From NCBI GenBank assembly GCA_035559815.1, contig DATMAT010000042.1, forward strand, positions 1-64,000: a DNA stretch of 64,000 nucleotides. Reading direction: 5' to 3'. Positions 1 through 64,000 of this stretch are shown here, piece after piece. A model generated the notes under the pieces. It was not told where the DNA came from and made no database searches. It saw only the letters and a list, made by a program, of their open reading frames with translations. The position numbers and the translations under genes were made by a program. How positions within the stretch are numbered: the first letter of the stretch is position 1; each line of letters opens with the position of its first letter. Origin of the DNA: Thermodesulfobacteriota bacterium (GTDB lineage Bacteria > Desulfobacterota_D > UBA1144 > Nemesobacterales > CSP1-2).

Positions 1-126
1 GGCTATATCTCCCTCTAACTTAAGCTGCTCCCACCGGGAAAGACCGGCTATTATGAGCATGAGACCTAATCCTATGGCTAGATCAATATAGCTTAGGTCA
101 ATAAGGGTGTAATTTGTGCCTTCCAT
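1..126 (-). CDS. fetB: FetB-type iron export permease, N-terminal fragment cut by window edge
   Basis: Reverse-strand ATG at 126 opens 42 codons that run off the left edge. The peptide has a short polar start, the motif LSYIDLAIGLGLMLIIAG (a first membrane helix) and then SRWEQLKLEGDIA, the pattern of the UPF0014/FetB permeases. FetB is the membrane part of an ABC exporter that removes excess cytoplasmic iron. The ATPase partner lies directly upstream on the same strand, which supports the assignment strongly. No good Shine-Dalgarno sequence is visible before the ATG. The rest of the protein is outside the window. Confidence 0.8.
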   Translation of the reverse strand, partial: MEGTNYTLIDLSYIDLAIGLGLMLIIAGLSRWEQLKLEGDIA

Positions 127-156
127 GATTTTTGCGACTCACGAAAATGAAAAGCT

Positions 157-247
157 AACCCTCCCTTTTCCTATCCCCATAGTGAGCGAGGATTAAGGTG
201 GGAGGCATTTCACCTCCCATCCTGACCTCCCGTCAAGGGGGAAGGAG
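157..247. repeat. G/C-rich inverted repeat between fetA and fetB
   Basis: The 160-base gap between fetA and fetB holds an imperfect palindrome with runs of CCTCCC on one side and GGGGGAAGGAG on the other, plus an inner GGTGGGAGG/CACCTCCCA hairpin. A related element with TTAATCCTCC and GGGGAGG lies at 58873-58904. It could fold into a stable hairpin in the fetAB transcript. Confidence 0.5.
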
Positions 248-287
248 AAAAGCTAAACACAATTAATTCTTTTGTATCGAACCCATG

Positions 288-986
288 TCAATTAACGGTA
301 AAGGCTTTCTTATCCTGTAAGAATTCTTCTACTCTTACCACAGTTCCGTTGGCTAGATGTATAACGGTGCCTCCAAAGAATCGGGCCTGGTCCATCTGGT
401 GCGTAACCATTATAACGGTGAGTCCCAAAACCTCGTTTAATTCCTTTACCGACTGGAGGAGTTTATTTGCAGATTCGGAGTCGAGGGCGGAAGTCGGCTC
501 GTCGAGAAGAAGCACCTCCGGTTTATTTATCAACGCACGGGCTACGTTCAAACGCTGTTTTTCTCCGACGGAAAGCTCGGAGGCGTTACGACCTAGAAAC
601 TCAGCCTGAAGCCCGTTTAATTCGAGCACTTTAATCAGTTCATTATCATCAATGGAACCGGTAGCAGTTCGAAGACGGTAGGGAACCAGCAGGTTGTCTT
701 TGACCGTACCCTCGAAGATCACCGGTATCTGAAACACCATCCCCACTTTCTTTCTAAGGTCGAGGACTGGAATATCCTTTAATCTACCTCCATCGAATGT
801 TATGTCTCCGGTGGTCGGGTCGTCCATTCGGTTGAGTAGCCTCAAGAGCGTTGTCTTGCCTGCCCCGGAAGGCCCGACGATGATGTGCCTTCCCTCTGGC
901 ATAAACTTGAGGTTTATGTCTGTTAAAACTACCGTTCCGTTCCTGGTCTTTCCGATGTTTTTGAGCTCGATCTTTGGATGATTCAT
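288..986 (-). CDS. fetA: ABC transporter ATP-binding protein, FetA type
   Basis: This 232-residue ATPase energises the FetB permease encoded next on the same strand; the pair is known to export iron and helps against iron/oxidative stress. Visible motifs in order: Walker A GPSGAGKT at residues 38-45, Q-loop Gln86, signature LSVGEKQ at 138-144, Walker B VLLLDE at 158-163, D-loop SALD, and switch His196. The length equals that of FetA. PstB-like phosphate ATPases look similar, so the call leans on the UPF0014 neighbour. An inverted repeat ends five bases before the ATG, so the ribosome-binding region lies inside that repeat and no classical Shine-Dalgarno is seen. Confidence 0.85.
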   Translation of the reverse strand: MNHPKIELKNIGKTRNGTVVLTDINLKFMPEGRHIIVGPSGAGKTTLLRLLNRMDDPTTGDITFDGGRLKDIPVLDLRKKVGMVFQIPVIFEGTVKDNLLVPYRLRTATGSIDDNELIKVLELNGLQAEFLGRNASELSVGEKQRLNVARALINKPEVLLLDEPTSALDSESANKLLQSVKELNEVLGLTVIMVTHQMDQARFFGGTVIHLANGTVVRVEEFLQDKKAFTVN

Positions 987-991
987 TTTTT

Positions 992-1066
992 ACCACTAAG
1001 TCACCAAGGCACTAAGTCACTAAGTTAGAAAAACATTTTTTCTTCGTGTCTTAGTGACTTGGTGGT
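992..1066. repeat. Inverted repeat of the ACCACTAAGTCACCAAG family
   Basis: Left arm ACCACTAAGTCACCAAG and right arm CTTAGTGACTTGGTGGT pair with two mismatches around a loop of about 40 bases. A diverged member of the same family lies at 12061-12193. Such elements are intergenic, non-coding and of unknown mobilisation. This copy abuts the fetA start codon. Confidence 0.75.
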
Positions 1067-1104
1067 TATGCTATAAAAGTGTTAGTATAAATGCCTCATA
1101 GACG

Positions 1105-1905
1105 CTACAATCTGCCGAATATCTCCGGGTGAACGATCTTTGAGAGCATTTTAAGCCCCTCCGCAATTCTCGGGCCGGGGCGGCCGAATAACGGCTCCGG
1201 TATGCAAAAAACCCTTTTTTCTCTTATGCCTTTTATGTTTTCCCATCCTCTTCTCGATAGTATTTTGTTCTCACTCATCTTCTCCTGCATCTTGGTCCCG
1301 CACCAGCAGATTAGGAGGATATCGGGGTCTTGGGATAGGATATCGGAAAGCTCCACCACGCTGCTTGTTTTCTGGATGTGCGAAAAAATGTTGACGCCAC
1401 CGACGACCTCGCTCATATCGTTGACCCAGCTTTGCCGGCATGCGGCAATCGTCGGGTCGGGCCACCATTCCCAATATAGCCTGGGTCTATGCGGGGATTC
1501 TTTTCTCCCCGATTCTATGAGGTGAATTGTCTCTCTGATCTCATCAACCAGTTCTTGAGCTTCTTCCGGCCGCTCAGTGACCTCTCCCAGTGTGACGATA
1601 TCCTCCAGGGTTTCCTCTATGCTCGAAGGGTTTAAGACTATGTAGGGAATACCTTCTTTCTCAAGCCCTTCTATGTTTCTCTCCATTCCGGGCACGGTCA
1701 GGGAGGCTATCACCAGGTCCGGTTCGAGGGCTTTGACCTTGTCGATGTTGACCCGGAGGTCGGGGCCGACCCGGGGAAGGTTTCTTACCGAGGGTGGGTA
1801 ATCGGAATAGCTATCCACACCTACGACGTATTCCCCGGCGCCTATGGCAAAGAGTATTTCTGTGTTGCTAGGACATAGAGATACAATCCTGGACGGTCTC
1901 ATCAT
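1105..1905 (-). CDS. BtuF-like cobalamin/iron-siderophore substrate-binding domain protein
   Basis: The conserved domain begins at MMRPSRIVSLCPSNTEILFA, typical of the helical-backbone binding proteins for cobalamin and iron complexes (BtuF/FecD family, COG0614), and continues with LPRVGPDLRVNIDKVKALEPDLVI and GIPYIVL blocks. I chose the ATG at 1905 (a second ATG is at 1902); the reading frame stays open to 2064, but the extra 53 codons look like upstream sequence. No signal peptide or lipobox is visible with this start, so the protein may be cytoplasmic, as in many stand-alone members of this family. No permease or ATPase for cobalamin is adjacent. Ligand is inferred, not shown. Confidence 0.75.
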   Translation of the reverse strand: MMRPSRIVSLCPSNTEILFAIGAGEYVVGVDSYSDYPPSVRNLPRVGPDLRVNIDKVKALEPDLVIASLTVPGMERNIEGLEKEGIPYIVLNPSSIEETLEDIVTLGEVTERPEEAQELVDEIRETIHLIESGRKESPHRPRLYWEWWPDPTIAACRQSWVNDMSEVVGGVNIFSHIQKTSSVVELSDILSQDPDILLICWCGTKMQEKMSENKILSRRGWENIKGIREKRVFCIPEPLFGRPGPRIAEGLKMLSKIVHPEIFGRL

Positions 1906-2104
1906 GCTGATATTATAAACGAATCGGGGCTGAGATGAATGGCCTTGAAACGGTTTAATACCGCTATTGCCTAACAATTTAATCCTAAATATATTTAGGG
2001 TGATTATCACGGTAGGGTAGGGTGTGATCGCATCCCCATTGACAAATACACAGGCTTCATGCAAAAATTGAGTCAGTTACAAAAAGAAGAGTGAGGAGGA
2101 ACCA

Positions 2105-2359
2105 ATGGGAATATTATCCTGGATTATATTAGGATTAATTGCTGGGGCAATAGCTAAGCTCATATTACCCGGAAAAGACCCCGGCGGGATCATCGTAACG
2201 ATAGTGATAGGGATAGTGGGGGCTATTATTGGCGGGTATATTGCCACGCTTCTGGGATTGGGAAGCGTTACCGGGTTTAACATAGGAAGCTTGATCATAG
2301 CTGTTATCGGCTCTATCGTGCTATTGCTCATATATCGTATGGTAAAGAAGCCTACTTAG
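2105..2359 (+). CDS. GlsB/YeaQ/YmgE family small membrane protein
   Basis: An 84-residue, very hydrophobic protein with three predicted membrane helices rich in Gly and Ile: MGILSWIILGLIAGAIAKL, then GIIVTIVIGIVGAIIGGYIA, then GSLIIAVIGSIVLLLIY, ending in MVKKPT. This is the full length and layout of the transglycosylase-associated/stress-response GlsB-YeaQ family, whose molecular role is unclear. A strong Shine-Dalgarno (GAGGAGGA) stands just before the ATG. It is a single gene with a long gap downstream. Confidence 0.85.
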   Translation: MGILSWIILGLIAGAIAKLILPGKDPGGIIVTIVIGIVGAIIGGYIATLLGLGSVTGFNIGSLIIAVIGSIVLLLIYRMVKKPT

Positions 2360-2698
2360 GTGGTTCGTCTCTTCATCCCCTAATTTGTAGGGCTCGTCGT
2401 TTGTTATTCCTGGTTCAGGTAAGTGACATTTTTACTAACTAATTTAAGTTCCGCTATTGCTAATCAAAACCACCTCCAATTACTAACCTAAACAACTAGT
2501 AAAAATCACTATCAAACCAAAATAACAAAAACCAACAGACCCCACCAGTAAATAAAGGTAAAAACTTATCTCCCTTCACACCCATCAAGAATAAAAACCC
2601 TAAAACACGAATACACAAATAGAAAAAACAATTTGAACAAATAGGAGTAACAAATTATATATATCCACGCAACTAAAAATCTAAACACCACCTATAAC
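2360..2698. other. 339-base gene-free, A/T- and C-rich stretch
   Basis: No open frame of useful size, no tRNA-like structure and no clear palindrome is visible. The plus strand is A and C rich and poor in G. It contains one copy of the decamer GCAATAGCGG (reverse strand, 2451-2460) that recurs elsewhere in the window. Confidence 0.5.
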
Positions 2699-3322
2699 TT
2701 AAGGACTAGAAAGGATAAAAAAGAAATTCCCTACAAAAGATACGACAAGAAAAAGCAACAAGAAAAATACCACTGCTACAAACAAACACGAAAATCTCTT
2801 CTCTAAAGAGGACCTCATCAAAACCGGCAAGCCCAGATACAAGAGATAGACGGTATAAAAAAAGCCTAGGAAACTTACATAACGGAGGTCGGGAACCAGG
2901 CTGAAAACCCCAAGTATCCAAACCGGAGTGCTTGAATACGCCGTTAACTTTAATGCCTGAACGGGCTCGGCCTCTCCATCAAAACGCCTGGCGGTATATG
3001 CTATTATTCGGGCTACGAGGTATATCCCAACCAGGAAAACTACATAACACAATATCGCCCGTAACACCGAGTAAGAGAGCGGCATATAGTAATGGCCCAA
3101 AAAGGGTACATTAAACCCGACAAATGATGCCCCTATTATCGATGCTACCGGTTCGATGGCCGCCATGGGCATTATGTAGTACTTATACAAATCCCTTATG
3201 CTGATTATCTCTACGTCTATTAGCTCCCATTCAAACCTTGGGTTAAGTAGGATACCCTTGGCTCGCTCAAATAAGCTTTTTAATAGCCCCGTTGTTACTT
3301 CCGTCATAGAAGAGCGATTCAA
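2699..3322 (-). CDS. Yip1-domain integral membrane protein
   Basis: A 207-residue membrane protein. A polar N-terminus (FERAKGILLNPRFEWELID) resembles the 'NP..eW' start seen in bacterial YIP1-family proteins, followed by about five hydrophobic segments (around residues 50-70, 85-110, 128-145, 147-168, 178-204). The family has no defined bacterial function. A second Met at residue 6 (MTEVTTG) is an alternative start. It lies 14 bases after the TPR gene on the same strand, so the two are probably co-transcribed. Confidence 0.7.
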   Translation of the reverse strand: MNRSSMTEVTTGLLKSLFERAKGILLNPRFEWELIDVEIISIRDLYKYYIMPMAAIEPVASIIGASFVGFNVPFLGHYYMPLSYSVLRAILCYVVFLVGIYLVARIIAYTARRFDGEAEPVQALKLTAYSSTPVWILGVFSLVPDLRYVSFLGFFYTVYLLYLGLPVLMRSSLEKRFSCLFVAVVFFLLLFLVVSFVGNFFFILSSP

Positions 3323-3336
3323 TTAACCCACCTCAC

Positions 3337-3651
3337 TCAGTCGAGCGATTCCAGCGCATCCTGGAATTCAAAGACCATATCCATGTGGCCGTATCTCTCC
3401 GCCACTTCCATTCCCTTCCGATAAGCCTCTCTAGCTTCGTCCTTTCTCCCCAGCTTGAGTAGAGACTCACCCAGTATACGGTAGGCTGCACCTTCATCTT
3501 CCTTGAGTTTCAGGTATGCGCTGATCTCGGCAACGGCATGCTCATACATTCCCAATTTCAGGTATTCATTTGCCAGTCCGTACCGCCCCAGGGGGTTATT
3601 AGGGTCTTTTCTAGTTAACTCCTTTAATGTCTCTAACATAGATTTGCTCAT
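3337..3651 (-). CDS. Small tetratricopeptide-repeat protein
   Basis: A 104-residue soluble protein made of TPR-like helix pairs: NPLGRYGLANEYLKLGMYEH, then AAYRILGESLLKLGRKDEAR, with the usual Leu/Gly/Tyr/Ala spacing (about three repeats). Such proteins act as protein-protein adaptors; the partner cannot be deduced. It precedes the Yip1-like gene with a 14-base gap, suggesting a two-gene unit, possibly with the TPR protein acting at the membrane. Confidence 0.75.
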   Translation of the reverse strand: MSKSMLETLKELTRKDPNNPLGRYGLANEYLKLGMYEHAVAEISAYLKLKEDEGAAYRILGESLLKLGRKDEAREAYRKGMEVAERYGHMDMVFEFQDALESLD

Positions 3652-3742
3652 ATCAACCTCGTCCCTAGTGATTTTATACTAGATTCAGACAGTTAGGAAA
3701 GACAAACTTTTTTATTGACATCGTATAACCCTCCGTGAGATA

Positions 3743-4228
3743 ATGGCCTTATCCAACAATAATAGGAAACCGGCCTTGCGCAGAAAAGACAACCATATAA
3801 GAGTGTTGATTGTTGGCTCCGATGATTTTGCCAGGAAGGGTATAATTGATGCCCTAGCCGGGGAGGATGAAATAAACATCGAAGGCCATGCCTCCAATCT
3901 CTCTGAACTAGAGGACTATATCGATAAATTAACCCCGAATATCGTGATTGTGAACGACCAGGGCAAGGGAATCGGCAGGCTCGAAGCCATAAACCTTCTA
4001 AATAAGAAGATTAATGACCTTACCAAGATATTATTCCTGATCAACGATTATGATGAAGACCTAGAACTGACCGCACTCAAGATGGGGGTAAGAGGTTTTC
4101 TGCCTAAGAGCGTAGCTAAAGCCGACCTAATCAAGTGCATAAAGGCTATAAACACGGGAGAGATGTGGGTAAGAAGAAGGGTTATGCAAAAGCTGATAGA
4201 CCAGTTATTGAAAAAAGTCGGCAGCTAA
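3743..4228 (+). CDS. Stand-alone degenerate receiver-domain protein
   Basis: A 161-residue protein whose residues 18-140 follow a response-regulator receiver of the NarL/LuxR class: RVLIVGSDD, then TPNIVIVNDQGKGIGRLEAI, ILFLINDYDED, MGVRGFLPKSV and ADLIKCIKAINTGEMWV. The acidic pair (Asp27-Asp28) and the conserved Lys122 are present, but Asn71 sits at the phospho-acceptor position. The protein stops just after the receiver, where the DNA-binding domain would start. The next gene is a clear paralogue that keeps the DNA-binding domain. No histidine kinase is nearby. It probably works without Asp phosphorylation, perhaps as a dimer partner of its neighbour (inference). Confidence 0.75.
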   Translation: MALSNNNRKPALRRKDNHIRVLIVGSDDFARKGIIDALAGEDEINIEGHASNLSELEDYIDKLTPNIVIVNDQGKGIGRLEAINLLNKKINDLTKILFLINDYDEDLELTALKMGVRGFLPKSVAKADLIKCIKAINTGEMWVRRRVMQKLIDQLLKKVGS

Positions 4229-4261
4229 TAATCACACCCAGTATAAAACCTGTTATAATAA

Positions 4262-4984
4262 ATGAAGGAACATTCCCGAAAATCGTGGAGAGATTTCTAC
4301 AGGACTATATTAGGGTCTACCTCGATGGAAAGACAAACAACAGTGCTAATAAGCAGTAATAACGCCCTGTTGAGAGCAGGAATAAAGAGCATACTGAGCA
4401 ACGTCGAGGATATGCAAATTTTCGACGTTCCCAAAGACAGGCTGGAGTTACTCGAGTGTGTTTACACTTATAATCCCGATATTGTAATCTTGAGCGAGAC
4501 CGATTTGCTTGACTCCCACGGTTCAGAAATTATGCGACTGGTACTTCAAAAAGCCGTCCAAACCAAGTTCTTGTTGATAATAAAGGCTTATGATGAGGAC
4601 AAGGAACTGGCCTGGCTCAAGGCCGGGGTGAAAGGTTTCTTGACTGCAAACACCGGCAACGCCGATTTTATAAAGTGCATCAGAGCTGTAAAGCGTGGTG
4701 AGTTGTGGGTCAGGCGAAAACTACTGGAGAAGTACATAGAGCATCTGTCGATAATGCTGAACTTGTCCAGGAAAGACTATTCGCATGCACCATCCCTACC
4801 CAGTTTCAGCAGGAGGGAGATGGATGTGTTTATCATGGTCGGGAGGAATTACCGGAATAAAGAGATAGCGGAGAAGCTATCTATTAGTGAGAAAACGGTC
4901 AAGCATTACGTAGCCAGAATCTTTCGAAAACTTAACGTGAAAACAAGAAAAGATATCAGACGATATCTGAGTTTGGCCGTTTAA
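4262..4984 (+). CDS. LuxR-type regulator with degenerate receiver domain
   Basis: A 240-residue regulator: receiver-like domain (about 24-150) and a C-terminal LuxR/GerE helix-turn-helix (about 183-238; SFSRREMDVFIMVGRNYRNK, EIAEKLSISEKTVKHYVARI). The HTH looks intact, so DNA binding is expected. In the receiver, Ser78 occupies the phospho-acceptor position (PDIVILS), Thr128 replaces the conserved Lys, and the N-terminal acidic pair is lost (VLISSNN). It shares long motifs with the preceding gene (YDED.ELA.LK.GV.GFL, IKCI.A...GE.WVRR), showing tandem duplication. Met22 (4325) is an alternative start closer to the domain boundary. Confidence 0.8.
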   Translation: MKEHSRKSWRDFYRTILGSTSMERQTTVLISSNNALLRAGIKSILSNVEDMQIFDVPKDRLELLECVYTYNPDIVILSETDLLDSHGSEIMRLVLQKAVQTKFLLIIKAYDEDKELAWLKAGVKGFLTANTGNADFIKCIRAVKRGELWVRRKLLEKYIEHLSIMLNLSRKDYSHAPSLPSFSRREMDVFIMVGRNYRNKEIAEKLSISEKTVKHYVARIFRKLNVKTRKDIRRYLSLAV

Positions 4985-5292
4985 CCGCAATAATAGGCTA
5001 ATCAAATAAAAATTGTAAGAACCAAGATTTGGTCTGGCAGAGACTCTTCAGATAAGTCGCAATCAACACTGGAACGCTTCCCTCTTCTTGTCATCCTGAG
5101 CAAGCGAAGGATTTCGTCTTTTGTTTAGATTCTTCACCTTCGGTTCAGAATGACAATTCTAGAGGTTTCTTAACAATGTGTAACTTGATAACATTATTCG
5201 ATATAACAGTTTTGACTATCACAGATAATAACGTATAAGGTTTAGACCAGCCTCAAAGTTGCTGAATAATCTCTTAAGGCTTATATATTTTA
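4985..5292. other. 308-base intergenic stretch holding one palindromic repeat
   Basis: Between the convergent regulator and PQQ dehydrogenase genes there is no coding frame. The only structure I see is the inverted repeat at 5089-5155, listed separately. Confidence 0.5.
5089..5155. repeat. Inverted repeat, TGTCATYCTGAGCRAAGCGAAG family
   Basis: Left arm TGTCATCCTGAGCAAGCGAA and right arm TTCACCTTCGGTTCAGAATG pair imperfectly. Relatives are at 19739-19801 (full) and 9198-9230 (half), with a diverged form at 7456-7512. Placed between convergent genes, it might also serve as a bidirectional transcript end. Confidence 0.75.
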
Positions 5293-6384
5293 TTAACTTC
5301 CATAAGTTATCCGATAGATCATTCCACCCCGATCATCGGATAGGTAAAGGCTTCCGTCGGTGCCGACTATTACATCTACAGGGCGCCCATCTGCCTTTTG
5401 TCCCCTGAGCCATCCGGTGGCAAAATCCTCTATACCGGCCGGCTTACCGTCTTCTATTTTAACCCGTACCACCTTATATCCGGTCGGTACAGAACGGTTC
5501 CACGAACCGTGAAATACCACGAACAAATCTCCCCGGTATTCTTGGGGTAACATATTACCGGTGTAGAATGCCAGACCGAGCGGCGCTGAATGCGCCTGCA
5601 TCTCGAAGACGGGCGGTATGGTTCTTTTACAGAATTCCCCACTTCCGTACTCCGGGTCAGGAATTTTGTTGCCGTAGCACTGGGGCCAGCCGTAGTTTCC
5701 CCCCTCTTCAACTATGTTTATCTCTTCGGGTGGCAGGTTATCCCCAAGCCAGTCTCTTCCGTTGTCCGTAGCCCACATCTTTTTGCTCTCCGGATGCCAG
5801 GTGATACCCACCGAGTTTCTCAACCCCCGGGCATAGATTTTCCCGTCACTTCCATCCGGGTTAAATTGAAGTATAGCCGCCCGTCTTTCGTCTTTTTCCA
5901 GGCAGACATTACAGGACGAGCCGACGGAAACGTACATTTTTCCGTCGGGGCCAACCCTCATTGTCCTGGTAAAATGGCCACCGGTGGGAAGGTTAGGGAC
6001 GATTATCTCTTTTTCACCTGGTGCGGTGTTAAATCGATCATACTTAAAGCGCGCGATTTGGTGCGTCTCACCTACGTAGAGATAGCCTTCATGAAAGTCT
6101 ATACCGTGCGGCCTCTTCAGCCCCTTGACAAACGTTATTACCTTATCCGCCTTTCCGTCCTCATCCCTGTCCGGAAGCGCCATCACCTTTCCACTACCTA
6201 GTGTTGTCACGAATAACACGCCATCGGGGCTTAGAGCCATGAATCTCGGCGCTTCTAATCCTGAGGCAAAAATCTCTATCTTAAATCCCTCCGGCAGATT
6301 AACATTATCGACCGAGGAAAAGGTTTTTTCGGTATAGAAATAAAAAGAGAAAATCTGTAGTGTAAAGAGCATCAAGACTCGCAT
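5293..6384 (-). CDS. PQQ-dependent sugar dehydrogenase (soluble glucose/sorbosone dehydrogenase family)
   Basis: A 363-residue exported protein with an N-terminal hydrophobic segment (residues 3-17) consistent with a signal peptide. The body shows six-bladed propeller motifs of the soluble aldose dehydrogenases: APRFMALSPDGVLFVTT, GLKRPHGIDFHEGYLYVGE, GGHFTRTMRVGPDGKMYVSV, YARGLRNSVGITWHPES, ATDNGRDWLGDNLPPEEIN and GGNYGWPQCYG. Family members oxidise aldoses in the periplasm with PQQ and pass electrons to a cytochrome. Two cysteines at 158 and 161 (CNVC) may form a disulfide. No pqq biosynthesis genes are in the window, so the cofactor source is unknown. It is a single gene. Confidence 0.8.
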   Translation of the reverse strand: MRVLMLFTLQIFSFYFYTEKTFSSVDNVNLPEGFKIEIFASGLEAPRFMALSPDGVLFVTTLGSGKVMALPDRDEDGKADKVITFVKGLKRPHGIDFHEGYLYVGETHQIARFKYDRFNTAPGEKEIIVPNLPTGGHFTRTMRVGPDGKMYVSVGSSCNVCLEKDERRAAILQFNPDGSDGKIYARGLRNSVGITWHPESKKMWATDNGRDWLGDNLPPEEINIVEEGGNYGWPQCYGNKIPDPEYGSGEFCKRTIPPVFEMQAHSAPLGLAFYTGNMLPQEYRGDLFVVFHGSWNRSVPTGYKVVRVKIEDGKPAGIEDFATGWLRGQKADGRPVDVIVGTDGSLYLSDDRGGMIYRITYGS

Positions 6385-6498
6385 AATTAACTGACCTCCA
6401 AAGCCTATATTATTTTTTTAGTATGTATGGGCAAATAAAGTCACAAAGATTCTAAGACGATTAATTACAAACTAAAATTTTTGGCTTTTGCATCCTTT

Positions 6499-7251
6499 TT
6501 AAGCGAACAAATCGGATTGTTTAAGGACCTTTCTTTCTATACCCATCATGAACTCGGCATCGAATGCTCCATTTAGCATGTTAGCATCATTAGAAAAGAC
6601 GCCGTGAATCTCTCTATTAAATACTCTACTGAAGGCATTTATGACGCTGGTCTCAACTTTCATAATGTCTAAGTCTTCTTTTTCTCCGGTTATTTCTTTA
6701 ATAGAGGTTACACTCACCCCCTCAATCCCACAGGGGACTATCATTTGAAAATAGGATAAATCGGTATTCACGTTCAATGCGAACCCGTGATAGGTAATCC
6801 ATCTTTTAATGCCCACTCCTATCGAGGCGATTTTTTTTTCCGATATCCAAACTCCAGCGAGGCCCTTCCTCCTTTCCGCAGATATATCAAAATCTTGAAG
6901 TGTGAGGATAATCATCTCTTCGAGATTACGGAGATACTTATGAACGTCGCGGTTAAGTTTATTTAAATCCAAGATTGGGTATCCCACTAATTGTCCCGGG
7001 CCATGATAGGTTATGTCGCCGCCCCGGCTTATTACTTCGAAGTGGATGCCCTTTTCCTTCAATTCTTCCTGGGTTATTAAAAGATGCTCTGACTTCCTAT
7101 TTCTTCCGACCGTAAAAGTGTGAGGGTGCTGGAGAAGCAAGAGCACATCCTCTATCTCTTGATTCATTCTCTTTTCGAGCAGGCAAAGCTGAAGCTCAAG
7201 CGCCTTTTGATAGTCGACTATTCCTAGTCTGTAAACATTGAACCCGTCCAT
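6499..7251 (-). CDS. lipB: Octanoyl-[acyl carrier protein]-protein N-octanoyltransferase
   Basis: LipB moves octanoate from acyl carrier protein onto lipoyl domains, the first step of lipoate assembly. All family signatures are visible in the 250 residues: RGGDITYHGPGQLVGYP (76-92), LAGVWISEKKIASIGVGI with catalytic Lys140, WITYHGFALNV (151-161) and PCGIEGVSVTSI with catalytic Cys174. It is slightly longer than usual because of a C-terminal tail of about 40 residues. It lies on the same strand just after lpdA and close to the pyruvate dehydrogenase genes, whose E2 subunit is its expected substrate. No lipA is in the window. Confidence 0.93.
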   Translation of the reverse strand: MDGFNVYRLGIVDYQKALELQLCLLEKRMNQEIEDVLLLLQHPHTFTVGRNRKSEHLLITQEELKEKGIHFEVISRGGDITYHGPGQLVGYPILDLNKLNRDVHKYLRNLEEMIILTLQDFDISAERRKGLAGVWISEKKIASIGVGIKRWITYHGFALNVNTDLSYFQMIVPCGIEGVSVTSIKEITGEKEDLDIMKVETSVINAFSRVFNREIHGVFSNDANMLNGAFDAEFMMGIERKVLKQSDLFA

Positions 7252-7317
7252 GTCTTTATATTATACCCATTGTCTGGAGCAGGCTGCATTTTTAGCCAAA
7301 GCGAGATTACACTGACC

Positions 7318-7448
7318 TGTCATTCCCGCGCAAGCGGGAATCCAGTTTTTAATCATGGATCCCCGATTAATACATTCGGGGATGACCAATTTAGGGGCTG
7401 TCATTCTCGCGGAGCTTGTCCTTGACCTCGATCGGGGGACGGGAATCC
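7318..7448. repeat. TGTCATTCCCGCGCAAGCGGGAATCC repeat region
   Basis: Starts with the inverted repeat TCATTCCCGCGCAAGCGGGAA and ends with a second partial copy (GTCATTCTCGCGGAGC ... GGGAATCCAC) at 7400-7448. It is a well-known type of intergenic bacterial repeat. The open frame across it translates to WIPACAGMT, the classic false peptide of this element, and is not a gene. Confidence 0.8.
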
Positions 7449-7455
7449 ACCGGTC

Positions 7456-7512
7456 TGTCATTCGGAATGAATATGAGGAATCTTTCTTTAGGTTTCTCCC
7501 TTCGAAATGACA
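7456..7512. repeat. Diverged TGTCATTC...GAATGACA inverted repeat
   Basis: TGTCATTCGGAATGA at the left and TTCGAAATGACA at the right form imperfect arms. It follows directly on the repeat at 7318-7448, so the 381-base gap between lpdA and lipB is largely repeat sequence. Confidence 0.55.
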
Positions 7513-7632
7513 AAACTAGAGGGGGTCGAGTAACAAAGATAGCAGTAATGTTGACTTTAGGAGCGTTATCGTTATAAGGCTAAACTTCAATTTTCTGCCG
7601 GCTTATTGACTATTGTTTGACGAAGACCAGCT

Positions 7633-9069
7633 TCAAAAATTCCTGGCCCTGCCCAGAGCAGCAAGCGCTGCTTCCATTACTGCTTCGGATAGGGTGGGGT
7701 GGGCGTGTACGGTAATACCGATTTCTAGCGGAGTGGACTCAAGGGTTTTTGCCACTCCAATCTCGGCAATCAGCTCGGTCGCCCCGTGTCCTATGATATG
7801 TGCGCCCAGGATTTCTCCGGTTTTAGAGTCGGAGAGTATCTTCACAAATCCCTCGGTATCCCCTACGCCTACTGCTTTTCCACTGGCCCTGAACGGGAAT
7901 TTGCCGATATCGTACTTTAGTCCCCTCTCTTTGACCTGCTCTTCGGTCAAACCGACAGATGCTATTTCCGGCTGGCAATAAACACAGCTTGGTATGTTGT
8001 CATAGTGAACCTTGCTCCTCAAACCGGACATTTTCTCCACGGCGACAACGCCCTCTTCCGAGGCCTTGTGCGCCAAAAGAGGAGGACCTATTACATCGCC
8101 TATAGCATAAACGCCGCTTGCGCTTGTCATGTAAGAATCGTCTGTTTTTATGAAGCCCTGCTTGGTAAGCTCTATGTTTAGCTCTTTGAGTCCTAAATCA
8201 TCTGAATTCCCATAGTAGCTCAAGGATGAAGGGGCAACGTTTGCCACCGCTCTTCTCCCAACTGCCACCAAAACCTTTGCTGCAGAAATTTTCTTCTCTT
8301 CCCCTTTTCCCCCGGTATCTTCCAAGGTCACCTCGACTGATTTCTTAGATTTCTTGAGTTCTTTGAACTTCATGCCCGTAAGCACGCTCATGCCCGACTT
8401 TTTAAAAACCCTCTCCAATTCCTCGGCTACTTCCCTGTCCGCTCCGGGTAGGAGATGATTCTCCATCTCCACTATAGTTACCTTGCTGCCGAAGGAGTTA
8501 TACACATAGGCAAATTCGGCCCCGATATAACCTCCACCGATTACGATGATGGAGTTGGGGAATTCGGTGGACATGATCGCCTCGTCGCTGGTCATCACCA
8601 TCTTGCCGTCGATCTCTAGCCCAGGGAACGTTCTAGGTACCGAGCCGGTGGCGATTAAAATCCTCTCGGTATCGATCTCTTGCTGACTATTTTCACCTAT
8701 CACACCGACCTTGTTATTGGAGATCAATTTACCTACTCCACGAAAAAGGGTTATTTTGTTTTTTTTGAACAGGAACTCTACCCCTTTCGTCAGCGTATTC
8801 GAGGCCCTTCGGCTTTTCTCTATCACCTTTGAGTAATCGAAAGAGAGTCCCTTTGTTTTGATTCCGTAATCCTCGGAACGCTTAAAGGTCTCGTAGATTT
8901 CCGCACATTTAAGTATTGCCTTTGAAGGAATACAGCCCCAGTTGAGGCAGACTCCGCCCGGTTTATCCCTCTCTATGATGGCCACCTTCATTCCGAGCTG
9001 CGCCGCGCGAATTGCACCGATATAACCGCCGGGTCCTGAACCGATTACCGTTAAGTTAAATTTTTCCAT
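7633..9069 (-). CDS. lpdA: Dihydrolipoyl dehydrogenase (first copy)
   Basis: This FAD flavoenzyme (E3) reoxidises dihydrolipoyl groups of 2-oxoacid dehydrogenase or glycine cleavage complexes with NAD+. In the 478 residues: FAD-binding GSGPGG (10-15), redox disulfide GGVCLNWGCIPSK (Cys41, Cys46), NAD-binding IVIGGGYIGAEFA, GDV motif YAIGDVIGPPLLAHKA, and the catalytic HPTLSE near the end (His457, Glu462). Length is normal. It is divergent from aceE and followed by lipB. A second, clearly different E3 closes the aceE-aceF group, so the two copies may serve different complexes. Confidence 0.93.
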   Translation of the reverse strand: MEKFNLTVIGSGPGGYIGAIRAAQLGMKVAIIERDKPGGVCLNWGCIPSKAILKCAEIYETFKRSEDYGIKTKGLSFDYSKVIEKSRRASNTLTKGVEFLFKKNKITLFRGVGKLISNNKVGVIGENSQQEIDTERILIATGSVPRTFPGLEIDGKMVMTSDEAIMSTEFPNSIIVIGGGYIGAEFAYVYNSFGSKVTIVEMENHLLPGADREVAEELERVFKKSGMSVLTGMKFKELKKSKKSVEVTLEDTGGKGEEKKISAAKVLVAVGRRAVANVAPSSLSYYGNSDDLGLKELNIELTKQGFIKTDDSYMTSASGVYAIGDVIGPPLLAHKASEEGVVAVEKMSGLRSKVHYDNIPSCVYCQPEIASVGLTEEQVKERGLKYDIGKFPFRASGKAVGVGDTEGFVKILSDSKTGEILGAHIIGHGATELIAEIGVAKTLESTPLEIGITVHAHPTLSEAVMEAALAALGRARNF

Positions 9070-9113
9070 GGGCTATTAGTATAGCTACATTCATCATGCG
9101 GTCAAATATTTTC

Positions 9114-9143
9114 TTGACCTCGATTGTTTCAATATAGTACAAT
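9114..9143 (+). promoter_or_regulatory. Candidate promoter upstream of aceE
   Basis: TTGACC (9114-9119) and TACAAT (9138-9143) are separated by 18 bases. It would give a leader of about 200 bases that includes the half repeat at 9198-9230. Sequence match only. Confidence 0.35.
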
Positions 9144-9197
9144 TAAATAAAAACCTTTTAACTCGAGAATTCATCGGGGCTCGCCAGAAGGTTTCCG

Positions 9198-9230
9198 CTG
9201 TTATTCTGAGCGAAGCGAATAGTCTAATTC
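9198..9230. repeat. Half copy of the TGTCATTCTGAGCGAAGCGAA repeat
   Basis: CTGTTATTCTGAGCGAAGCG matches the left arm of the family seen at 5089 and 19739. The right arm is not recognisable here. It lies in the leader region of aceE. Confidence 0.6.
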
Positions 9231-9345
9231 AAGATACTTTGCAGTAAGGAATATATATGCTTCCTGGTTTAACTAAGATGAGACTGCCTTGAAGATGATA
9301 AGAGCCTTTTGGCCGCTTTCTTTTTGACTTAGAGAGAGGGGAAAA

Positions 9346-12045
9346 ATGAGTGTAACAGACAAAGGGATTAAGGATAAGGAAAAGATTTCTGAATTAGAAG
9401 CGATAGAAACTAAAGAATGGATTGATTCCTTGGACCATGTATTACAGCGTGGGGGAGCAAGGCGGGTTACAGACCTTCTCAGACAACTACAAGTGCATGC
9501 CCAGGAATCCGGGGTTAAATTACCTTTCACCGCCAATACCCCTTATATAAACACCATACCGGTCGAGGAACAACCTCCCTTTCCCGGTAGCCGGGAGATC
9601 GAAAGGCGAATAAAGAGTATCATTCGCTGGAACGCTATGGCCATGGTGGTTCGGGCAAACCGTCTGGAGGAGGGGATAGGCGGGCATATTTCCACTTATG
9701 CATCGGCAGCCACTTTGTATGAAATCGGATTCAATTATTTTTTCCGTGCCCGGACGGAGAATCAGGAGGGTGATATAATCTATTTCCAGGGTCACGCCTC
9801 TCCTGGTATATATGCCAGAGCCTTTTTAGAAGGCCGCCTGAGCGTGGAACAATTAAAAAATTTTCGAAACGAGCTAAGACCCGGCGGAGGGCTCTCATCA
9901 TACCCCCATCCCTGGCTCATGCCGCACTTCTGGCAGTTTCCTACGGTATCGATGGGCCTGAGCCCAATCATGGCCATCTATCAGGCACGCTTTAACCGTT
10001 ATCTCGAAGACCGCGGGCTGAAGAAGCCGTCCGAGGCAAAGGTATGGGCCTTTGTAGGAGACGGAGAGGTAGACGAACCGGAATCCCTTGGGGCAATCAC
10101 CCTGGCATCCAGAGAACACTTGGACAACCTGATCTTTGTCATCAATTGTAATTTACAAAGGCTCGATGGCCCGGTCAGGGGAAACGGCAAGATCATTCAG
10201 GAGCTTGAAGCCATTTTCCGAGGCGCCGGGTGGAATGTGATTAAAGTTGTGTGGGGCAGTGACTGGGACCCGCTTTTAGCCAGGGACCACGATGGCGTCC
10301 TGCTTAAACAAATGGAAGAGACAGTTGATGGACAATATCAGAAGTATAGTGTGTCATCCGGCAAGTATATACGTGAACACTTTTTCGGTGTCGACCCGCG
10401 TTTATTAGAGATGGTGAAAAACTACTCGGATGAACAACTGCAGAAGCTGAATCGAGGCGGCCACGACCCGGAGAAGGTATATGCCGCTTACAAGGCCGCT
10501 GTGGAACACAAAGGCTCTCCCACCGTGATACTTGCTAAGACCGTAAAAGGTTACGGTCTCGGTGAAAGCGGGGAGGGTAAAAACATCACCCACCAGCAGA
10601 AGAAGCTCAACGAAGAAGAGCTTCGCGAATTTCGAAGCCGTTTCGGGATTCCCATATCCGATGATGACGTGGCTAAAGCCCCATTTTACAAGCCTTCGGA
10701 TGACAGCCCGGAAATGCAGTACCTGCATGCCCGAAGACGGGAATTGGGAGGTTATATTCCTCAAAGGGTAGTTAAGTGTGAGCCGGTTAAAACACCCCCG
10801 GACGAGTTGTTCGAGGAGTTTTATAAGGGCTCAGACGGCCGAGAAGTATCCACGACAATGGCCTACGTCCGCCTCCTGGTGAAGCTCCTTAGAAATAAAG
10901 AAATCGGAAAGCTAATCGTTCCTATCGTCCCCGACGAGGCTAGGACATTCGGTATGGAGGGTCTATTTCGTCAATTCGGTATATACTCTCATGTCGGTCA
11001 GCTTTACGAACCGGTGGACAAAGAGACATTGCTCTTTTACAAAGAGGCCAAGGATGGGCAAATTCTTGAAGAGGGGATCACGGAAGCAGGTTCCATGTCC
11101 TCGTTCATTGCCGCTGGAACGGCTTATGCCACCCATGGGATCAGCACCATTCCATTTTTTACCTTCTATTCCATGTTCGGGTTTCAAAGAATAGGCGACC
11201 TGATATGGGCGGCGGGCGACATGCGTTGCCGCGGCTTTCTGGTCGGTGGTACTTCCGGTCGTACTACACTCGCCGGTGAGGGTTTGCAGCATCAGGACGG
11301 AAACAGCCACATTCTTGCCTATCCCGTCCCCAACCTTAAAGCTTACGACCCGGCCTTTGCTTATGAACTGGCGGTGATTATTCAGGACGGCATCCGCCGT
11401 ATGTTCGAACAACAGCAAGATGTGTTCTATTATCTGACCGTTATGAATGAACCCTATGTGCAACCCCCGATGCCCGACGGCGTCAAAGAAGGGATTTTAA
11501 AGGGTATGTACAAGCTTAAAACCTCTGAACATAAGAACACAAAACTCCACGCCCAGCTTTTCGGCAGCGGTGCAATATTGAATGAGGTTCTAAAAGCCCA
11601 GAAGATTCTAGAAGAGAAGTATGATGTGGCTGCGGACGTGTGGAGCGTGACCAGTTATAAAGAGTTATATCGGGACGGCCACGATGTCGACCGCTGGAAT
11701 ATGCTGCACCCATCTGAGATTCAAAGGGTTCCCTACATCAAAGAGTGCCTTGAGGATGTTCCCGACGACAGCGTTTTCGTCGCCGCCACCGATTATATAA
11801 AAGCAGTGCCCGACTCAATCTCAAAATGGTTTCCGAGGCCGCTTGTAACACTGGGCACGGACGGATTCGGGAGAAGTGATAGCCGACGGGCGTTACGGGA
11901 ATTCTTCGAAGTAGACGCTAGATTTATCACGTTAGCTGTACTGTCAGAGCTGGCCCGTCAGAAAAAGATTGGCATAGAAGTGGTCGAGCATGCAATAAAA
12001 GAAAAGCACATCGACCCGGCAAAGCCAAATCCGGTGATCTCGTGA
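9346..12045 (+). CDS. aceE: Pyruvate dehydrogenase E1 component, homodimeric type
   Basis: At 899 residues this is the large single-chain E1 that decarboxylates pyruvate with thiamine diphosphate and acetylates the lipoyl group of E2. The thiamine diphosphate motif runs from GDGEVDEPE (238-246) to INCNLQRLDG (Asn267, Asn269). Other AceE blocks: NRLEEGIGGHISTYASAATL, FQGHASPGIYARAFLEGR, SYPHPWLMPHFWQFPTVSMG and EGLQHQDGNSHI. A GAGAGGGG Shine-Dalgarno precedes the ATG. aceF follows after a repeat-filled gap and a second lpdA after that, giving all three subunits in order. Full length, no damage seen. Confidence 0.95.
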   Translation: MSVTDKGIKDKEKISELEAIETKEWIDSLDHVLQRGGARRVTDLLRQLQVHAQESGVKLPFTANTPYINTIPVEEQPPFPGSREIERRIKSIIRWNAMAMVVRANRLEEGIGGHISTYASAATLYEIGFNYFFRARTENQEGDIIYFQGHASPGIYARAFLEGRLSVEQLKNFRNELRPGGGLSSYPHPWLMPHFWQFPTVSMGLSPIMAIYQARFNRYLEDRGLKKPSEAKVWAFVGDGEVDEPESLGAITLASREHLDNLIFVINCNLQRLDGPVRGNGKIIQELEAIFRGAGWNVIKVVWGSDWDPLLARDHDGVLLKQMEETVDGQYQKYSVSSGKYIREHFFGVDPRLLEMVKNYSDEQLQKLNRGGHDPEKVYAAYKAAVEHKGSPTVILAKTVKGYGLGESGEGKNITHQQKKLNEEELREFRSRFGIPISDDDVAKAPFYKPSDDSPEMQYLHARRRELGGYIPQRVVKCEPVKTPPDELFEEFYKGSDGREVSTTMAYVRLLVKLLRNKEIGKLIVPIVPDEARTFGMEGLFRQFGIYSHVGQLYEPVDKETLLFYKEAKDGQILEEGITEAGSMSSFIAAGTAYATHGISTIPFFTFYSMFGFQRIGDLIWAAGDMRCRGFLVGGTSGRTTLAGEGLQHQDGNSHILAYPVPNLKAYDPAFAYELAVIIQDGIRRMFEQQQDVFYYLTVMNEPYVQPPMPDGVKEGILKGMYKLKTSEHKNTKLHAQLFGSGAILNEVLKAQKILEEKYDVAADVWSVTSYKELYRDGHDVDRWNMLHPSEIQRVPYIKECLEDVPDDSVFVAATDYIKAVPDSISKWFPRPLVTLGTDGFGRSDSRRALREFFEVDARFITLAVLSELARQKKIGIEVVEHAIKEKHIDPAKPNPVIS

Positions 12046-12060
12046 AGACAAATAATATAA

Positions 12061-12193
12061 ACCACAAAGACACGACGACACTAAGGAAAAGATATTAGGT
12101 TTATACTAGAAATGAAAAATAACGCTTATATTCTTGATTCTAACTTTGTGTCACTTCGACTTCGCTCAGTGCAGGCTTAGTGCCTTCGTGGTT
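12061..12193. repeat. Inverted repeat between aceE and aceF, with internal second repeat
   Basis: Left arm ACCACAAAGACACGACGACA and right arm CTTAGTGCCTTCGTGGTT belong to the same family as 992-1066. Inside the right half lies TTCGACTTCGCTCAGTGCAG, typical of a different dispersed repeat, which seems to have entered the first. The element sits inside the aceE-aceF transcript. Confidence 0.65.
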
Positions 12194-12218
12194 GAATCAA
12201 ATAGATTGAGAGGGCGAT

Positions 12219-13712
12219 ATGGTAACAGAATTCAAACTACCGGAGCTTGGTGAAGATATACAAACAGGCGACTTGCTCAAAATCCTGGTGTCCGTGGGAG
12301 ACAGGGTAACCCAGGACCAGCCGATAATGGAAATAGAGACGGAAAAGGCGTTGATAGAGGTCCCTGCCCCGGTCGGTGGGGTGGTTAAGGGAATCCATGT
12401 CAGCGAGGGAGAGCAAGTAAAGATAGGACAGCTTCTCATAACCATTGACGAAGATGCAGAGGCCGCAGAAAAGGAAGAGAAGGCCGAGACCAAGCCAAAG
12501 GAAGAGGTCAAAGAAGAAAAGAAAGAGAAGAAGAAGGAAGAAAAGAAAAAGGAACCTAAAGTTGAGGTAAAAGAAGAAAGAGAAAAAGAAAAAGTCAGCG
12601 CTGAAGAGAAAGCCGAAGAAGAGCCGGAGGAAGTGAGGGAGGCAGAAGAAAAGAAAGAGCCTGTCGAGAAAACCGTATCGGCAGAAAGAGAGCAGGGTGA
12701 AGTGGTTGAGTTCACCCGCCCGACTAAAACTGCTGCCAAGGCTAAGCCCTCCTCTCAGCAAGCTCCAGCTTCACCGTCGGTTCGCCGGCTGGCCCGGGAG
12801 ATCGGGGTTGACATAAACGAGGTTCCCGGCTCCGGCCCGGGAGGACGGATTTCTGAAGAGGACGTAAAAAACTATGCCCGTCAGGTGCTCGCCTCAGGCG
12901 CTCCTGACACGAGGCCTCCTGGCCGACAGGTTAAAGAGGATACATCGGCGACCCACATGATAAGCATGGTGGAGTCAATTGTTATTCCCCGGCTGCCGGA
13001 TTTTGCCGAATGGGGCGAGATAGAACGCAAACCCATGACCAACGTACGCCGTAAAACTGCCGAGCATGTGAGCTATGGCTGGGTTTCTCCGCATGTAACT
13101 CAGCATGACAAGGCGGACATAACCAACCTAGAAGAATTGCGTAAAGAATACGGCAAAAAGGCGGAAGAGGCCGGAGGGAAGTTGACCGTCACTGCAATCA
13201 TACTGAAAGTGACGGCTTCGGCGCTCAAGGTTTTTCCAGAGTTCAATACCAGCGTGGACATGGCTGGCGGCGAAATTATCTACAAAAAGTACTACCACAT
13301 AGGTATAGCAGTGGATACTGACAGGGGATTACTGGTTCCGGTGATAAGAGACGTAGATAAGAAGAATATCATCGAATTGTCCGTAGAGTTGAATGAGATC
13401 TCGGAGAAAGCTAGGAATAAAAAGCTTACCATAGAGGAAATGAGAGGGGGAACTTTTACGATAAGTAATCTGGGAGGCATAGGGGGCACCTATTTTACCC
13501 CTATCATTAATTTCCCCGAGGTAGCCATACTGGGCGTCTCCCGTTCTAGTGTCGAGCCGGTTTTTATCGATGGACAATTTGAACCGCGACTGATGTTGCC
13601 CCTTTCCCTATCCTACGACCATCGGGTCATAGATGGGGCAGACGCCGCCCGCTTTCTACGCTGGGTGGCGGAGGCGCTGGAACAGCCGTTCAAGCTGATA
13701 CTGGAAGGGTGA
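12219..13712 (+). CDS. aceF: Pyruvate dehydrogenase E2, dihydrolipoyllysine acetyltransferase
   Basis: The E2 core enzyme transfers the acetyl group to CoA. The 497 residues show one lipoyl domain (1-78) with the lipoylated Lys43 in ETEKALIEV, a linker of about 80 residues (80-160) made almost only of Lys and Glu, a peripheral subunit-binding domain (about 184-222; SPSVRRLAREIGVDINEVPG) and the catalytic domain (about 250-497) with active-site His468 and Asp472 in SYDHRVIDG. Only one lipoyl domain is present. The charged linker differs from the usual Ala/Pro-rich one. It sits between aceE and lpdA and is the expected target of LipB. Confidence 0.94.
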   Translation: MVTEFKLPELGEDIQTGDLLKILVSVGDRVTQDQPIMEIETEKALIEVPAPVGGVVKGIHVSEGEQVKIGQLLITIDEDAEAAEKEEKAETKPKEEVKEEKKEKKKEEKKKEPKVEVKEEREKEKVSAEEKAEEEPEEVREAEEKKEPVEKTVSAEREQGEVVEFTRPTKTAAKAKPSSQQAPASPSVRRLAREIGVDINEVPGSGPGGRISEEDVKNYARQVLASGAPDTRPPGRQVKEDTSATHMISMVESIVIPRLPDFAEWGEIERKPMTNVRRKTAEHVSYGWVSPHVTQHDKADITNLEELRKEYGKKAEEAGGKLTVTAIILKVTASALKVFPEFNTSVDMAGGEIIYKKYYHIGIAVDTDRGLLVPVIRDVDKKNIIELSVELNEISEKARNKKLTIEEMRGGTFTISNLGGIGGTYFTPIINFPEVAILGVSRSSVEPVFIDGQFEPRLMLPLSLSYDHRVIDGADAARFLRWVAEALEQPFKLILEG

Positions 13713-13730
13713 TGGGAGAGAAATTACTTA

Positions 13731-14034
13731 GCCACGAATTTACACAAAAATGGACACGAATAAAAAGAAAGGGATTAAATATTGGAATGAGCTATTGCAG
13801 TTGTCGTTAAGAGCATGTTTTCTCTGGCCGGTGTGAGCTCTGTGAAGCAATCCCTTGTTTAAGGTTCACTATGACAACATACCAAATTGTGGCAGTACTG
13901 TTTTCTATTGAAGCATAAGACAACCTAATATGCTTTCTAATGATGGCATAAGAGATCATAGGTTGTTTTGTTAGCTTAATATAAAAACCTAATAATCAAT
14001 TTTTGATTCGTGAAAATTCGTGCTCATTTGTGGC
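13731..14034. repeat. Large split inverted repeat of the GCCACGAAT family between aceF and lpdA
   Basis: Left arm (from 13731: GCCACGAATTTACACAAAAA and on) pairs with the right arm ending in TCGTGCTCATTTGTGGC at 14034. The arms are about 230 bases apart, whereas the other copy (28663-28746) is compact. The interior contains its own hairpin (CAACCTA ... TAGGTTG) and a GTGAAGCAATCCCTTG string resembling 31330. It occupies nearly the whole 344-base gap. Confidence 0.65.
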
Positions 14035-14056
14035 AAAAAGATTTGAGGGTTCAGCA

Positions 14057-15481
14057 ATGAGCGAAAAAGCTAAATCAACTCATGTTGCGGTTATCGGTGG
14101 AGGACCGGGCGGATATCCGGCGGCGTTTCTGGCAGCCGACCTAGGGATGGAGGTTACGCTGATAGACGAGGAAATTAACCCGGGAGGGGTATGTCTATAC
14201 CGTGGTTGTATTCCTTCGAAGGCTCTTCTTCACGTAGCCAAGGTGATCACGGAATCCCAGCACGCATCCAACTGGGGGGTGGAATTCTCAAAGCCCACTA
14301 TCGACCTGGACAGGCTTCGTGAATGGAAAGACGGTGTAGTAAAGAAACTCACCGGCGGTTTAGGACAGCTCACCAAGCAAAGAAAAATAGGTTACATCCA
14401 GGGACGGGCCAGCTTTGAGAATGCTCAAACCCTCCGGATTCAAAACAAGAACGGCGTAGAACTACTAAAATTTAGCCATGCAATCCTGGCCACCGGTTCC
14501 AGTCCGGCGGCAATCCCCGGCCTTTCGATCGAGAGCCCCAGAATCCTGGACTCGACCAGCGCCCTCGACTTGCCCGATATTCCCAAAAACATGCTGGTGA
14601 TTGGCGGAGGCTACATAGGCCTCGAACTTGGAACGGTATATGCTGCCTTGGGGACGAGAGTAACCGTCGTAGAGATGACATCCGGTCTTATGCCGGGCGT
14701 GGATCGAGACCTGGTATCCGTACTGGCAAAGAGACTAGAAGGCATTTTTGACTCGATCATGCTGAATACTAAAGTGGTTGGTATGAAGGAGGAGAAGGAG
14801 GGAATTAGAGTCAAATTTGAAGGAAGCGAGGTCAAGGAGCCGGAGCAGGTGTTTGAAAAGGTGCTCGTTTCCGTGGGCAGAAAACCAAACTCAGAGAATC
14901 TGGGGCTAAAAAATACCAAGGTGAGTATCGACTCCTCCGGGTTTATAAAGGTGGATGTGCAACGCCGAACCGAAGAACCTACTATATACGCAATTGGAGA
15001 CGTTGCCGGCGAACCTATGCTGGCGCATAAGGCTACGCACGAGGGACGGGTGGCAGCAGAGGTTATCGCCGGACACAAGGTTGCCTTCGAGCCTCAAGCA
15101 ATACCCGCCGTGGTGTTTACCGACCCGGAGATAGCCTGGTGCGGCCTTACCGAGACCGAGGCCAAGGGGCAGAAGCGACCGGTTAAGGTTGCCCGCTTCC
15201 CCTGGGGAGCCTCGGGTAGAGCTACGACTTTGGACAGGAATGACGGTGTAACTAAGCTCATACTCGACCCGGAGACCGAGCGGGTGCTGGGAATGGGGAT
15301 AGTGGGAACCGGAGCTGGGGAGTTAATTGCAGAGGGAGTACTGGCTGTGGAGATGGCGGCCTTAGCCTCGGACCTAAGCCTGAGTATTCATCCTCATCCC
15401 ACTCTTTCCGAAACTATCATGGAGGCCGCCGAAGTATTTTTCGGCACCGGCACCCATATTTACAGGCCGAAGAAGGCATGA
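14057..15481 (+). CDS. lpdA: Dihydrolipoyl dehydrogenase (second copy, PDH-linked)
   Basis: The E3 subunit placed to serve the AceE/AceF complex. I start it at the ATG at 14057, which has GAGGG eight bases upstream; the frame is open to 14003, but those 18 codons are translated repeat. In 474 residues: GGGPGG for FAD (14-19), redox pair Cys46/Cys51 in GGVCLYRGCIPSK, NAD motif VIGGGYIGLELG, YAIGDVAGEPMLAHKA and HPTLSE (His447, Glu452). It differs in many positions from the copy at 7633-9069 (GCLYRG versus GCLNWG context), so they are not recent duplicates. Confidence 0.93.
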   Translation: MSEKAKSTHVAVIGGGPGGYPAAFLAADLGMEVTLIDEEINPGGVCLYRGCIPSKALLHVAKVITESQHASNWGVEFSKPTIDLDRLREWKDGVVKKLTGGLGQLTKQRKIGYIQGRASFENAQTLRIQNKNGVELLKFSHAILATGSSPAAIPGLSIESPRILDSTSALDLPDIPKNMLVIGGGYIGLELGTVYAALGTRVTVVEMTSGLMPGVDRDLVSVLAKRLEGIFDSIMLNTKVVGMKEEKEGIRVKFEGSEVKEPEQVFEKVLVSVGRKPNSENLGLKNTKVSIDSSGFIKVDVQRRTEEPTIYAIGDVAGEPMLAHKATHEGRVAAEVIAGHKVAFEPQAIPAVVFTDPEIAWCGLTETEAKGQKRPVKVARFPWGASGRATTLDRNDGVTKLILDPETERVLGMGIVGTGAGELIAEGVLAVEMAALASDLSLSIHPHPTLSETIMEAAEVFFGTGTHIYRPKKA

Positions 15482-15532
15482 AGCCAAACGTAAAAGAGTG
15501 TGGGCGTGTGCCAAAGAAAAGATTCCTTCTCC

Positions 15533-16210
15533 TTATGGAATATAGTAGTAAGGATTCGGCAGCTTGAACGACCTTTCTGAATACCCGCCGGCCAGGTCGC
15601 TGTACTGGTCGCCGATGTTAAGGACGATGTCATAGCCGCTCTCTTGAATGCGTTTTCTGATACTGCTTTTGTATGGAATAATGGACGTCTGTTGATAGCT
15701 GCTAGGCTTGAAAAATAGGCCATTCCAATCCTTGTATCCCGCATTATTCAGGTTTTTTATGGTGGCCACTTTGAGGTCCTCGGTTCTCCCGGTGATAAAA
15801 AACACGGCCACACCGTTTAGCTTTGCGTATTTGTAAAGCTCTAAGGTCCCCGGAATAACCGGGTCTACAGCTTCCATGATGGTCTCTTTGTAGATTTCCG
15901 GGATTATCCCAAAGTCCAGGGCAAGAAGGTGCCTGTAATTGGATAGCGAGGTTTCATCTATATCCAATACGACCGCCAGCCTCTTTTTGTTTTTTAGCTT
16001 GTTATTTTCAGAGATTCTCTTTTCTAAATAGTCTTGCGCCTTTTGAGCCACTACCCCAAGATCATAGTCATACTCTCCTGAGTCGTGATAGAAGATAGCC
16101 GCCTGTTTTGCCAGATGAAGATTTTCCGGTTCATTTGCGGACGAGATACCGGATACCAATATCAGAGAAGTAGATATTAGGAGAAATAACCCTGGTAATC
16201 GTCTGGTCAT
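15533..16210 (-). CDS. Exported HAD-family acid phosphatase (class B/IIIB type)
   Basis: I place the start at 16210 (MTRRLPGLFLLISTS), eight bases after AAGGGG; an in-frame ATG at 16228 is less well supported. A signal peptide covers the first 25 or so residues with a likely cut after SSA. The HAD nucleophile motif is VVLDIDETSLSN, followed by VAVFFITGRTED (motif II) and a Lys/Asp region near the end (NIGDQYSDLAGG). These fit the secreted subfamily IIIB acid phosphatases, which remove phosphate from nucleotides or other monoesters outside the cytoplasm. Physiological substrate unknown. Single gene, convergent with lpdA. Confidence 0.8.
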   Translation of the reverse strand: MTRRLPGLFLLISTSLILVSGISSANEPENLHLAKQAAIFYHDSGEYDYDLGVVAQKAQDYLEKRISENNKLKNKKRLAVVLDIDETSLSNYRHLLALDFGIIPEIYKETIMEAVDPVIPGTLELYKYAKLNGVAVFFITGRTEDLKVATIKNLNNAGYKDWNGLFFKPSSYQQTSIIPYKSSIRKRIQESGYDIVLNIGDQYSDLAGGYSERSFKLPNPYYYIP

Positions 16211-16228
16211 ATCATTGACCCCTTGCAT

Positions 16229-16550
16229 CTCTTATCACCCGTTAATTTGTGAATGTCCTGATGTAAAATAAGCTGCCAATATCCAACAAACTAAACCCGA
16301 TGAACACCTGCCATTCTTAGTCGCCTCTGGTTTTGGTTACGTTTTCACTTTTTTGCGAGACTTATCTCACATCCTTGGATGGTGGAATGTCAAAGTATTA
16401 GAGTTAGCTGAATACTGCATCCGAATGTTAGGCATATAGAAGGAAAAAACCTGTCATTTCAAGATCTGACCCTTTTTCCTCTTCCCTATTGACCTAAGCT
16501 GTGTTTGTTTATATTTTTTCTGAAACCCGAAATACTAATGAAGAGGTAAA
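16229..16550. other. 322-base intergenic stretch upstream of the HATPase/GNAT gene
   Basis: No gene or strong palindrome is visible. A possible promoter lies near its right end (listed separately), followed by a GAAGAGG Shine-Dalgarno before the ATG at 16551. Confidence 0.4.
16489..16517 (+). promoter_or_regulatory. Candidate promoter of the HATPase/GNAT gene
   Basis: TTGACC (16489-16494) and TATTTT (16512-16517) are 17 bases apart, about 35 bases before the start codon. Confidence 0.35.
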
Positions 16551-18059
16551 ATGTCTGATAATAAGGAGCCCGAATTATCTAACATTACCGAAACTCAAAT
16601 AGCCCGGCTAACCGTTTTAGTAGATACACGTTATTTTGACGCAGTGGCGGATATGGTGGCTGATGTTGCTAAGGCCCTGGGGCTAAGTGAAGAAGCTGCA
16701 CGTAAACTGGATGAGGTCTTGCTGGAGGTTTTACGAAAGGTTCTGGAATACGGATACGAGGGAGACACCAAGCAGTCTGTTGATGTTGTCCTATCCCGAC
16801 GCTCCCATTCGCTCGTCGTTGCCGTCGAGGACAAAGGGCTTCCTTTCGATTATCAAAAATTGGAACAAGGAAAAGACCCGAGGTTCTCGTCGTTTCTTTC
16901 GTTAGGTTATGCAGACCAGGTTCACTTCGTGAATCTCGGGACTTCCGGAAACCGTGTCGAGCTTGTCCGGGACCTCCCTGCTAAGGACATACGGGATCAA
17001 TTAGACCCGGAGGAGCATCAGGCGGCAATAAAAGCCGAAGAAGCGCACCCTGAAGAATCCCTTTCTATCCGAATGGTCAGGCCGGACGAGGCGGTGGAAC
17101 TGGCTCGTCTTGTTTATCGCTGCTACGGTTATACCTACCCCAACGAATTCATGTACTACCCGGAGCAGGTGGAGGCCCGGCTGAAATCCGGCCTGATGAA
17201 ATCCTGCGGCGCATACAACAGCCGAGACGACATAGTCGGCCATCTGGCGTTAAGCTTTGACCGGGCCGATGCAAAGATTGCAGAATCGGGAATAGCAGTG
17301 GTAGACCCACGCTATCGGGGCCACAAGCTCTTTGAGCGGATGAAGCAGTATTTGCGGGAGCACGCAGCTCAGAATCGGATTGTTGGGTTCTATAGTGAAG
17401 CAGTAACCGTCCATCCGTATAGCCAAAAAGGGAGCCTAGCCTTAGGCGGGCATGAAGTCGGATTCCTCCTGGCCTATAGTCCGGGAAGCGTTTCATTTCA
17501 TGGCATAACTAATCAAGAAAAGCCCAGGCGTCAGTCGGTAGCGTTAATGTATACTCCCGTTCTCGATAGCGCTCCGTCTTCCGTCTATCTGCCTGAGGTT
17601 TACCATACTATAGTAAAAAGCATTTACGATGCGTGTGGAATGAAGAGAGAGATTAGCATGAAATCAAGCGCCGGAGGAAGCGTAATTTCGGAGAGAGGCC
17701 GCCTGAACGTGTCCCTCCGACCAGACCATAATCAAGCACTCCTGGTGGTAGAAACACCAGGTGAGAATACTCTCGGTGAGATTCGATTTCACCTGAAGCA
17801 ACTTATCCTTCATCACATAGATTGCATTTATGTAGACCTTCCCATATGGCAAGTGGAGAGTGGTTCGCTGGCAAACGATCTTAGGAATCTTGGCTTCTTC
17901 TTCGGCGGAATAATCCCGGAATTGAGAGGCGGGGATATACTCAGGCTACAATACTTGAACAACGTCGAAGTTGCCCCCGAGGATATCGCCGTTGCCTCGG
18001 ATTTCGGGCGGGCACTTCTGGATATGATACTTCAGGATAAGTCAGAGGTTATGAGCTGA
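16551..18059 (+). CDS. HATPase-like (anti-sigma type) and GNAT acetyltransferase fusion protein
   Basis: A 502-residue cytoplasmic protein with three parts. Residues 17-145 resemble RsbW-type ATP-binding regulators (RYFDAVADMVADVAKALGLS, LDEVLLEVLRKVLEYGYEGD, VVAVEDKGLPFD). In the N-box the expected Asn is Lys63, four after Glu59, although Asp94 of the G1 box is kept, so ATP binding is doubtful. Residues 170-320 look like a GNAT acetyltransferase, with acetyl-CoA loop VDPRYRGHKLFERM (251-264). Residues 330-502 are a further alpha/beta domain of no clear family (IDCIYVDLPIWQ). It is a single gene; no sigma factor or antagonist is near. Exact function unknown; a signalling acetyltransferase is my inference. 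Confidence 0.65.
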   Translation: MSDNKEPELSNITETQIARLTVLVDTRYFDAVADMVADVAKALGLSEEAARKLDEVLLEVLRKVLEYGYEGDTKQSVDVVLSRRSHSLVVAVEDKGLPFDYQKLEQGKDPRFSSFLSLGYADQVHFVNLGTSGNRVELVRDLPAKDIRDQLDPEEHQAAIKAEEAHPEESLSIRMVRPDEAVELARLVYRCYGYTYPNEFMYYPEQVEARLKSGLMKSCGAYNSRDDIVGHLALSFDRADAKIAESGIAVVDPRYRGHKLFERMKQYLREHAAQNRIVGFYSEAVTVHPYSQKGSLALGGHEVGFLLAYSPGSVSFHGITNQEKPRRQSVALMYTPVLDSAPSSVYLPEVYHTIVKSIYDACGMKREISMKSSAGGSVISERGRLNVSLRPDHNQALLVVETPGENTLGEIRFHLKQLILHHIDCIYVDLPIWQVESGSLANDLRNLGFFFGGIIPELRGGDILRLQYLNNVEVAPEDIAVASDFGRALLDMILQDKSEVMS

Positions 18060-18666
18060 CCGTTTTTACCATGAAAGCGCTGAGTTCTCTTTTTACCTGT
18101 CCCGGGTCCCGGAAAAGGATTGCGTTTATGCCCGCTCTCTCCGCGCCTTTGACGTTGGCCTCCTTATCATCGATGAAAATGGCCTCTTCCGGTTGCACGC
18201 CCAATTTATTCAAGGCTACATGGTAAATTCCCTTTTCCGGTTTTCTCATTCCCTCTACGCAGGAAAAAACAGTGGCGTCAAAAATCTCATATCCTCTCTC
18301 TCGAAAATATTCAACCGCCGGGACTTCGGTATTGGATAAAAGTCCGATTTTATATCCGTTTTGTCTCAAAGAAGAGGCCAGGGAGAACATTTCCCGGTTT
18401 TCTTTGTAGGCGTTTTTGAAAGAATGACTCCATAACGAATTCATGCTCCGGTCCGGTATGCTGAGAGACCTGCACATTCTTTTCCAGAATACTTCCTCCG
18501 AAATCGTTCCCCTCTCGAAATCGGGCCTGCATTCCGGCAGAGCTTTTACCAATTCCTCTTTTTCCACTTGCAATATTTTAGAGAAATGCTCTATCATCCG
18601 AGGAATAGGGTCTTCGACTAAAACCCCTCCCCAGTCGAAAATTATCGCCTTGATTAAGCGGGGCAT
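18049..18666 (-). CDS. HAD-superfamily hydrolase, subfamily IA, YihX-like
   Basis: A 205-residue phosphatase-type protein. Motif I is IIFDWGGVLVED (nucleophile Asp10, with Gly in place of the second Asp, as in the YihX/epoxide-hydrolase-N branch). Motif II is KIGLLSNTE, motif III around GMRKPEKGIYHVAL (Lys), motif IV EAIFIDDKEANVKGAE. Members dephosphorylate small sugar phosphates or nucleotides; the substrate cannot be read from the sequence. Its last 11 bases overlap the end of the HATPase/GNAT gene in a convergent arrangement. Confidence 0.82.
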   Translation of the reverse strand: MPRLIKAIIFDWGGVLVEDPIPRMIEHFSKILQVEKEELVKALPECRPDFERGTISEEVFWKRMCRSLSIPDRSMNSLWSHSFKNAYKENREMFSLASSLRQNGYKIGLLSNTEVPAVEYFRERGYEIFDATVFSCVEGMRKPEKGIYHVALNKLGVQPEEAIFIDDKEANVKGAERAGINAILFRDPGQVKRELSAFMVKTVSS

Positions 18667-18779
18667 GGTGATAAAGTTTAAGGGAAATATCCATTTTGTA
18701 CATGATTGACCAGGGGTAATATCATCGGGGTTAGCCTTTTAAGGGATTCTTGGTGTGATCTAATTTAATATAATTTGCC

Positions 18780-19640
18780 ATGATATGGATAAGAGCGTCG
18801 ATTAATCTGGTCATCTTTACATCCTTTCTTCTTTTATCTCCGAACATCATTTCATCCCAGGAGCTAGTCTTCAAAAAACGCGGTGAAGTGGTAAAAAAAC
18901 TATCACTCGACCAGATAGAAAAGATCATTGCACCCAAAACTGTAACCGTTTTTGAACCGCACGAATCGGAAAATAGACAATATAGAGGATTTCCGGTCGA
19001 TAAACTTTTCACAGCGGTGTACGGCGACGACTGGATTAAAACCGAGGAAATATTGTTTACCTGCTCCGACGGCTACGAGGCGACCATCCCTTCCTCGCAA
19101 TTCCGAAAATATTCTAGCTACCTGGTTTATGCCATTCCGGGCAGGAAGGAGTTTACCCTCATTAACAGGCTTCAAAACAACGAGCTTGTCGAGCTCGGCC
19201 CATTCTACCTGGTTTGGGACAACATCCATAACCCCGAGCTTAAAGCGGAAGGAGGCTCGGGCTGGCCCTACCAGGTCGTTTGGGTTGACTTGATAAATTT
19301 CTCGGACCGTTTCCCAAATACCGCTCCACCCAAAAATAGCCCGGATGAAGTGAAAAACGGCTTCAGGGCGTTCCGTCAATACTGTATGACCTGCCATAGC
19401 ATCAACGGAGAGGGGGGAACTAAGTCGGTAGAACTTAACTACCCGGTCAGCGTAACCGAATACATGAAGGAGAAATGGCTCTACCGATGGATAGATAACC
19501 CGCAGAGCATTAGATACAACACTACGATGCCTGCATTGAACCCTCAGACAAAAGATCGGGACAGATTAATAAAAGATATCATTGCTTATCTGAAGGCTAT
19601 GAAAAGTAATAAGATTAAACCTGTATCCGAAACGAAATAA
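18780..19640 (+). CDS. Exported c-type cytochrome with N-terminal molybdopterin-oxidoreductase-like domain
   Basis: A 286-residue protein with a signal peptide (about 1-27). Residues 30-175 carry a pattern similar to the SUOX-like molybdopterin-binding fold (YRGFPVDKLFTAVYGDDW, ILFTCSDGYEATIP, YLVYAI, ELGPFYLVW); whether it holds a cofactor is unclear. Residues 188-275 form a class I cytochrome c with haem motif CMTCH (202-206) and likely axial Met250 in TTMPAL. Cytochrome maturation places it in the periplasm. No dehydrogenase partner is adjacent. The fusion suggests electron transfer linked to substrate or metal binding, which is inference. Confidence 0.7.
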   Translation: MIWIRASINLVIFTSFLLLSPNIISSQELVFKKRGEVVKKLSLDQIEKIIAPKTVTVFEPHESENRQYRGFPVDKLFTAVYGDDWIKTEEILFTCSDGYEATIPSSQFRKYSSYLVYAIPGRKEFTLINRLQNNELVELGPFYLVWDNIHNPELKAEGGSGWPYQVVWVDLINFSDRFPNTAPPKNSPDEVKNGFRAFRQYCMTCHSINGEGGTKSVELNYPVSVTEYMKEKWLYRWIDNPQSIRYNTTMPALNPQTKDRDRLIKDIIAYLKAMKSNKIKPVSETK

Positions 19641-19738
19641 TAATATTCAAGGTATATGTGTTTAGATGTAATAGTCAGAATTTGAGATTTCGGGCATGTT
19701 AGCATAAGTTACTATATATCTGGAAGTAACTTTCGACG

Positions 19739-19801
19739 CTGTCATTCTGAGCGAAGCGAAGAATCTAATTTTTCGATGCTTCATTGCGTTCAGCATGACA
19801 A
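19739..19801. repeat. Inverted repeat, TGTCATTCTGAGCGAAGCGAAG family
   Basis: CTGTCATTCTGAGCGAAGCG at the left and TTGCGTTCAGCATGACA at the right pair imperfectly around ATTTTTCG. Same family as 5089-5155. It lies between convergent genes. Confidence 0.75.
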
Positions 19802-19830
19802 CCTTGACCTCTTGCGATTTTAAAATAAGT

Positions 19831-19858
19831 GTAGAGACGCAAAATCTTGCGTCTCTAC
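19831..19858. repeat. 28-base palindrome GTAGAGACGCAA...TTGCGTCTCTAC
   Basis: Two perfect 12-base arms separated by AATC. Two further 28-base palindromes with the same GTAG and CTAC ends occur at 30271 and 30315. Here it is 15 bases from the stop codon of the transporter gene and may act as a transcript end. Confidence 0.8.
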
Positions 19859-19872
19859 AGTAGCGATGTCGG

Positions 19873-21165
19873 TCATCTAAGTGCATCCCGATACCTCTCC
19901 CTTATTCTTAGAAAAACCAGGAGTGAGATCAGAGAGCTCAGCCCTAGATATATGCTTGGCGCCAGGATGTTTCCGGTTTCCCTGATTAAGTAAGTGGATA
20001 CCAGCGGGGCAGTGCCTCCAAACACGGAAAACCCCACGTTATATCCCAGAGACATTGCAGTCATCCGCACGCGTGAGGGAAATAGCTCTACAAGCATCGC
20101 TCCAAAAGGTGCGAAGACCATGGCCAATCCTAGAGCAAAAACGGCTTGTGCCCCCAGTATGAATAGCGTGTTACCCGGTAATATCAGGAGAAACATGGGG
20201 TAGGATGATACGGCGATCAATAGGGAACCGGCAGCCAGCACCGGCTTCCTGCCGATGCGGTCGGAAATCGCTCCCATTAAGGGAACCACAGACATCATGA
20301 TAACCATGCTGATTGTATTGATACTAAGAGCCGTGGATTGAGGCAGGTTAATCTCACTCGACAGATAGGTCGTCATATAAACGAAAATCATGTAGAAGGT
20401 GACCGAGCCACCCCAGGTTGCCATGATCGTGGTCAGTATTTCTTTCCAGTTCTGTGTCAACGCCTCTAGAACAGGCCGCCGGGATACTTTCCCCTTGCCC
20501 TCCAAATCTTTAAAGATGGGAGATTCGTCTATTTGTGTCCTCAGGTATAGAGCGACTACTCCGAGCAGAATCCCGAAGAAGAAAGGGATCCGCCACCCCC
20601 AGTTAAGAACGTCATCATAACCAAGTACTGAATTTATTATTGCCCCCATTCCCGAACCGATGAGGATGCCGCCGAGCAGGCTGAATGTGGTAAAGCTGCC
20701 GAAGAAACCGCGCCGGGATTGAGGGGCATGCTCGACGATGAATGATATGGAGCCGGTAAATTCGCCGCCTACGGAAATACCTTGTATGAGTCTCAGTATG
20801 GTTAAAAGAACGGGTGCGATAACCCCGACCTGGGCGTGAGTGGGCAACACTCCGATCAGCGTAGTGGGAATAGCCATTAGAATAGCCGAAAGCATCAGGG
20901 CATTCTTTCTTCCCAGTTTGTCTCCCACGTGCCCGAAAATAACCGCTCCCAGCGGGCGCATCAGGTAACCGGCTGCAAAGACACCGAATGCAGAGATCTG
21001 CGCGGTTAGCCGGTCATCCATCGGGAAGAATAATTGAGCGAATACCGGTGCAAAGTAACCATAGAGGGCGAAATCATACCACTCCAATACGTTCGCCGCA
21101 GAGCCAGCAAGAAGGGCTCTCTTCTGATTCTTTTTGGATGACTCGACCTGGCTAAGCCTTTCCAT
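19873..21165 (-). CDS. MFS transporter, metabolite:H+ symporter (ProP/ShiA-like) family
   Basis: A 430-residue inner-membrane carrier with 12 predicted helices. Typical signatures: ANVLEWYDFALYGYFAPVFA at the first helix, GHVGDKLGRKNAL between helices 2 and 3, RLIQGISVGGEFTGS in helix 4 and DRIGRKPVLAAG between helices 8 and 9. The MHS family moves organic acids, osmolytes or aromatic acids with protons; the substrate here is unknown. The start overlaps the end of the upstream SDR gene by 14 bases, so the two are translated from one message and the transporter may import the SDR substrate. Confidence 0.85.
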   Translation of the reverse strand: MERLSQVESSKKNQKRALLAGSAANVLEWYDFALYGYFAPVFAQLFFPMDDRLTAQISAFGVFAAGYLMRPLGAVIFGHVGDKLGRKNALMLSAILMAIPTTLIGVLPTHAQVGVIAPVLLTILRLIQGISVGGEFTGSISFIVEHAPQSRRGFFGSFTTFSLLGGILIGSGMGAIINSVLGYDDVLNWGWRIPFFFGILLGVVALYLRTQIDESPIFKDLEGKGKVSRRPVLEALTQNWKEILTTIMATWGGSVTFYMIFVYMTTYLSSEINLPQSTALSINTISMVIMMSVVPLMGAISDRIGRKPVLAAGSLLIAVSSYPMFLLILPGNTLFILGAQAVFALGLAMVFAPFGAMLVELFPSRVRMTAMSLGYNVGFSVFGGTAPLVSTYLIRETGNILAPSIYLGLSSLISLLVFLRIRERYRDALR

Positions 21166-21856
21166 AGACAGGAATACCTGCGCCGCTAACCGGTCTTGAA
21201 TCGTCGGAGGCCAGGAATACCATCACCCTGGCGATCTCCTCAGGCTTTACCCATTTGGAGAAATCAGCCTCGGGCATGTCTCTCCTGTTTGCTGGAGTGT
21301 CTATAGTGCTCGGAAGTATAGCATTCACGTTTATGTCGTAGTCTCTTACTTCGTCCGCTATTGTCTCAGTCAGGTTTAATACTCCGGCCTTCGAGGCGGA
21401 GTATGCCCCCACGCCCGCTACTCCCTTTAAAGCCGGACGGGAGGAGATATTGATTATCTTTCCATAGTTCTGCTTGATCATCTGGGGCAGTACCGCTTTT
21501 GAGCATAGGAATACGGACTTTAGGTTCATATTCATCATCCGGTCCCACGTTTTCTCGTCTGTATCCTGAATCTTGGCATAGGTAAACCCGCCCACGATGT
21601 TCACCAGGATATCAATCCTGCCGAATCTTTTAAGCGTTCTCTTAACGACTTGTGCCACCTGTTTCTCTCTGGTGACATCTGCCTTTATAAGGGTGAGGTT
21701 TTGATTTTTTAATGTTGACCGAAGTCCTCTCAACTCCTGGTCGATGATGTAGGTAGAAATTACTTTCGCTCCTTCTCGCAAGAATTCCGATACCACCGCT
21801 TTGCCCAAAGCACCGGTGCCACCCGTAATTATTGCCACTCTTTCTTCGAGTTCCAT
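21152..21856 (-). CDS. Short-chain dehydrogenase/reductase
   Basis: An NAD(P)-dependent oxidoreductase of the classical SDR type. I start at 21856 (MELEERVAIITGG) because AAGGAGGTGG stands directly before this ATG; the in-frame ATG at 21877 would place that ribosome site inside the gene. Motifs: TGGTGALGKA (cofactor loop), NIVGG in place of NNAG, catalytic Ser in IINISSRPA, and YSASK with the Tyr and Lys. Overlaps the following MFS gene by 14 bases. The substrate is not identifiable. Confidence 0.85.
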   Translation of the reverse strand: MELEERVAIITGGTGALGKAVVSEFLREGAKVISTYIIDQELRGLRSTLKNQNLTLIKADVTREKQVAQVVKRTLKRFGRIDILVNIVGGFTYAKIQDTDEKTWDRMMNMNLKSVFLCSKAVLPQMIKQNYGKIINISSRPALKGVAGVGAYSASKAGVLNLTETIADEVRDYDINVNAILPSTIDTPANRRDMPEADFSKWVKPEEIARVMVFLASDDSRPVSGAGIPVYGKA

Positions 21857-21899
21857 TTCCACCTCCTTTGCAGACATACAGTTTTGAACATCTACTGGG

Positions 21900-22958
21900 T
21901 TATATCAACATCTTGACTATATTAAGTACCTGCCATGAAAGTTTTAGAGTATCCAAGCTGAAGAAGTTTTCGGGCGTTACATGGTCGAAGCTAGAAAGCT
22001 CGGTTAGATGTACTGGAATATCCCGGGGAAGCAAATCCCGGATCTTGTAGGAATCCTCGACTGGAATTACGTCGTCGTTCTTGTCGTGTATCAGAAAGAC
22101 ACGCGTCTTTATAGCGGGAAGGGTAGGAGACGGGGAAAGTGCACTTAAGTTTATCAAAACTGCTTCTGGCAACATCTGGATATATTTTTTTGCATCTTCA
22201 AATGAGAGACTCTCTTGGTTGATTTGTTTTATGCTTTCTACTCCTATATGCCTTATGAAATTATTGCTAATAACCTCTTCAGGCATTGGGTTCGGCTTCC
22301 AGAGACGGGTTGACCGATTGTAAATGGCAGATTTCGAGATTACCTGGGCAATCAATTCACCCAGGTCAAAATAGCCGCCGAGGGAGAGAACAAAGAGGGG
22401 ACCGCTTCCCAGCTCGGAAGCCGCTCTCAGGGCATAAGAGCCAGCCACCGAAAAGCCGCAGATGCCTATACGTTCTTTGTCCACATAATCTTGGTCTTGA
22501 AGGAAGTAAAAAGTAAGTTTGATAAGCTCGATATCGTCTCTGGAGAATATTCTCTTACGAATTGTACTGGAATCAGGCACTGCCACTCCGATCCCGGCTC
22601 CGGCAAAAGACCGGGCTAGGTTAACCAAGCGTGCATCGAGCGCCCCATCCGGTGTAAACCCGGGCAGGAGGATTACGAATCCGGGACGGATTACACCCAT
22701 CGGGAGGTAAATATAAATTAACCCCCTCTGAACTTCACTACTCCGGCCATGATTATTATTGTTGGAGACATCAAGCTCGACCTTCTCTACACTGACATCG
22801 TACTTCCCCCATTCAAACCAATTGGGAGCATTCGGTACAACCTGCGAAATGATATAACCGGTGCGGTATGCCGGTTCGGCATAATTTATCAGGACAAGTA
22901 ATAGTCCAAATGCAGTTAGGAAAGCTAATGGGTATTTTTTCCTCGACAAGAATTTCAT
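21900..22958 (-). CDS. Membrane-anchored alpha/beta hydrolase (dienelactone-hydrolase-like)
   Basis: A 352-residue protein with an uncleaved-looking hydrophobic N-terminus (about 10-26) after basic residues, so it is probably anchored facing the periplasm. The alpha/beta-hydrolase triad is visible: Ser170 in GICGFSVAGS, Asp in FLIHDKNDDVIP and His in SSFDHVTPENF. The oxyanion region is ILLPGFTPDG. It could be an esterase or peptidase; there is no helpful neighbour. It reads divergently from the small gene at 23141. Confidence 0.7.
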   Translation of the reverse strand: MKFLSRKKYPLAFLTAFGLLLVLINYAEPAYRTGYIISQVVPNAPNWFEWGKYDVSVEKVELDVSNNNNHGRSSEVQRGLIYIYLPMGVIRPGFVILLPGFTPDGALDARLVNLARSFAGAGIGVAVPDSSTIRKRIFSRDDIELIKLTFYFLQDQDYVDKERIGICGFSVAGSYALRAASELGSGPLFVLSLGGYFDLGELIAQVISKSAIYNRSTRLWKPNPMPEEVISNNFIRHIGVESIKQINQESLSFEDAKKYIQMLPEAVLINLSALSPSPTLPAIKTRVFLIHDKNDDVIPVEDSYKIRDLLPRDIPVHLTELSSFDHVTPENFFSLDTLKLSWQVLNIVKMLI

Positions 22959-23050
22959 CGAACATCTACTATAACACTAAAACCATCGGATTAGTAACCG
23001 GGTTGTAAAGGAGATTTTCTTGTCTATATCCCCGCATACTTCAAAAGGCA

Positions 23051-23109
23051 CTGTGTGAAAACATCTGTGTGAAAACATCTTGACATAGGAAATTGGATAA
23101 TTCTAAAAT
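23051..23109 (+). promoter_or_regulatory. Promoter with duplicated 14-base element
   Basis: CTGTGTGAAAACAT occurs twice back to back (23051-23064 and 23065-23078), directly before TTGACA (23080-23085) and, after 18 bases, TAAAAT (23104-23109). The perfect -35 box and the adjacent tandem element look like a regulated promoter. The expected transcript start, near 23116, lies after the TTG at 23093, which decides the start of the next gene. Confidence 0.5.
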
Positions 23110-23140
23110 TAATGTGCAAAAAACTTCTACAAGGCCAGGA

Positions 23141-23485
23141 ATGGACCTCCTAATCTCGATGAAGGCAGAGACTATTCTCAAGGGGCTAGAACTCGGCTGC
23201 AATATAATGCAGATGCCCACCGCGCAAACAGGTGGGTATTTCATCGCCGAGATCAGGGAAGCGGATGAGGACAAACTCAAACTTCTCCAGGACTACGCTA
23301 AAATTCTCGAGGACAAATTGACCGGGAACAGCGAATTCCGGGTTGAACATACCCGCTTCGGATTCATACTAAAAAAAAGGGTTGACCAGGATATTGAGTA
23401 CAGCGAGGCTTGGGAGAAGTGGGTGGGCTTTTCCAGGCATCTTTATGAAGAGCTATCCGATTTTATAGATGACCATACCGGCTAA
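23141..23485 (+). CDS. Hypothetical protein, about 114 residues
   Basis: I do not recognise this family. The frame is open from a TTG at 23093, but that codon lies inside the probable promoter, so I take the ATG at 23141 (MDLLISMKAETILKGLEL), which follows AAGGCCAGGA. The protein is soluble and mixed alpha/beta, with TAQTGGYFIAEIREADEDKL in the middle, FRVEHTRFGFILKKRV after it and an acidic C-terminus (LSDFIDDHTG). It has a single cysteine (LGCNIM). It lies 120 bases before ileS on the same strand. Codon use looks like that of its neighbours. Confidence 0.6.
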   Translation: MDLLISMKAETILKGLELGCNIMQMPTAQTGGYFIAEIREADEDKLKLLQDYAKILEDKLTGNSEFRVEHTRFGFILKKRVDQDIEYSEAWEKWVGFSRHLYEELSDFIDDHTG

Positions 23486-23606
23486 TGCCGTGAGTAAGAC
23501 CGTCAAAGCCATAACTTGCTTTTCGAGTTATCTTGGCTAATACTTTTTCCACTGCCATCTTAACTAAAATATTTGACCCCAGTACCAGGAGGAAGCCTAA
23601 CCCTAT

Positions 23607-26402
23607 ATGAGTAAAGAATTGGACTATAAAAACACCCTCAACCTGCCGCGCACCGATTTCTCGATGAAGGCAAATTTGAGCCAGAAGGAACCGGAGATGC
23701 TCAAGACCTGGGAGGAAATTAACCTATACCAGAAAATACGTAGGTCTTCCAAAGGGAGACAGAAATTTATTCTCCACGACGGACCTCCTTATGCAAACGG
23801 CCACATCCACATAGGTCACTCCCTGAACAAGATTCTCAAGGACCTGATCGTAAAATCAAAGACCATGTCTGGATTTGATTCCTACTATGTTCCGGGATGG
23901 GATTGTCACGGGCTACCCATAGAATTTCAGGTCACAAAAGACCTGGGGCCGAAAAAGGAAACTGCCTCCAAGATAGAAATACGAAGGCTCTGCAGAAAGT
24001 ACGCGGAGAAGTTTGTAGAAATCCAGCGGGAAGAATTCAAACGCCTCGGCGTTTTCGGGGATTGGGAGCGTCCTTACCTGACCATGAGCTTCGATTACGA
24101 GGCTACCATAGCCCGGGAACTCGGAAAGTTTATCCAGGGAGGAGGTTTATACCGGGGAAAGAAGCCGGTTTATTGGTGTTATTTCGACCAGACCGCACTA
24201 GCCGAGGCCGAAGTAGAGTACGAGGATAAGACCTCTCCGTCCGTATATGTTAAGTTTCCTCTATCGTCAAATGAGCTATTCCATCGGTTTCCTTTCCTCA
24301 CCGGGAAAAGGGTTTATGCCCTGATCTGGACTACTACACCGTGGACTCTTCCCGGGAATTTAGCCCTGGCCTTTCATCCCGACCACACTTACGTAGCGAC
24401 GGAAGTAGATGGAGAGGTGTATATACTCGCCCAGGCGCTTCTGGAAAATGTATTCGGGCCGGGAACAAAGACTTTACATCGGTTTCCTGGAAAAGAAGTA
24501 GAGGGATTGAAGTTTAACCACCCGCTTTATGAAAGGGAGTCCATCGTTACCCTAGCCGACTTTGTAACTCTGGACACCGGAACGGGAATTGTCCACATCG
24601 CCCCGGGGCATGGCCAGGAAGACTATGAAATCGGGATAAAGTACAATCTGGACATCTATGCCCCGGTAGACGATAAGGGTCGTTTTACCAAAGAGGTCGA
24701 GTTCTTCGCCGGTATGTTCGTATATGATGCAAACCGGGAGATAATAGAAAAACTAAAGGAGAAAAACAATCTTTTAAGAGAGGAAAAGCTTGTTCACTCC
24801 TATCCTCACTGTTGGCGGTGTAAGAATCCGATCATTTTCCGGGCCACACCCCAATGGTTTATTTCCATGGAGAAGAACGGGCTGAGGTCGAAGGCCCTCG
24901 AAGAAATAGAGCGCGTAAGGTGGATACCGGAGTGGGGGAGGGACCGGATCTACAACATGATCGAGAACCGTCCGGACTGGTGCGTATCCCGGCAGAGGGC
25001 ATGGGGGGTACCCATAGTTGTCTTCTACTGCCACACTTGCGACCATGTCATCATGGACCCGGAAATTGTCAATCATGTTGCTGATATCTTCGAGAAAGAG
25101 GGAGCAGACGCCTGGTTCACTCACGAGGCCGACCGATTGCTGCCCTCAGGATTCAAGTGCCCGGAGTGTGGAGGAAAGAACTTCGTGAAAGATAAGGATA
25201 TATTGGACGTATGGTTTGATTCCGGGGTCAGTTTTGCTTCCGTGCTTGAGAAAAGCCCGGAACTCTCCATGCCCGCGGATATGTACCTTGAGGGAAGCGA
25301 CCAGCACCGGGGATGGTTTCATTCCAGTCTTCTGGTTTCGGTAGGAACTAGGGGGACAGCTCCATATAAGTCAGTCCTAACCCACGGGTTTGTGGTAGAT
25401 AAAGAAGGGGAAAAGATGTCAAAATCGAAGGGCAACGTCATTGCCCCTCAGGATACTATAAAGAAATACGGCGCGGAGATTTTGCGACTCTGGGTTACGG
25501 CTGAAGAATACCGTAATGACATTAGAATCTCCACCGAAATCCTGGACAGGCTTGCCGAATCCTACCGGAAGATAAGAAACACCTTCAGATATCTTTTGGG
25601 AAACATATACGATTTCAACCCGCTCAAGCACCAGCGGGCATACAAAGACCTAGAAGAGATCGACAGGTGGATCCTGCATCGGCTCGGGGTTTCCTCGGAA
25701 AAGATACTCCGGTCTTACCAGAATTATGAGTTTCATATCGTATATCATGAGCTTCAGAGGTTTTGCATAGTAGATTTAAGCTCGATATACCTGGATGTGC
25801 AAAAGGATGTGCTTTACACCTATGCTCCAAATTCCGGGAAAAGAAGGTCCGCCCAGACAGCCATATATATAATCTTGGACTCTCTGGCAAGGCTTTCTGC
25901 CCCGGTACTCTCGTTCACTGCGGACGAGGTTTGGCGCTATACTCCGGGCGAGAAGACGGAGAGCGTTCATCTGACCACATTCCCTAAACCGGAATTCATG
26001 GATAGTGCAATCGAAGAGAAATGGAACAAGCTACTTCTCTTGCGGGATGACATCTTGAAGGCGCTAGAAATCCCTCGAAAGAATAAGTTTATCGGAAGCT
26101 CGTTAGATGCCGGTGTGGGAATCTATGCAAAGGGAGATACAAGAGAGTTTATAGCTGAAAACCTGGAGTTGCTTAAAACCCTGGCGATTGTATCGCATAT
26201 GGAATTACTCGATGAGTCACCAGAGGATGCTAGCTATAATTTTGAGAGTGCGGATATTCCCGGAGTCATTCTCGCAGTCACAAAAGCCCCCGGGGAAAAA
26301 TGCGAGAGATGCTGGAATTATAGAACTACCGTGGGAGTCGACCCTGATTATCCTTTTATTTGCGACCGATGCGTAGAGAACCTAAAGCACAGGGGATCAT
26401 AG
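23607..26402 (+). CDS. ileS: Isoleucine-tRNA ligase
   Basis: This cytoplasmic class I enzyme charges tRNA-Ile and edits misactivated valine. In 931 residues: HIGH signature (68-71, within [16 protein letters not shown]), editing domain ([15 protein letters not shown]), KMSKS (603-607), and the C-terminal zinc finger CERCW...CDRC of the bacterial type. A GGAGGAAG site lies 12 bases before the ATG. Length is normal. lspA, often next to ileS, is not present downstream; an A/T-rich gap follows. No T-box leader is visible. Confidence 0.96.
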
Positions 26403-26694
26403 CAGGGCAAATACCTAAATTATTAGTTTTCCAAGATAATTACACGATATTATTAAACTATTACTAAATATTATTTAATGTAATGTACAAATTATTATTA
26501 TATCTTGGTTTAAATAATTCTAAGTTAAATATTAAATGAGAGGAGAAGATTAAAGTTAAACAATAAATGTGGTTTATAATATCCTGTGATTATTAGTTAT
26601 TATGATATAATAAGTGCTAGAATATTAATCGTTTCATTAAGTTCTCTCTATATTATTAAAGTGAATTATTACATTCGTGATATAACAATCTATT
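26403..26694. other. Very A/T-rich intergenic stretch
   Basis: About 290 bases made mainly of ATTATTA/TAATAT strings, far richer in A+T than the rest of the window. I see no open frame of useful size, no RNA gene and no long palindrome. It separates convergent ileS and the nicotinamidase-like gene. Confidence 0.6.
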
Positions 26695-27732
26695 TCATTT
26701 ATTATTAGATAGACAGGACTCGATTTCATCAGTTGACTGTACTAGATGAATACCCGCTTCATCGAACATTTTAAAAGCCTTAATGGCTTCCTCTGTATAG
26801 TCTATAACCCCGGGGATTACCACCGGAGAGGTACAATCTTCCAGGATGTATACCTTCTCCACTAATTTTTTATGAGAAGGATGGGCCTGTATATCGCTTA
26901 GCAAATCGGCTATAGTCCAGGCCACGCAGTGACTTTTCGCTTGGCCGGCAATGAAGACAGCATCGAATTCCAGGAGCTTACGCATGAACTTATCGCTTTT
27001 CGGAGCTAACTGTTCTCCGTATGGATCGGTCGATACCTCCGGCCCCAGGACAGAGTAATGCTCGGTCAAGGGATGATCGCCTTTGGTATGAATATCCGGC
27101 TGGCTATAACGGGCAATAGTATGAAAGAAGATAGCTTCCTCTACAGCCGATACTAGGGCATGGCCAATACCGCCAAGCATGGCGTGGTATGGCCAGATGG
27201 TTAAGTCGTATTTGCCGGTTCTCTTGAGCTCTTTCGTGTAGTGTAATAAATGCTCCTGCACATAATCCCTCCCACGGCCAAGACTATGGCTCAAAGCCGG
27301 GTTGAAGCGCCAACGGCCCGTCATTATATCTTCGTAGCTAACTAGAGTAAATGGCGACGGATGCTTGCCCTGGTCATCGACTAAAAAGATACCGTGAAAG
27401 ATCTGCATAGCCTGGTGTGTATCCATGGTCGGCACGATCTGAGTGATTTTACCCAGGTTTCGATAAATAAATTCACAAAGACGCCTGTTGTCATCGACCG
27501 CTCCCATCCCCGAGCGACCACCCACATACAATTCAAAACCGGGTATGCAAAAGGTGTTCTGAACATCCACCAAAATGAGACAAATCTTAAACCGGTCATT
27601 AACTGCAGGTTCAATGTTGTGCTCTTCTGCCCACAGTGAGGCTTTTTCAGCGATTTCCTGGTAAGGTACTTTCCACACTTCGCCGACTTTATTGGGCGCA
27701 AAGTGTGGTGGTATGGGCAATTTTTGTGGCAT
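26695..27732 (-). CDS. Isochorismatase/nicotinamidase-family cysteine hydrolase
   Basis: A 345-residue hydrolase. The isochorismatase-like core is visible as [18 protein letters not shown] (catalytic Asp56), a metal-site-like [11 protein letters not shown], and [17 protein letters not shown] with the catalytic Cys269. Members cut C-N bonds, for example nicotinamide to nicotinate. It is about 130 residues longer than ordinary nicotinamidases, with an N-terminal extension of 45 residues and inserts around 100-200, so the substrate may differ. It is transcribed away from lutA. Function within the family is uncertain. Confidence 0.75.
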
Positions 27733-27863
27733 GAATAACAGACCTCGTACTATGAATTAACGATGCTGGAATACTTAATCTATTTTACGATAACTAAACA
27801 CGACTTCAAACCATAAAGAACGAGTGTATGTGTTATTTACGGTTATCAATTAGCGCAGCAACC

Positions 27864-27892
27864 TTGACATTACTTCGACATGTAGAAATAAT
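27864..27892 (+). promoter_or_regulatory. Candidate promoter of lutA
   Basis: TTGACA (27864-27869), 17-base spacer, AATAAT (27887-27892). The expected transcript would start just before the GGAGGT ribosome site at 27901, giving a very short leader. Confidence 0.5.
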
Positions 27893-27912
27893 CAAAGCTC
27901 GGAGGTACGGGA

Positions 27913-28662
27913 TTGCGCCAGCAAAACCAGTCAAAGAAAAAGGTTTCCCTCTTCATTACCTGCTTGGTAGATAATTTTTTTCCGCAAGTGGGAGAGAGTA
28001 TGGTTAAGGTTCTGAGAAAACTGGGGGTGGAAGTTGACTTTCCCGTCGACCAAACTTGCTGCGGACAGCCGGCGTTTAACAGCGGTTTTCAGCATGATGC
28101 CAAAGCGCTGGCAAAGAGATTTCTATCTATCTTTCAAGATGATAATTGCTATGTGGTTTGCCCTTCCGGTTCATGCACGACCATGGTCAAGATTTTTTAC
28201 CGAGAGTTACTAAAAGAAGAGTCTAGAGGACTGGAACTGGCTGATAGATTGGCATCGCGAACTTATGAGTTCTCCGCGTTCTTGACGAACGTACTGCATG
28301 TGGAAGATGTGGGTGCGAGTTACAGTGGAAAAGTTACCTATCACGATTCCTGTCATCTTCTTAGAGAACTTAGGATTAGAGACGAGCCGAGAAAATTAAT
28401 AAAATCGGTCAAAGGAATTGATTTCGTTGAAATGAACCTGCATGATGCCTGCTGCGGATTTGGAGGGACATTCTCCATAATGTTCCCCGGGGTTTCGATT
28501 TCCATGCTTGAAGAAAAAATAATTAGCATCGTCGAAAGCGGGGCTGATACCATAGTATCAACCGACATGGGTTGTCTGATGCATATAGAAGGAGCTATGA
28601 GCAGAAGAAAAATTCCGGTCAAGGTGATGCACATAGCCGAACTTTTGGCTTCGGAGCTTTAG
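27913..28662 (+). CDS. lutA: Lactate utilization protein A, Fe-S oxidoreductase subunit
   Basis: LutA (YkgE) is one of three cytoplasmic iron-sulfur proteins that oxidise L-lactate to pyruvate without an FMN lactate dehydrogenase. The 249 residues begin at a TTG placed seven bases after GGAGGT. Both cysteine-rich CCG motifs are present: QTCCGQPAFNSG and HDACCGFGGTFS, with ITCLVDNFFPQVGE near the start as in other LutA proteins. lutB follows 110 bases downstream and lutC after that, separated by palindromic repeats. Confidence 0.9.
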   Translation: MRQQNQSKKKVSLFITCLVDNFFPQVGESMVKVLRKLGVEVDFPVDQTCCGQPAFNSGFQHDAKALAKRFLSIFQDDNCYVVCPSGSCTTMVKIFYRELLKEESRGLELADRLASRTYEFSAFLTNVLHVEDVGASYSGKVTYHDSCHLLRELRIRDEPRKLIKSVKGIDFVEMNLHDACCGFGGTFSIMFPGVSISMLEEKIISIVESGADTIVSTDMGCLMHIEGAMSRRKIPVKVMHIAELLASEL

Positions 28663-28746
28663 ACGCTAATTTACACGAATAGATTATATTTAATCTTAAT
28701 GTTTCTGTCCTCTTTTCATTAGTGTCCATTCGTGTATATTCGTGGC
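28663..28746. repeat. Inverted repeat, ACACGAAT/ATTCGTGT family, between lutA and lutB
   Basis: CGCTAATTTACACGAATAG at the left pairs imperfectly with TCCATTCGTGTATATTCGTG at the right. It starts at the base after the lutA stop codon. Same family as the split repeat at 13731-14034. Confidence 0.7.
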
Positions 28747-28772
28747 CGATAATTAGTTAAGGATGTCCTCTT

Positions 28773-30206
28773 ATGGAAATTAAGAAATTAGAATTTAAGA
28801 AGCAGTCATCAACCGCACTGACCGACCAGAATCTAAGAAAAGCTCTGAGAAACACCACCGATCGTTTCAGGGCTTCGAGAAAGAGGGCATACGACGAGCT
28901 TGAAGGGTTTGAAGACCTTAGAAATCGGGCGAGAGAAATAAAAAAGGAGACGATCGAAAATCTGCCAATTTATCTGGGGATGCTCGAAGGCAATGTGATT
29001 AAAACCGGCGGAAAAGTTCACTGGGCTCAAGACGGGGAAGAGGCTTGTAGAATTATCGTAGAAATAGCCAGAGAAAACGGAGTCAGGTCCGTCGTTAAAA
29101 GCAAGTCCATGGCCACTGAAGAGATAGAACTTAATCACGCTCTCGAAGAAGCCGGAATTAAAGCGGTCGAGACCGACCTGGGGGAATACATTATTCAACT
29201 GGCAAAGGAGCGCCCCTCGCATATAATCGCCCCGGCTATACACAAGAGCAAGGATGATATTTCTAGACTCTTTTCAGAGAAGCTTAGCATTCCTTACTAT
29301 ACCGAACCGGAGCAGTTAACCAGGGTGGCAAGAGAAAGATTAAGAAGCGAGTTCTTGAGCGCCGATATGGGCGTCTCCGGTGTTAACTTCGCCGTAGCCG
29401 AGACCGGGACTATCGTCGTGGTAGAGAATGAGGGAAATGCTAGACTCTCCACCACCGTCCCCAGAGTTCACGTGGCAGTTATGGGAATTGAAAAGGTGAT
29501 TCCCCGTTATGGAGACTTGTCCATTTTTCTGCCCGTCCTTGTCCGCAGCGCCACCGGGCAAAAGATATCCACTTATGTTTCCTTCATAACCGGTCCTAAA
29601 AGAAAGAGCGATATGGATGGCCCGGAGGAGTTTCATCTGGTTATCGTGGATAACGGGAGGGCGAAAATACTGGCATCAGAGGAGACGAGGGAATCGCTTT
29701 ACTGCATAAGATGCGGAGCCTGTCTTAATATATGCCCGGTATACAGGCAGGTAGGGGGTCATTCCTACGGATGGGTCTATTCAGGGCCGATAGGAGCAAT
29801 TATTACCCCTCAGCTTCTCGGCGCGGAAAAAGCGCCCGAGCTTCCATTTGCGTCGTCTCTATGTGGAGCGTGCAAGGATGTCTGTCCGGTGAAAATTGAC
29901 TTCCCCAAAGTTTTACTCGAGCTTAGAAAGAGAGTGGTGGAAGGAGAGAATAAAGATGGAAGGGGAGGGGAGGCAGGATTATTAGAACGTCTTTTAGTGA
30001 GATTGTGGCGGATCTCTATGGAGAGTAAAACGGCCTACAGTTTACTCTCCACTTTGTCCTATTTCCTGCAGTTTCCTTGGCTCTCCAAAAATAGAAAACT
30101 AAGTTCGCTGCCATATCCATTCTCTGAATGGACAAATGATCGTGACTTTCCGGCGGTGGCAAAAATACCTTTTAGAAAAAGATGGAAAGAAATTAGTAAA
30201 ATTTAG
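28773..30206 (+). CDS. lutB: Lactate utilization protein B, 4Fe-4S protein
   Basis: LutB (YkgF), 477 residues, is the ferredoxin-like and likely catalytic-core subunit of the lactate oxidation complex. The N-terminal LUD domain carries KSKSMATEEIELNHALEEAG and AVAETGTIVVVENEGNARL; two 4Fe-4S binding motifs follow, CIRCGACLNICP and CGACKDVCP. The C-terminus is YPFSEWTNDRDFPAVAKIPF, typical of the family. It lies between lutA and lutC, with repeats in both gaps. Confidence 0.93.
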   Translation: MEIKKLEFKKQSSTALTDQNLRKALRNTTDRFRASRKRAYDELEGFEDLRNRAREIKKETIENLPIYLGMLEGNVIKTGGKVHWAQDGEEACRIIVEIARENGVRSVVKSKSMATEEIELNHALEEAGIKAVETDLGEYIIQLAKERPSHIIAPAIHKSKDDISRLFSEKLSIPYYTEPEQLTRVARERLRSEFLSADMGVSGVNFAVAETGTIVVVENEGNARLSTTVPRVHVAVMGIEKVIPRYGDLSIFLPVLVRSATGQKISTYVSFITGPKRKSDMDGPEEFHLVIVDNGRAKILASEETRESLYCIRCGACLNICPVYRQVGGHSYGWVYSGPIGAIITPQLLGAEKAPELPFASSLCGACKDVCPVKIDFPKVLLELRKRVVEGENKDGRGGEAGLLERLLVRLWRISMESKTAYSLLSTLSYFLQFPWLSKNRKLSSLPYPFSEWTNDRDFPAVAKIPFRKRWKEISKI

Positions 30207-30270
30207 TTAACAACGCAATGGTAGGCAACGAGTTCAGATGGTATGAAACAATGTGAATAAAATGCGTTTT

Positions 30271-30298
30271 GTAGGGAACGCATATATGCGTTCCCTAC
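30271..30298. repeat. Perfect 28-base palindrome GTAGGGAACGCATA/TATGCGTTCCCTAC
   Basis: All 14 base pairs match. It lies in the lutB-lutC gap, 16 bases before a second palindrome of the same length and ends. Confidence 0.85.
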
Positions 30299-30314
30299 AT
30301 TATTCATGATTGAT

Positions 30315-30342
30315 GTAGAGACGGCATTAATGCCGTCTCTAC
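30315..30342. repeat. Perfect 28-base palindrome GTAGAGACGGCATT/AATGCCGTCTCTAC
   Basis: All 14 base pairs match. It ends seven bases before the lutC start codon, so an RNA hairpin here would crowd the ribosome-binding region of lutC. Confidence 0.85.
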
Positions 30343-30349
30343 CTAGAGA

Positions 30350-31045
30350 ATGAAAATGAACAAAAGCTCTAGGGAAAAAATATTAACACGGATAAGAACC
30401 GGGCTTTACGGTTCTACTGGCGTGCATCAACAAAAAGAAATAACACGCAAATCAACTGGCATTTCTGCAGAGCCTACGATGGAGAAATCGATTTTAGTAA
30501 ATCAGTTCGTAGAGGAACTTACCAAAGTAAGCGGGAATGCAAAAATAGTAGAGAGCGAGGATGCGGTTAAGGATTTTATCATGAGCTTTGTGGAGGAGCG
30601 AGGCATAAGCTCATTCGCTATCTGGAAATCTGAGTTAATACAAAGACTTGAAATTGGTGATGACCTTCAGAGCAAGGGTCTGAAACTAGCTCACCCAGAT
30701 AAAAAAGAGGAAATGTCAAATGCAGGTATCGGGATTACCGAGGCCGACTTTGCTATAGCTGATACTGGCACAATCGTTTTAATCGCAGGTGAGAAACAGC
30801 CTCGAACCGTTTCTCTGATTCCTCCAATTCACCTGGCAATCGTCAAATCAAGCTTAATCCTGAGAAACATAAACGATTTATTTGCTATGCTGGTAAATTT
30901 AATTTCAGAGAAAAATTCAACCGAAGAGAGTACGAGCTGTCTGACCTTTATCACCGGCCCCAGCAGAACGGCGGATATCGAGCTTAACCTGACTCTAGGT
31001 GTGCACGGGCCGAGGGAGTTGTTTGTGCTGATTCTAGCACAATAA
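30350..31045 (+). CDS. lutC: Lactate utilization protein C
   Basis: LutC (YkgG), 231 residues, a LUD-domain protein and third partner of LutA and LutB. Visible family blocks: GIGITEADFAIADTGTIVL, VSLIPPIHLAIV, LTFITGPSRTADIELNLTLG and VHGPRELFVL at the end. It has no cysteine cluster, as expected. The start has only a weak ribosome site (AGAGAA), partly in the repeat upstream. LutABC feeds pyruvate to the AceE/AceF/Lpd complex encoded earlier in the window. Confidence 0.9.
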   Translation: MKMNKSSREKILTRIRTGLYGSTGVHQQKEITRKSTGISAEPTMEKSILVNQFVEELTKVSGNAKIVESEDAVKDFIMSFVEERGISSFAIWKSELIQRLEIGDDLQSKGLKLAHPDKKEEMSNAGIGITEADFAIADTGTIVLIAGEKQPRTVSLIPPIHLAIVKSSLILRNINDLFAMLVNLISEKNSTEESTSCLTFITGPSRTADIELNLTLGVHGPRELFVLILAQ

Positions 31046-31364
31046 GATTGCTGTCTGTACTGTATATTTCTTTACTGGAAACCTAATTTATATATACTAT
31101 TTGAAACATGTTTCAGGCTTCTCCGGGAACTGGAAGTTTAAGATCGCTCATTAAGAACCACATCCTTCGATTAGACTCAGAGCCTGTCCTGAGTTCATCG
31201 AAGGAATGAGCGGATGTACATCCGCTGGAAAAACGTAAAAAAACTGTCATTGTAGAGACCCTTCATAGAGTTTATTACCGCGCTAGTATTTACACTGACT
31301 GCAGCGAATTACTAACTCGGATCCCCGCGAAGCAATCTCTTATTTTAGACAGGTTTGACTGATT
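31046..31364. other. 319-base intergenic stretch with repeat remnants
   Basis: No gene. It holds the perfect 18-base palindrome AGCGGATGTACATCCGCT (31209-31226), a string GCCTGTCCTGAGTTCATCGA before it, a fragment TTGTAGAGACC (about 31250) like the end of the 28-base palindromes, and GCGAAGCAATCTC near 31330. Confidence 0.55.
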
Positions 31365-32090
31365 TTAGAAATCAGTCTTGTTAATCCAATCCCTTGCGTC
31401 AAACTCCTTTCCGTTAACACCGATTGACTCATCCGATGCCAGATACAAAAATACAGGGACTATATCTTCCGGCGTCGGTAGGGTCGTTGGGTCCTCATCC
31501 GGATAGGCCTCCGCTCTCATATCGGTCCTGGTTCCTCCGGGATTGACGGAATTAACTCTGACTTTTGAAGACCTCAATTCATCGGCAAGAACCTGGGTCA
31601 AACCTTCAAGCCCGAATTTGGATGCAGCGTAGGCTCCCCAAAGAGCCTTGCCGCGCCTTCCCACGCTCGAACTAATGTTTATTATTGAAGCGCTCTCCGA
31701 TTTGAGAAGAAAAGGAAGGAGGAACTTAGTTACGTAGAATTGAGCATTTAAATTGACTTGAATTACCTCATCCCAAACATCTTCGGGATACTCCAGAATG
31801 GTTGAGCGTACACCCAGGATACTGGCATTATTGACAAGTATATCCAGGCTGTCCCATTTATCCCGAACCCGGCCAGCAATCTTTCCGGCATCCCGTTTCT
31901 CCGAGATATCGGCTGTCACATATTCTATCTCGCCGTACTTCTTAATCTCCTGACACGATCTTTTGAGGGTAACCTCATCTCGTCCACAGACTATTACGGA
32001 AGCTCCTTCCTTTACATAGGCATTTGCTATGGCTTTCCCGATCCCTTTGCCCCCTCCGGTAACAACAGCTTTTTTATTCTTTAGCCTCAT
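31365..32090 (-). CDS. Short-chain dehydrogenase/reductase
   Basis: A 241-residue classical SDR: cofactor loop TGGGKGIGKA, NNAS in place of NNAG, catalytic Ser in IINISSSVG, YAASK with catalytic Tyr and Lys, and NPGGTRTDM after it. The Arg residues of CGRDEVTL after the second strand suggest NADPH preference. The substrate is unknown, and no partner gene is next to it on the same strand. Confidence 0.85.
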   Translation of the reverse strand: MRLKNKKAVVTGGGKGIGKAIANAYVKEGASVIVCGRDEVTLKRSCQEIKKYGEIEYVTADISEKRDAGKIAGRVRDKWDSLDILVNNASILGVRSTILEYPEDVWDEVIQVNLNAQFYVTKFLLPFLLKSESASIINISSSVGRRGKALWGAYAASKFGLEGLTQVLADELRSSKVRVNSVNPGGTRTDMRAEAYPDEDPTTLPTPEDIVPVFLYLASDESIGVNGKEFDARDWINKTDF

Positions 32091-32233
32091 GGGGCAAATT
32101 ATACCAGAAAAGCGGCTATAACCAGGTTAGAGTTGACCCATTATCAGTATACAGAGTCTGATAAGAAATCTTATGTAAACTATTAAAGGAATACTTTTAC
32201 CAAGCAATTTTTGTTGATTTAATTCCCCTTACC

Positions 32234-32644
32234 ATGCAATCCGCTACAAATATTAAAAAAACTAGCTGGTCGAGAAAGCATGATAAATGCCTAAAATGTG
32301 AAACTCAAGAATATCCTCATAGGTCTAGGGGACTATGTTCTCGTTGTTATAACAACAACCTCGAAAAGAAACAAAAATCTCATATTAATAGAAAGTCGCG
32401 GAAACTAGAGAAGGAAATCACTATACATGAATTAAAGTTTCTATACGAGGTACAACAGATGTCCCTCAATACCGATAAGCGTAGGGCTTTTTATTTCAGG
32501 CATACAGGTGTGGACTGTGCTAAGTTATATCACGTATTATATGATGGGGTTCCTGAGGGTATGTACCTCACCAGAAAGTACGAACGTTTTAAGGCCATTG
32601 CCGATTATGTCGGTCAAAATAACCAATTAAAGCTAACTTTATAA
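32234..32644 (+). CDS. Small protein with N-terminal CxxC...CxxC zinc finger
   Basis: A 136-residue basic protein. Residues 19-38 carry Cys19-x2-Cys22 and Cys35-x2-Cys38 with His29 between and the string GLCSRCYNNN, a treble-clef/zinc-ribbon-like knuckle also seen at the front of DNA-binding and HNH-type proteins. A Lys/Arg/Asn-rich linker (39-62) leads to a helical C-terminal half (ITIHELKFLYEVQQMSLNT, YERFKAIADYVGQN) that could be a small DNA-binding domain. I do not recognise the family. No Shine-Dalgarno precedes the ATG. It stands alone between an SDR and fmdB. A regulator is a guess. Confidence 0.55.
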   Translation: MQSATNIKKTSWSRKHDKCLKCETQEYPHRSRGLCSRCYNNNLEKKQKSHINRKSRKLEKEITIHELKFLYEVQQMSLNTDKRRAFYFRHTGVDCAKLYHVLYDGVPEGMYLTRKYERFKAIADYVGQNNQLKLTL

Positions 32645-32741
32645 CAATAGAAGAAAACCTGCCTACCCTTGCATAACTTAAATTTAGTTATTATATTAAT
32701 TCCACTCCAATTAAAGCTAGAAAATCCAAGGAGATAGTATC

Positions 32742-33089
32742 ATGCCTATATACGAGTACGAATGTGAAAAATGCGGTCGGGTGATGGAAGAACTCCAGGG
32801 CTTCAGCGATCCCCCCTTGAGAAAGTGTAAGTACTGCAAAGGGAAAGTGCATCGCTTAATATCCCTTTCTTCATTCCAGCTAAACGGAACCGGCTGGTAT
32901 GCTACTGACTATGCAAAAAACCCCGGGATTCCGTCTAAGGCTGCCGAGCAAAACAACCCGGCACTTTCATCCGACTCTTCAAACGGCAACGGCTCATCGG
33001 AAAAGGCTTCCGAAACAATTACTACAGATCCAAAGAAAATCAAAAAGTCCGGTATGCCAAACATGAGCAAGAACGACGTCAAAGTCTAA
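32742..33089 (+). CDS. FmdB-family zinc-ribbon protein
   Basis: A 115-residue protein starting MPIYEYECEKCGRVMEELQ, the hallmark of the FmdB/CxxC_CxxC_SSSS family, with Cys8, Cys11, Cys29 and Cys32 for one zinc, the SLSSFQLNGTGWYATDYA block and a low-complexity Ser/Asn/Lys tail. AAGGAGATAG before the ATG is a good ribosome site. First linked to formamidase regulation, the family is widespread and its real role is unclear. Confidence 0.85.
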   Translation: MPIYEYECEKCGRVMEELQGFSDPPLRKCKYCKGKVHRLISLSSFQLNGTGWYATDYAKNPGIPSKAAEQNNPALSSDSSNGNGSSEKASETITTDPKKIKKSGMPNMSKNDVKV

Positions 33090-33263
33090 ACGTAACTTAT
33101 TATAATCATTATAATATTCATACAAGGCGGCAATAAACCTGTATTTATTAACCGAAATTTTTACCGCCCTCCCCTCTTCTCGCATTTTTAATTGTACGAT
33201 GAATATTGTTAAATCTTTCCCGGGCATATAATATTTGCATTCTTAATCGAAGGGGAAAACAAA

Positions 33264-34055
33264 ATGGATTTAGGCATCAAAGATAAAGTGGCTATCGTGC
33301 TGGCCTCGAGTAAAGGGCTGGGAAAAGCAGTAGCGATAGGGTTAGCCGAGGAAGGAGTGAATTTGACTATATGTGCCAGGGGGAAAGAGGCTCTAGAAAA
33401 AACGGCGGATGAAATCAGAGATAAAACCGGAGTCGATGTTCTGGCATTAGAGGCTGATGTTTCCCAGACGGGAGACATTAAGAGGATAATCAATGAGACC
33501 ATAAGCTCTTACTCCACCGTTCACATATTGGTGAATAATGCCGGTGGTCCCCCTCCCGGCAATCTTTTTGACTTCACACTGGATAATTGGAAAAAGGCGC
33601 TTGAACTCAACCTCCTCAGCACCGTTCAGATGACGAACGAAGTCATACCTTATATGAGAAAACAGAAATGGGGAAGGATTATCAACATCACCTCCATAGC
33701 CGTAAAACAACCCATAGACGGCCTAATACTATCGAATACGGCCAGGGCTGGAGTAATAGGATTTGCTAAATCGGTCTCGAATGAATTTGCCCGGGATAAT
33801 ATACTGGTCAATTGCGTCTGCCCCGGTCGAATACTTACCGACCGCATAATCCATCTTGCGGAGGAAAGGGCAAAGAGAGATAATAAAAGCATCGAAGATG
33901 TGATAAATTCTATGGAGCTGGACGTGCCGATTGGCCGGATCGGAAAGCCAAAAGAGCTTTCCGACCTGGTCGTATTTCTGGCTTCGGAAAGGGCAAGCTA
34001 TATTACCGGTACGACAATCCAGGTTGATGGCGGGTTGGTTAAAAGCATTTTTTGA
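33264..34055 (+). CDS. SDR-family oxidoreductase with altered active site (SxxxR instead of YxxxK)
   Basis: A 263-residue SDR of the 3-oxoacyl-ACP-reductase-like group. Cofactor loop ASSKGLGKAVA, NNAGGPPPG and catalytic-site Ser144 (ITSIAV) are present, but the YxxxK pair is replaced by Ser157 and Arg161 in LILSNTARAG. The same SN..R pattern occurs in a known SDR side branch, so this is family-specific rather than a sequencing fault. The C-terminus GTTIQVDGGLVKSIF is intact. GAAGGGG precedes the ATG. True reaction unknown. The comEA-like gene follows 25 bases later. Confidence 0.8.
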   Translation: MDLGIKDKVAIVLASSKGLGKAVAIGLAEEGVNLTICARGKEALEKTADEIRDKTGVDVLALEADVSQTGDIKRIINETISSYSTVHILVNNAGGPPPGNLFDFTLDNWKKALELNLLSTVQMTNEVIPYMRKQKWGRIINITSIAVKQPIDGLILSNTARAGVIGFAKSVSNEFARDNILVNCVCPGRILTDRIIHLAEERAKRDNKSIEDVINSMELDVPIGRIGKPKELSDLVVFLASERASYITGTTIQVDGGLVKSIF

Positions 34056-34080
34056 CGTGTCAAGTAAGAAAATAAAATAT

Positions 34081-34605
34081 ATGATGAGAAACGTATCATA
34101 TATTTACCAGAAGCGTCAGGTTCTATGCTTGGCTTTTGTCTGTCTAATCTTTTATCTGATAAGGCAATACCATTTACACGACGAACACGAAACCGGCCAG
34201 GACCGCTCTTCCGGTTACACCTATGTTGAACTAGCCGAAGTTGATCGCCCTACTGTTGTGCTCAGGTTTGATAATGACTCAGGGCTTGAGCACATTGCTC
34301 GCTCGTTAAGCCTATACGAAAAACCGAGAAACGGAGATAGAATCATACTTCATAGCGACGGCAGATATGAGTTCTCCCGAATGAGTGGAATAAAGAGCCT
34401 GGCGCTCGGTGTCCCCGTAGGAATAAACTCCGCTAGCACAGATGACCTGCAGTCACTTCCCGGAATCGGTATCAAGCTGGCAGAGAGGATTGTGGATTGG
34501 AGAAACTCAAATAACGGCTTCAAGAGTATTGAGGAACTTGAGGAAGTAGATGGAATCGGCAAGAAAAAAATGGAGGCCATAAGGCCTCTAGTGAGTTTGG
34601 ATTAG
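34081..34605 (+). CDS. ComEA-like membrane-anchored helix-hairpin-helix protein
   Basis: I start at the ATG pair at 34081 (MMRNVSYIYQKRQ); the frame is open further left, but that part overlaps the SDR gene. One hydrophobic segment (about 14-28) anchors the protein. The middle (about 50-115) is a small beta-rich region, and the last 55 residues form two helix-hairpin-helix motifs: INSASTDDLQSLPGIGIKLA and FKSIEELEEVDGIGKKKME. This is the ComEA arrangement, a DNA receptor in natural transformation. comEC is not in the window. Its last four bases overlap the convergent PBP1A gene. Confidence 0.82.
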   Translation: MMRNVSYIYQKRQVLCLAFVCLIFYLIRQYHLHDEHETGQDRSSGYTYVELAEVDRPTVVLRFDNDSGLEHIARSLSLYEKPRNGDRIILHSDGRYEFSRMSGIKSLALGVPVGINSASTDDLQSLPGIGIKLAERIVDWRNSNNGFKSIEELEEVDGIGKKKMEAIRPLVSLD

Positions 34606-37241
34606 CGCCTTATGAGGAAATCTATCTCACTTACGCTGTCTTCTTCCTCCCATTCCCTTTGTTCAGTCGTGCTTTGATATCCGTGGACCTCCTGCCGTAT
34701 CTCCTCCGAATACAAGTCGTCACCCATGGTGTCCACGTTATACGGAATCAAGCCGTAAGGAGTATTGACAAAACGTATCCCGTCCGGGGTTTGAAATTCT
34801 CCCCCGGGGAACTTCTTCAAGGCCTCTCTCATGAAGTCCGTCCATATGGGAAGCGCAGCCCTTCCCCCAGCCTCGCCTTTCCCGAGCGTAGTGTGGTTAT
34901 CTTTACCCACCCATACGCCTGTAACTATCCTCGGGCTAAAACCAATAAACCATGCATCGGTAAAATCATTCGTCGTGCCAGTCTTTCCGGCAATCGGAGC
35001 TAGGGAGGTAAGCTCAAAAGCCCTCCTCCCGGTGCCCTCTCTGACCACTGCCTGGAGCAAGTCGGTCATGATGAACGCCGTTTCCGGTCTAATGGCTCGC
35101 TTTCCACTGTCGTAATGAAAACTTATGGAATTACTCCGCAAGCGTTTTAAAAATTCCTGGGGGGTCAGAAATACTTTATCCCTAGTGGTATTAAAATCTT
35201 CGTCCGGAGCGAGAACATCTTCTTTCACATACTCATCCTCGGTCCGTACATCTCTACCTATCCTTCTGGCAATCTCTTTTATTATTTGCAGTCTCTTTGT
35301 TTCCCGGTCCTCCCTCTCTGCCTCCTCGGTAGAGAGAAATTGATTATTCGTTGTATCCTCGACCAGCTTACCGTCACGGTCGTATATTCGAAGTATAAAC
35401 TTGGGCTCGACTAGTTTACCCCCGGTGGCAAAGACGTTAAAAGCTCTTACCATCTCTATCAACGAAACCTCGGACCCACCGAGGACCAGGGATGGATAAG
35501 GGTTTAGGGTTGAGGTAAAGCCGAACTGCTTTATGTAGCCCAAGGCGTAATTGGGGTCTATTTCCAGCAAAAGTCTCACGCTGGCCAAATTTCTGGATTT
35601 TGCCAGCGCCTCCCTAAGCAGGATTGGCCCCAGGTACCCGCCGTCATAGTTTTGCGGTTCCCAGTTTTTAACGCTCACCGGAATATCGTAAACGATAGTG
35701 GTTTCTGTATACCCTTTATCTATGGCCGCAGAATATACCAAAGGCTTGAACGAAGAACCCGGTTGTCTCAAAGCCTGAGTTGACCGGTTAAACTGAGAAT
35801 CACGAAAATCAAACCCTCCAACCAAAGCCTTGATGTAGCCATTTGTATCCATGGCTAATATTGCCCCCTGAGTCTCCGGCTCATAATAGAGGGACGCCTC
35901 GTATATGCCTTCTACCTCTCTTGTCACTCTTACCTTGACCACGTCGCCGACCCTCAGTTTGGTCTGCACCAGGGAAATACCCCCGTAGCCATTAAGGGGC
36001 GCGTAGTTCTTCGAAAGTGGAAAGGAAAGCCCGTCCACCGGCTTGCCCAGCGGTGTGCTTACCGCGAATCTAAGCTCGTCCGGCCATTTCCCCATAGCTA
36101 AGCTGGCTTTAAAAACACTCGGAGAAATCCCAGTGTTGGATACCTCGGTAACAACCGCCTGGTATGAGTTTCCTGGTTTAATTTCATCGATTTTCTGCGA
36201 TTCTAAAAAATCGCTTATCTCCTTCTGGCTGTTTAAATGTCTCACCACGGTGCCCCTACCCCGCCGCGATTCGAGCTCCAGTATTCCCCGTCTCAGAGAC
36301 CATTGTGCAGCCAGGCTTAAATCTACGTCTACTGTGGTAAATACCGTGTATCCCCCGTTTATCAGTGCCTTAGTCCCAAACCTTCTCTCTATGTGTTGTC
36401 TGACCAGCTCTACCAGATACGGGGCGACCTGGAGATTGGGGGTTCGGGAGGGTAGAATCTTAATCTTGTAGTTTTCCGCCTCCTTTCTCTGCTCTTTGGT
36501 TATAAGATTCTCTTCTTCCATGATTCTAAGTACTAATCTTTGACGGTCTATCGCCCTGTCCGGATATTTGCGTGGAGAATAGTATTCCGGTCTCTTGGGA
36601 AGCCCAGCTAGGAGTGCCGCCTCGGCCAGGTTTATGTCCCGTGCCGATTTGTGAAAGTAGTTTCTGCTGGCGGCTTCGATCCCGTATGTGCCGTCGCCCA
36701 AGTAAATGTGATTAAGATATATGTAGAGAATTTCGTCTTTGGAAAGATTCTTCTCCATTCGGTAGGCCAGTATCGCCTCTTTTATTTTTCGGGTAAAGCT
36801 CCTTTCCGGGGATAGAACCAGATTCTTTGCCACCTGCTGGGTTATGGTGCTCCCTCCCTGGACTATATCTCTTTCCTGAATGTTCTTAACCAGGGCGCCT
36901 ATTATCCGTTTGAAGTCAACACCCTCGTGCTTGAAAAAGCGCTTATCTTCCACGGCGATAAAGGCATTTCGGACATGGGTGGGTATTTGCTCAAGTGGGA
37001 TGAGTTTTCTCTTTTCAGTGGTGAATTCTCCTATTAACTGGCCGTCGACCGAGTAAACTTCGCTAATAAGGCGGGGCTTATAGCCGGTGATTTTGGTGAG
37101 GTCAGGGAGGTCGTAAGTAAAGTACCAAAAGAGAATGTAGGTCGATAATAGCACCAGCACAGTGAGAAAGATAAAACCCAGGAAATAAGGCTTAACCCTT
37201 TTTCCCCTTCGCTTGAGGTTGATTTTTTGTTTTCTTCTCAT
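34602..37241 (-). CDS. mrcA: Penicillin-binding protein 1A, bifunctional peptidoglycan synthase
   Basis: An 879-residue inner-membrane enzyme that polymerises and cross-links peptidoglycan. A basic N-terminus leads to a membrane helix (about 18-41). The GT51 glycosyltransferase domain carries catalytic Glu98 in FIAVEDKRFFKHEGVD, then GGSTITQQVAKNL and KIKEAILAYRMEKNLSK. The transpeptidase domain has Ser496-x-x-Lys499 (GSSFKP), SRN, and KTGTTNDFTDAWF. An OB-like insert lies between them. Length is normal for PBP1A. It is divergent from the small gene at 37278. Confidence 0.93.
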   Translation of the reverse strand: MRRKQKINLKRRGKRVKPYFLGFIFLTVLVLLSTYILFWYFTYDLPDLTKITGYKPRLISEVYSVDGQLIGEFTTEKRKLIPLEQIPTHVRNAFIAVEDKRFFKHEGVDFKRIIGALVKNIQERDIVQGGSTITQQVAKNLVLSPERSFTRKIKEAILAYRMEKNLSKDEILYIYLNHIYLGDGTYGIEAASRNYFHKSARDINLAEAALLAGLPKRPEYYSPRKYPDRAIDRQRLVLRIMEEENLITKEQRKEAENYKIKILPSRTPNLQVAPYLVELVRQHIERRFGTKALINGGYTVFTTVDVDLSLAAQWSLRRGILELESRRGRGTVVRHLNSQKEISDFLESQKIDEIKPGNSYQAVVTEVSNTGISPSVFKASLAMGKWPDELRFAVSTPLGKPVDGLSFPLSKNYAPLNGYGGISLVQTKLRVGDVVKVRVTREVEGIYEASLYYEPETQGAILAMDTNGYIKALVGGFDFRDSQFNRSTQALRQPGSSFKPLVYSAAIDKGYTETTIVYDIPVSVKNWEPQNYDGGYLGPILLREALAKSRNLASVRLLLEIDPNYALGYIKQFGFTSTLNPYPSLVLGGSEVSLIEMVRAFNVFATGGKLVEPKFILRIYDRDGKLVEDTTNNQFLSTEEAEREDRETKRLQIIKEIARRIGRDVRTEDEYVKEDVLAPDEDFNTTRDKVFLTPQEFLKRLRSNSISFHYDSGKRAIRPETAFIMTDLLQAVVREGTGRRAFELTSLAPIAGKTGTTNDFTDAWFIGFSPRIVTGVWVGKDNHTTLGKGEAGGRAALPIWTDFMREALKKFPGGEFQTPDGIRFVNTPYGLIPYNVDTMGDDLYSEEIRQEVHGYQSTTEQREWEEEDSVSEIDFLIRR

Positions 37242-37277
37242 GTTAACTCAATTTGTAATCAGTTATTATAACTAAAT

Positions 37278-37484
37278 ATGGCAGAAATAAAAAACAACCA
37301 GGTGTCCTTCGATGCTTATATTCGCAGCATAGAAGACCAGGAATTAAAAGGAATCCTGCTTAAGCTAAAAAACGAGATGCGAAAGCCGGATGTTCCCTGG
37401 GAGACGATAAAGAAAATTCTGCAGTCCTTGATGGATAAGGACAAAGAAGTTCTCAAAGAGGTAGCTCTACTTATATTAAAGTAA
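37278..37484 (+). CDS. Small helical hypothetical protein, 68 residues
   Basis: I do not recognise it. The sequence is Lys/Glu-rich and predicted almost all helical (DAYIRSIEDQELKGILLKLK, then PWETIKKILQSLMDKDKEVL), ending in hydrophobic VALLILK. It lies 36 bases from the divergent PBP1A start and 92 bases before cysteine synthase. No strong Shine-Dalgarno. The coding character is plausible but not proven. Confidence 0.45.
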   Translation: MAEIKNNQVSFDAYIRSIEDQELKGILLKLKNEMRKPDVPWETIKKILQSLMDKDKEVLKEVALLILK

Positions 37485-37576
37485 CTGTAAAATTTACTGG
37501 CTAAAAAAATTCAAACTCAGTTGTTTTTATACATTCCTACCATTATTATTAATACAACAAACACTCTTAGTGACAC

Positions 37577-38518
37577 ATGGTGAATACCCTTCGCAGTGTA
37601 AACAGCGTCTTAGACCTGATCGGAAATACCCCGGTGATAAGGCTCAAAAAAACAGTACCGGAGATGGCGGCAACGGTCTGGGCAAAACTGGAGAACCTGA
37701 ACCCGGCGGGGAGCGTTAAGGAAAGAATATGCTTGAAAATGATCGAAGTGGCGGAGAGAGAGGGAAAGATCAGACCGGGAAAGAGCGTAATCGTCGAGCC
37801 TACGAGCGGTAACACCGGAATCGGGCTTGCACTCCTTTGCGCGGTGAAGGGATATAGATTAATCCTGACCATGCCCGATGATATGAGTCTAGAGAGAAGG
37901 CTTCTCTTGGCAGCCTACGGAGCGGAACTGGTCTTAACCCCGGCCGAGGAGAAAATGGAGGGAGCGGTAAGGGCAGCCGAGAATATAGTAAAGGAGGACC
38001 CGAACGCCTTCATGCCACAACAGTTTAAAAACCAGGCCAACCCGGAAGCGCACAGATTAACCACCGGGCCGGAGATACTGGAGCAGGTCCCTGGGGAGAT
38101 TCACGCCTTCGTCAGCGGCGTCGGGACCGGTGGGACAATCACCGGTGTTGGAGAAATACTGAGGAAACACTTTCCCCAAATACACATAGTGGCGGTAGAG
38201 CCGGCCGAATCCGCCGTCTTGTCCGGGAAGGAGCCACACGTACACGATATACAGGGAATAGGAGCAGGCTTCGTTCCTGACATCCTCAACACGAAAATCT
38301 ACGACGAGATAATGACCATAAGCGGTCGAGAGGCCAGGGCGTTCACTAAACTATTAGCCAAGGAAGAGGGACTACTGGTGGGTATATCTGCCGGAGCGGC
38401 CGGGTTAGCGGCAGTAAGAATAGCGGAAAGGCTCGGGCCGAGTAAACAGGTTGTGACCATATTCTGTGACACCGGTGAAAGGTATTTAAGCACCGAGGTA
38501 TTCAAGGAAATTCAATAA
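37577..38518 (+). CDS. cysK: Cysteine synthase (O-acetylserine sulfhydrylase)
   Basis: A 313-residue PLP enzyme making cysteine from O-acetylserine and sulfide. Motifs: IGNTPVIRL near the start, Schiff-base Lys48 in NPAGSVKER, substrate loop TSGNTG (76-81), phosphate loop GVGTGGTITGVG and a late SAGAAGLAAVR. CysM-type enzymes are close relatives and cannot be excluded. Single gene; ribosome site weak. Confidence 0.9.
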   Translation: MVNTLRSVNSVLDLIGNTPVIRLKKTVPEMAATVWAKLENLNPAGSVKERICLKMIEVAEREGKIRPGKSVIVEPTSGNTGIGLALLCAVKGYRLILTMPDDMSLERRLLLAAYGAELVLTPAEEKMEGAVRAAENIVKEDPNAFMPQQFKNQANPEAHRLTTGPEILEQVPGEIHAFVSGVGTGGTITGVGEILRKHFPQIHIVAVEPAESAVLSGKEPHVHDIQGIGAGFVPDILNTKIYDEIMTISGREARAFTKLLAKEEGLLVGISAGAAGLAAVRIAERLGPSKQVVTIFCDTGERYLSTEVFKEIQ

Positions 38519-38600
38519 AAACTGTATCTTATGTTGAAAAGTCTAGTATGTATGCTATCATTTTTTTTGAATTAAAATTTACCAATGAAACGAGGGAGAA

Positions 38601-40475
38601 TTGAGCAGCCAGCTTTTTAAAAATCTGCTTTTATGGTTAGTTATTTTTATAGCTATAATTGCCTTATATCAACTAATAAATACCCCTCAGAGCAACTACA
38701 AAGATATACCTTATAGCCAGTTCCTCAAAAGCCTCGACCAGGGAGAGATAGATAAGGTTGAATTTAAGGGCGAGGAAATAAAGGGCACATACAAAGGTGA
38801 AATTCAAAACGGGTTCAAGACTACCGGGCCGGCTAGCGACGACCTGATCAAAACTCTGAAGGAAAAAGACATTGCGTTCAGCTTCTCCGAAAATAGAGAA
38901 GGTTCGCTGACGCACATACTACTTAATTGGGCCCCCCTGATTTTATTGATAGTAATAATGGTTTTATTCATGCGGCAGATACAGACAGGCGGCACCAAGG
39001 CTATGTCTTTTGGAAAAAGCCGCGCCAGGATGCTCAACGAAAACCAAAATAAGACCACGTTTAAGGATGTAGCGGGTATAGATGAGGCTAAAGAGGAAGT
39101 ACAAGAGATAGTTGAATTCCTGAAGAACCCCAAGAAATTCACCCGCCTCGGCGGACGGATACCAAAAGGAGTTTTGCTGGTAGGACCTCCCGGTACCGGG
39201 AAGACACTACTGGCCAAGGCTATAGCCGGAGAGGCCGGTGTGCCGTTTTTCATCATAAGCGGAAGCGACTTCGTAGAAATGTTCGTGGGCGTGGGTGCAT
39301 CGAGGGTGAGAGACCTTTTTGTGCAAGCAAAGCGTCATGCCCCCTGTATCATATTCGTCGATGAACTGGATGCGGTAGGAAGACACCGAGGAGCGGGCTT
39401 GGGGGGCGGGCACGACGAAAGAGAGCAGACCCTAAACCAGCTTCTGGTGGAGATGGATGGTTTTGAAGCCAACGAGGGAATAATAGTTATTGCCGCCACC
39501 AACCGTCCGGACGTGCTTGACCCGGCGCTTCTCCGTCCGGGGAGGTTCGATCGTCAGGTGGTTGTCCCCAGGCCTGATGTCAGGGGAAGGGAAGAAATAC
39601 TGAAGGTGCACACGAAAAATACCCCTTTAAACGAAGACGTTAACCTCTCCCTTATTGCCCGTTCCACCCCTGGTTTCTCCGGTGCCGACCTCCAGAACCT
39701 GGTGAACGAGTCCGCTCTTCATGCCGCACGCCTGGGCAGGACGCAGATCAACATGGAGGATTTCGAATACGCTAAAGACAAGGTGATCATGGGCGTGGAG
39801 AGAAAGAGCCTCATCATCAGCGACAAAGAAAAAAAGATAACTGCGTATCACGAGGGTGGCCATGCGCTTGTGGCAAAACTCACACCCGGAACAGACCCGA
39901 TACATAAAGTAACCATCATTCCCCGGGGGCTGGCCCTAGGGGTCACACAGCAACTGCCCATAGAGGATAAGTACACCCTTTCTAAGGCTTATTTGAATAA
40001 TACTATAATGGTTCTCCTTGGTGGAAGAGCAGCGGAAGAGATAATATTCGAGGAGCAAACCAGTGGAGCGGGCAACGACCTGGAGAGAGCCACGGAGATC
40101 GCCAGAAAGATGGTCTGCGAATGGGGAATGAGCGACAAGGTGGGGCCGGTGACATTCGGCAAAGGGGAAGAGCAGATATTTTTGGGCAAGGAGTTGTCAA
40201 GACATAAAGACTACAGCGAAGCAACCGCTGTAGAAATCGATAACGAGATAAAGAAAATAGTGACCGAGAACTATCAAAGGGCCAAGGCCGTTCTCGAAAA
40301 GAATATAGAACTACTCCACACACTGGCCGAAGTCCTGCTGGATAAGGAAGTAGTCGACGGAAAAGAACTGGACGACATCGTAAAAAAGATCAGACCGGAG
40401 TATCCATCTTGGGAAAGCGGGCTTAGTCAAAAAGGCGCAGTCGCACTCAGGACAAAAACTGTTGACGAGCTGTAA
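38601..40475 (+). CDS. ftsH: ATP-dependent zinc metalloprotease FtsH
   Basis: A 624-residue membrane-bound AAA+ protease that degrades unneeded or damaged membrane and regulatory proteins. It starts at a TTG after GAGGGAG. Two membrane helices (about 8-24 and 108-126) flank a periplasmic loop. Walker A GPPGTGKT is at 195-202, Walker [12 protein letters not shown], second region of homology [17 protein letters not shown], and the zinc site HEGGH at 417-421. Length and order are standard. It begins the block that continues with folP and cdaA, with an 80-base gap before folP. Confidence 0.95.
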
Positions 40476-40527
40476 AAGCTAATACTCTAATCAACCGATC
40501 TGTATCATAATCATTACGTACTCCTGA

Positions 40528-40549
40528 AAAGACTGAATTCAAAGTCTTT
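40528..40549 (+). promoter_or_regulatory. Hairpin AAAGACT...AGTCTTT just before folP
   Basis: Perfect 7-base arms around GAATTCAA, ending six bases before the folP ATG. It could form in the transcript and affect initiation; there is no U-run, so it is not a typical terminator. Confidence 0.3.
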
Positions 40550-40555
40550 AGAAGA

Positions 40556-41476
40556 ATGAACCCAGGATACAAACCTCGACCCGAGGATAAATATTTAAAC
40601 CAAGTTGAGCCAATCTCCCCTGCTCCGCGCTGCGTAAAGGACTTCATTTTCAGGGATAGAAAAGTGGTTTTGGGGCTGAGGACATATATTATGGGCATAC
40701 TTAATGTAACCCCCGACTCTTTTTATGATGGCGGAAGGCACTTCAAGCCGGATGATGCGCTAAGGCAGGCCGAGAGGATGATAGATGAGGGAGCAGACAT
40801 AATAGATATTGGCGGAGAATCAACGAGGCCCGGGTCGACGGGGGTATCGGAGGAAGAAGAGCTAAAGCGAGTAATCCCGGTTATAAGAGAGGTCACAAAA
40901 AGATTTGACCTTACTTTATCGATCGATACAACTAAAGCAAAGGTGGCCGAGGAAGCCTTGGAAGAGGGTGTATCTATAGTGAACGATATAAGCGGGCTAC
41001 TGTTTGACCCCAGAGTTGCGGAGGTAGCCGCAAAATATGGCGCCGGCCTAATTCTAATGCATACCTCCTCCCGCCCCAGGGATATGCAGAATAAAACAGG
41101 GTATAGTTCACTTATCGATGACGTGATGAATTCCCTGAGACGGTCAATAGAGTTGGCTGAGGATAAAGGAGTACATCCGGAGAGCATTTTAATCGACCCT
41201 GGATTCGGGTTCGGAAAAACAGCCGAACAGAACCTGGTGCTCCTAAAACATCTAAGCCGGTTTCTCGGCCTGGGCAAGCCCATATTAATCGGCACTTCGA
41301 GAAAATCCTTTATCGGTAGGGTACTGGGCCATGACCTGCCGGAAGATAGGCTTGAGGGAACCGCCGCAACAATAGCCATCGGAATTATGAATTCGGCTTC
41401 GGTTGTTCGGGTCCACGATGTGCTTTATATGAAAAGGGTGGCGGAAATTACGGATGCGGTTATTAACGCTAATTAA
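40556..41476 (+). CDS. folP: Dihydropteroate synthase
   Basis: Joins p-aminobenzoate to the pterin pyrophosphate in folate synthesis. Of 306 residues, the first 45 are an extension; then come the signatures MGILNVTPDSFYDGGRHF, IDIGGESTRPGS, LSIDTTKAKVAEEAL, VNDISGL, ILIDPGFGFGKT and GTSRKSFIG. The N-terminal part may partly reflect a later true start, but no better ribosome site is visible. Lies between ftsH and cdaA, a conserved order. Confidence 0.94.
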   Translation: MNPGYKPRPEDKYLNQVEPISPAPRCVKDFIFRDRKVVLGLRTYIMGILNVTPDSFYDGGRHFKPDDALRQAERMIDEGADIIDIGGESTRPGSTGVSEEEELKRVIPVIREVTKRFDLTLSIDTTKAKVAEEALEEGVSIVNDISGLLFDPRVAEVAAKYGAGLILMHTSSRPRDMQNKTGYSSLIDDVMNSLRRSIELAEDKGVHPESILIDPGFGFGKTAEQNLVLLKHLSRFLGLGKPILIGTSRKSFIGRVLGHDLPEDRLEGTAATIAIGIMNSASVVRVHDVLYMKRVAEITDAVINAN

Positions 41477-41493
41477 AACCTCAGGAACGAACC

Positions 41494-42327
41494 ATGTTCG
41501 ACGCTATTTTTAATTTTAGATACCTCTGGGATGCAGTAGATATATTATTAGTGGCCGGAATCATCTATTACCTCCTCAGCCTGATCGAGGGAACGCGTGC
41601 CGTCCAAATTCTTTCCGGGCTCATCGCTTTGTTTGCACTTTATTTCGCATCCCAGAGATGGGAATTATTTACCCTCAACTGGATCTTGGGACATTTTCTG
41701 GGCTCCATCATTATAATTGCGGTGATCCTATTCCAGAACGATATACGCAGGGCCCTGGCCGCACTGGGTAGGAATCCTCTTCTCCTAAAAATCTCCCGTG
41801 GGAAATCGGAAGAGTTGGTCGTTGATGAAGTGGTGAAAGCAACCAGCTTCCTGGCTAATCGCCGAATCGGCGCCCTTATTGCCATCGAGAAAACGAACAG
41901 CCTGGCGGACTTTGTCGAAATCGGCATGAAAATAGACGCCTGGGTATCCAGAGAGCTTATCATAAGCATATTCAACACATCCTCCCCACTTCACGACGGA
42001 GGAATGATCATCGGTAGTAACAAGATCCTGTCCGCCGGTTCTTTTTTCCCGTTGGCTACAGACCCGGACCTGGAAAGGGAGCTGGGAACAAGGCATAGAG
42101 CGGCTATAGGGCTATCCAGAGAGACAGATGCAATCGTGGTTGTGGTCTCGGAAGAGACCGGAACAATATCTCTCGCCTCCGAGGGCAACTTGACCAGGGG
42201 GTTGGATGCAACTTCACTCTATAATCGTCTCCTCGACCTTCTGGTAATAGGAAGACAGCAATCTGAAAACTATGGTATTTTTGACCGCATCGTTAAAGGA
42301 AAGCGAGTAGAAAAAAACAGTGCTTAA
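41494..42327 (+). CDS. cdaA: Diadenylate cyclase CdaA
   Basis: Makes cyclic di-AMP from two ATP at the membrane. Three hydrophobic segments (about 13-30, 36-52, 64-80) precede the DisA_N catalytic domain (about 100-255) with LHDGGMIIGSNKI (Asp168, Gly169) and GTRHRAAIG (Arg200, His201, Arg202). The DGA motif is DGG here, a common variant. Its stop overlaps the start of the YbbR gene by eight bases, so the synthase and its regulator are translationally coupled; glmM follows. Confidence 0.93.
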   Translation: MFDAIFNFRYLWDAVDILLVAGIIYYLLSLIEGTRAVQILSGLIALFALYFASQRWELFTLNWILGHFLGSIIIIAVILFQNDIRRALAALGRNPLLLKISRGKSEELVVDEVVKATSFLANRRIGALIAIEKTNSLADFVEIGMKIDAWVSRELIISIFNTSSPLHDGGMIIGSNKILSAGSFFPLATDPDLERELGTRHRAAIGLSRETDAIVVVVSEETGTISLASEGNLTRGLDATSLYNRLLDLLVIGRQQSENYGIFDRIVKGKRVEKNSA

Positions 42328-43273
42328 AAAGCTCGATGAGATATCCCGAAATATATTTTTCAAGAATGTTGGTAAGAAAATCTTAGCCATCACCATTGCC
42401 GTATTTCTTTGGTTTATAGCCAACGTTGAACATGATATCGAGAAGAGTTTGTCCATAAATGTGAATTACGTAAACTTACCCTCTGACCTGGTTATCGTGA
42501 ACAAACCCCCGGAGAAACTCAACATCAGGATTCGCGGTTCCCGCACCCAGCTATCCTCCATTTCTCCGCGTAATATAGCCTTCACCGTCGACCTGGCCAA
42601 CGCATCCCCCGGTCTCTCTAAGTTCGAGGTGCAAACAGACCAAATCAAGACGCCCCGGGGAGTGCTCGTCACCGGAATAACCCCGGCTGAGATCAAGGTG
42701 GATATAGACAAATTGATGGTCAAAGAAGTCGATGTGAGGCCGGTAATCGAGGGTCCTGCCGATACCGGATATGAGGTGGTCGGTGTGCCTACCGTAGACC
42801 CCAGCAAGGTGGAGATCAGGGGGCCAAGAAGCATCGTGTCCAAGGTCGAGCGCTTGAACACCGACTCGATATCGGTGGTCGGAGTGAGGTCGAAATTTAC
42901 CATCCAAGTTCCTCTAAAGCCAGTAAATCCGCTCGTCGACGTCGTCAAAGATGAGATTGTAAGGGTCACGGTGGACATACAGGAACAGATAGTGGAGAAG
43001 CAGTTTAAAAACATAGATATAAAACTGGTTAACTTTGATGACCGGGAAGTGGAGCCGTTGGGTCCTATGAAAGCGGAATTGGAATTTGAAGGCCCCTACA
43101 GTATAATCCGGGACCTGAACAGTGATGATATAAACGTTTATGTCGATGGCCATAATCTAAAAAACAGTCAGCAGAAGCGGGTAGAGTTACAGATAGACGT
43201 AATCTATCCGCATCCGGAGCTTATTACGTTGAAGAAAAAGACACCGAAAGTGGTAGAGGTTAAACTCAACTGA
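42320..43273 (+). CDS. YbbR-domain protein (CdaR-like)
   Basis: A 317-residue protein starting at GTG inside the end of cdaA. One membrane helix (about 19-35; KILAITIAVFLWFIANVEHD) is followed by YbbR repeats outside the membrane, seen as SLSINVNYVNLPSDLVIVNKPPEKLNIRIRG-like units (here split over residues 43-75), about three to four in all. In Firmicutes, CdaR binds CdaA and tunes its activity; the coupled position implies the same role. The stop codon touches the glmM start. Confidence 0.88.
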   Translation: MLKKLDEISRNIFFKNVGKKILAITIAVFLWFIANVEHDIEKSLSINVNYVNLPSDLVIVNKPPEKLNIRIRGSRTQLSSISPRNIAFTVDLANASPGLSKFEVQTDQIKTPRGVLVTGITPAEIKVDIDKLMVKEVDVRPVIEGPADTGYEVVGVPTVDPSKVEIRGPRSIVSKVERLNTDSISVVGVRSKFTIQVPLKPVNPLVDVVKDEIVRVTVDIQEQIVEKQFKNIDIKLVNFDDREVEPLGPMKAELEFEGPYSIIRDLNSDDINVYVDGHNLKNSQQKRVELQIDVIYPHPELITLKKKTPKVVEVKLN

Positions 43274-44662
43274 ATGGAGGAAGGAGGGTTGAAAGAGCGA
43301 TACAAACACCTATTCGGGACAGATGGGGTGCGGGGCGTAGCAAACCTGGAGCCCATGACTGCGGAGATGAGCCTCAAATTGGGTAAGGCTCTTACCCATA
43401 TACTGAAGGAGCAGAAGTCGGACTCCAAGAAACCGAAAGTGGTGATCGGGAAGGATACCCGGCTTTCCGGCTATATGTTTGAGCAGGCAATCTCCGCCGG
43501 TATTGCCTCTATGGGTGCCGACGTGCTTCTGGTGGGACCGCTTCCCACGCCGGCAATAGCATTCCTGACGGTGAGCATGCGCGCCGACGCCGGGGTGGTA
43601 ATTTCGGCCTCTCATAACCCGTTTGAGGACAACGGAATAAAGTTCTTCGACCGATTCGGGTTCAAACTGCCCGATGAAAAGGAACTGGAGATAGAAGAGC
43701 TCATCCTGAGCAAAAGGGTGAACAAGCTGAGTGTTCCGTCCGGAGAGATTGGAAAGGTTACCAGAATCGATGACGCCGCTGGTAGATATGTAGTTTTTGT
43801 GAAGAACACCTTCCCCAAGGACTTAACACTCGAAGGGGTTAGAATCGTCCTCGATTGTGCCAACGGCGCCGCCTATAAAGTTTCCCCTATAGTGTTCCAG
43901 GAGCTAGGGGCAGATGTTATCACCATCGGGGTTAACCCCGATGGCAGAAACATAAACACCGAATGCGGGGCCATAAACCCGGGCTTACTCAAAAAGTGGG
44001 TTCTCGAAACCGGCGCCGACCTGGGCATAGCCTTGGATGGAGATGCGGACAGGATTATTTTATGCGATGAGATGGGAGAGGAAGTAGATGGAGATAAAAT
44101 AATGGCCATTTGTGCGGATGAGTTGATGGAGCAGGGACGACTGGGCAAAAACACCGTAGTGGCGACGGTAATGAGCAATATGGCTCTAGAAACCTTTTTA
44201 GAAGAGAAAGGGGGTAGTCTGGTCAGGACGCCGGTTGGAGATAGATACGTGGTCGAAGAGATGAGGAAAAGGGGATGCAACTTTGGCGGCGAAAAATCCG
44301 GACATATAGTATGCATGGACCACACTACCACCGGGGATGGGACGCTGGCCGCCCTGCAAATATTAGCTATCATGAGAAGAAAGCAGGCTAGGCTCTCCGA
44401 GCTTTCCAGGATAATAGAGCTATACCCACAGATCTTAATCAATGTCCGAGTGGCCGAGAAAAAACCCTTCCAGAACATAGACGGGCTCGATAAGCTCATA
44501 AAGGTGTGTGAAGAAAGGCTCAAGGCCCGCGGAAGAATAAATCTTCGGTACTCCGGGACCGAACCTCTAGCCCGGGTCATGGTGGAGGGTGAGAGTGAAT
44601 CGCTCATAGGGGAAATTGCCGAACAAATCGCGTCTGTACTGAGAAAGGAGATAGGGGATTAA
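43274..44662 (+). CDS. glmM: Phosphoglucosamine mutase
   Basis: Converts glucosamine-6-phosphate to glucosamine-1-phosphate for peptidoglycan and lipopolysaccharide. Motifs: FGTDGVRG, phosphoserine Ser113 in [14 protein letters not shown], metal loop ALDGDADRI, sugar loop GGEKSGHI and phosphate loop [12 protein letters not shown]. The ATG at 43274 directly follows the ybbR stop, but a TTG at 43289 lies eight bases after GGAGG and would give a more usual N-terminus, so the start is uncertain. Known in other bacteria to bind CdaA and restrain it. Confidence 0.95.
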
Positions 44663-44665
44663 GTC

Positions 44666-45379
44666 ATGCCTAGACTGAACGTGAATATAGACCATGTGGC
44701 TACCTTGAGGCAAGCCAGAAGGGGTACGGACCCGGACCCGGTTCTAGCAGCCTACCTAGCGGAGATAGCTGGTGCGGACGGTATTGTGGTGCACCTACGC
44801 GAGGACCGGAGACACATACAAATTAGAGACCTACATATACTCAGACAAACGGTGAAGACAAAACTAAATTTGGAGATGGCCCCCACCAGTGAGATGGTGG
44901 GGATTGCACTGGATGTGAAGCCGAATATGGTGACGCTGGTGCCGGAGAAGAGAGAGGAGATAACCACCGAAGGCGGATTAAACGTGATAGATAATCATCG
45001 GGTGGTGTCCGAGGTGGTGAAAAGGCTCAAGGAGGGTGGATTGTTCGTCAGTCTTTTCATAGACCCGGACCAGGAACAGATCAAGGCATCGAGGAACACC
45101 GATGCCGATATGGTCGAGCTTCACACCGGGCACTACGCCGAGGCAAAAAATGAGCAAATAAGAAAGGAGGAGTTCAAGAAGATCGAATACTCAGTGAAGA
45201 TCGCTCTGGACCATGATTTAAGGATCTCCGCAGGGCATGGCCTGGATTACAAGAACGTGAGGATGATTGCTTCTATAAGCGATATAGAGGAGCTGAACAT
45301 AGGCTTCAGCATCATAGCCCGTTCGTTAATCGTGGGGATGGAAAAAGCGGTTAGAGAGATGATTGAAATTTGTCGATGA
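44666..45379 (+). CDS. pdxJ: Pyridoxine 5'-phosphate synthase
   Basis: Last ring-closing step of the DXP-dependent vitamin B6 route. The 237 residues show [23 protein letters not shown] at the start (split by the family as the DXP site), [55 protein letters not shown] and [13 protein letters not shown]. Three bases separate it from glmM and acpS follows at once, the well-known pdxJ-acpS pair. Confidence 0.95.
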
Positions 45380-45392
45380 CGTCGATATTGAT

Positions 45393-45761
45393 ATGATTTC
45401 AGGAATAGGAATTGACCTAGTGCATATACCCCGGATGGAGAAGCTTCTAAAAAAGTGGGGGATGCGGTTTAAGCAGAGGGTGTTCACCGGTCGGGAAATA
45501 GCCTATTCGGAGAGCCATGCCCGATATGAACAGCACTTTGCCGGGAACTTCGCCGTCAAAGAGTCTTTTGTCAAAGCCCTGGGGAAGGAGCAGGTACGCT
45601 TTCTCGACATCGAAATCCTGAGAGATGAGCATGGGAAACCCTACATAAATCTTCACGGCCGGGCTAAAGCATGCGCAGAGAGAAATGAAATAAGAATTAT
45701 TCATACCTCTATAACCCATGACGGCGAGTACTCTATGGCCGTTGTGGTGCTGGAGCGATAG
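45393..45761 (+). CDS. acpS: Holo-[acyl-carrier-protein] synthase
   Basis: Attaches 4'-phosphopantetheine to acyl carrier protein. I start at ATG 45393 (MISGIGIDLVHIPRMEK), the usual N-terminus; the frame opens at a TTG inside pdxJ. In 122 residues: metal-binding Asp8 in GIGIDLV, Glu57 in FAVKESFVKAL and SITHDGEYSMAVVV near the end. Follows pdxJ by 13 bases and ends the block. Confidence 0.93.
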   Translation: MISGIGIDLVHIPRMEKLLKKWGMRFKQRVFTGREIAYSESHARYEQHFAGNFAVKESFVKALGKEQVRFLDIEILRDEHGKPYINLHGRAKACAERNEIRIIHTSITHDGEYSMAVVVLER

Positions 45762-45786
45762 GGAAAGGATAATTACTCAGATGACC

Positions 45787-46263
45787 TCAATGGTCAATTT
45801 GGCAGGAGGGGCAGTAGCCATAGAGCTCGAGCTTGTGGTTAACTACCTCAAAGCCGTTTAGCCTGGCTACCTGATTGGAGCACGATTCGATTTGATTATT
45901 GGCAAATTCGATTATTTTTCCGCAGCCAAGACAAATCAAGTGGTCGTGGTGTTCACCCTCGAATTTTACCGGTTCATACCTCGTTCTTCCATCGCCAAAG
46001 TTTCTCTCGAAGGCCAGGCCACATTCCTTGAAGAGCTTCAGGGTTCGATAAATGGTGGCGTATCCGATTCGCGGGTGTTGCTTTTTTATCTTTTCGTAAA
46101 GGTCTTCGACCGTCACGTGTTGTCCCAGATAGTTGAAGAATTCATCAAATATCACGTCTCGCTGCTTGGTGGACTTGAGCCTTTTTTTGGAGATGAATTC
46201 TTCTAGAGCCTTTTTCCTCTCTGATTTTTGTTTTATTTTCGGAGTCAATGTATCACACCTCAT
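45787..46263 (-). CDS. fur: Fur-family metal-dependent repressor
   Basis: A 158-residue regulator with an N-terminal winged helix (KRLKSTKQRDVIFDEFFNYL, IGYATIYRTLKLFKECGL) and a C-terminal dimer domain. Metal ligands visible: HHDH at 105-108 and the structural zinc cysteines 111, 114, 151 and 154 (CLGC, CPSC). Fur, PerR and Zur share this plan; the residues at hand suit Fur or PerR. Iron export genes fetAB lie at the far left of the window. A Fur-box-like site stands just upstream. Confidence 0.88.
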   Translation of the reverse strand: MRCDTLTPKIKQKSERKKALEEFISKKRLKSTKQRDVIFDEFFNYLGQHVTVEDLYEKIKKQHPRIGYATIYRTLKLFKECGLAFERNFGDGRTRYEPVKFEGEHHDHLICLGCGKIIEFANNQIESCSNQVARLNGFEVVNHKLELYGYCPSCQIDH

Positions 46264-46273
46264 TTGGCTTAAT

Positions 46274-46317
46274 TGAGTATCAATATCAAATTTACACTAA
46301 GATTCGGTCAATATCAA
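46274..46317 (-). promoter_or_regulatory. Fur-box-like operator pair upstream of fur
   Basis: On the fur strand TGATATTGATACTCA (46288-46274) matches the 7-1-7 Fur pattern TGATAATNATTATCA in 12 of 15 positions. The core TTGATATTGA recurs 28 bases further upstream (46317-46308). Placement fits autoregulation. Confidence 0.45.
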
Positions 46318-46396
46318 CAACAAATACCAGATGGAAATTATTACCACTGAAAATTTTGGCGGCCATTTTCCGGCTAGCCGTAATGTTGATAGGCTG

Positions 46397-46405
46397 TGAT
46401 ATAAT
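46397..46405 (+). promoter_or_regulatory. Extended -10 promoter of the HIT gene
   Basis: TGATATAAT is a perfect extended -10 element (TGnTATAAT), 35 bases before the HIT start codon; the -35 region is poor. Confidence 0.45.
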
Positions 46406-46440
46406 AAAGGTCGTCTTTGAATGAGTAGGAGGGAAGTAAA

Positions 46441-46785
46441 ATGGAGGAGTGTATATTCTGTCAGATAGCCAGAAGAGAGTTACCTGCTACTATCGTCCAC
46501 GAAGATAATTTGTCGGTTGCCTTTCGGGACATAAACCCTAAAGCGCCGGTACATATACTGGTCATTCCCAAGAAGCACATAAGGTCGTTAGTGGAAGCAG
46601 AAAAAGAGGACGCTCCCCTCCTCGGCCATCTTATACACATAGCAAATGAAGTCGCCCGTAAAGAGAACATCAGCAACAAGGGGTATAGGCTGGTAATCAA
46701 TAGCGGGCTGGAAAGTGGGCAGTCCGTCTGGCACATTCATTTACACGTCTTAGGGGGAAGAAAGATGACCTGGCCCCCCGGTTAA
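46441..46785 (+). CDS. HIT-family nucleotide hydrolase (HinT)
   Basis: A 114-residue histidine-triad protein: CIFCQIARRELPATIVHED at the start (zinc Cys pair), FRDINPKAPVHILVIPKKHI, and the triad SVWHIHLHVLGGRKMTWPPG. HinT enzymes cleave adenosine phosphoramidates and acyl-adenylates. TAGGAGGG precedes the ATG. folC follows after 39 bases. Confidence 0.92.
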   Translation: MEECIFCQIARRELPATIVHEDNLSVAFRDINPKAPVHILVIPKKHIRSLVEAEKEDAPLLGHLIHIANEVARKENISNKGYRLVINSGLESGQSVWHIHLHVLGGRKMTWPPG

Positions 46786-46824
46786 AAATCGGACGATGCC
46801 CAAGAATCTTTAATTTTTAATCAT

Positions 46825-48078
46825 ATGAATGAAGGAATTGCCTATCTCCAGTCGCTTGGCCTTTTTCGAGTGAAACCCGGGCTAGATAGAATAAAGAAGA
46901 TCGCCCAACACTTGGGCAATCCGCAGGATAAAATACCTAGCCTATTAATCGCCGGGACAAACGGTAAGGGCTCCGTCGCCGCAGCGATTGCCTCGGTGCT
47001 CGAGGCCCAGGGATACCGGGCCGGTCTTTATACTTCACCCCATCTAGTAAGGGTTACCGAGAGGATAAAAGTAAACGGTCAGGAAATTGCCGTCGATGAG
47101 TTGTCTTCCCTTATATCAGAGGTAAAAAGGGTTTCGGAGCATTTGTTTATCGAGCCCAGCTATTTCGAGGTCTTGACCGCGGCCGCTTTTATGTACTTCG
47201 CATTAAGTGAAGCAGATTTCGCGGTACTGGAAGTGGGTATGGGAGGGCGGTGGGATGCAACCAACCTGGTATTACCGCTTTGCTCGGTCATAACCAACGT
47301 TTCCAGGGACCACACCCAATTTCTAGGGGAGAGCGTCGAGGAAATAGCTCATGAAAAAGCCGGGGTAATAAAACCCGGAATTCCGGCAATAACCGGGGCG
47401 AAAGGAGAAGCTCTAGAGGTAATTCATACCACGGCCAAAGAGTTCTCTTCACCGCTTAGGGTAATGGGAAGAGACTTTTACTTCCAGGGTGAAACCACAG
47501 AAGGGTTCGACTATTACGGAAAAAAGTGGCAATTAGAGCACCTGAATTTCAGCCTCCGGGGCATACATCAGCTGGAGAATGCCTCCATTGCCATTGCTAC
47601 CCTGGAGAATATATCCGAATCCCACGGAATAAAGCTAGACCAAAAAGCACTGAGGAAGGGCCTTTCCTCGGTGAAGTGGGAGGGGAGAATGGAGTTTATA
47701 AGACACTATCCTCCGTTTATTCTCGACGGCGCTCATAATCAAGACGGTGCTCGTGCATTGAGGTTATCGCTCCGTTCCATGTACCCTGACGCCCAATTTA
47801 CTTTTCTAATAGGTATGCTTAACGATAAGGACCATGAGAAGTACCTTGAAGAGATCTCTGAAGTTGCGGAGAGAATCATAATAACCGGCCTTCCCTCCAA
47901 AAGAGGGGTTAAAGCAGAAAGATTAGCGGAGATAGCCAGGGGACACGCTCGGGAAATCGAGGTCATAGAGGATTTCCAGCAGGCTTTTAGCAAGGTAAAA
48001 AATCTCTCAACCCATTCATGCGCCACCGGCTCTCTATATCTTATCGGGGCTATCAAATCCCTTATAAACAGTGACTAA
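46825..48078 (+). CDS. folC: Folylpolyglutamate/dihydrofolate synthase
   Basis: Adds glutamate to folates (and possibly makes dihydrofolate). In 417 residues the P-loop GTNGKGS is at 44-50, followed by YTSPHLVRVTERIKVNGQEI, LEVGMGGRWDATN, SRDHTQFLGESVEEIAHEKA, and the C-terminal ligase domain with FILDGAHNQDGA. The other folate gene, folP, lies 5 kb upstream on the same strand. Confidence 0.93.
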   Translation: MNEGIAYLQSLGLFRVKPGLDRIKKIAQHLGNPQDKIPSLLIAGTNGKGSVAAAIASVLEAQGYRAGLYTSPHLVRVTERIKVNGQEIAVDELSSLISEVKRVSEHLFIEPSYFEVLTAAAFMYFALSEADFAVLEVGMGGRWDATNLVLPLCSVITNVSRDHTQFLGESVEEIAHEKAGVIKPGIPAITGAKGEALEVIHTTAKEFSSPLRVMGRDFYFQGETTEGFDYYGKKWQLEHLNFSLRGIHQLENASIAIATLENISESHGIKLDQKALRKGLSSVKWEGRMEFIRHYPPFILDGAHNQDGARALRLSLRSMYPDAQFTFLIGMLNDKDHEKYLEEISEVAERIIITGLPSKRGVKAERLAEIARGHAREIEVIEDFQQAFSKVKNLSTHSCATGSLYLIGAIKSLINSD

Positions 48079-48138
48079 ATCTTTGTATGGTACTCTATAT
48101 TGTGCTAACATCTTTTTCACCCGATGGAATAAATCAAG

Positions 48139-49173
48139 ATGGAAAAACTGGGAATAGTTATAGATAAGCTCTACGTTGACCACGATAACGGAATGGGGCA
48201 CCCCGAATCTCAGGAGCGGCTGCTGGCCATTATCGATATGCTCAGGCACACCAAACTCTGGGAAGAGGTGGTGAGAATCGAGCCTCGTGATGCCACAAAG
48301 GAGGAGATAACGCTCGTCCATGAGCCCAAGTATTACGATTTTGTCCTATCGACTAAGGGAAGACCGAGGGTATTTCTAGACCCGGACACCTCTACCTGCC
48401 CGGTCTCGTTCGACGCTGCATTGCGCGCAGCCGGGGGAATGCTTTCGGCGGTCGAAAGCGTGTTACGGGGAGAGGTTGATACCGCCTTTCCCCTTGTCCG
48501 ACCTCCCGGTCATCACGCCGAAAAAAACCGGGCTATGGGTTTTTGTCTATTCAATAACGTGGCCGTCGGCGCAGCGTACCTCCTTAAATCGTACCAGTTC
48601 AATCGCATATTAATCGTGGACTGGGACCTCCATCACGGCAATGGAACACAAAATATGTTTTACCATTCCCCCCAGGTACTTTACTTCTCCACGCATCAGT
48701 ATCCTTACTACCCGGGCACCGGCGGGATAAACGAGACAGGCATAGGAGGCGGAGTCGGATATACCATCAATGTCCCCTTGCCGGCGGGCATGGGAGACGG
48801 AGAGTACATGAGAATCTTCTCGAGCATACTCGGGCCGGTCATAGACCAGTACAAACCGGAATTTATCCTTGTCTCCGCCGGATTCGATACATACTTTGAA
48901 GACCCTCTCGGGGGAATGAAGGTCACTCCAAAGGGGTTTGCCCAAATGACCAGGTTTTTGAGGGAAGCGGCTAAAAAACACTGCGGAGGAAAGGTAGTCT
49001 ACATACTGGAAGGCGGATACAACTTGGACGGGCTTTGGCTATCCACCAAGGAAGTAATCGAAGAACTGCTGGAGAAGAAAAAGACAGACTACGGAGACAT
49101 GAGCGAAAGAACAAAAGCAGATGCGATTATCGAGACCGTGAAGAAAGTGCAATCGCCATACTGGGAATTCTAG
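48139..49173 (+). CDS. Histone-deacetylase-family protein (AcuC/class II HDAC-like)
   Basis: A 344-residue zinc-dependent deacetylase. Catalytic His125-His126 in RPPGHHAEKNRAMGFC, metal site Asp163/His165 in IVDWDLHHGNGT, a second Asp in VSAGFDTYFEDPLGG, and the tyrosine loop LEGGYNLDGL are all present. Bacterial relatives remove acetyl groups from proteins (for example acetyl-CoA synthetase) or polyamines. The target is unknown. Its stop overlaps the end of the convergent DnaC-like gene by four bases. Confidence 0.88.
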   Translation: MEKLGIVIDKLYVDHDNGMGHPESQERLLAIIDMLRHTKLWEEVVRIEPRDATKEEITLVHEPKYYDFVLSTKGRPRVFLDPDTSTCPVSFDAALRAAGGMLSAVESVLRGEVDTAFPLVRPPGHHAEKNRAMGFCLFNNVAVGAAYLLKSYQFNRILIVDWDLHHGNGTQNMFYHSPQVLYFSTHQYPYYPGTGGINETGIGGGVGYTINVPLPAGMGDGEYMRIFSSILGPVIDQYKPEFILVSAGFDTYFEDPLGGMKVTPKGFAQMTRFLREAAKKHCGGKVVYILEGGYNLDGLWLSTKEVIEELLEKKKTDYGDMSERTKADAIIETVKKVQSPYWEF

Positions 49174-50009
49174 ATTTTTTTTGGCCTTCTAAGGTCTTCC
49201 CCCTTTAAATAGATAAAATCACACATTTCATATAACCTGGATGCGATCCTTTCTCCAACTCTATATTCTAGTATTTCCCTGTCTTCCAGGTTAAGTTTTG
49301 TCTTGTAATCCTCGGAAACGTAATTAGTAGTGATTAAGGTAGACCTGGACGCATTGTAGCGTTTTGAAATAAGCTGGTCTAGTATGTTCAGCTCCCATTC
49401 GTTGCTTTTGCCCTTCCCCAGCTCATCTATCACCAGGACTTCGGTCTCTATGAGCGGGGACAATACCTCATTCTCCGGTTTGCCCTGGGAATAACCCTCC
49501 TTAAGGTCGGACAGAAGATAGAAGAAGTCCTTGAACAAACATCTCACACCGCGCTGGAGGGTGAGTTCGGATATGGCTCCGATAGCTAGATGAGTCTTGC
49601 CCAGACCGGCCTTTCCCATCAGGAGAAATCCTTTCTTCTTATCCGAGTCGGGCGGATACCGCTTCACGAAATCCTTTGCATGCTTGAGGGCGGTTTGCTG
49701 TGTTGGATATTTCGGCTTGAAGTGGGCGTCTACCTGCAGTACGTCCGCATACCTGGCCGGAATACCGGCAAGATTATAAAGCTTTATGTTTCTCCTCACC
49801 GCCCCACATAGCCCACATGAGCGGACATAATTGTATCCCTTTTCATTTTTGGAGATAATCGACCCGGATCCGTTACACTCCGGGCAATTGTTCATACATT
49901 CACACAACCTGGCCAGGGCAAAGTCGCGTTGCTTTTCGACTAGATATCCATTACCAAAGCATTTTTCACAGCCGATGGAAGATTGTTTTAGCATTACCCT
50001 ACTTCTCAA
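49170..50009 (-). CDS. DnaC/DnaI-like AAA+ ATPase with N-terminal zinc fingers
   Basis: A 279-residue protein. Residues 14-68 carry eight cysteines (14, 17, 36, 38, 42, 45, 65, 68), including CEKCFGNGY and CPECNGSGS like the CxxCxGxG units of DnaJ. The AAA+ domain has Walker A GKAGLGKT (132-139), Walker B VLVIDE (191-196), sensor TTN (227-229) and GERIASRL. Helicase loaders DnaC and DnaI and IstB transposition ATPases share this core; there is no transposase here, and DnaI also has an N-terminal zinc domain. The TTG start at 50009 overlaps the stop of the upstream gene; an ATG at 49994 is the alternative. Likely loads the replicative helicase (inference). Confidence 0.75.
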   Translation of the reverse strand: MRSRVMLKQSSIGCEKCFGNGYLVEKQRDFALARLCECMNNCPECNGSGSIISKNEKGYNYVRSCGLCGAVRRNIKLYNLAGIPARYADVLQVDAHFKPKYPTQQTALKHAKDFVKRYPPDSDKKKGFLLMGKAGLGKTHLAIGAISELTLQRGVRCLFKDFFYLLSDLKEGYSQGKPENEVLSPLIETEVLVIDELGKGKSNEWELNILDQLISKRYNASRSTLITTNYVSEDYKTKLNLEDREILEYRVGERIASRLYEMCDFIYLKGEDLRRPKKI

Positions 50010-50656
50010 TCATCTCCGAGTATATTCGACAACCCATAATGCCTTTTCAGCAATTCGTTCCTGAACGATAGTAAGCTATCCCGGCGGGCTTTTTCAGTCA
50101 TCTGCCTTGCCCTACCACTGACCCGGCGTTCGGCTTCCGTATTTATCTTATCCTGTTCCTTCTCCGGCAAAGCCTCGTAAAAATCATTATAAAAATCTTC
50201 TTCTATTTCTTCAAGAACTTCATAGATATCGTCTCTTTTTGAGTGGAGAAGCTCTAGAAGTTTATTTCGAGCTTTGAGGTAATGGCCTCGCACTGTTTCT
50301 CTCTTCTCCGATTTAATTGTCTTATTCAGTCTTTCGATTATTCCTGAAACCCTCTTATGCCCCGGTTCCATTTCTTCAGAGGATTCGTCGCCGGCGGTGA
50401 TTCGATAATTCCTTATTTCTTCCTCGACATAGGAGGCTAACCGGCTGAGACTGAGAGCCCGGTCGCCGCCCTTTTTTTCCATTAAACCGGCACTAAAAGC
50501 GTTTCTTATCCCCTTGAACACTATCTCTTTAGGGATTTTTCTCTTTCTCCAATTAAGAATCAGGTCGTAATCCTTGGATGAGAGCATGATACCTTTTCCC
50601 ATCAACGAAAGAAAATAACCCTCTATTTCTTTCAAATAGGAGGTTTTGTAGGCCAT
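50006..50656 (-). CDS. Hypothetical partner of the DnaC/DnaI-like ATPase, possibly DnaD-like
   Basis: A protein of about 216 residues starting at ATG 50656 (MAYKTSYLKEIEGYFLSLMG); a TTG lies three codons earlier. The N-terminal 60 residues (SSKDYDLILNWRKRKIPKEI, VFKGIRNAF) have the look of small DnaD-type primosome domains. The rest is strongly charged helix, likely coiled coil (IIERLNKTIKSEKRETVRGH, EVLEEIEEDFYNDFYEALPE), with a basic region (RRVSGRARQMTEKARRD). Its stop overlaps the start of the ATPase gene, so the two are translationally coupled and probably form one complex. I cannot name a family with confidence. Confidence 0.6.
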   Translation of the reverse strand: MAYKTSYLKEIEGYFLSLMGKGIMLSSKDYDLILNWRKRKIPKEIVFKGIRNAFSAGLMEKKGGDRALSLSRLASYVEEEIRNYRITAGDESSEEMEPGHKRVSGIIERLNKTIKSEKRETVRGHYLKARNKLLELLHSKRDDIYEVLEEIEEDFYNDFYEALPEKEQDKINTEAERRVSGRARQMTEKARRDSLLSFRNELLKRHYGLSNILGDD

Positions 50657-50703
50657 ATCAAGCAAGAGGATTGGGACAAACCCAGTCTTAACCTAGGATT
50701 TAA

Positions 50704-51390
50704 CTAAAGACCTGCTACCCCAGAATCCCTTATTTGATTCCTCATCCCCTGGATGGTTTCAGCGTAATTTTTGGTCTTGAAGATACCCGACCCGGAGACA
50801 AAAACGTCGGCTCCGGCACTCGCCGCTTCCCGGATGTTGTTCAATTTAATTCCCCCGTCAACCTCGATAAGAGGCTTAGTATCCAGCCTATCGATTATAC
50901 TCCTCAAGTGCCTTATCTTGGGGATGGAAGACCGGATGAACTCCTGTCCAGCGAAGCCGGGCTCCACAGTCATTACCAGTATCAAATCCACATAAGGAAT
51001 GATTTCCTCTACAGTGGAAAGCGGTGTCGCCGGATTGAGGGCCACGCCGGCCATCACCCCATGCGACCTGATTTTAGCTATGGTGCTGTAGAGGAGCTTG
51101 CAACTCTCCACCTGAATAGTGACCGATTTAACAAACGGCTTTCCCGCTTCTATAAACACCTCGGCAAACTCATCTGGCCTATCTATCATCAAATGTATAT
51201 CCATGGGCGGCGGCTCTATCTTCTTTATCGCTTCTACAACCGGAATCCCGATGCTGATATTGGGCACGAAATGCCCGTCCATGACGTCTACATGTATCCA
51301 GTCAGCGCCACCTTCCTGGACTGCTCTTATCTCTTCACCCAGTCTGGTAAAATCCGCGGAAAGTATAGAAGGAACTATTAGTTTTCTCAT
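50704..51390 (-). CDS. rpe: Ribulose-phosphate 3-epimerase
   Basis: Interconverts ribulose-5-phosphate and xylulose-5-phosphate. The 228-residue TIM barrel shows PSILSADFTRLGEEI, DWIHVDVMDGHFVPN with metal ligands, DIHLMIDRP, VMTVEPGFAGQEF and EVDGGIKLNNI. It sits six bases after rsmB on the same strand, likely co-transcribed. Confidence 0.95.
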   Translation of the reverse strand: MRKLIVPSILSADFTRLGEEIRAVQEGGADWIHVDVMDGHFVPNISIGIPVVEAIKKIEPPPMDIHLMIDRPDEFAEVFIEAGKPFVKSVTIQVESCKLLYSTIAKIRSHGVMAGVALNPATPLSTVEEIIPYVDLILVMTVEPGFAGQEFIRSSIPKIRHLRSIIDRLDTKPLIEVDGGIKLNNIREAASAGADVFVSGSGIFKTKNYAETIQGMRNQIRDSGVAGL

Positions 51391-51396
51391 ATTTGG

Positions 51397-52764
51397 TCAG
51401 CTTACCTTCCTGAATCTGGCTGAGAAGAATCCATCCATGTCCGGGATTAGAGGGCTGGTTCTAAAGAATCCCTTTTCCTCGAAGAGATGGGAAATAGACT
51501 GTAACGCCGATATCTGCTCTTGATCGATTTGAAATCCTTGGTTCTCCTTCAGGAATCTTTCGCACAACTCTTCATTTTCCTCGCCGGTCAGAGTGCAGAC
51601 AGAGTATAACAGAACGCCGTTTGGTTTAACCATCCGCGCAGCATGGGATAAGATTTTAAACTGAATCTCTGATAGTTCAAGTATGTCCTTTTCCCCTCTT
51701 CTCCATTTTATATCCGGATTCCGCCTGATAGTGCCGAGGCCGGAGCAAGGGGCATCTACCAGGACTTTATCGAAGCGATTTTGAAATTCACTCACACAGC
51801 CTTCACCGGAAAGGTCTGCACAGACAGTCCTGATTATCCCAATTCCCAACCTCTTTGCCTGACGCTCTACCAGTCCTAGCCTTGACTCATTGATATCCAG
51901 GGAGATTACCTCGCCCTCGTTTCCCATCAACTCGGCTATGTGTGTGGATTTTCCGCCAGGAGCACTGCAGGCATCAAGAACGATATCCCCCGGTTGCGGG
52001 TTTAGAAGATAGGAGATAAGTTGAGAGGCCTCGTCCTGCACCGTGAATAGACCGAGTTGAAATTCCGGGATCGAGGCGGGGTCAATTTTGGAAAACAATG
52101 TTATGCCGTCAGGAGAGTATTTGGTGGGGACCGAGCGAATGTCTCTTGCAGAAAACGCCTCGATAAGCCTCTCTCTCATAGTTTTCAGTGTATTTGTCCT
52201 GACGGTAATAGGAGGTACCTGGTTATACGCATGGCAGAGTTTCTCGGTTTGATCGTGCCCCATTGTCCCAATCCATCTTCTTACAAGCCAAGGGGGAAAT
52301 GAATGCTTGACACTAATGTATTTAACCGGGTCATCTTCCACTCGGGGGTAGACAATGCCGTCTTTATCCCTCACCAACCTTCTCAACACGGCGTTCACAA
52401 AATTACCGACCCTGTCACCATAAAGCTTTTTTGCCAAACCCACCGTTTCGTTTATAGCAGCATAATCGGGAATACTGTCCAAGAATAGAATCTGGTATAT
52501 TCCCAACCGTAACAAATTCTCTACTTCTTTTTTTTTAATACTGGTAGTAAAGAGATTAATAATGTAATCCAATTTTCCCAGCCACCTGATCACACCGTAT
52601 ACCAGTTCCGTTACCAGGCTGATTTCCTTCTTAGAAAGATGGGTATTCTTGGCAAAAAAGCCCTCCAGTGCCAGGTCCGGGTAAGCCGATTGCAATAGCA
52701 CCCTGCTCAATACTATCAAAGCGGCCTCGCGTGCGGTTACGTTTTTTGTGTCCTTTGTGGCCAT
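51397..52764 (-). CDS. rsmB: 16S rRNA (cytosine-967-C5)-methyltransferase
   Basis: Methylates C967 of 16S rRNA with SAM. I start at ATG 52764 (MATKDTKNVTAREAALIVL); the frame is open to 52929, but that stretch overlaps the metK leader and start. An ATG at 52800 is a fair alternative. An N-terminal NusB-like RNA-binding domain (about 10-140) precedes the methyltransferase domain with DACSAPGGKSTHIAEL, catalytic DAPCSGLGTIRRNPD and the second Cys in YSVCTLTGEEN. Divergent from metK, whose product makes its methyl donor. Confidence 0.92.
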   Translation of the reverse strand: MATKDTKNVTAREAALIVLSRVLLQSAYPDLALEGFFAKNTHLSKKEISLVTELVYGVIRWLGKLDYIINLFTTSIKKKEVENLLRLGIYQILFLDSIPDYAAINETVGLAKKLYGDRVGNFVNAVLRRLVRDKDGIVYPRVEDDPVKYISVKHSFPPWLVRRWIGTMGHDQTEKLCHAYNQVPPITVRTNTLKTMRERLIEAFSARDIRSVPTKYSPDGITLFSKIDPASIPEFQLGLFTVQDEASQLISYLLNPQPGDIVLDACSAPGGKSTHIAELMGNEGEVISLDINESRLGLVERQAKRLGIGIIRTVCADLSGEGCVSEFQNRFDKVLVDAPCSGLGTIRRNPDIKWRRGEKDILELSEIQFKILSHAARMVKPNGVLLYSVCTLTGEENEELCERFLKENQGFQIDQEQISALQSISHLFEEKGFFRTSPLIPDMDGFFSARFRKVS

Positions 52765-52812
52765 TTTTATATTGTTTAAAATAACATGTAGGTTGAGCAT
52801 AAGCACCTTTTC

Positions 52813-52840
52813 TTGACATACAGGGCTAAAAGTATATAGT
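52813..52840 (+). promoter_or_regulatory. metK promoter
   Basis: TTGACA (52813-52818), 16-base spacer, TATAGT (52835-52840). The expected leader is only about 32 bases and contains AAGGAGGG (52861-52868), leaving no room for a SAM riboswitch. Confidence 0.6.
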
Positions 52841-52878
52841 TTTTTCGCTCTTAATCGTCCCAAGGAGGGAACTAATAT

Positions 52879-54039
52879 ATGGCTCTGGGCAGTTTTATTT
52901 TTACCTCGGAATCGGTTACCGAGGGCCATCCCGATAAAATGGCGGACCAGATCTCCGACTCTATACTGGATGCGGTTTTATCTCAGGACCCGCATGGAAG
53001 GGTGGCCTGTGAAACCCTGCTCACCACCGGCCTGGTGGTCGTAGCCGGTGAATTCAAGACCACTACCAATTTTAGCATTTCGTCGATCGTGAGGGATACA
53101 ATCAGGGAAATAGGATATACGGATAGCTCTATGGGTTTTGACTGTGATAACTGCGGTGTGATGATTTCTATAGGAAGGCAGTCCCCGGACATTGCCCTGG
53201 GAGTGGATGCAACTAAAGAAAAGGAACAAGGCGCCGGGGACCAGGGGTTGATGTTCGGCTATGCCATAGATGAGACGCCGGAGCTTATGCCCACGCCTAT
53301 CATGTATGCGCATAAGCTGGCAAGACGGCTTTCCGAGACCAGAAAAAACGGGACACTCCCGTTCTTAAGGCCAGACGGAAAAACACAGGTAACCGTGAGA
53401 TATGAAGACCACAAGCCAGTGGGTATAGATGTGATAGTTGTCTCCACTCAACACTCGTCTGATGTCGGTAACTCCACCATATACGAGGGGGTTTTAGAGG
53501 AGGTGATAAAGCCGGTTATTCCGGAGAGGCTTCTATCCCCGAAGACTAAGGTATACATTAACCCTACCGGTCGGTTTGTGATTGGCGGCCCTAAGGGTGA
53601 TACCGGATTAACCGGAAGAAAGATAATAATAGATACGTACGGCGGATGGTCAAGACATGGGGGTGGGGCTTTCTCCGGAAAAGACCCCTCCAAGGTTGAT
53701 AGAAGCGCAAGCTACATGGCACGATATATAGCTAAGAACATCGTCGCCGCCGGGTTTGCCAAAGAGTGTGAGGTGCAGATTGCATACGCCATAGGCGTGC
53801 CGGAGCCCGTGTCCGTATTGGTCGATACCTTCGGCACCGGTATTTTTCCGGAGGATAAGATATCCAGGGCCATAAGAGAGGTTTTTGACCTGAGGCCGGC
53901 CGGAGTGGTAAAAACCCTCGACTTGCTGAGACCGATCTATAAAAACACCGCGGCCTACGGCCATTTTGGAAGAAACGAGCCGGATTTTACCTGGGAGAAA
54001 GTAAACAAGGTGGAAGAGCTAAGAAAGGCAATTGAATAA
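52879..54039 (+). CDS. metK: S-adenosylmethionine synthetase
   Basis: Makes SAM from methionine and ATP. The 386 residues carry [20 protein letters not shown] (ATP/methionine site), [45 protein letters not shown] (P-loop-like) and a standard end. The ribosome site is strong. ahcY follows after about 95 bases; together they form the activated-methyl cycle. Confidence 0.96.
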
Positions 54040-54084
54040 GTTTCCACCGAGTCCGATAATTAACCCCTTAGACTACGAAGATGA

Positions 54085-55392
<1,308 letters not shown>

Positions 55393-55410
55393 TACTATAT
55401 TTTTCCGAAC

Positions 55411-56298
55411 ATGAATAACCTCCAGGATTCTTTTATCTCTTATCTCGCCGTGGTGAAAGGGCTTTCAAAGAACACCTTGGAGTCTTATGGAAGAGATGTC
55501 TCGAAGTGGGTAGTTTACCTAGAAGAAAGAGGGATCGTTGATATCAGAGAAGTCGATTACAAGGTCATTCTTGATTTTCTGACACATCTAAGAGAGCAGA
55601 ACCTTAATGCCCGGTCCGTAGCTCGGATACTGGTCTCCATAAAACAGTTTTTCAGATTTCTTCTCGCCGAAAAAATCATAGAGAAAGATCCCACCTTTCT
55701 TATACGCACCCCCAAGATTAGGACCTCTATCCCCGGCGTTCTGTCGCTCGACGACGTGGAGAAGCTCCTCTCCGCTCCCGATGATAAGACTCCCGAGGGT
55801 GTGCGTGATCTAGCCATGCTGGAAGTTTTATACGCAACCGGCATAAGGGTGACGGAGCTTGTCTCCCTTCAACTTAACAGCGTCAACTTCGAGCTTGGAT
55901 ACCTGATGGTTTACGGAAAAGGGGGAAAGGAAAGAATAGTGCCTATCGGAGATAAGGCCATAGCCAGCCTCCAAGAATACATGAATATCTCCAGGCCCAG
56001 CCTGCTTAAGTCCAGAAAATCGGTTTACCTATTTGTGACCAGGCGTGGTGGAAAGATGACCCGTCAAGGATTCTGGAAGCTGATCAAGGGATATGCCGGC
56101 AGGACCGGGATCGGCAAGAAAATAAGCCCGCACACACTCAGACACTCCTTCGCCACCCACCTCCTTGAGCGGGGGGCGGATTTGAGAACCATACAGATTA
56201 TGCTCGGACACTCGGACATCTCCACGACGCAGATATATACCCATATCCAGAGGGAAAGATTAAAAGAAATACACAGGAAATATCATCCGAGGTCCTAA
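55411..56298 (+). CDS. xerD: Tyrosine recombinase XerC/XerD
   Basis: Resolves chromosome dimers at dif. The 295 residues have the SAM-like N-terminal domain and the full active site: Arg146 (TGIRVTEL), Lys170 (GKGGKER), His241 and Arg244 (HTLRHSFATHLLERGADLRT), His267 (LGHSDISTTQ) and Tyr276 (IYTH). Length and lack of neighbours of mobile type fit housekeeping Xer rather than a phage integrase. XerC versus XerD cannot be settled here; motifs lean to XerD. It begins 18 bases after ahcY. Confidence 0.88.
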   Translation: MNNLQDSFISYLAVVKGLSKNTLESYGRDVSKWVVYLEERGIVDIREVDYKVILDFLTHLREQNLNARSVARILVSIKQFFRFLLAEKIIEKDPTFLIRTPKIRTSIPGVLSLDDVEKLLSAPDDKTPEGVRDLAMLEVLYATGIRVTELVSLQLNSVNFELGYLMVYGKGGKERIVPIGDKAIASLQEYMNISRPSLLKSRKSVYLFVTRRGGKMTRQGFWKLIKGYAGRTGIGKKISPHTLRHSFATHLLERGADLRTIQIMLGHSDISTTQIYTHIQRERLKEIHRKYHPRS

Positions 56299-56328
56299 GA
56301 CTGCGATAGAAAAGGAAAAGTACACGGA

Positions 56329-57012
56329 ATGGATTTTAATCTTAAACTCATATTAATTCAGGCTCCGGTTATCCTCTTTGCCCTCACCGTTCACGAGTTC
56401 TGTCATGCCTGGGTTGCAGATATGCTCGGTGATGACACTGCCAAGAGGCAGGGGCGGCTCACGCTTAACCCGATCGCTCACCTCGACGTTTTTGGAACCA
56501 TCCTCATGTTCCTGGCTGGGTTTGGTTGGGCAAAGCCGGTCCCGGTTAACCCGCTTAATTTCGAGAACCCCAGAAAAGGGATGCTCTTAGTGGCCATAGC
56601 CGGGCCGATTTCAAACCTGGCCATGGCCATTGTCGCCGGAATGATTCTAAAATTCGGGATTATAGACGTTAAGGGCATCGTGATAAACCCGTCCGTAACC
56701 GGAATAATGCCTACTATACTGGTGATGGTAATACTTACGCTCCAATTCGGCGTTGCGCTTGCCGTATTCAACATGCTTCCCCTGCCCCCGCTCGACGGCT
56801 CCAGGGTTGTCTACGGGCTTTTACCGGAAAGGCAGGCTTACGCCTATAGCCGCTTCGAGCCATACGGAATAATAATACTATTTGGCCTATTCTTTTTTGG
56901 AGGCCGTGTGTTTACCTACGTTCTCTGGTATCCTGTGTCCATCATAACCGAGTTTTTATCCGGCTATAGTTACTTCGAGCTATGGAGTGTAGTCAGGCAT
57001 CTTTCTGCCTAA
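56329..57012 (+). CDS. Site-2 protease (M50) family membrane metallopeptidase
   Basis: A 227-residue integral membrane protein with five or so helices. Zinc site HEFCH at 22-26 in the first helix and the partner Asp156 in NMLPLPPLDGSR. RLTLNPIAHLDVFGTILM is the usual loop after the first motif. No PDZ domain, so it is of the short Rip/YwhC type found near scpA in many bacteria. Substrate unknown. scpA follows. Confidence 0.9.
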   Translation: MDFNLKLILIQAPVILFALTVHEFCHAWVADMLGDDTAKRQGRLTLNPIAHLDVFGTILMFLAGFGWAKPVPVNPLNFENPRKGMLLVAIAGPISNLAMAIVAGMILKFGIIDVKGIVINPSVTGIMPTILVMVILTLQFGVALAVFNMLPLPPLDGSRVVYGLLPERQAYAYSRFEPYGIIILFGLFFFGGRVFTYVLWYPVSIITEFLSGYSYFELWSVVRHLSA

Positions 57013-57038
57013 CTTTAGCTGAACCACCGAGGAGAGCT

Positions 57039-57797
57039 TTGGAACTGGCCGAACCCTGCTTGGTAAAAATCGACGCATTCGAAGGCCCTCTTGACCTTCT
57101 ACTTCATCTCATCAAGAAGAACGAGATCGATATCTACGATATCCCCATAGCCGTCATAACCGAGCAGTATCTGGAGTACCTGGAAATGATGAGGAATCTC
57201 AACCTGGAGATAGTCGGAGATTATCTGGTGGTAGCCGCCGAACTTGGCTTGATTAAGTCCCATTTTCTCCTTCCTCAACCCGAGCCGGAAAAAGAGGATG
57301 AGACAGACCCCCGGGCAGAGTTGGTAAGAAGGCTTATCGAATACCAGAGATATAAAGAGGCGGCGTTGAAGTTATCGGAGTTTCAGATACTGGAGAGAGA
57401 CGTTTTTGTGAGGGTATTCCAGGACGACCAGGAGGACAAAATAAATGCCTTAATCAGAGCAGACCTGTGGTCGCTCATAGATGCCTTGCGTGACATATAC
57501 AAGCGCAGGAGCGAGATATGGCCTGAACCCATAAGGTTAGAGTTGGAAACCTCGACCATAGACGAAAAGATAGAGGAACTGGCCTCCAAGGTCCGGTCTC
57601 ATAAGACTGTACTCTTTGAGGAGCTTTTCGACGAGCTTACGTCGAGCTACGATTTTGTATTGACCTTCCTGGCCCTGCTGGAACTGATAAGAAGTTCAAC
57701 CATTGCTGCATACCAGGATAGCCCCTACAGTTCGATCAAACTCGTTTATTTAGGAGGGTCCCAGCTTGGACCGCAGCCGTATCAAGAAGGCAATTGA
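57039..57797 (+). CDS. scpA: Segregation and condensation protein A
   Basis: Kleisin subunit of the SMC-ScpAB condensin. I favour the TTG at 57039, preceded by GAGGAG; the frame also has an ATG at 56982 inside the protease gene. Family blocks: FEGPLDLLLHLIKKNEIDIY, DIPIAVITEQYLEYLEMM, DYLVVAAELGLIKSHFLLP, and a C-terminal winged-helix (about the last 80 residues; HKTVLFEELFDELTSSYDFV). Overlaps scpB by 32 bases. smc is not in the window. Confidence 0.92.
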   Translation: MELAEPCLVKIDAFEGPLDLLLHLIKKNEIDIYDIPIAVITEQYLEYLEMMRNLNLEIVGDYLVVAAELGLIKSHFLLPQPEPEKEDETDPRAELVRRLIEYQRYKEAALKLSEFQILERDVFVRVFQDDQEDKINALIRADLWSLIDALRDIYKRRSEIWPEPIRLELETSTIDEKIEELASKVRSHKTVLFEELFDELTSSYDFVLTFLALLELIRSSTIAAYQDSPYSSIKLVYLGGSQLGPQPYQEGN

Positions 57798-58329
57798 GAG
57801 CATTATTTTCACTTCGGATAAACCGGTATCCCTTCAAAAACTCCGCCATGTATTTTCCGATTTGAGCGGTGAAGAGGTGCAGGAGTGTGTGAATGAGTTG
57901 ATCACCGAGTGGAATGTGCTCGACCGTGGTTTTGGCATCCACGAGGTTGCCGGTGGCTATCAGTTCAGGACGTCACCCCAATACAGCGATTTTATAATAA
58001 GGTTCAAGCAACTGAAGCCCTTCAAGCTTAGCCGTGCTGCCCTCGAGGTTCTGGCAATAGTCGCTTATAGACAGCCCATTACCAGAATAGAGATTGACCA
58101 GATTAGGGGAGTGGATTCGTCCGGGGTGGTAACCATGCTACTGGATAGGCGTCTCATTCAGATAAAGGGTAGAAAGGACGTTATAGGACGGCCTTTCCTT
58201 TTTGGAACAACCGATGAATTCCTTGAAACCTTCGGACTGAAAAGTTTGGGTGACCTTCCTACTCTGAAAGAACTTGAGGAAATTGAAAAGGCTTTACAGC
58301 CTACCTTGCTTGGGTTGGACCAGGGATAA
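57766..58329 (+). CDS. scpB: Segregation and condensation protein B
   Basis: Partner of ScpA in condensin. The 187 residues start at a TTG seven bases after AGGAGGG, inside the end of scpA, implying coupled translation. Two winged-helix domains are visible: RIKKAIESIIFTSDKPVSLQ ... VQECVNELITEWN, and LSRAALEVLAIVAYRQPITR ... IEIDQIRGVDSSGVVTMLLD. The last 36 bases overlap the convergent ybeY gene. Confidence 0.93.
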   Translation: MDRSRIKKAIESIIFTSDKPVSLQKLRHVFSDLSGEEVQECVNELITEWNVLDRGFGIHEVAGGYQFRTSPQYSDFIIRFKQLKPFKLSRAALEVLAIVAYRQPITRIEIDQIRGVDSSGVVTMLLDRRLIQIKGRKDVIGRPFLFGTTDEFLETFGLKSLGDLPTLKELEEIEKALQPTLLGLDQG

Positions 58330-58776
58330 AAGCTCTTTTTCCTTTTTTCTCATTGCTATTGTTTCTTTCCTTTTCTTATGGTCGTGGCCGATGAGGTGTA
58401 GGGTGCCGTGTATGATTAGTCTTTGTATTTCTTTTTTTGTTGGGGTTTTGTATCTTTTTGCTTGTCTCTTGGCTGTTTCTATTGAGATGATTATGTCTCC
58501 TAATAAAAAATTTTGTTTGTGGTTGTGTGCAATAGCGGAATTAACATTCTCGGGATTCAAGACATACTGCGGGAACGAAAGTACATCGGTAGTCCTTTTT
58601 ATCCCTCTGTAGGTTTCGTTAAGATTCCTCATGGTAATGTCGTCGACAAGGCTTATAGAGACCTCGGTATGGCTTGGGAGGTTGAGTGCTTTGAGGATTA
58701 AAGTCATTTCTTTTTTTAAAGCCCTCTTTTCTGCCGAACTTAGATATGGTTTGCTATCGGTTATGAGTATTTTCAT
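58294..58776 (-). CDS. ybeY: Endoribonuclease YbeY
   Basis: Zinc-dependent RNase needed for rRNA maturation and quality control. I start at ATG 58776 (MKILITDSKPYLSSAEK), after GGGTAGGG; an in-frame codon at 58812 gives 12 more residues. The motif HGTLHLIGHDH holds the three zinc histidines; TYRGIKRTTDVLSFP and LLGDIIISIETAKRQA are also typical. It is one of two examples here of a gene end overlapping a convergent neighbour by more than 10 bases. Confidence 0.92.
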   Translation of the reverse strand: MKILITDSKPYLSSAEKRALKKEMTLILKALNLPSHTEVSISLVDDITMRNLNETYRGIKRTTDVLSFPQYVLNPENVNSAIAHNHKQNFLLGDIIISIETAKRQAKRYKTPTKKEIQRLIIHGTLHLIGHDHKKRKETIAMRKKEKELLSLVQPKQGRL

Positions 58777-59125
58777 GCCATGCCCTACCCTTTGCTTGAT
58801 TATTATAACCAATCACTGCTTTTTGAATCAGGTTCCTTATTTTTATGTTTGTTATGCAGGTTATAACTTTTACCCCCACCTTAATCCTCCCCCTTACGGG
58901 GAGGAAAATTTTAGTGTTGCTTCTTCTTTGTCCATTATTGAAGTCCTTTGTTTCATCAGGCCAACTCCGAAAATGAATCTCTTATTCTGGAAACGTTTGA
59001 TTATAATTAATAATTAACTGCAGTTAGCAATAGCGGATATAAGATTGGCCCAGTTAATTAGGACTGATTTCTTTCACCACATGCAATTATCAGGATAAAA
59101 TTTAAATGTTGTTGGTAGACTTAAA
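58777..59125. other. 349-base intergenic stretch with a short repeat
   Basis: Holds the repeat CCACCTTAATCCTCC...GGGGAGG (58873-58904), related to 157-247, and a copy of GCAATAGCGG (59027-59036). The open frame across it is not convincing as a gene. No RNA gene is seen. Confidence 0.5.
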
Positions 59126-59875
59126 ATGACCTCAGACGAATTATACCAGGGACTATCGCAACTATTTTCGGCGCGTGGGTTTAATCTTATCCGCCTGATA
59201 AGAGCCGAGGACTATGATAGAAATGCCGCGGAAAAACGACGCATTGCCAACCTCTTGCCCGGCGCTAATTCCCTCATACTGGTTGGCTTTGCCGGTAAAG
59301 ATTTTTGGAGCATCTTACAAACCTTTCTTGAAAAAAACTGGGAATTCAAAAACACAAGAGAACATTGGATTGATGACTATACTTTGTTCTCTTTTGAATC
59401 AGCACGCCGGATCCTCGAAGATGAAAAGGTAAATTACAGGACGTCATTTCCATTTGATCATACGGACTACACGCTCGATTTCTCTAAGCTAGGAGAACTG
59501 GGAGGAATAGGCGTCAAAAGCCTATTGGGTATTTTGATTCATCCCGAATACGGCTCATGGATTTCCCTACGTGGGGCTATCATCACCGACTTGGAATTCA
59601 AAGCCTATGATAAACCCTTAGAGTATTTCGATCCATGTCCTCCTTGCTCGAAACCGTGTATATCTGCCTGCCCGGCAAGAACGATTTCTGAAAAAGATGG
59701 ATGGGACTACTACGCCTGCATGAAATTTCGAGTGAGTAGCAATACGTGCAATGATAACTGTGCCTCCCGGCGCGCCTGTCCCTACGGCAAGGAGCACCAG
59801 TATTCAGAGGAGCAACTGGCTTATCATCACCGGTTTGTCCTCAGGAGTATAAAGAATCATTTCCAAAAGTCCTAA
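59126..59875 (+). CDS. QueG-like iron-sulfur protein
   Basis: A 249-residue protein resembling the N-terminal and 4Fe-4S parts of epoxyqueuosine reductase (COG1600): PGANSLILVGFAGKDFWSIL near the start, GIGVKSLLGILIHPEYGSW, then two cysteine groups, Cys171, 174, 178, 182 (CPPCSKPCISACPA) and Cys198, 208, 212, 218 (ACMKFR ... NCASRRACPYG). The count allows two clusters. It is much shorter than QueG and lacks the HEAT-like C-terminus. It may reduce a corrinoid or act as an electron carrier; this is inference. Single gene. Confidence 0.65.
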   Translation: MTSDELYQGLSQLFSARGFNLIRLIRAEDYDRNAAEKRRIANLLPGANSLILVGFAGKDFWSILQTFLEKNWEFKNTREHWIDDYTLFSFESARRILEDEKVNYRTSFPFDHTDYTLDFSKLGELGGIGVKSLLGILIHPEYGSWISLRGAIITDLEFKAYDKPLEYFDPCPPCSKPCISACPARTISEKDGWDYYACMKFRVSSNTCNDNCASRRACPYGKEHQYSEEQLAYHHRFVLRSIKNHFQKS

Positions 59876-60536
59876 GCAAACTGGTATGTAAAAACTGATT
59901 TCAATCTTTATAGACGAACTCGCTGCTGTCCAAAATAATTAGAAACTAATAGATTCACTCTCATAAAACAAGCCTCTTCGACAAACAAAAACGCCCTCTT
60001 AAAATCTCTTTTATGTTCGCTATGCAAGCGCTCTCCTAACCCTATTTGTCAGAGTATCTTTTCTACACCTCAGTTACACCCTTCTCTACACTAACACACC
60101 CCGTCCCTTCGGGACACCCCTCTCTAGAGGGGAATCTCTACAGCAAGTCCCCTCTTGAGAGGGGATTTAGGGGTGTGTAATGTGGGTGAGATGAAGAGAT
60201 GCACAATCATCCCATGTAATTCCGAGCTAAAAGAAAAGCTTCATAAACTGGCCATCTAGTTAGTAGTGCCTATAAAATAAGGTGCATCCTTCTGCCCTTT
60301 GACTGGGCTGAACAGTCCCTTCGACTCCGCTGGGACTGGCTTACAGAGGGGGGAATTAAAGAGGGGTTGCTTTCTCTTTGTCCGTCACTAGAGCCCTTTG
60401 ATAAGTATCGGGCAAGCTCTGATAATTAGTCTCTTATTTTTGACAAGTTTGATATAAACGAAAAATCAATTCTGAATGCAATAGCGGATCTAGAGCCAAC
60501 TCATTAAAATAATATGGTATCATTGAGACCTAATTC
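59876..60536. other. 661-base intergenic stretch, the longest in the window
   Basis: No convincing gene on either strand. It contains the nested palindrome at 60094-60178, a decayed related segment at about 60287-60375 (CTGGGCTGAACAGTCCC ... GGGACTGG ... GGGGGGAATTAAAGAGGGG) and a copy of GCAATAGCGG (60478-60487) just before der. Confidence 0.55.
60094..60178. repeat. Nested palindromic repeat with ACACACCCC/GGGGTGTGT ends
   Basis: Outer 9-base arms (60094-60102 and 60170-60178) enclose three hairpins: GTCCC-TTCG-GGGAC, CCCCTCTCTAGAGGGG and TCCCCTCTTGAGAGGGGA. The whole could form a cloverleaf-like or cruciform structure. Confidence 0.75.
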
Positions 60537-61889
60537 ATGAATAAAACCAAGGAAAAAATTAAAAGAAGAAAACCGCTCGTGGCCATTGTGGGAAGGCCGA
60601 ACGTGGGAAAATCCACATTATTTAACAGGATTATCGGCTGGCAGAAGGCCATAGTGGAAGACGTCCCCGGGGTAACCAGGGACCGGATATACGGAGAGGC
60701 GGAATGGGCCGGGGTCGAATTTAACATAATCGACACCGGCGGACTCGAGCCTGAGTCCGATGACTTTTACCTATCCTTGATAAAAAGCCAGATCGAGGTG
60801 GCCATAAACGAGGCAGACCTCATTCTCTTCATCTTGGATGGAAAAACCGAGGTAATGCCCCAGGACATAGAGATCTCCAAGCTCTTAAGAAAGAGGACAA
60901 AACCCGTTCTTTACGTGGTGAATAAAGTCGACCATGAAAAGCACGAAATAAGCGCTCTTGACTTTCATTCCCTGGGGGTTGACAAGTTCGTCTCCGTATC
61001 CGCCGTCCATGGAAGAAGGATGGACGAGCTTCTCGACGCTATTGTAGAGAACCTTCCGCAAACGGATGCTATAGCCGATGACCATGACCAGAACGCCATC
61101 AGGGTAGCAGTAGTGGGTAAGCCTAACGTGGGCAAATCCACCCTGATTAATAAAATCCTAGGCGAAGAGAGGTTACTCACGAGCCCACTACCGGGAACCA
61201 CCAGGGACTCCATAGACACCTACGTAGAAAGGGGCAGCAAGAAATATATATTCATCGACACCGCCGGTATAAGAAGAAAATCAAAGGTCACCTTCTCCGT
61301 GGAGAGGTACAGTGTGCTAAGAGCGATCAAGACAATCGAAAGAGCCGACGTTGTTTTACTCATGATCGACAGCCAGGAAGGACCGACCCACCAGGATGCC
61401 CGCATCGGAGAGCTCATACACGACAAGGGAAAGGGATGCGTTATTTTGCTGAATAAATGGGACCTGGTCCCGGAGAAGATTGCTGAGACAACCGGCATCG
61501 AAGACATAACCAGGGACAGGTTAAAGGAGATAGACTTTGCCCCGGTTATTTCCATATCCGCATTAACCGGGAAGCGGGTGAACAAGATATTTGACTGCAT
61601 AGAGCTTGTCTATCAGAACTACAGCCGGAGAATCGCCACGAAGCCGCTTAACAGAATGCTCGAAGCAGTCCTTAAAACAAACCCTCCTCCGATCTATAAG
61701 GGAACGGAGATTAAGTTCTATTACATATCCCAGCCCATGACCAAGCCGCCCACATTTGTGATATTCACAAACCGTATTAAAGGGATTCCGGAGAGCTATC
61801 AGAAATTTTTGGAGAACAGGCTAAGACAGGAATTCGATTTAGAGGGAACACCCATAAAGTTGATATTCAGGGAGAGAAGGAGGAAGTGA
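60537..61889 (+). CDS. der: GTPase Der (EngA)
   Basis: Double-GTPase factor for 50S ribosome assembly. The 450 residues have two G domains: GRPNVGKST (19-27), DTGG and NKVDH in the first, GKPNVGKST (194-202), DTAGIRRKSKV and NKWDL in the second, followed by the KH-like domain ending in KLIFRERRRK. Full length. It stands alone after a long repeat-rich gap. Confidence 0.96.
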   Translation: MNKTKEKIKRRKPLVAIVGRPNVGKSTLFNRIIGWQKAIVEDVPGVTRDRIYGEAEWAGVEFNIIDTGGLEPESDDFYLSLIKSQIEVAINEADLILFILDGKTEVMPQDIEISKLLRKRTKPVLYVVNKVDHEKHEISALDFHSLGVDKFVSVSAVHGRRMDELLDAIVENLPQTDAIADDHDQNAIRVAVVGKPNVGKSTLINKILGEERLLTSPLPGTTRDSIDTYVERGSKKYIFIDTAGIRRKSKVTFSVERYSVLRAIKTIERADVVLLMIDSQEGPTHQDARIGELIHDKGKGCVILLNKWDLVPEKIAETTGIEDITRDRLKEIDFAPVISISALTGKRVNKIFDCIELVYQNYSRRIATKPLNRMLEAVLKTNPPPIYKGTEIKFYYISQPMTKPPTFVIFTNRIKGIPESYQKFLENRLRQEFDLEGTPIKLIFRERRRK

Positions 61890-61893
61890 TGAG

Positions 61894-61962
61894 AGTATGG
61901 GGGTATGGGGGTGAACGGTGTGTGGGGCAGTGAGCTATGCCCATACGTCCAAACGCCCACAC
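61894..61962. repeat. Inverted repeat of TATGGG/CCCATA and GTGTGGG/CCCACAC units
   Basis: GTATGGGGGTATGGGGGTG and GTGTGGGGC at the left pair in part with GCCCATACG and CGCCCACAC at the right. It fills the gap between the ends of the convergent der and glycosyltransferase genes. Confidence 0.6.
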
Positions 61963-61967
61963 TTATT

Positions 61968-63215
61968 CTAGGTATATTTCTCCGCCACTTCCAATATATT
62001 TTTCTCCACATCACTGCTTCTATCCTTTGCAGAAAATAACCTCATCACCCTCTCCCTGCCGGCTGCTCCCATCGATAGGCGAAGAGGCCGGTCTGAAATA
62101 AGCCGGGATATAGACTTACCCATCTGCTCGGTATTCCCGGGCTGGTTGAGTATCCCGGTCACCCCGTTTTCCACAGCTTCTACAATACCGCCGACGCTGA
62201 AGCCTACTACCGGCAAGCCAAAGCACATAGCCTCTATAACCACCCTCGGAAAAGGGTCCGGATAGTTAGAGGGTATGACAAAAACGTCAAAGTCCTTGAG
62301 GTAAGGCCTTACATCCTTTTTGTATCCGGTAAAGATGAAGAAACCCTCAAGGTCATGGTTCCTCACCAAACCTTTTAAAAACTGTAGATGATTATCCTGG
62401 AAAAAATAGGGCGTATCCCCGACAATAACGAATCTAACCTTGGCCATATCGTTACCCATACTGCCTTTCACGGCAAGGGCCGACCTTATCAGGTATTCAT
62501 AACCCTTCTTCGGGACTATCCTCCCCGTGCTTCCCACTACGATCGCCCCCTCCGGAATGTTGAACTCGTGGCGTAAAACGCCCATTGTCTTTTCCGGGTC
62601 GAAGTCTTGAGGGTCAATCCCATTATGGATAACCACTATCTTATCCCGGCTAAAATGAAACTGACCCGCAGTAGGGTTGGAGACACATATAATCTTTTTC
62701 ACCACCGGAAGGGCGGAGAGAAGGTTGATGGTTAGCCATAGAGCTTTGGTTTGTTGAATATTCCTTACATGCCATATAACCGGACATAGGCTAAAAACGC
62801 CCATCAGCGCGCCCACGATCTTAGCCACCGTGCCGTTGCAGTATATTATGTTTATTCTCTTCCTTCTTATTAAAAATGGAGAAGAAATTACGAATAGAGC
62901 CAGGTCGAGGATATTCAAGATTACCGAGAGAATTTTGAATAGTCTGGATAAGGCAGGAGGCTCATCATCACTCCTGAGCCAACTCCAATTGAGCCGCGGC
63001 CTGAGAACGTTCTCCGGGAATTTTCTTTCGACGATAATCCTATCTCCAAGACCCTCATTTCTTACCAAATCGGTAAAAACATCCTCCTTGGGCACCAGGA
63101 CAAAAGGGTCAATTCTGGTTTTATCTACATATTTCAGGATATAAAAGAGGCTTCGCCCCGGGCCCCCGTCCCTCACAGAGTGGTTTATGAAGAGTACTCT
63201 TGTCGGTGATTCCAT
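61968..63215 (-). CDS. Glycosyltransferase family 4 protein
   Basis: A 415-residue GT-B fold sugar transferase. N-terminal acceptor domain starts RVLFINHSVRDGGPGRSLFY (the Gly-rich loop after the first strand), and the donor domain shows VVGSTGRIVPKKGYEYLIRS, RFVIVGD, FFIFTGYKKDVRPYLKDFDV and FPRVVIEAMCFGLPVVGFSV with the conserved E-x7-E region. A weak membrane-associated segment lies near 108-125. Probably builds a polysaccharide or lipid-linked sugar; no other glycan genes are near enough to define which. Confidence 0.85.
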   Translation of the reverse strand: MESPTRVLFINHSVRDGGPGRSLFYILKYVDKTRIDPFVLVPKEDVFTDLVRNEGLGDRIIVERKFPENVLRPRLNWSWLRSDDEPPALSRLFKILSVILNILDLALFVISSPFLIRRKRINIIYCNGTVAKIVGALMGVFSLCPVIWHVRNIQQTKALWLTINLLSALPVVKKIICVSNPTAGQFHFSRDKIVVIHNGIDPQDFDPEKTMGVLRHEFNIPEGAIVVGSTGRIVPKKGYEYLIRSALAVKGSMGNDMAKVRFVIVGDTPYFFQDNHLQFLKGLVRNHDLEGFFIFTGYKKDVRPYLKDFDVFVIPSNYPDPFPRVVIEAMCFGLPVVGFSVGGIVEAVENGVTGILNQPGNTEQMGKSISRLISDRPLRLSMGAAGRERVMRLFSAKDRSSDVEKNILEVAEKYT

Positions 63216-63332
63216 TATCAGGTTCTTAGCTTACCAATTTACCATGCCATAAAGGGATTATCTAATGAAAACCCGCCCACCGTCAGTATAATATTATTCA
63301 AAATTCACATAGCGAGATACCCGGAGGCATGA

Positions 63333-63989
63333 ATGAGGACGAAAAAAATTACTTCTGTACTCAGTTTTGTATTAATCATTATAACTATCTCTTTACTCAT
63401 ATCAGGCGGCTGCGACATAAAATTTAGCTCCGACAATGACAACGGTAACGGAGGAAATAACGACGCAGTCCTTCAAGGAACAATAACCGAAATTACACCT
63501 GATACTGATATAGAGGGTATAACCGTCGAAGTAGAGGACGAGGACAGCGGAAATCTGTTTTCAGACATAACCGATGCCGACGGATTCTTTCGAATCGAAG
63601 GAAATTTCAGCGGCTCTCCGGCCAGGCTTGAGTTTCTTGACGAAAGCCTAGAACGAATAGCCCTAACCAGCATCACCGTATTCCCCGGAGCCGAAGTGGA
63701 CGTTGGAAACATAACCATTACCAATGGAAATGTAGAATTTGAAGACATAAACGTGGTTTTCGAAGGGGACATTATCGAAAACAACTGCTCCGGAGATTCC
63801 GGCACTTTAGAGGTGGAAGTAGATAGTGATACAGAAGTTATAGTTCAGGTAAGCTCCGCCACTGAAATAATACTCGATAATGATGATGACCTAATTTGTG
63901 AAGATTTATTGGTCGGAGATAATATCGAGATTGATGGAGTGCTATCAGCCGGAGATATAGTAGAAGCCGATAGAATCGAAGTGCTTTGA
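63333..63989 (+). CDS. Putative lipoprotein with acidic beta-rich domains (DUF5666-like C-terminus)
   Basis: A 218-residue exported protein. The signal sequence (1-26) ends in ISGGC, an imperfect lipobox with Cys27 as the likely lipidated residue, followed by an Asp/Asn/Gly linker. Residues 46-115 resemble a carboxypeptidase-regulatory/beta-sandwich repeat (LQGTITEITPDTDIEGITVE, DADGFFRIEG), and residues 140-218 follow the DUF5666 pattern (LLVGDNIEIDGVLSAGDIVE). It is very acidic. GGAGG precedes the ATG. Function unknown. Confidence 0.7.
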   Translation: MRTKKITSVLSFVLIIITISLLISGGCDIKFSSDNDNGNGGNNDAVLQGTITEITPDTDIEGITVEVEDEDSGNLFSDITDADGFFRIEGNFSGSPARLEFLDESLERIALTSITVFPGAEVDVGNITITNGNVEFEDINVVFEGDIIENNCSGDSGTLEVEVDSDTEVIVQVSSATEIILDNDDDLICEDLLVGDNIEIDGVLSAGDIVEADRIEVL

Positions 63990-64000
63990 TCATTTTCGTG

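Follow-up and report, generated by a model that had tools for sequence, protein, structure and literature searches.

Tandem NarL/FixJ-type pseudo-receivers, one without a DNA-binding domain, in a Thermodesulfobacteriota genome

Regulators of the PsR/ALR type have a receiver fold that lacks the phosphoacceptor Asp and the Mg2+-binding acidic pair (PMC12632262, PMC4395418). After Glu, the most common replacements of the acceptor in ALRs are Asn (16%) and Ser (15%) (PMC12632262, PMC4395418). Among orphan, atypical regulators of the NarL/FixJ type, BldM and WhiI of Streptomyces work together as a functional heterodimer on DNA that activates promoters, and both are regarded as independent of phosphorylation control (PMC4125116). 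In the TrlR/TraR and CerN/CerM systems, a paralogue without a helix-turn-helix (HTH) domain antagonizes a full-length LuxR-type regulator, as supported by experiment (PMC3907764, PMC11655674); CerN and CerM are 31% identical (PMC11655674).

We analyzed a 64,000-nucleotide stretch of a Thermodesulfobacteriota genome (the window) in which two adjacent open frames on the forward strand, 3743-4228 and 4262-4984, encode proteins of 161 aa (S161) and 240 aa (L240). Like PsR/ALR regulators, both proteins combine a receiver fold with loss of the acceptor Asp and of the acidic pair, and the pair is one more member of the known pseudo-receiver class. The locus differs from PsR/ALR regulators described before in that two paralogues stand in tandem, one of which (S161) has no output domain. 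As orphan, atypical NarL/FixJ-type proteins, S161 and L240 also resemble BldM and WhiI, but both of the latter act on DNA, whereas S161 carries no DNA-binding domain. In being a paralogue of a full-length regulator minus the DNA-binding domain, S161 resembles TrlR and CerN. Those systems, however, carry autoinducer-binding domains where S161 and L240 carry receivers, and antagonism is only conjectural here. Nor is S161 always retained with L240, as the one other genome found to encode S161 (G005, 94% complete) has no L240.

Pfam searches of S161 returned a Response_reg match (E = 1.3e-7) and nothing else credible. L240 matched GerE (E = 2.6e-16) and, below the Pfam cutoff, Response_reg (E = 4e-5); it thus unites receiver and LuxR/GerE HTH in one protein, the NarL/FixJ architecture that S161 lacks. 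Both proteins rank with the weakest of the genome's 80 receiver matches. Receiver folds were confidently predicted for both by AlphaFold (S161, pLDDT 91.0 and pTM 0.86; L240, pLDDT 90.3 and pTM 0.69), and Foldseek matched the models to RcsB, LiaR, VraR, DesR, and NarL, with LiaR, VraR, and NarL the best matches of L240. The S161 model consists of a (beta-alpha)5 fold and a C-terminal helix (alpha-6, residues 134 to 149) that corresponds to the NarL-family linker, after which the protein ends. The absence of a LuxR domain from the first protein, as claimed in the sequence-only reading, is thus borne out by Pfam and by the model, and inspection by eye of the translated frames downstream of S161 in the window and in G005 revealed no frameshift or HTH remnant. 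The two receivers share 37.6% identity over 141 aa (E = 2e-23) and fall in a seven-member clade with support of 100/99, which upholds the proposed origin by duplication. Their similarity peaks in the alpha-4/beta-5/alpha-5/linker region, with contrasts to the rest of the receiver that are borderline (p 0.05 to 0.08). This region commonly serves receivers as an output and dimer face.

Alignment with NarL by HMMER places Asn71 of S161 (Asn60 in a 150-aa form discussed below) on Asp59 of NarL with no gap nearby, and the same residue is the last of beta-3 in the AlphaFold model; strand register and alignment therefore agree on Asn71 as the acceptor-site residue, as first read. For L240, the model favors Ser78 (Ser57 in a 219-aa form), the last beta-3 residue and the one originally proposed, while HMMER and MAFFT both place Glu79 (Glu58) on the acceptor column. 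The discrepancy arises because L240 contains one extra loop residue. No Asp occupies the acceptor column of S161 or L240 in any of the alignments made (HMMER against NarL, MAFFT). At the acidic pair (Asp13-Asp14 of NarL), L240 has Ser-Asn, and the conserved Lys is replaced by Ala. Loss of these residues had been proposed for L240 only, yet the pair is also gone from S161, which has Gly-Ser and keeps the Lys. The S161 orthologue in G005 has Asn at the acceptor position, Ser-Ser for the acidic pair, and Glu for Lys. Taken together, the sequences support loss of phosphorylation chemistry in both proteins.

Both open frames lie where they were originally placed, but their first ATG codons are doubtful as starts (Table 1). 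The -10 element of the S161 promoter ends at 3744 and covers part of the ATG at 3743, which therefore cannot start a message made from this promoter; the TATAAT element upstream of L240 ends at 4259, two bases before the ATG at 4262. S161 probably starts at TTG 3776, which is preceded by a Shine-Dalgarno-like AGGA and aligns with the start of the G005 orthologue, and L240 probably starts at ATG 4325. The S161 promoter forms a conserved block in the alignment with the G005 upstream region. With both strands of the 64 kb searched, its pattern, TTGACA-N15-TGN-NATAAT, was found a single time, before S161; the pattern is likewise placed before the G005 orthologue and before a related gene in another genome (G021:C55). 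A promoter scan of the region returned 12 promoter-like sites, compared with 2.9 expected in shuffled sequence. S161 and L240 thus each seem to have a promoter of their own, that of L240 being a candidate. No inverted repeats that could serve as operators were found upstream of S161, L240, or the G005 orthologue.

Table 1. Features of the S161/L240 locus, in window coordinates
Feature	Position	Strand	Basis or remark
TPR protein, left synteny anchor	3337..3651	-	Pfam TPR; present in 31/44 genomes of the order
S161 promoter, TTGACA-N18-GATAAT with extended -10 (TGN)	3715..3744	+	11/12 consensus positions
S161, stand-alone pseudo-receiver, 150 aa from TTG 3776 (probable start)	3776..4228	+	Response_reg, AlphaFold
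L240 candidate own promoter, ATCACA-N17-TATAAT, TG before -10	4231..4259	+	10/12 consensus positions
L240, pseudo-receiver plus LuxR/GerE HTH, 219 aa from ATG 4325 (probable start)	4325..4984	+	GerE, AlphaFold
lipB-like gene, right synteny anchor	6499..7251	-	Named by sequence resemblance; present in 43/44 genomes of the order

Among 58 genomes of the phylum, only G005 encodes an orthologue of S161 (63% identity, Asn conserved). This orthologue shares with the window the TPR and Yip1 genes and the side on which they are found, but is followed by an App1-like gene. No close L240 was found beside the orthologue or elsewhere in that assembly. A profile search of genome contigs with the alignment of S161 and its orthologue retrieved no relative beyond that of G005, and a search of viral sequences found none. 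In several genomes, including one of the same family (G001), the TPR gene and lipB adjoin with no gene between them. S161 is known from two sequences only; their pN/pS of 0.31, which is to be read as a comparison with neighboring genes (TPR, 0.25; lipB, 0.26; Yip1, 0.46) and not as a dN/dS estimate because synonymous sites are saturated, makes S161 look to be under purifying selection.

The clade that joins S161, its orthologue, and L240 also contains full-length regulators from family f3 and G021:C55, which keeps the acceptor Asp. L240 branches first within it, with weak support (89/77), and a sister relationship of S161 and L240 was not rejected (AU p 0.49); the tree thus cannot tell a family-specific duplication from an older one. 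A separate clade of receiver-only proteins in family f1 (100/99) indicates that HTH-less forms arose at least twice. Across the order, the acidic pair is absent from nearly all of the aligned NarL-type paralogues, whether or not they retain the Asp; the sample was selected for resemblance to L240 and S161 and is hence biased.

As the sequence-only reading had noted, no kinase is near the pair: the genome has 44 HATPase_c matches, all of them outside the contig that carries the pair (C42). In other families, a regulator related to S161 and L240 occupies the interval between lipB and the TPR gene, next to a kinase module. In two f3 genomes (G027 and G021), this full-length member of the same clade is divergent from a GAF/HisKA_2 kinase gene that is accompanied by CheY and MEDS-LuxR genes. 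A third (G042) has the regulator at the same place, next to a divergent gene that is only partly on the contig and was assigned to no family by search. The acceptor residue of these regulators is Asn (G027), Tyr (G021), or Asn (G042). With the Asp already gone beside a kinase, loss of the acceptor need not follow loss of the kinase. Regulator and kinase module are both missing from five genomes (G031, G017, G029, G013, and G019), and two others (G008 and G020) have the kinase module without the regulator. In G025, the lipB-TPR interval (L149 2192-2791) holds only remnants of the NarL-type regulator, interrupted by two TAG stops, and of a MEDS-LuxR gene. One regulator gene of G021 is split over two contig ends (L057 4553-5020 and L052 4842-5183) with an identical overlap.

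Two further arrangements were observed among NarL-type proteins. A second tandem, of a full-length regulator and a receiver-only protein of 155 to 158 aa, occurs at L056 4559-5026 and 5484-6176 (G000:C12) and also in L055, L054, and L053, making four genomes of the family; the Asp is kept and the acidic pair is lost. This tandem adjoins apparent NusG/RfaH-like, glmS, and UDP-sugar dehydrogenase genes. In addition, proteins of 469 to 492 aa (L003 1459-2937, L024 673-2121, L006 1474-2883, and L041 703-2124) chain a strong, canonical N-terminal receiver to a PAS domain, a second, degenerate receiver, and a LuxR HTH.

On balance, we lean toward reading S161 and L240 as phosphorylation-independent NarL/FixJ pseudo-receivers, of which S161 acts by contact and L240 is a candidate rather than an obligatory partner. 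L240 would bind DNA in an unphosphorylated state, with the level of the protein or a binding partner governing its activity. S161 would use its receiver faces and the retained linker helix to contact at least one NarL-type paralogue, L240 being one such candidate in this genome. The heterodimers of BldM and WhiI and the antagonists TrlR and CerN make contact-based action plausible. The absence of L240 from G005, a single genome, suggests that L240 is not the sole target of S161. Within the same family, receiver-only proteins of the NarL type have a second origin, and in four genomes they stand beside a full-length paralogue.

The two proteins may instead have unrelated jobs, having become neighbors by an old tandem duplication, with S161 acting on a histidine kinase, a canonical receiver, or another NarL-type regulator. 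We regard this as possible but doubtful. S161 is conserved without L240 in G005 and has its own promoter, and possible partners could lie among the genome's receiver matches (80) and HATPase_c matches (44); against this, the tandem is retained in this genome, and the two proteins are most alike on the putative dimer face.

The sequence-only reading had proposed a dedicated switch, in which S161 would titrate L240 into inactive heterodimers and so control its occupancy of DNA, as in TrlR/TraR. S161 and L240 are adjacent paralogues on the same strand, S161 matches L240 in architecture up to and including the linker helix but lacks the HTH, the dimer-face region is where they most resemble each other, and precedents exist in TrlR/TraR (PMC3907764) and CerN/CerM (PMC11655674). 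Exclusive pairing was not borne out, however: the sole orthologue of S161 lives without L240, and the two genes have separate candidate promoters. Absence of the pair from close relatives had itself been named as evidence against the switch, and G005 supplies it in part. We therefore consider dedicated titration unlikely.

It is very improbable that S161 is a decaying remnant, truncated after loss of a kinase system. Although the related regulator has decayed in G025 and is absent from the five genomes named above, S161 has an intact frame with a pN/pS of 0.31, and a similar end point recurs in a second genus together with the conserved promoter. Least credible of all is continued phosphorylation, through deamidation of Asn to Asp or substitution by a shifted acidic residue (Asp61 of S161, Glu58 of L240): an acidic residue follows the acceptor position in S161, its orthologue, L240, and the G027 regulator, and an Asn-to-Asp reversion in a receiver is on record (as cited in PMC4395418), but S161, its orthologue, and L240 all lack the Mg2+-binding pair, and the last two also lack the Lys.

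More broadly, and as a speculation to which we give little weight, the NarL-type regulators of this lineage may largely have moved off phosphorylation, with HTH-less pseudo-receiver paralogues as tunable partners of DNA-binding pseudo-receivers, a recurrent device of at least two origins. What switches bacterial pseudo-receivers on and off has been described as a mystery (PMC12632262). With many pseudo-receivers, natural HTH-less versions, and relatives that still lie beside a kinase at the same locus, this lineage provides a series in which pseudo-receiver switching may be tested.
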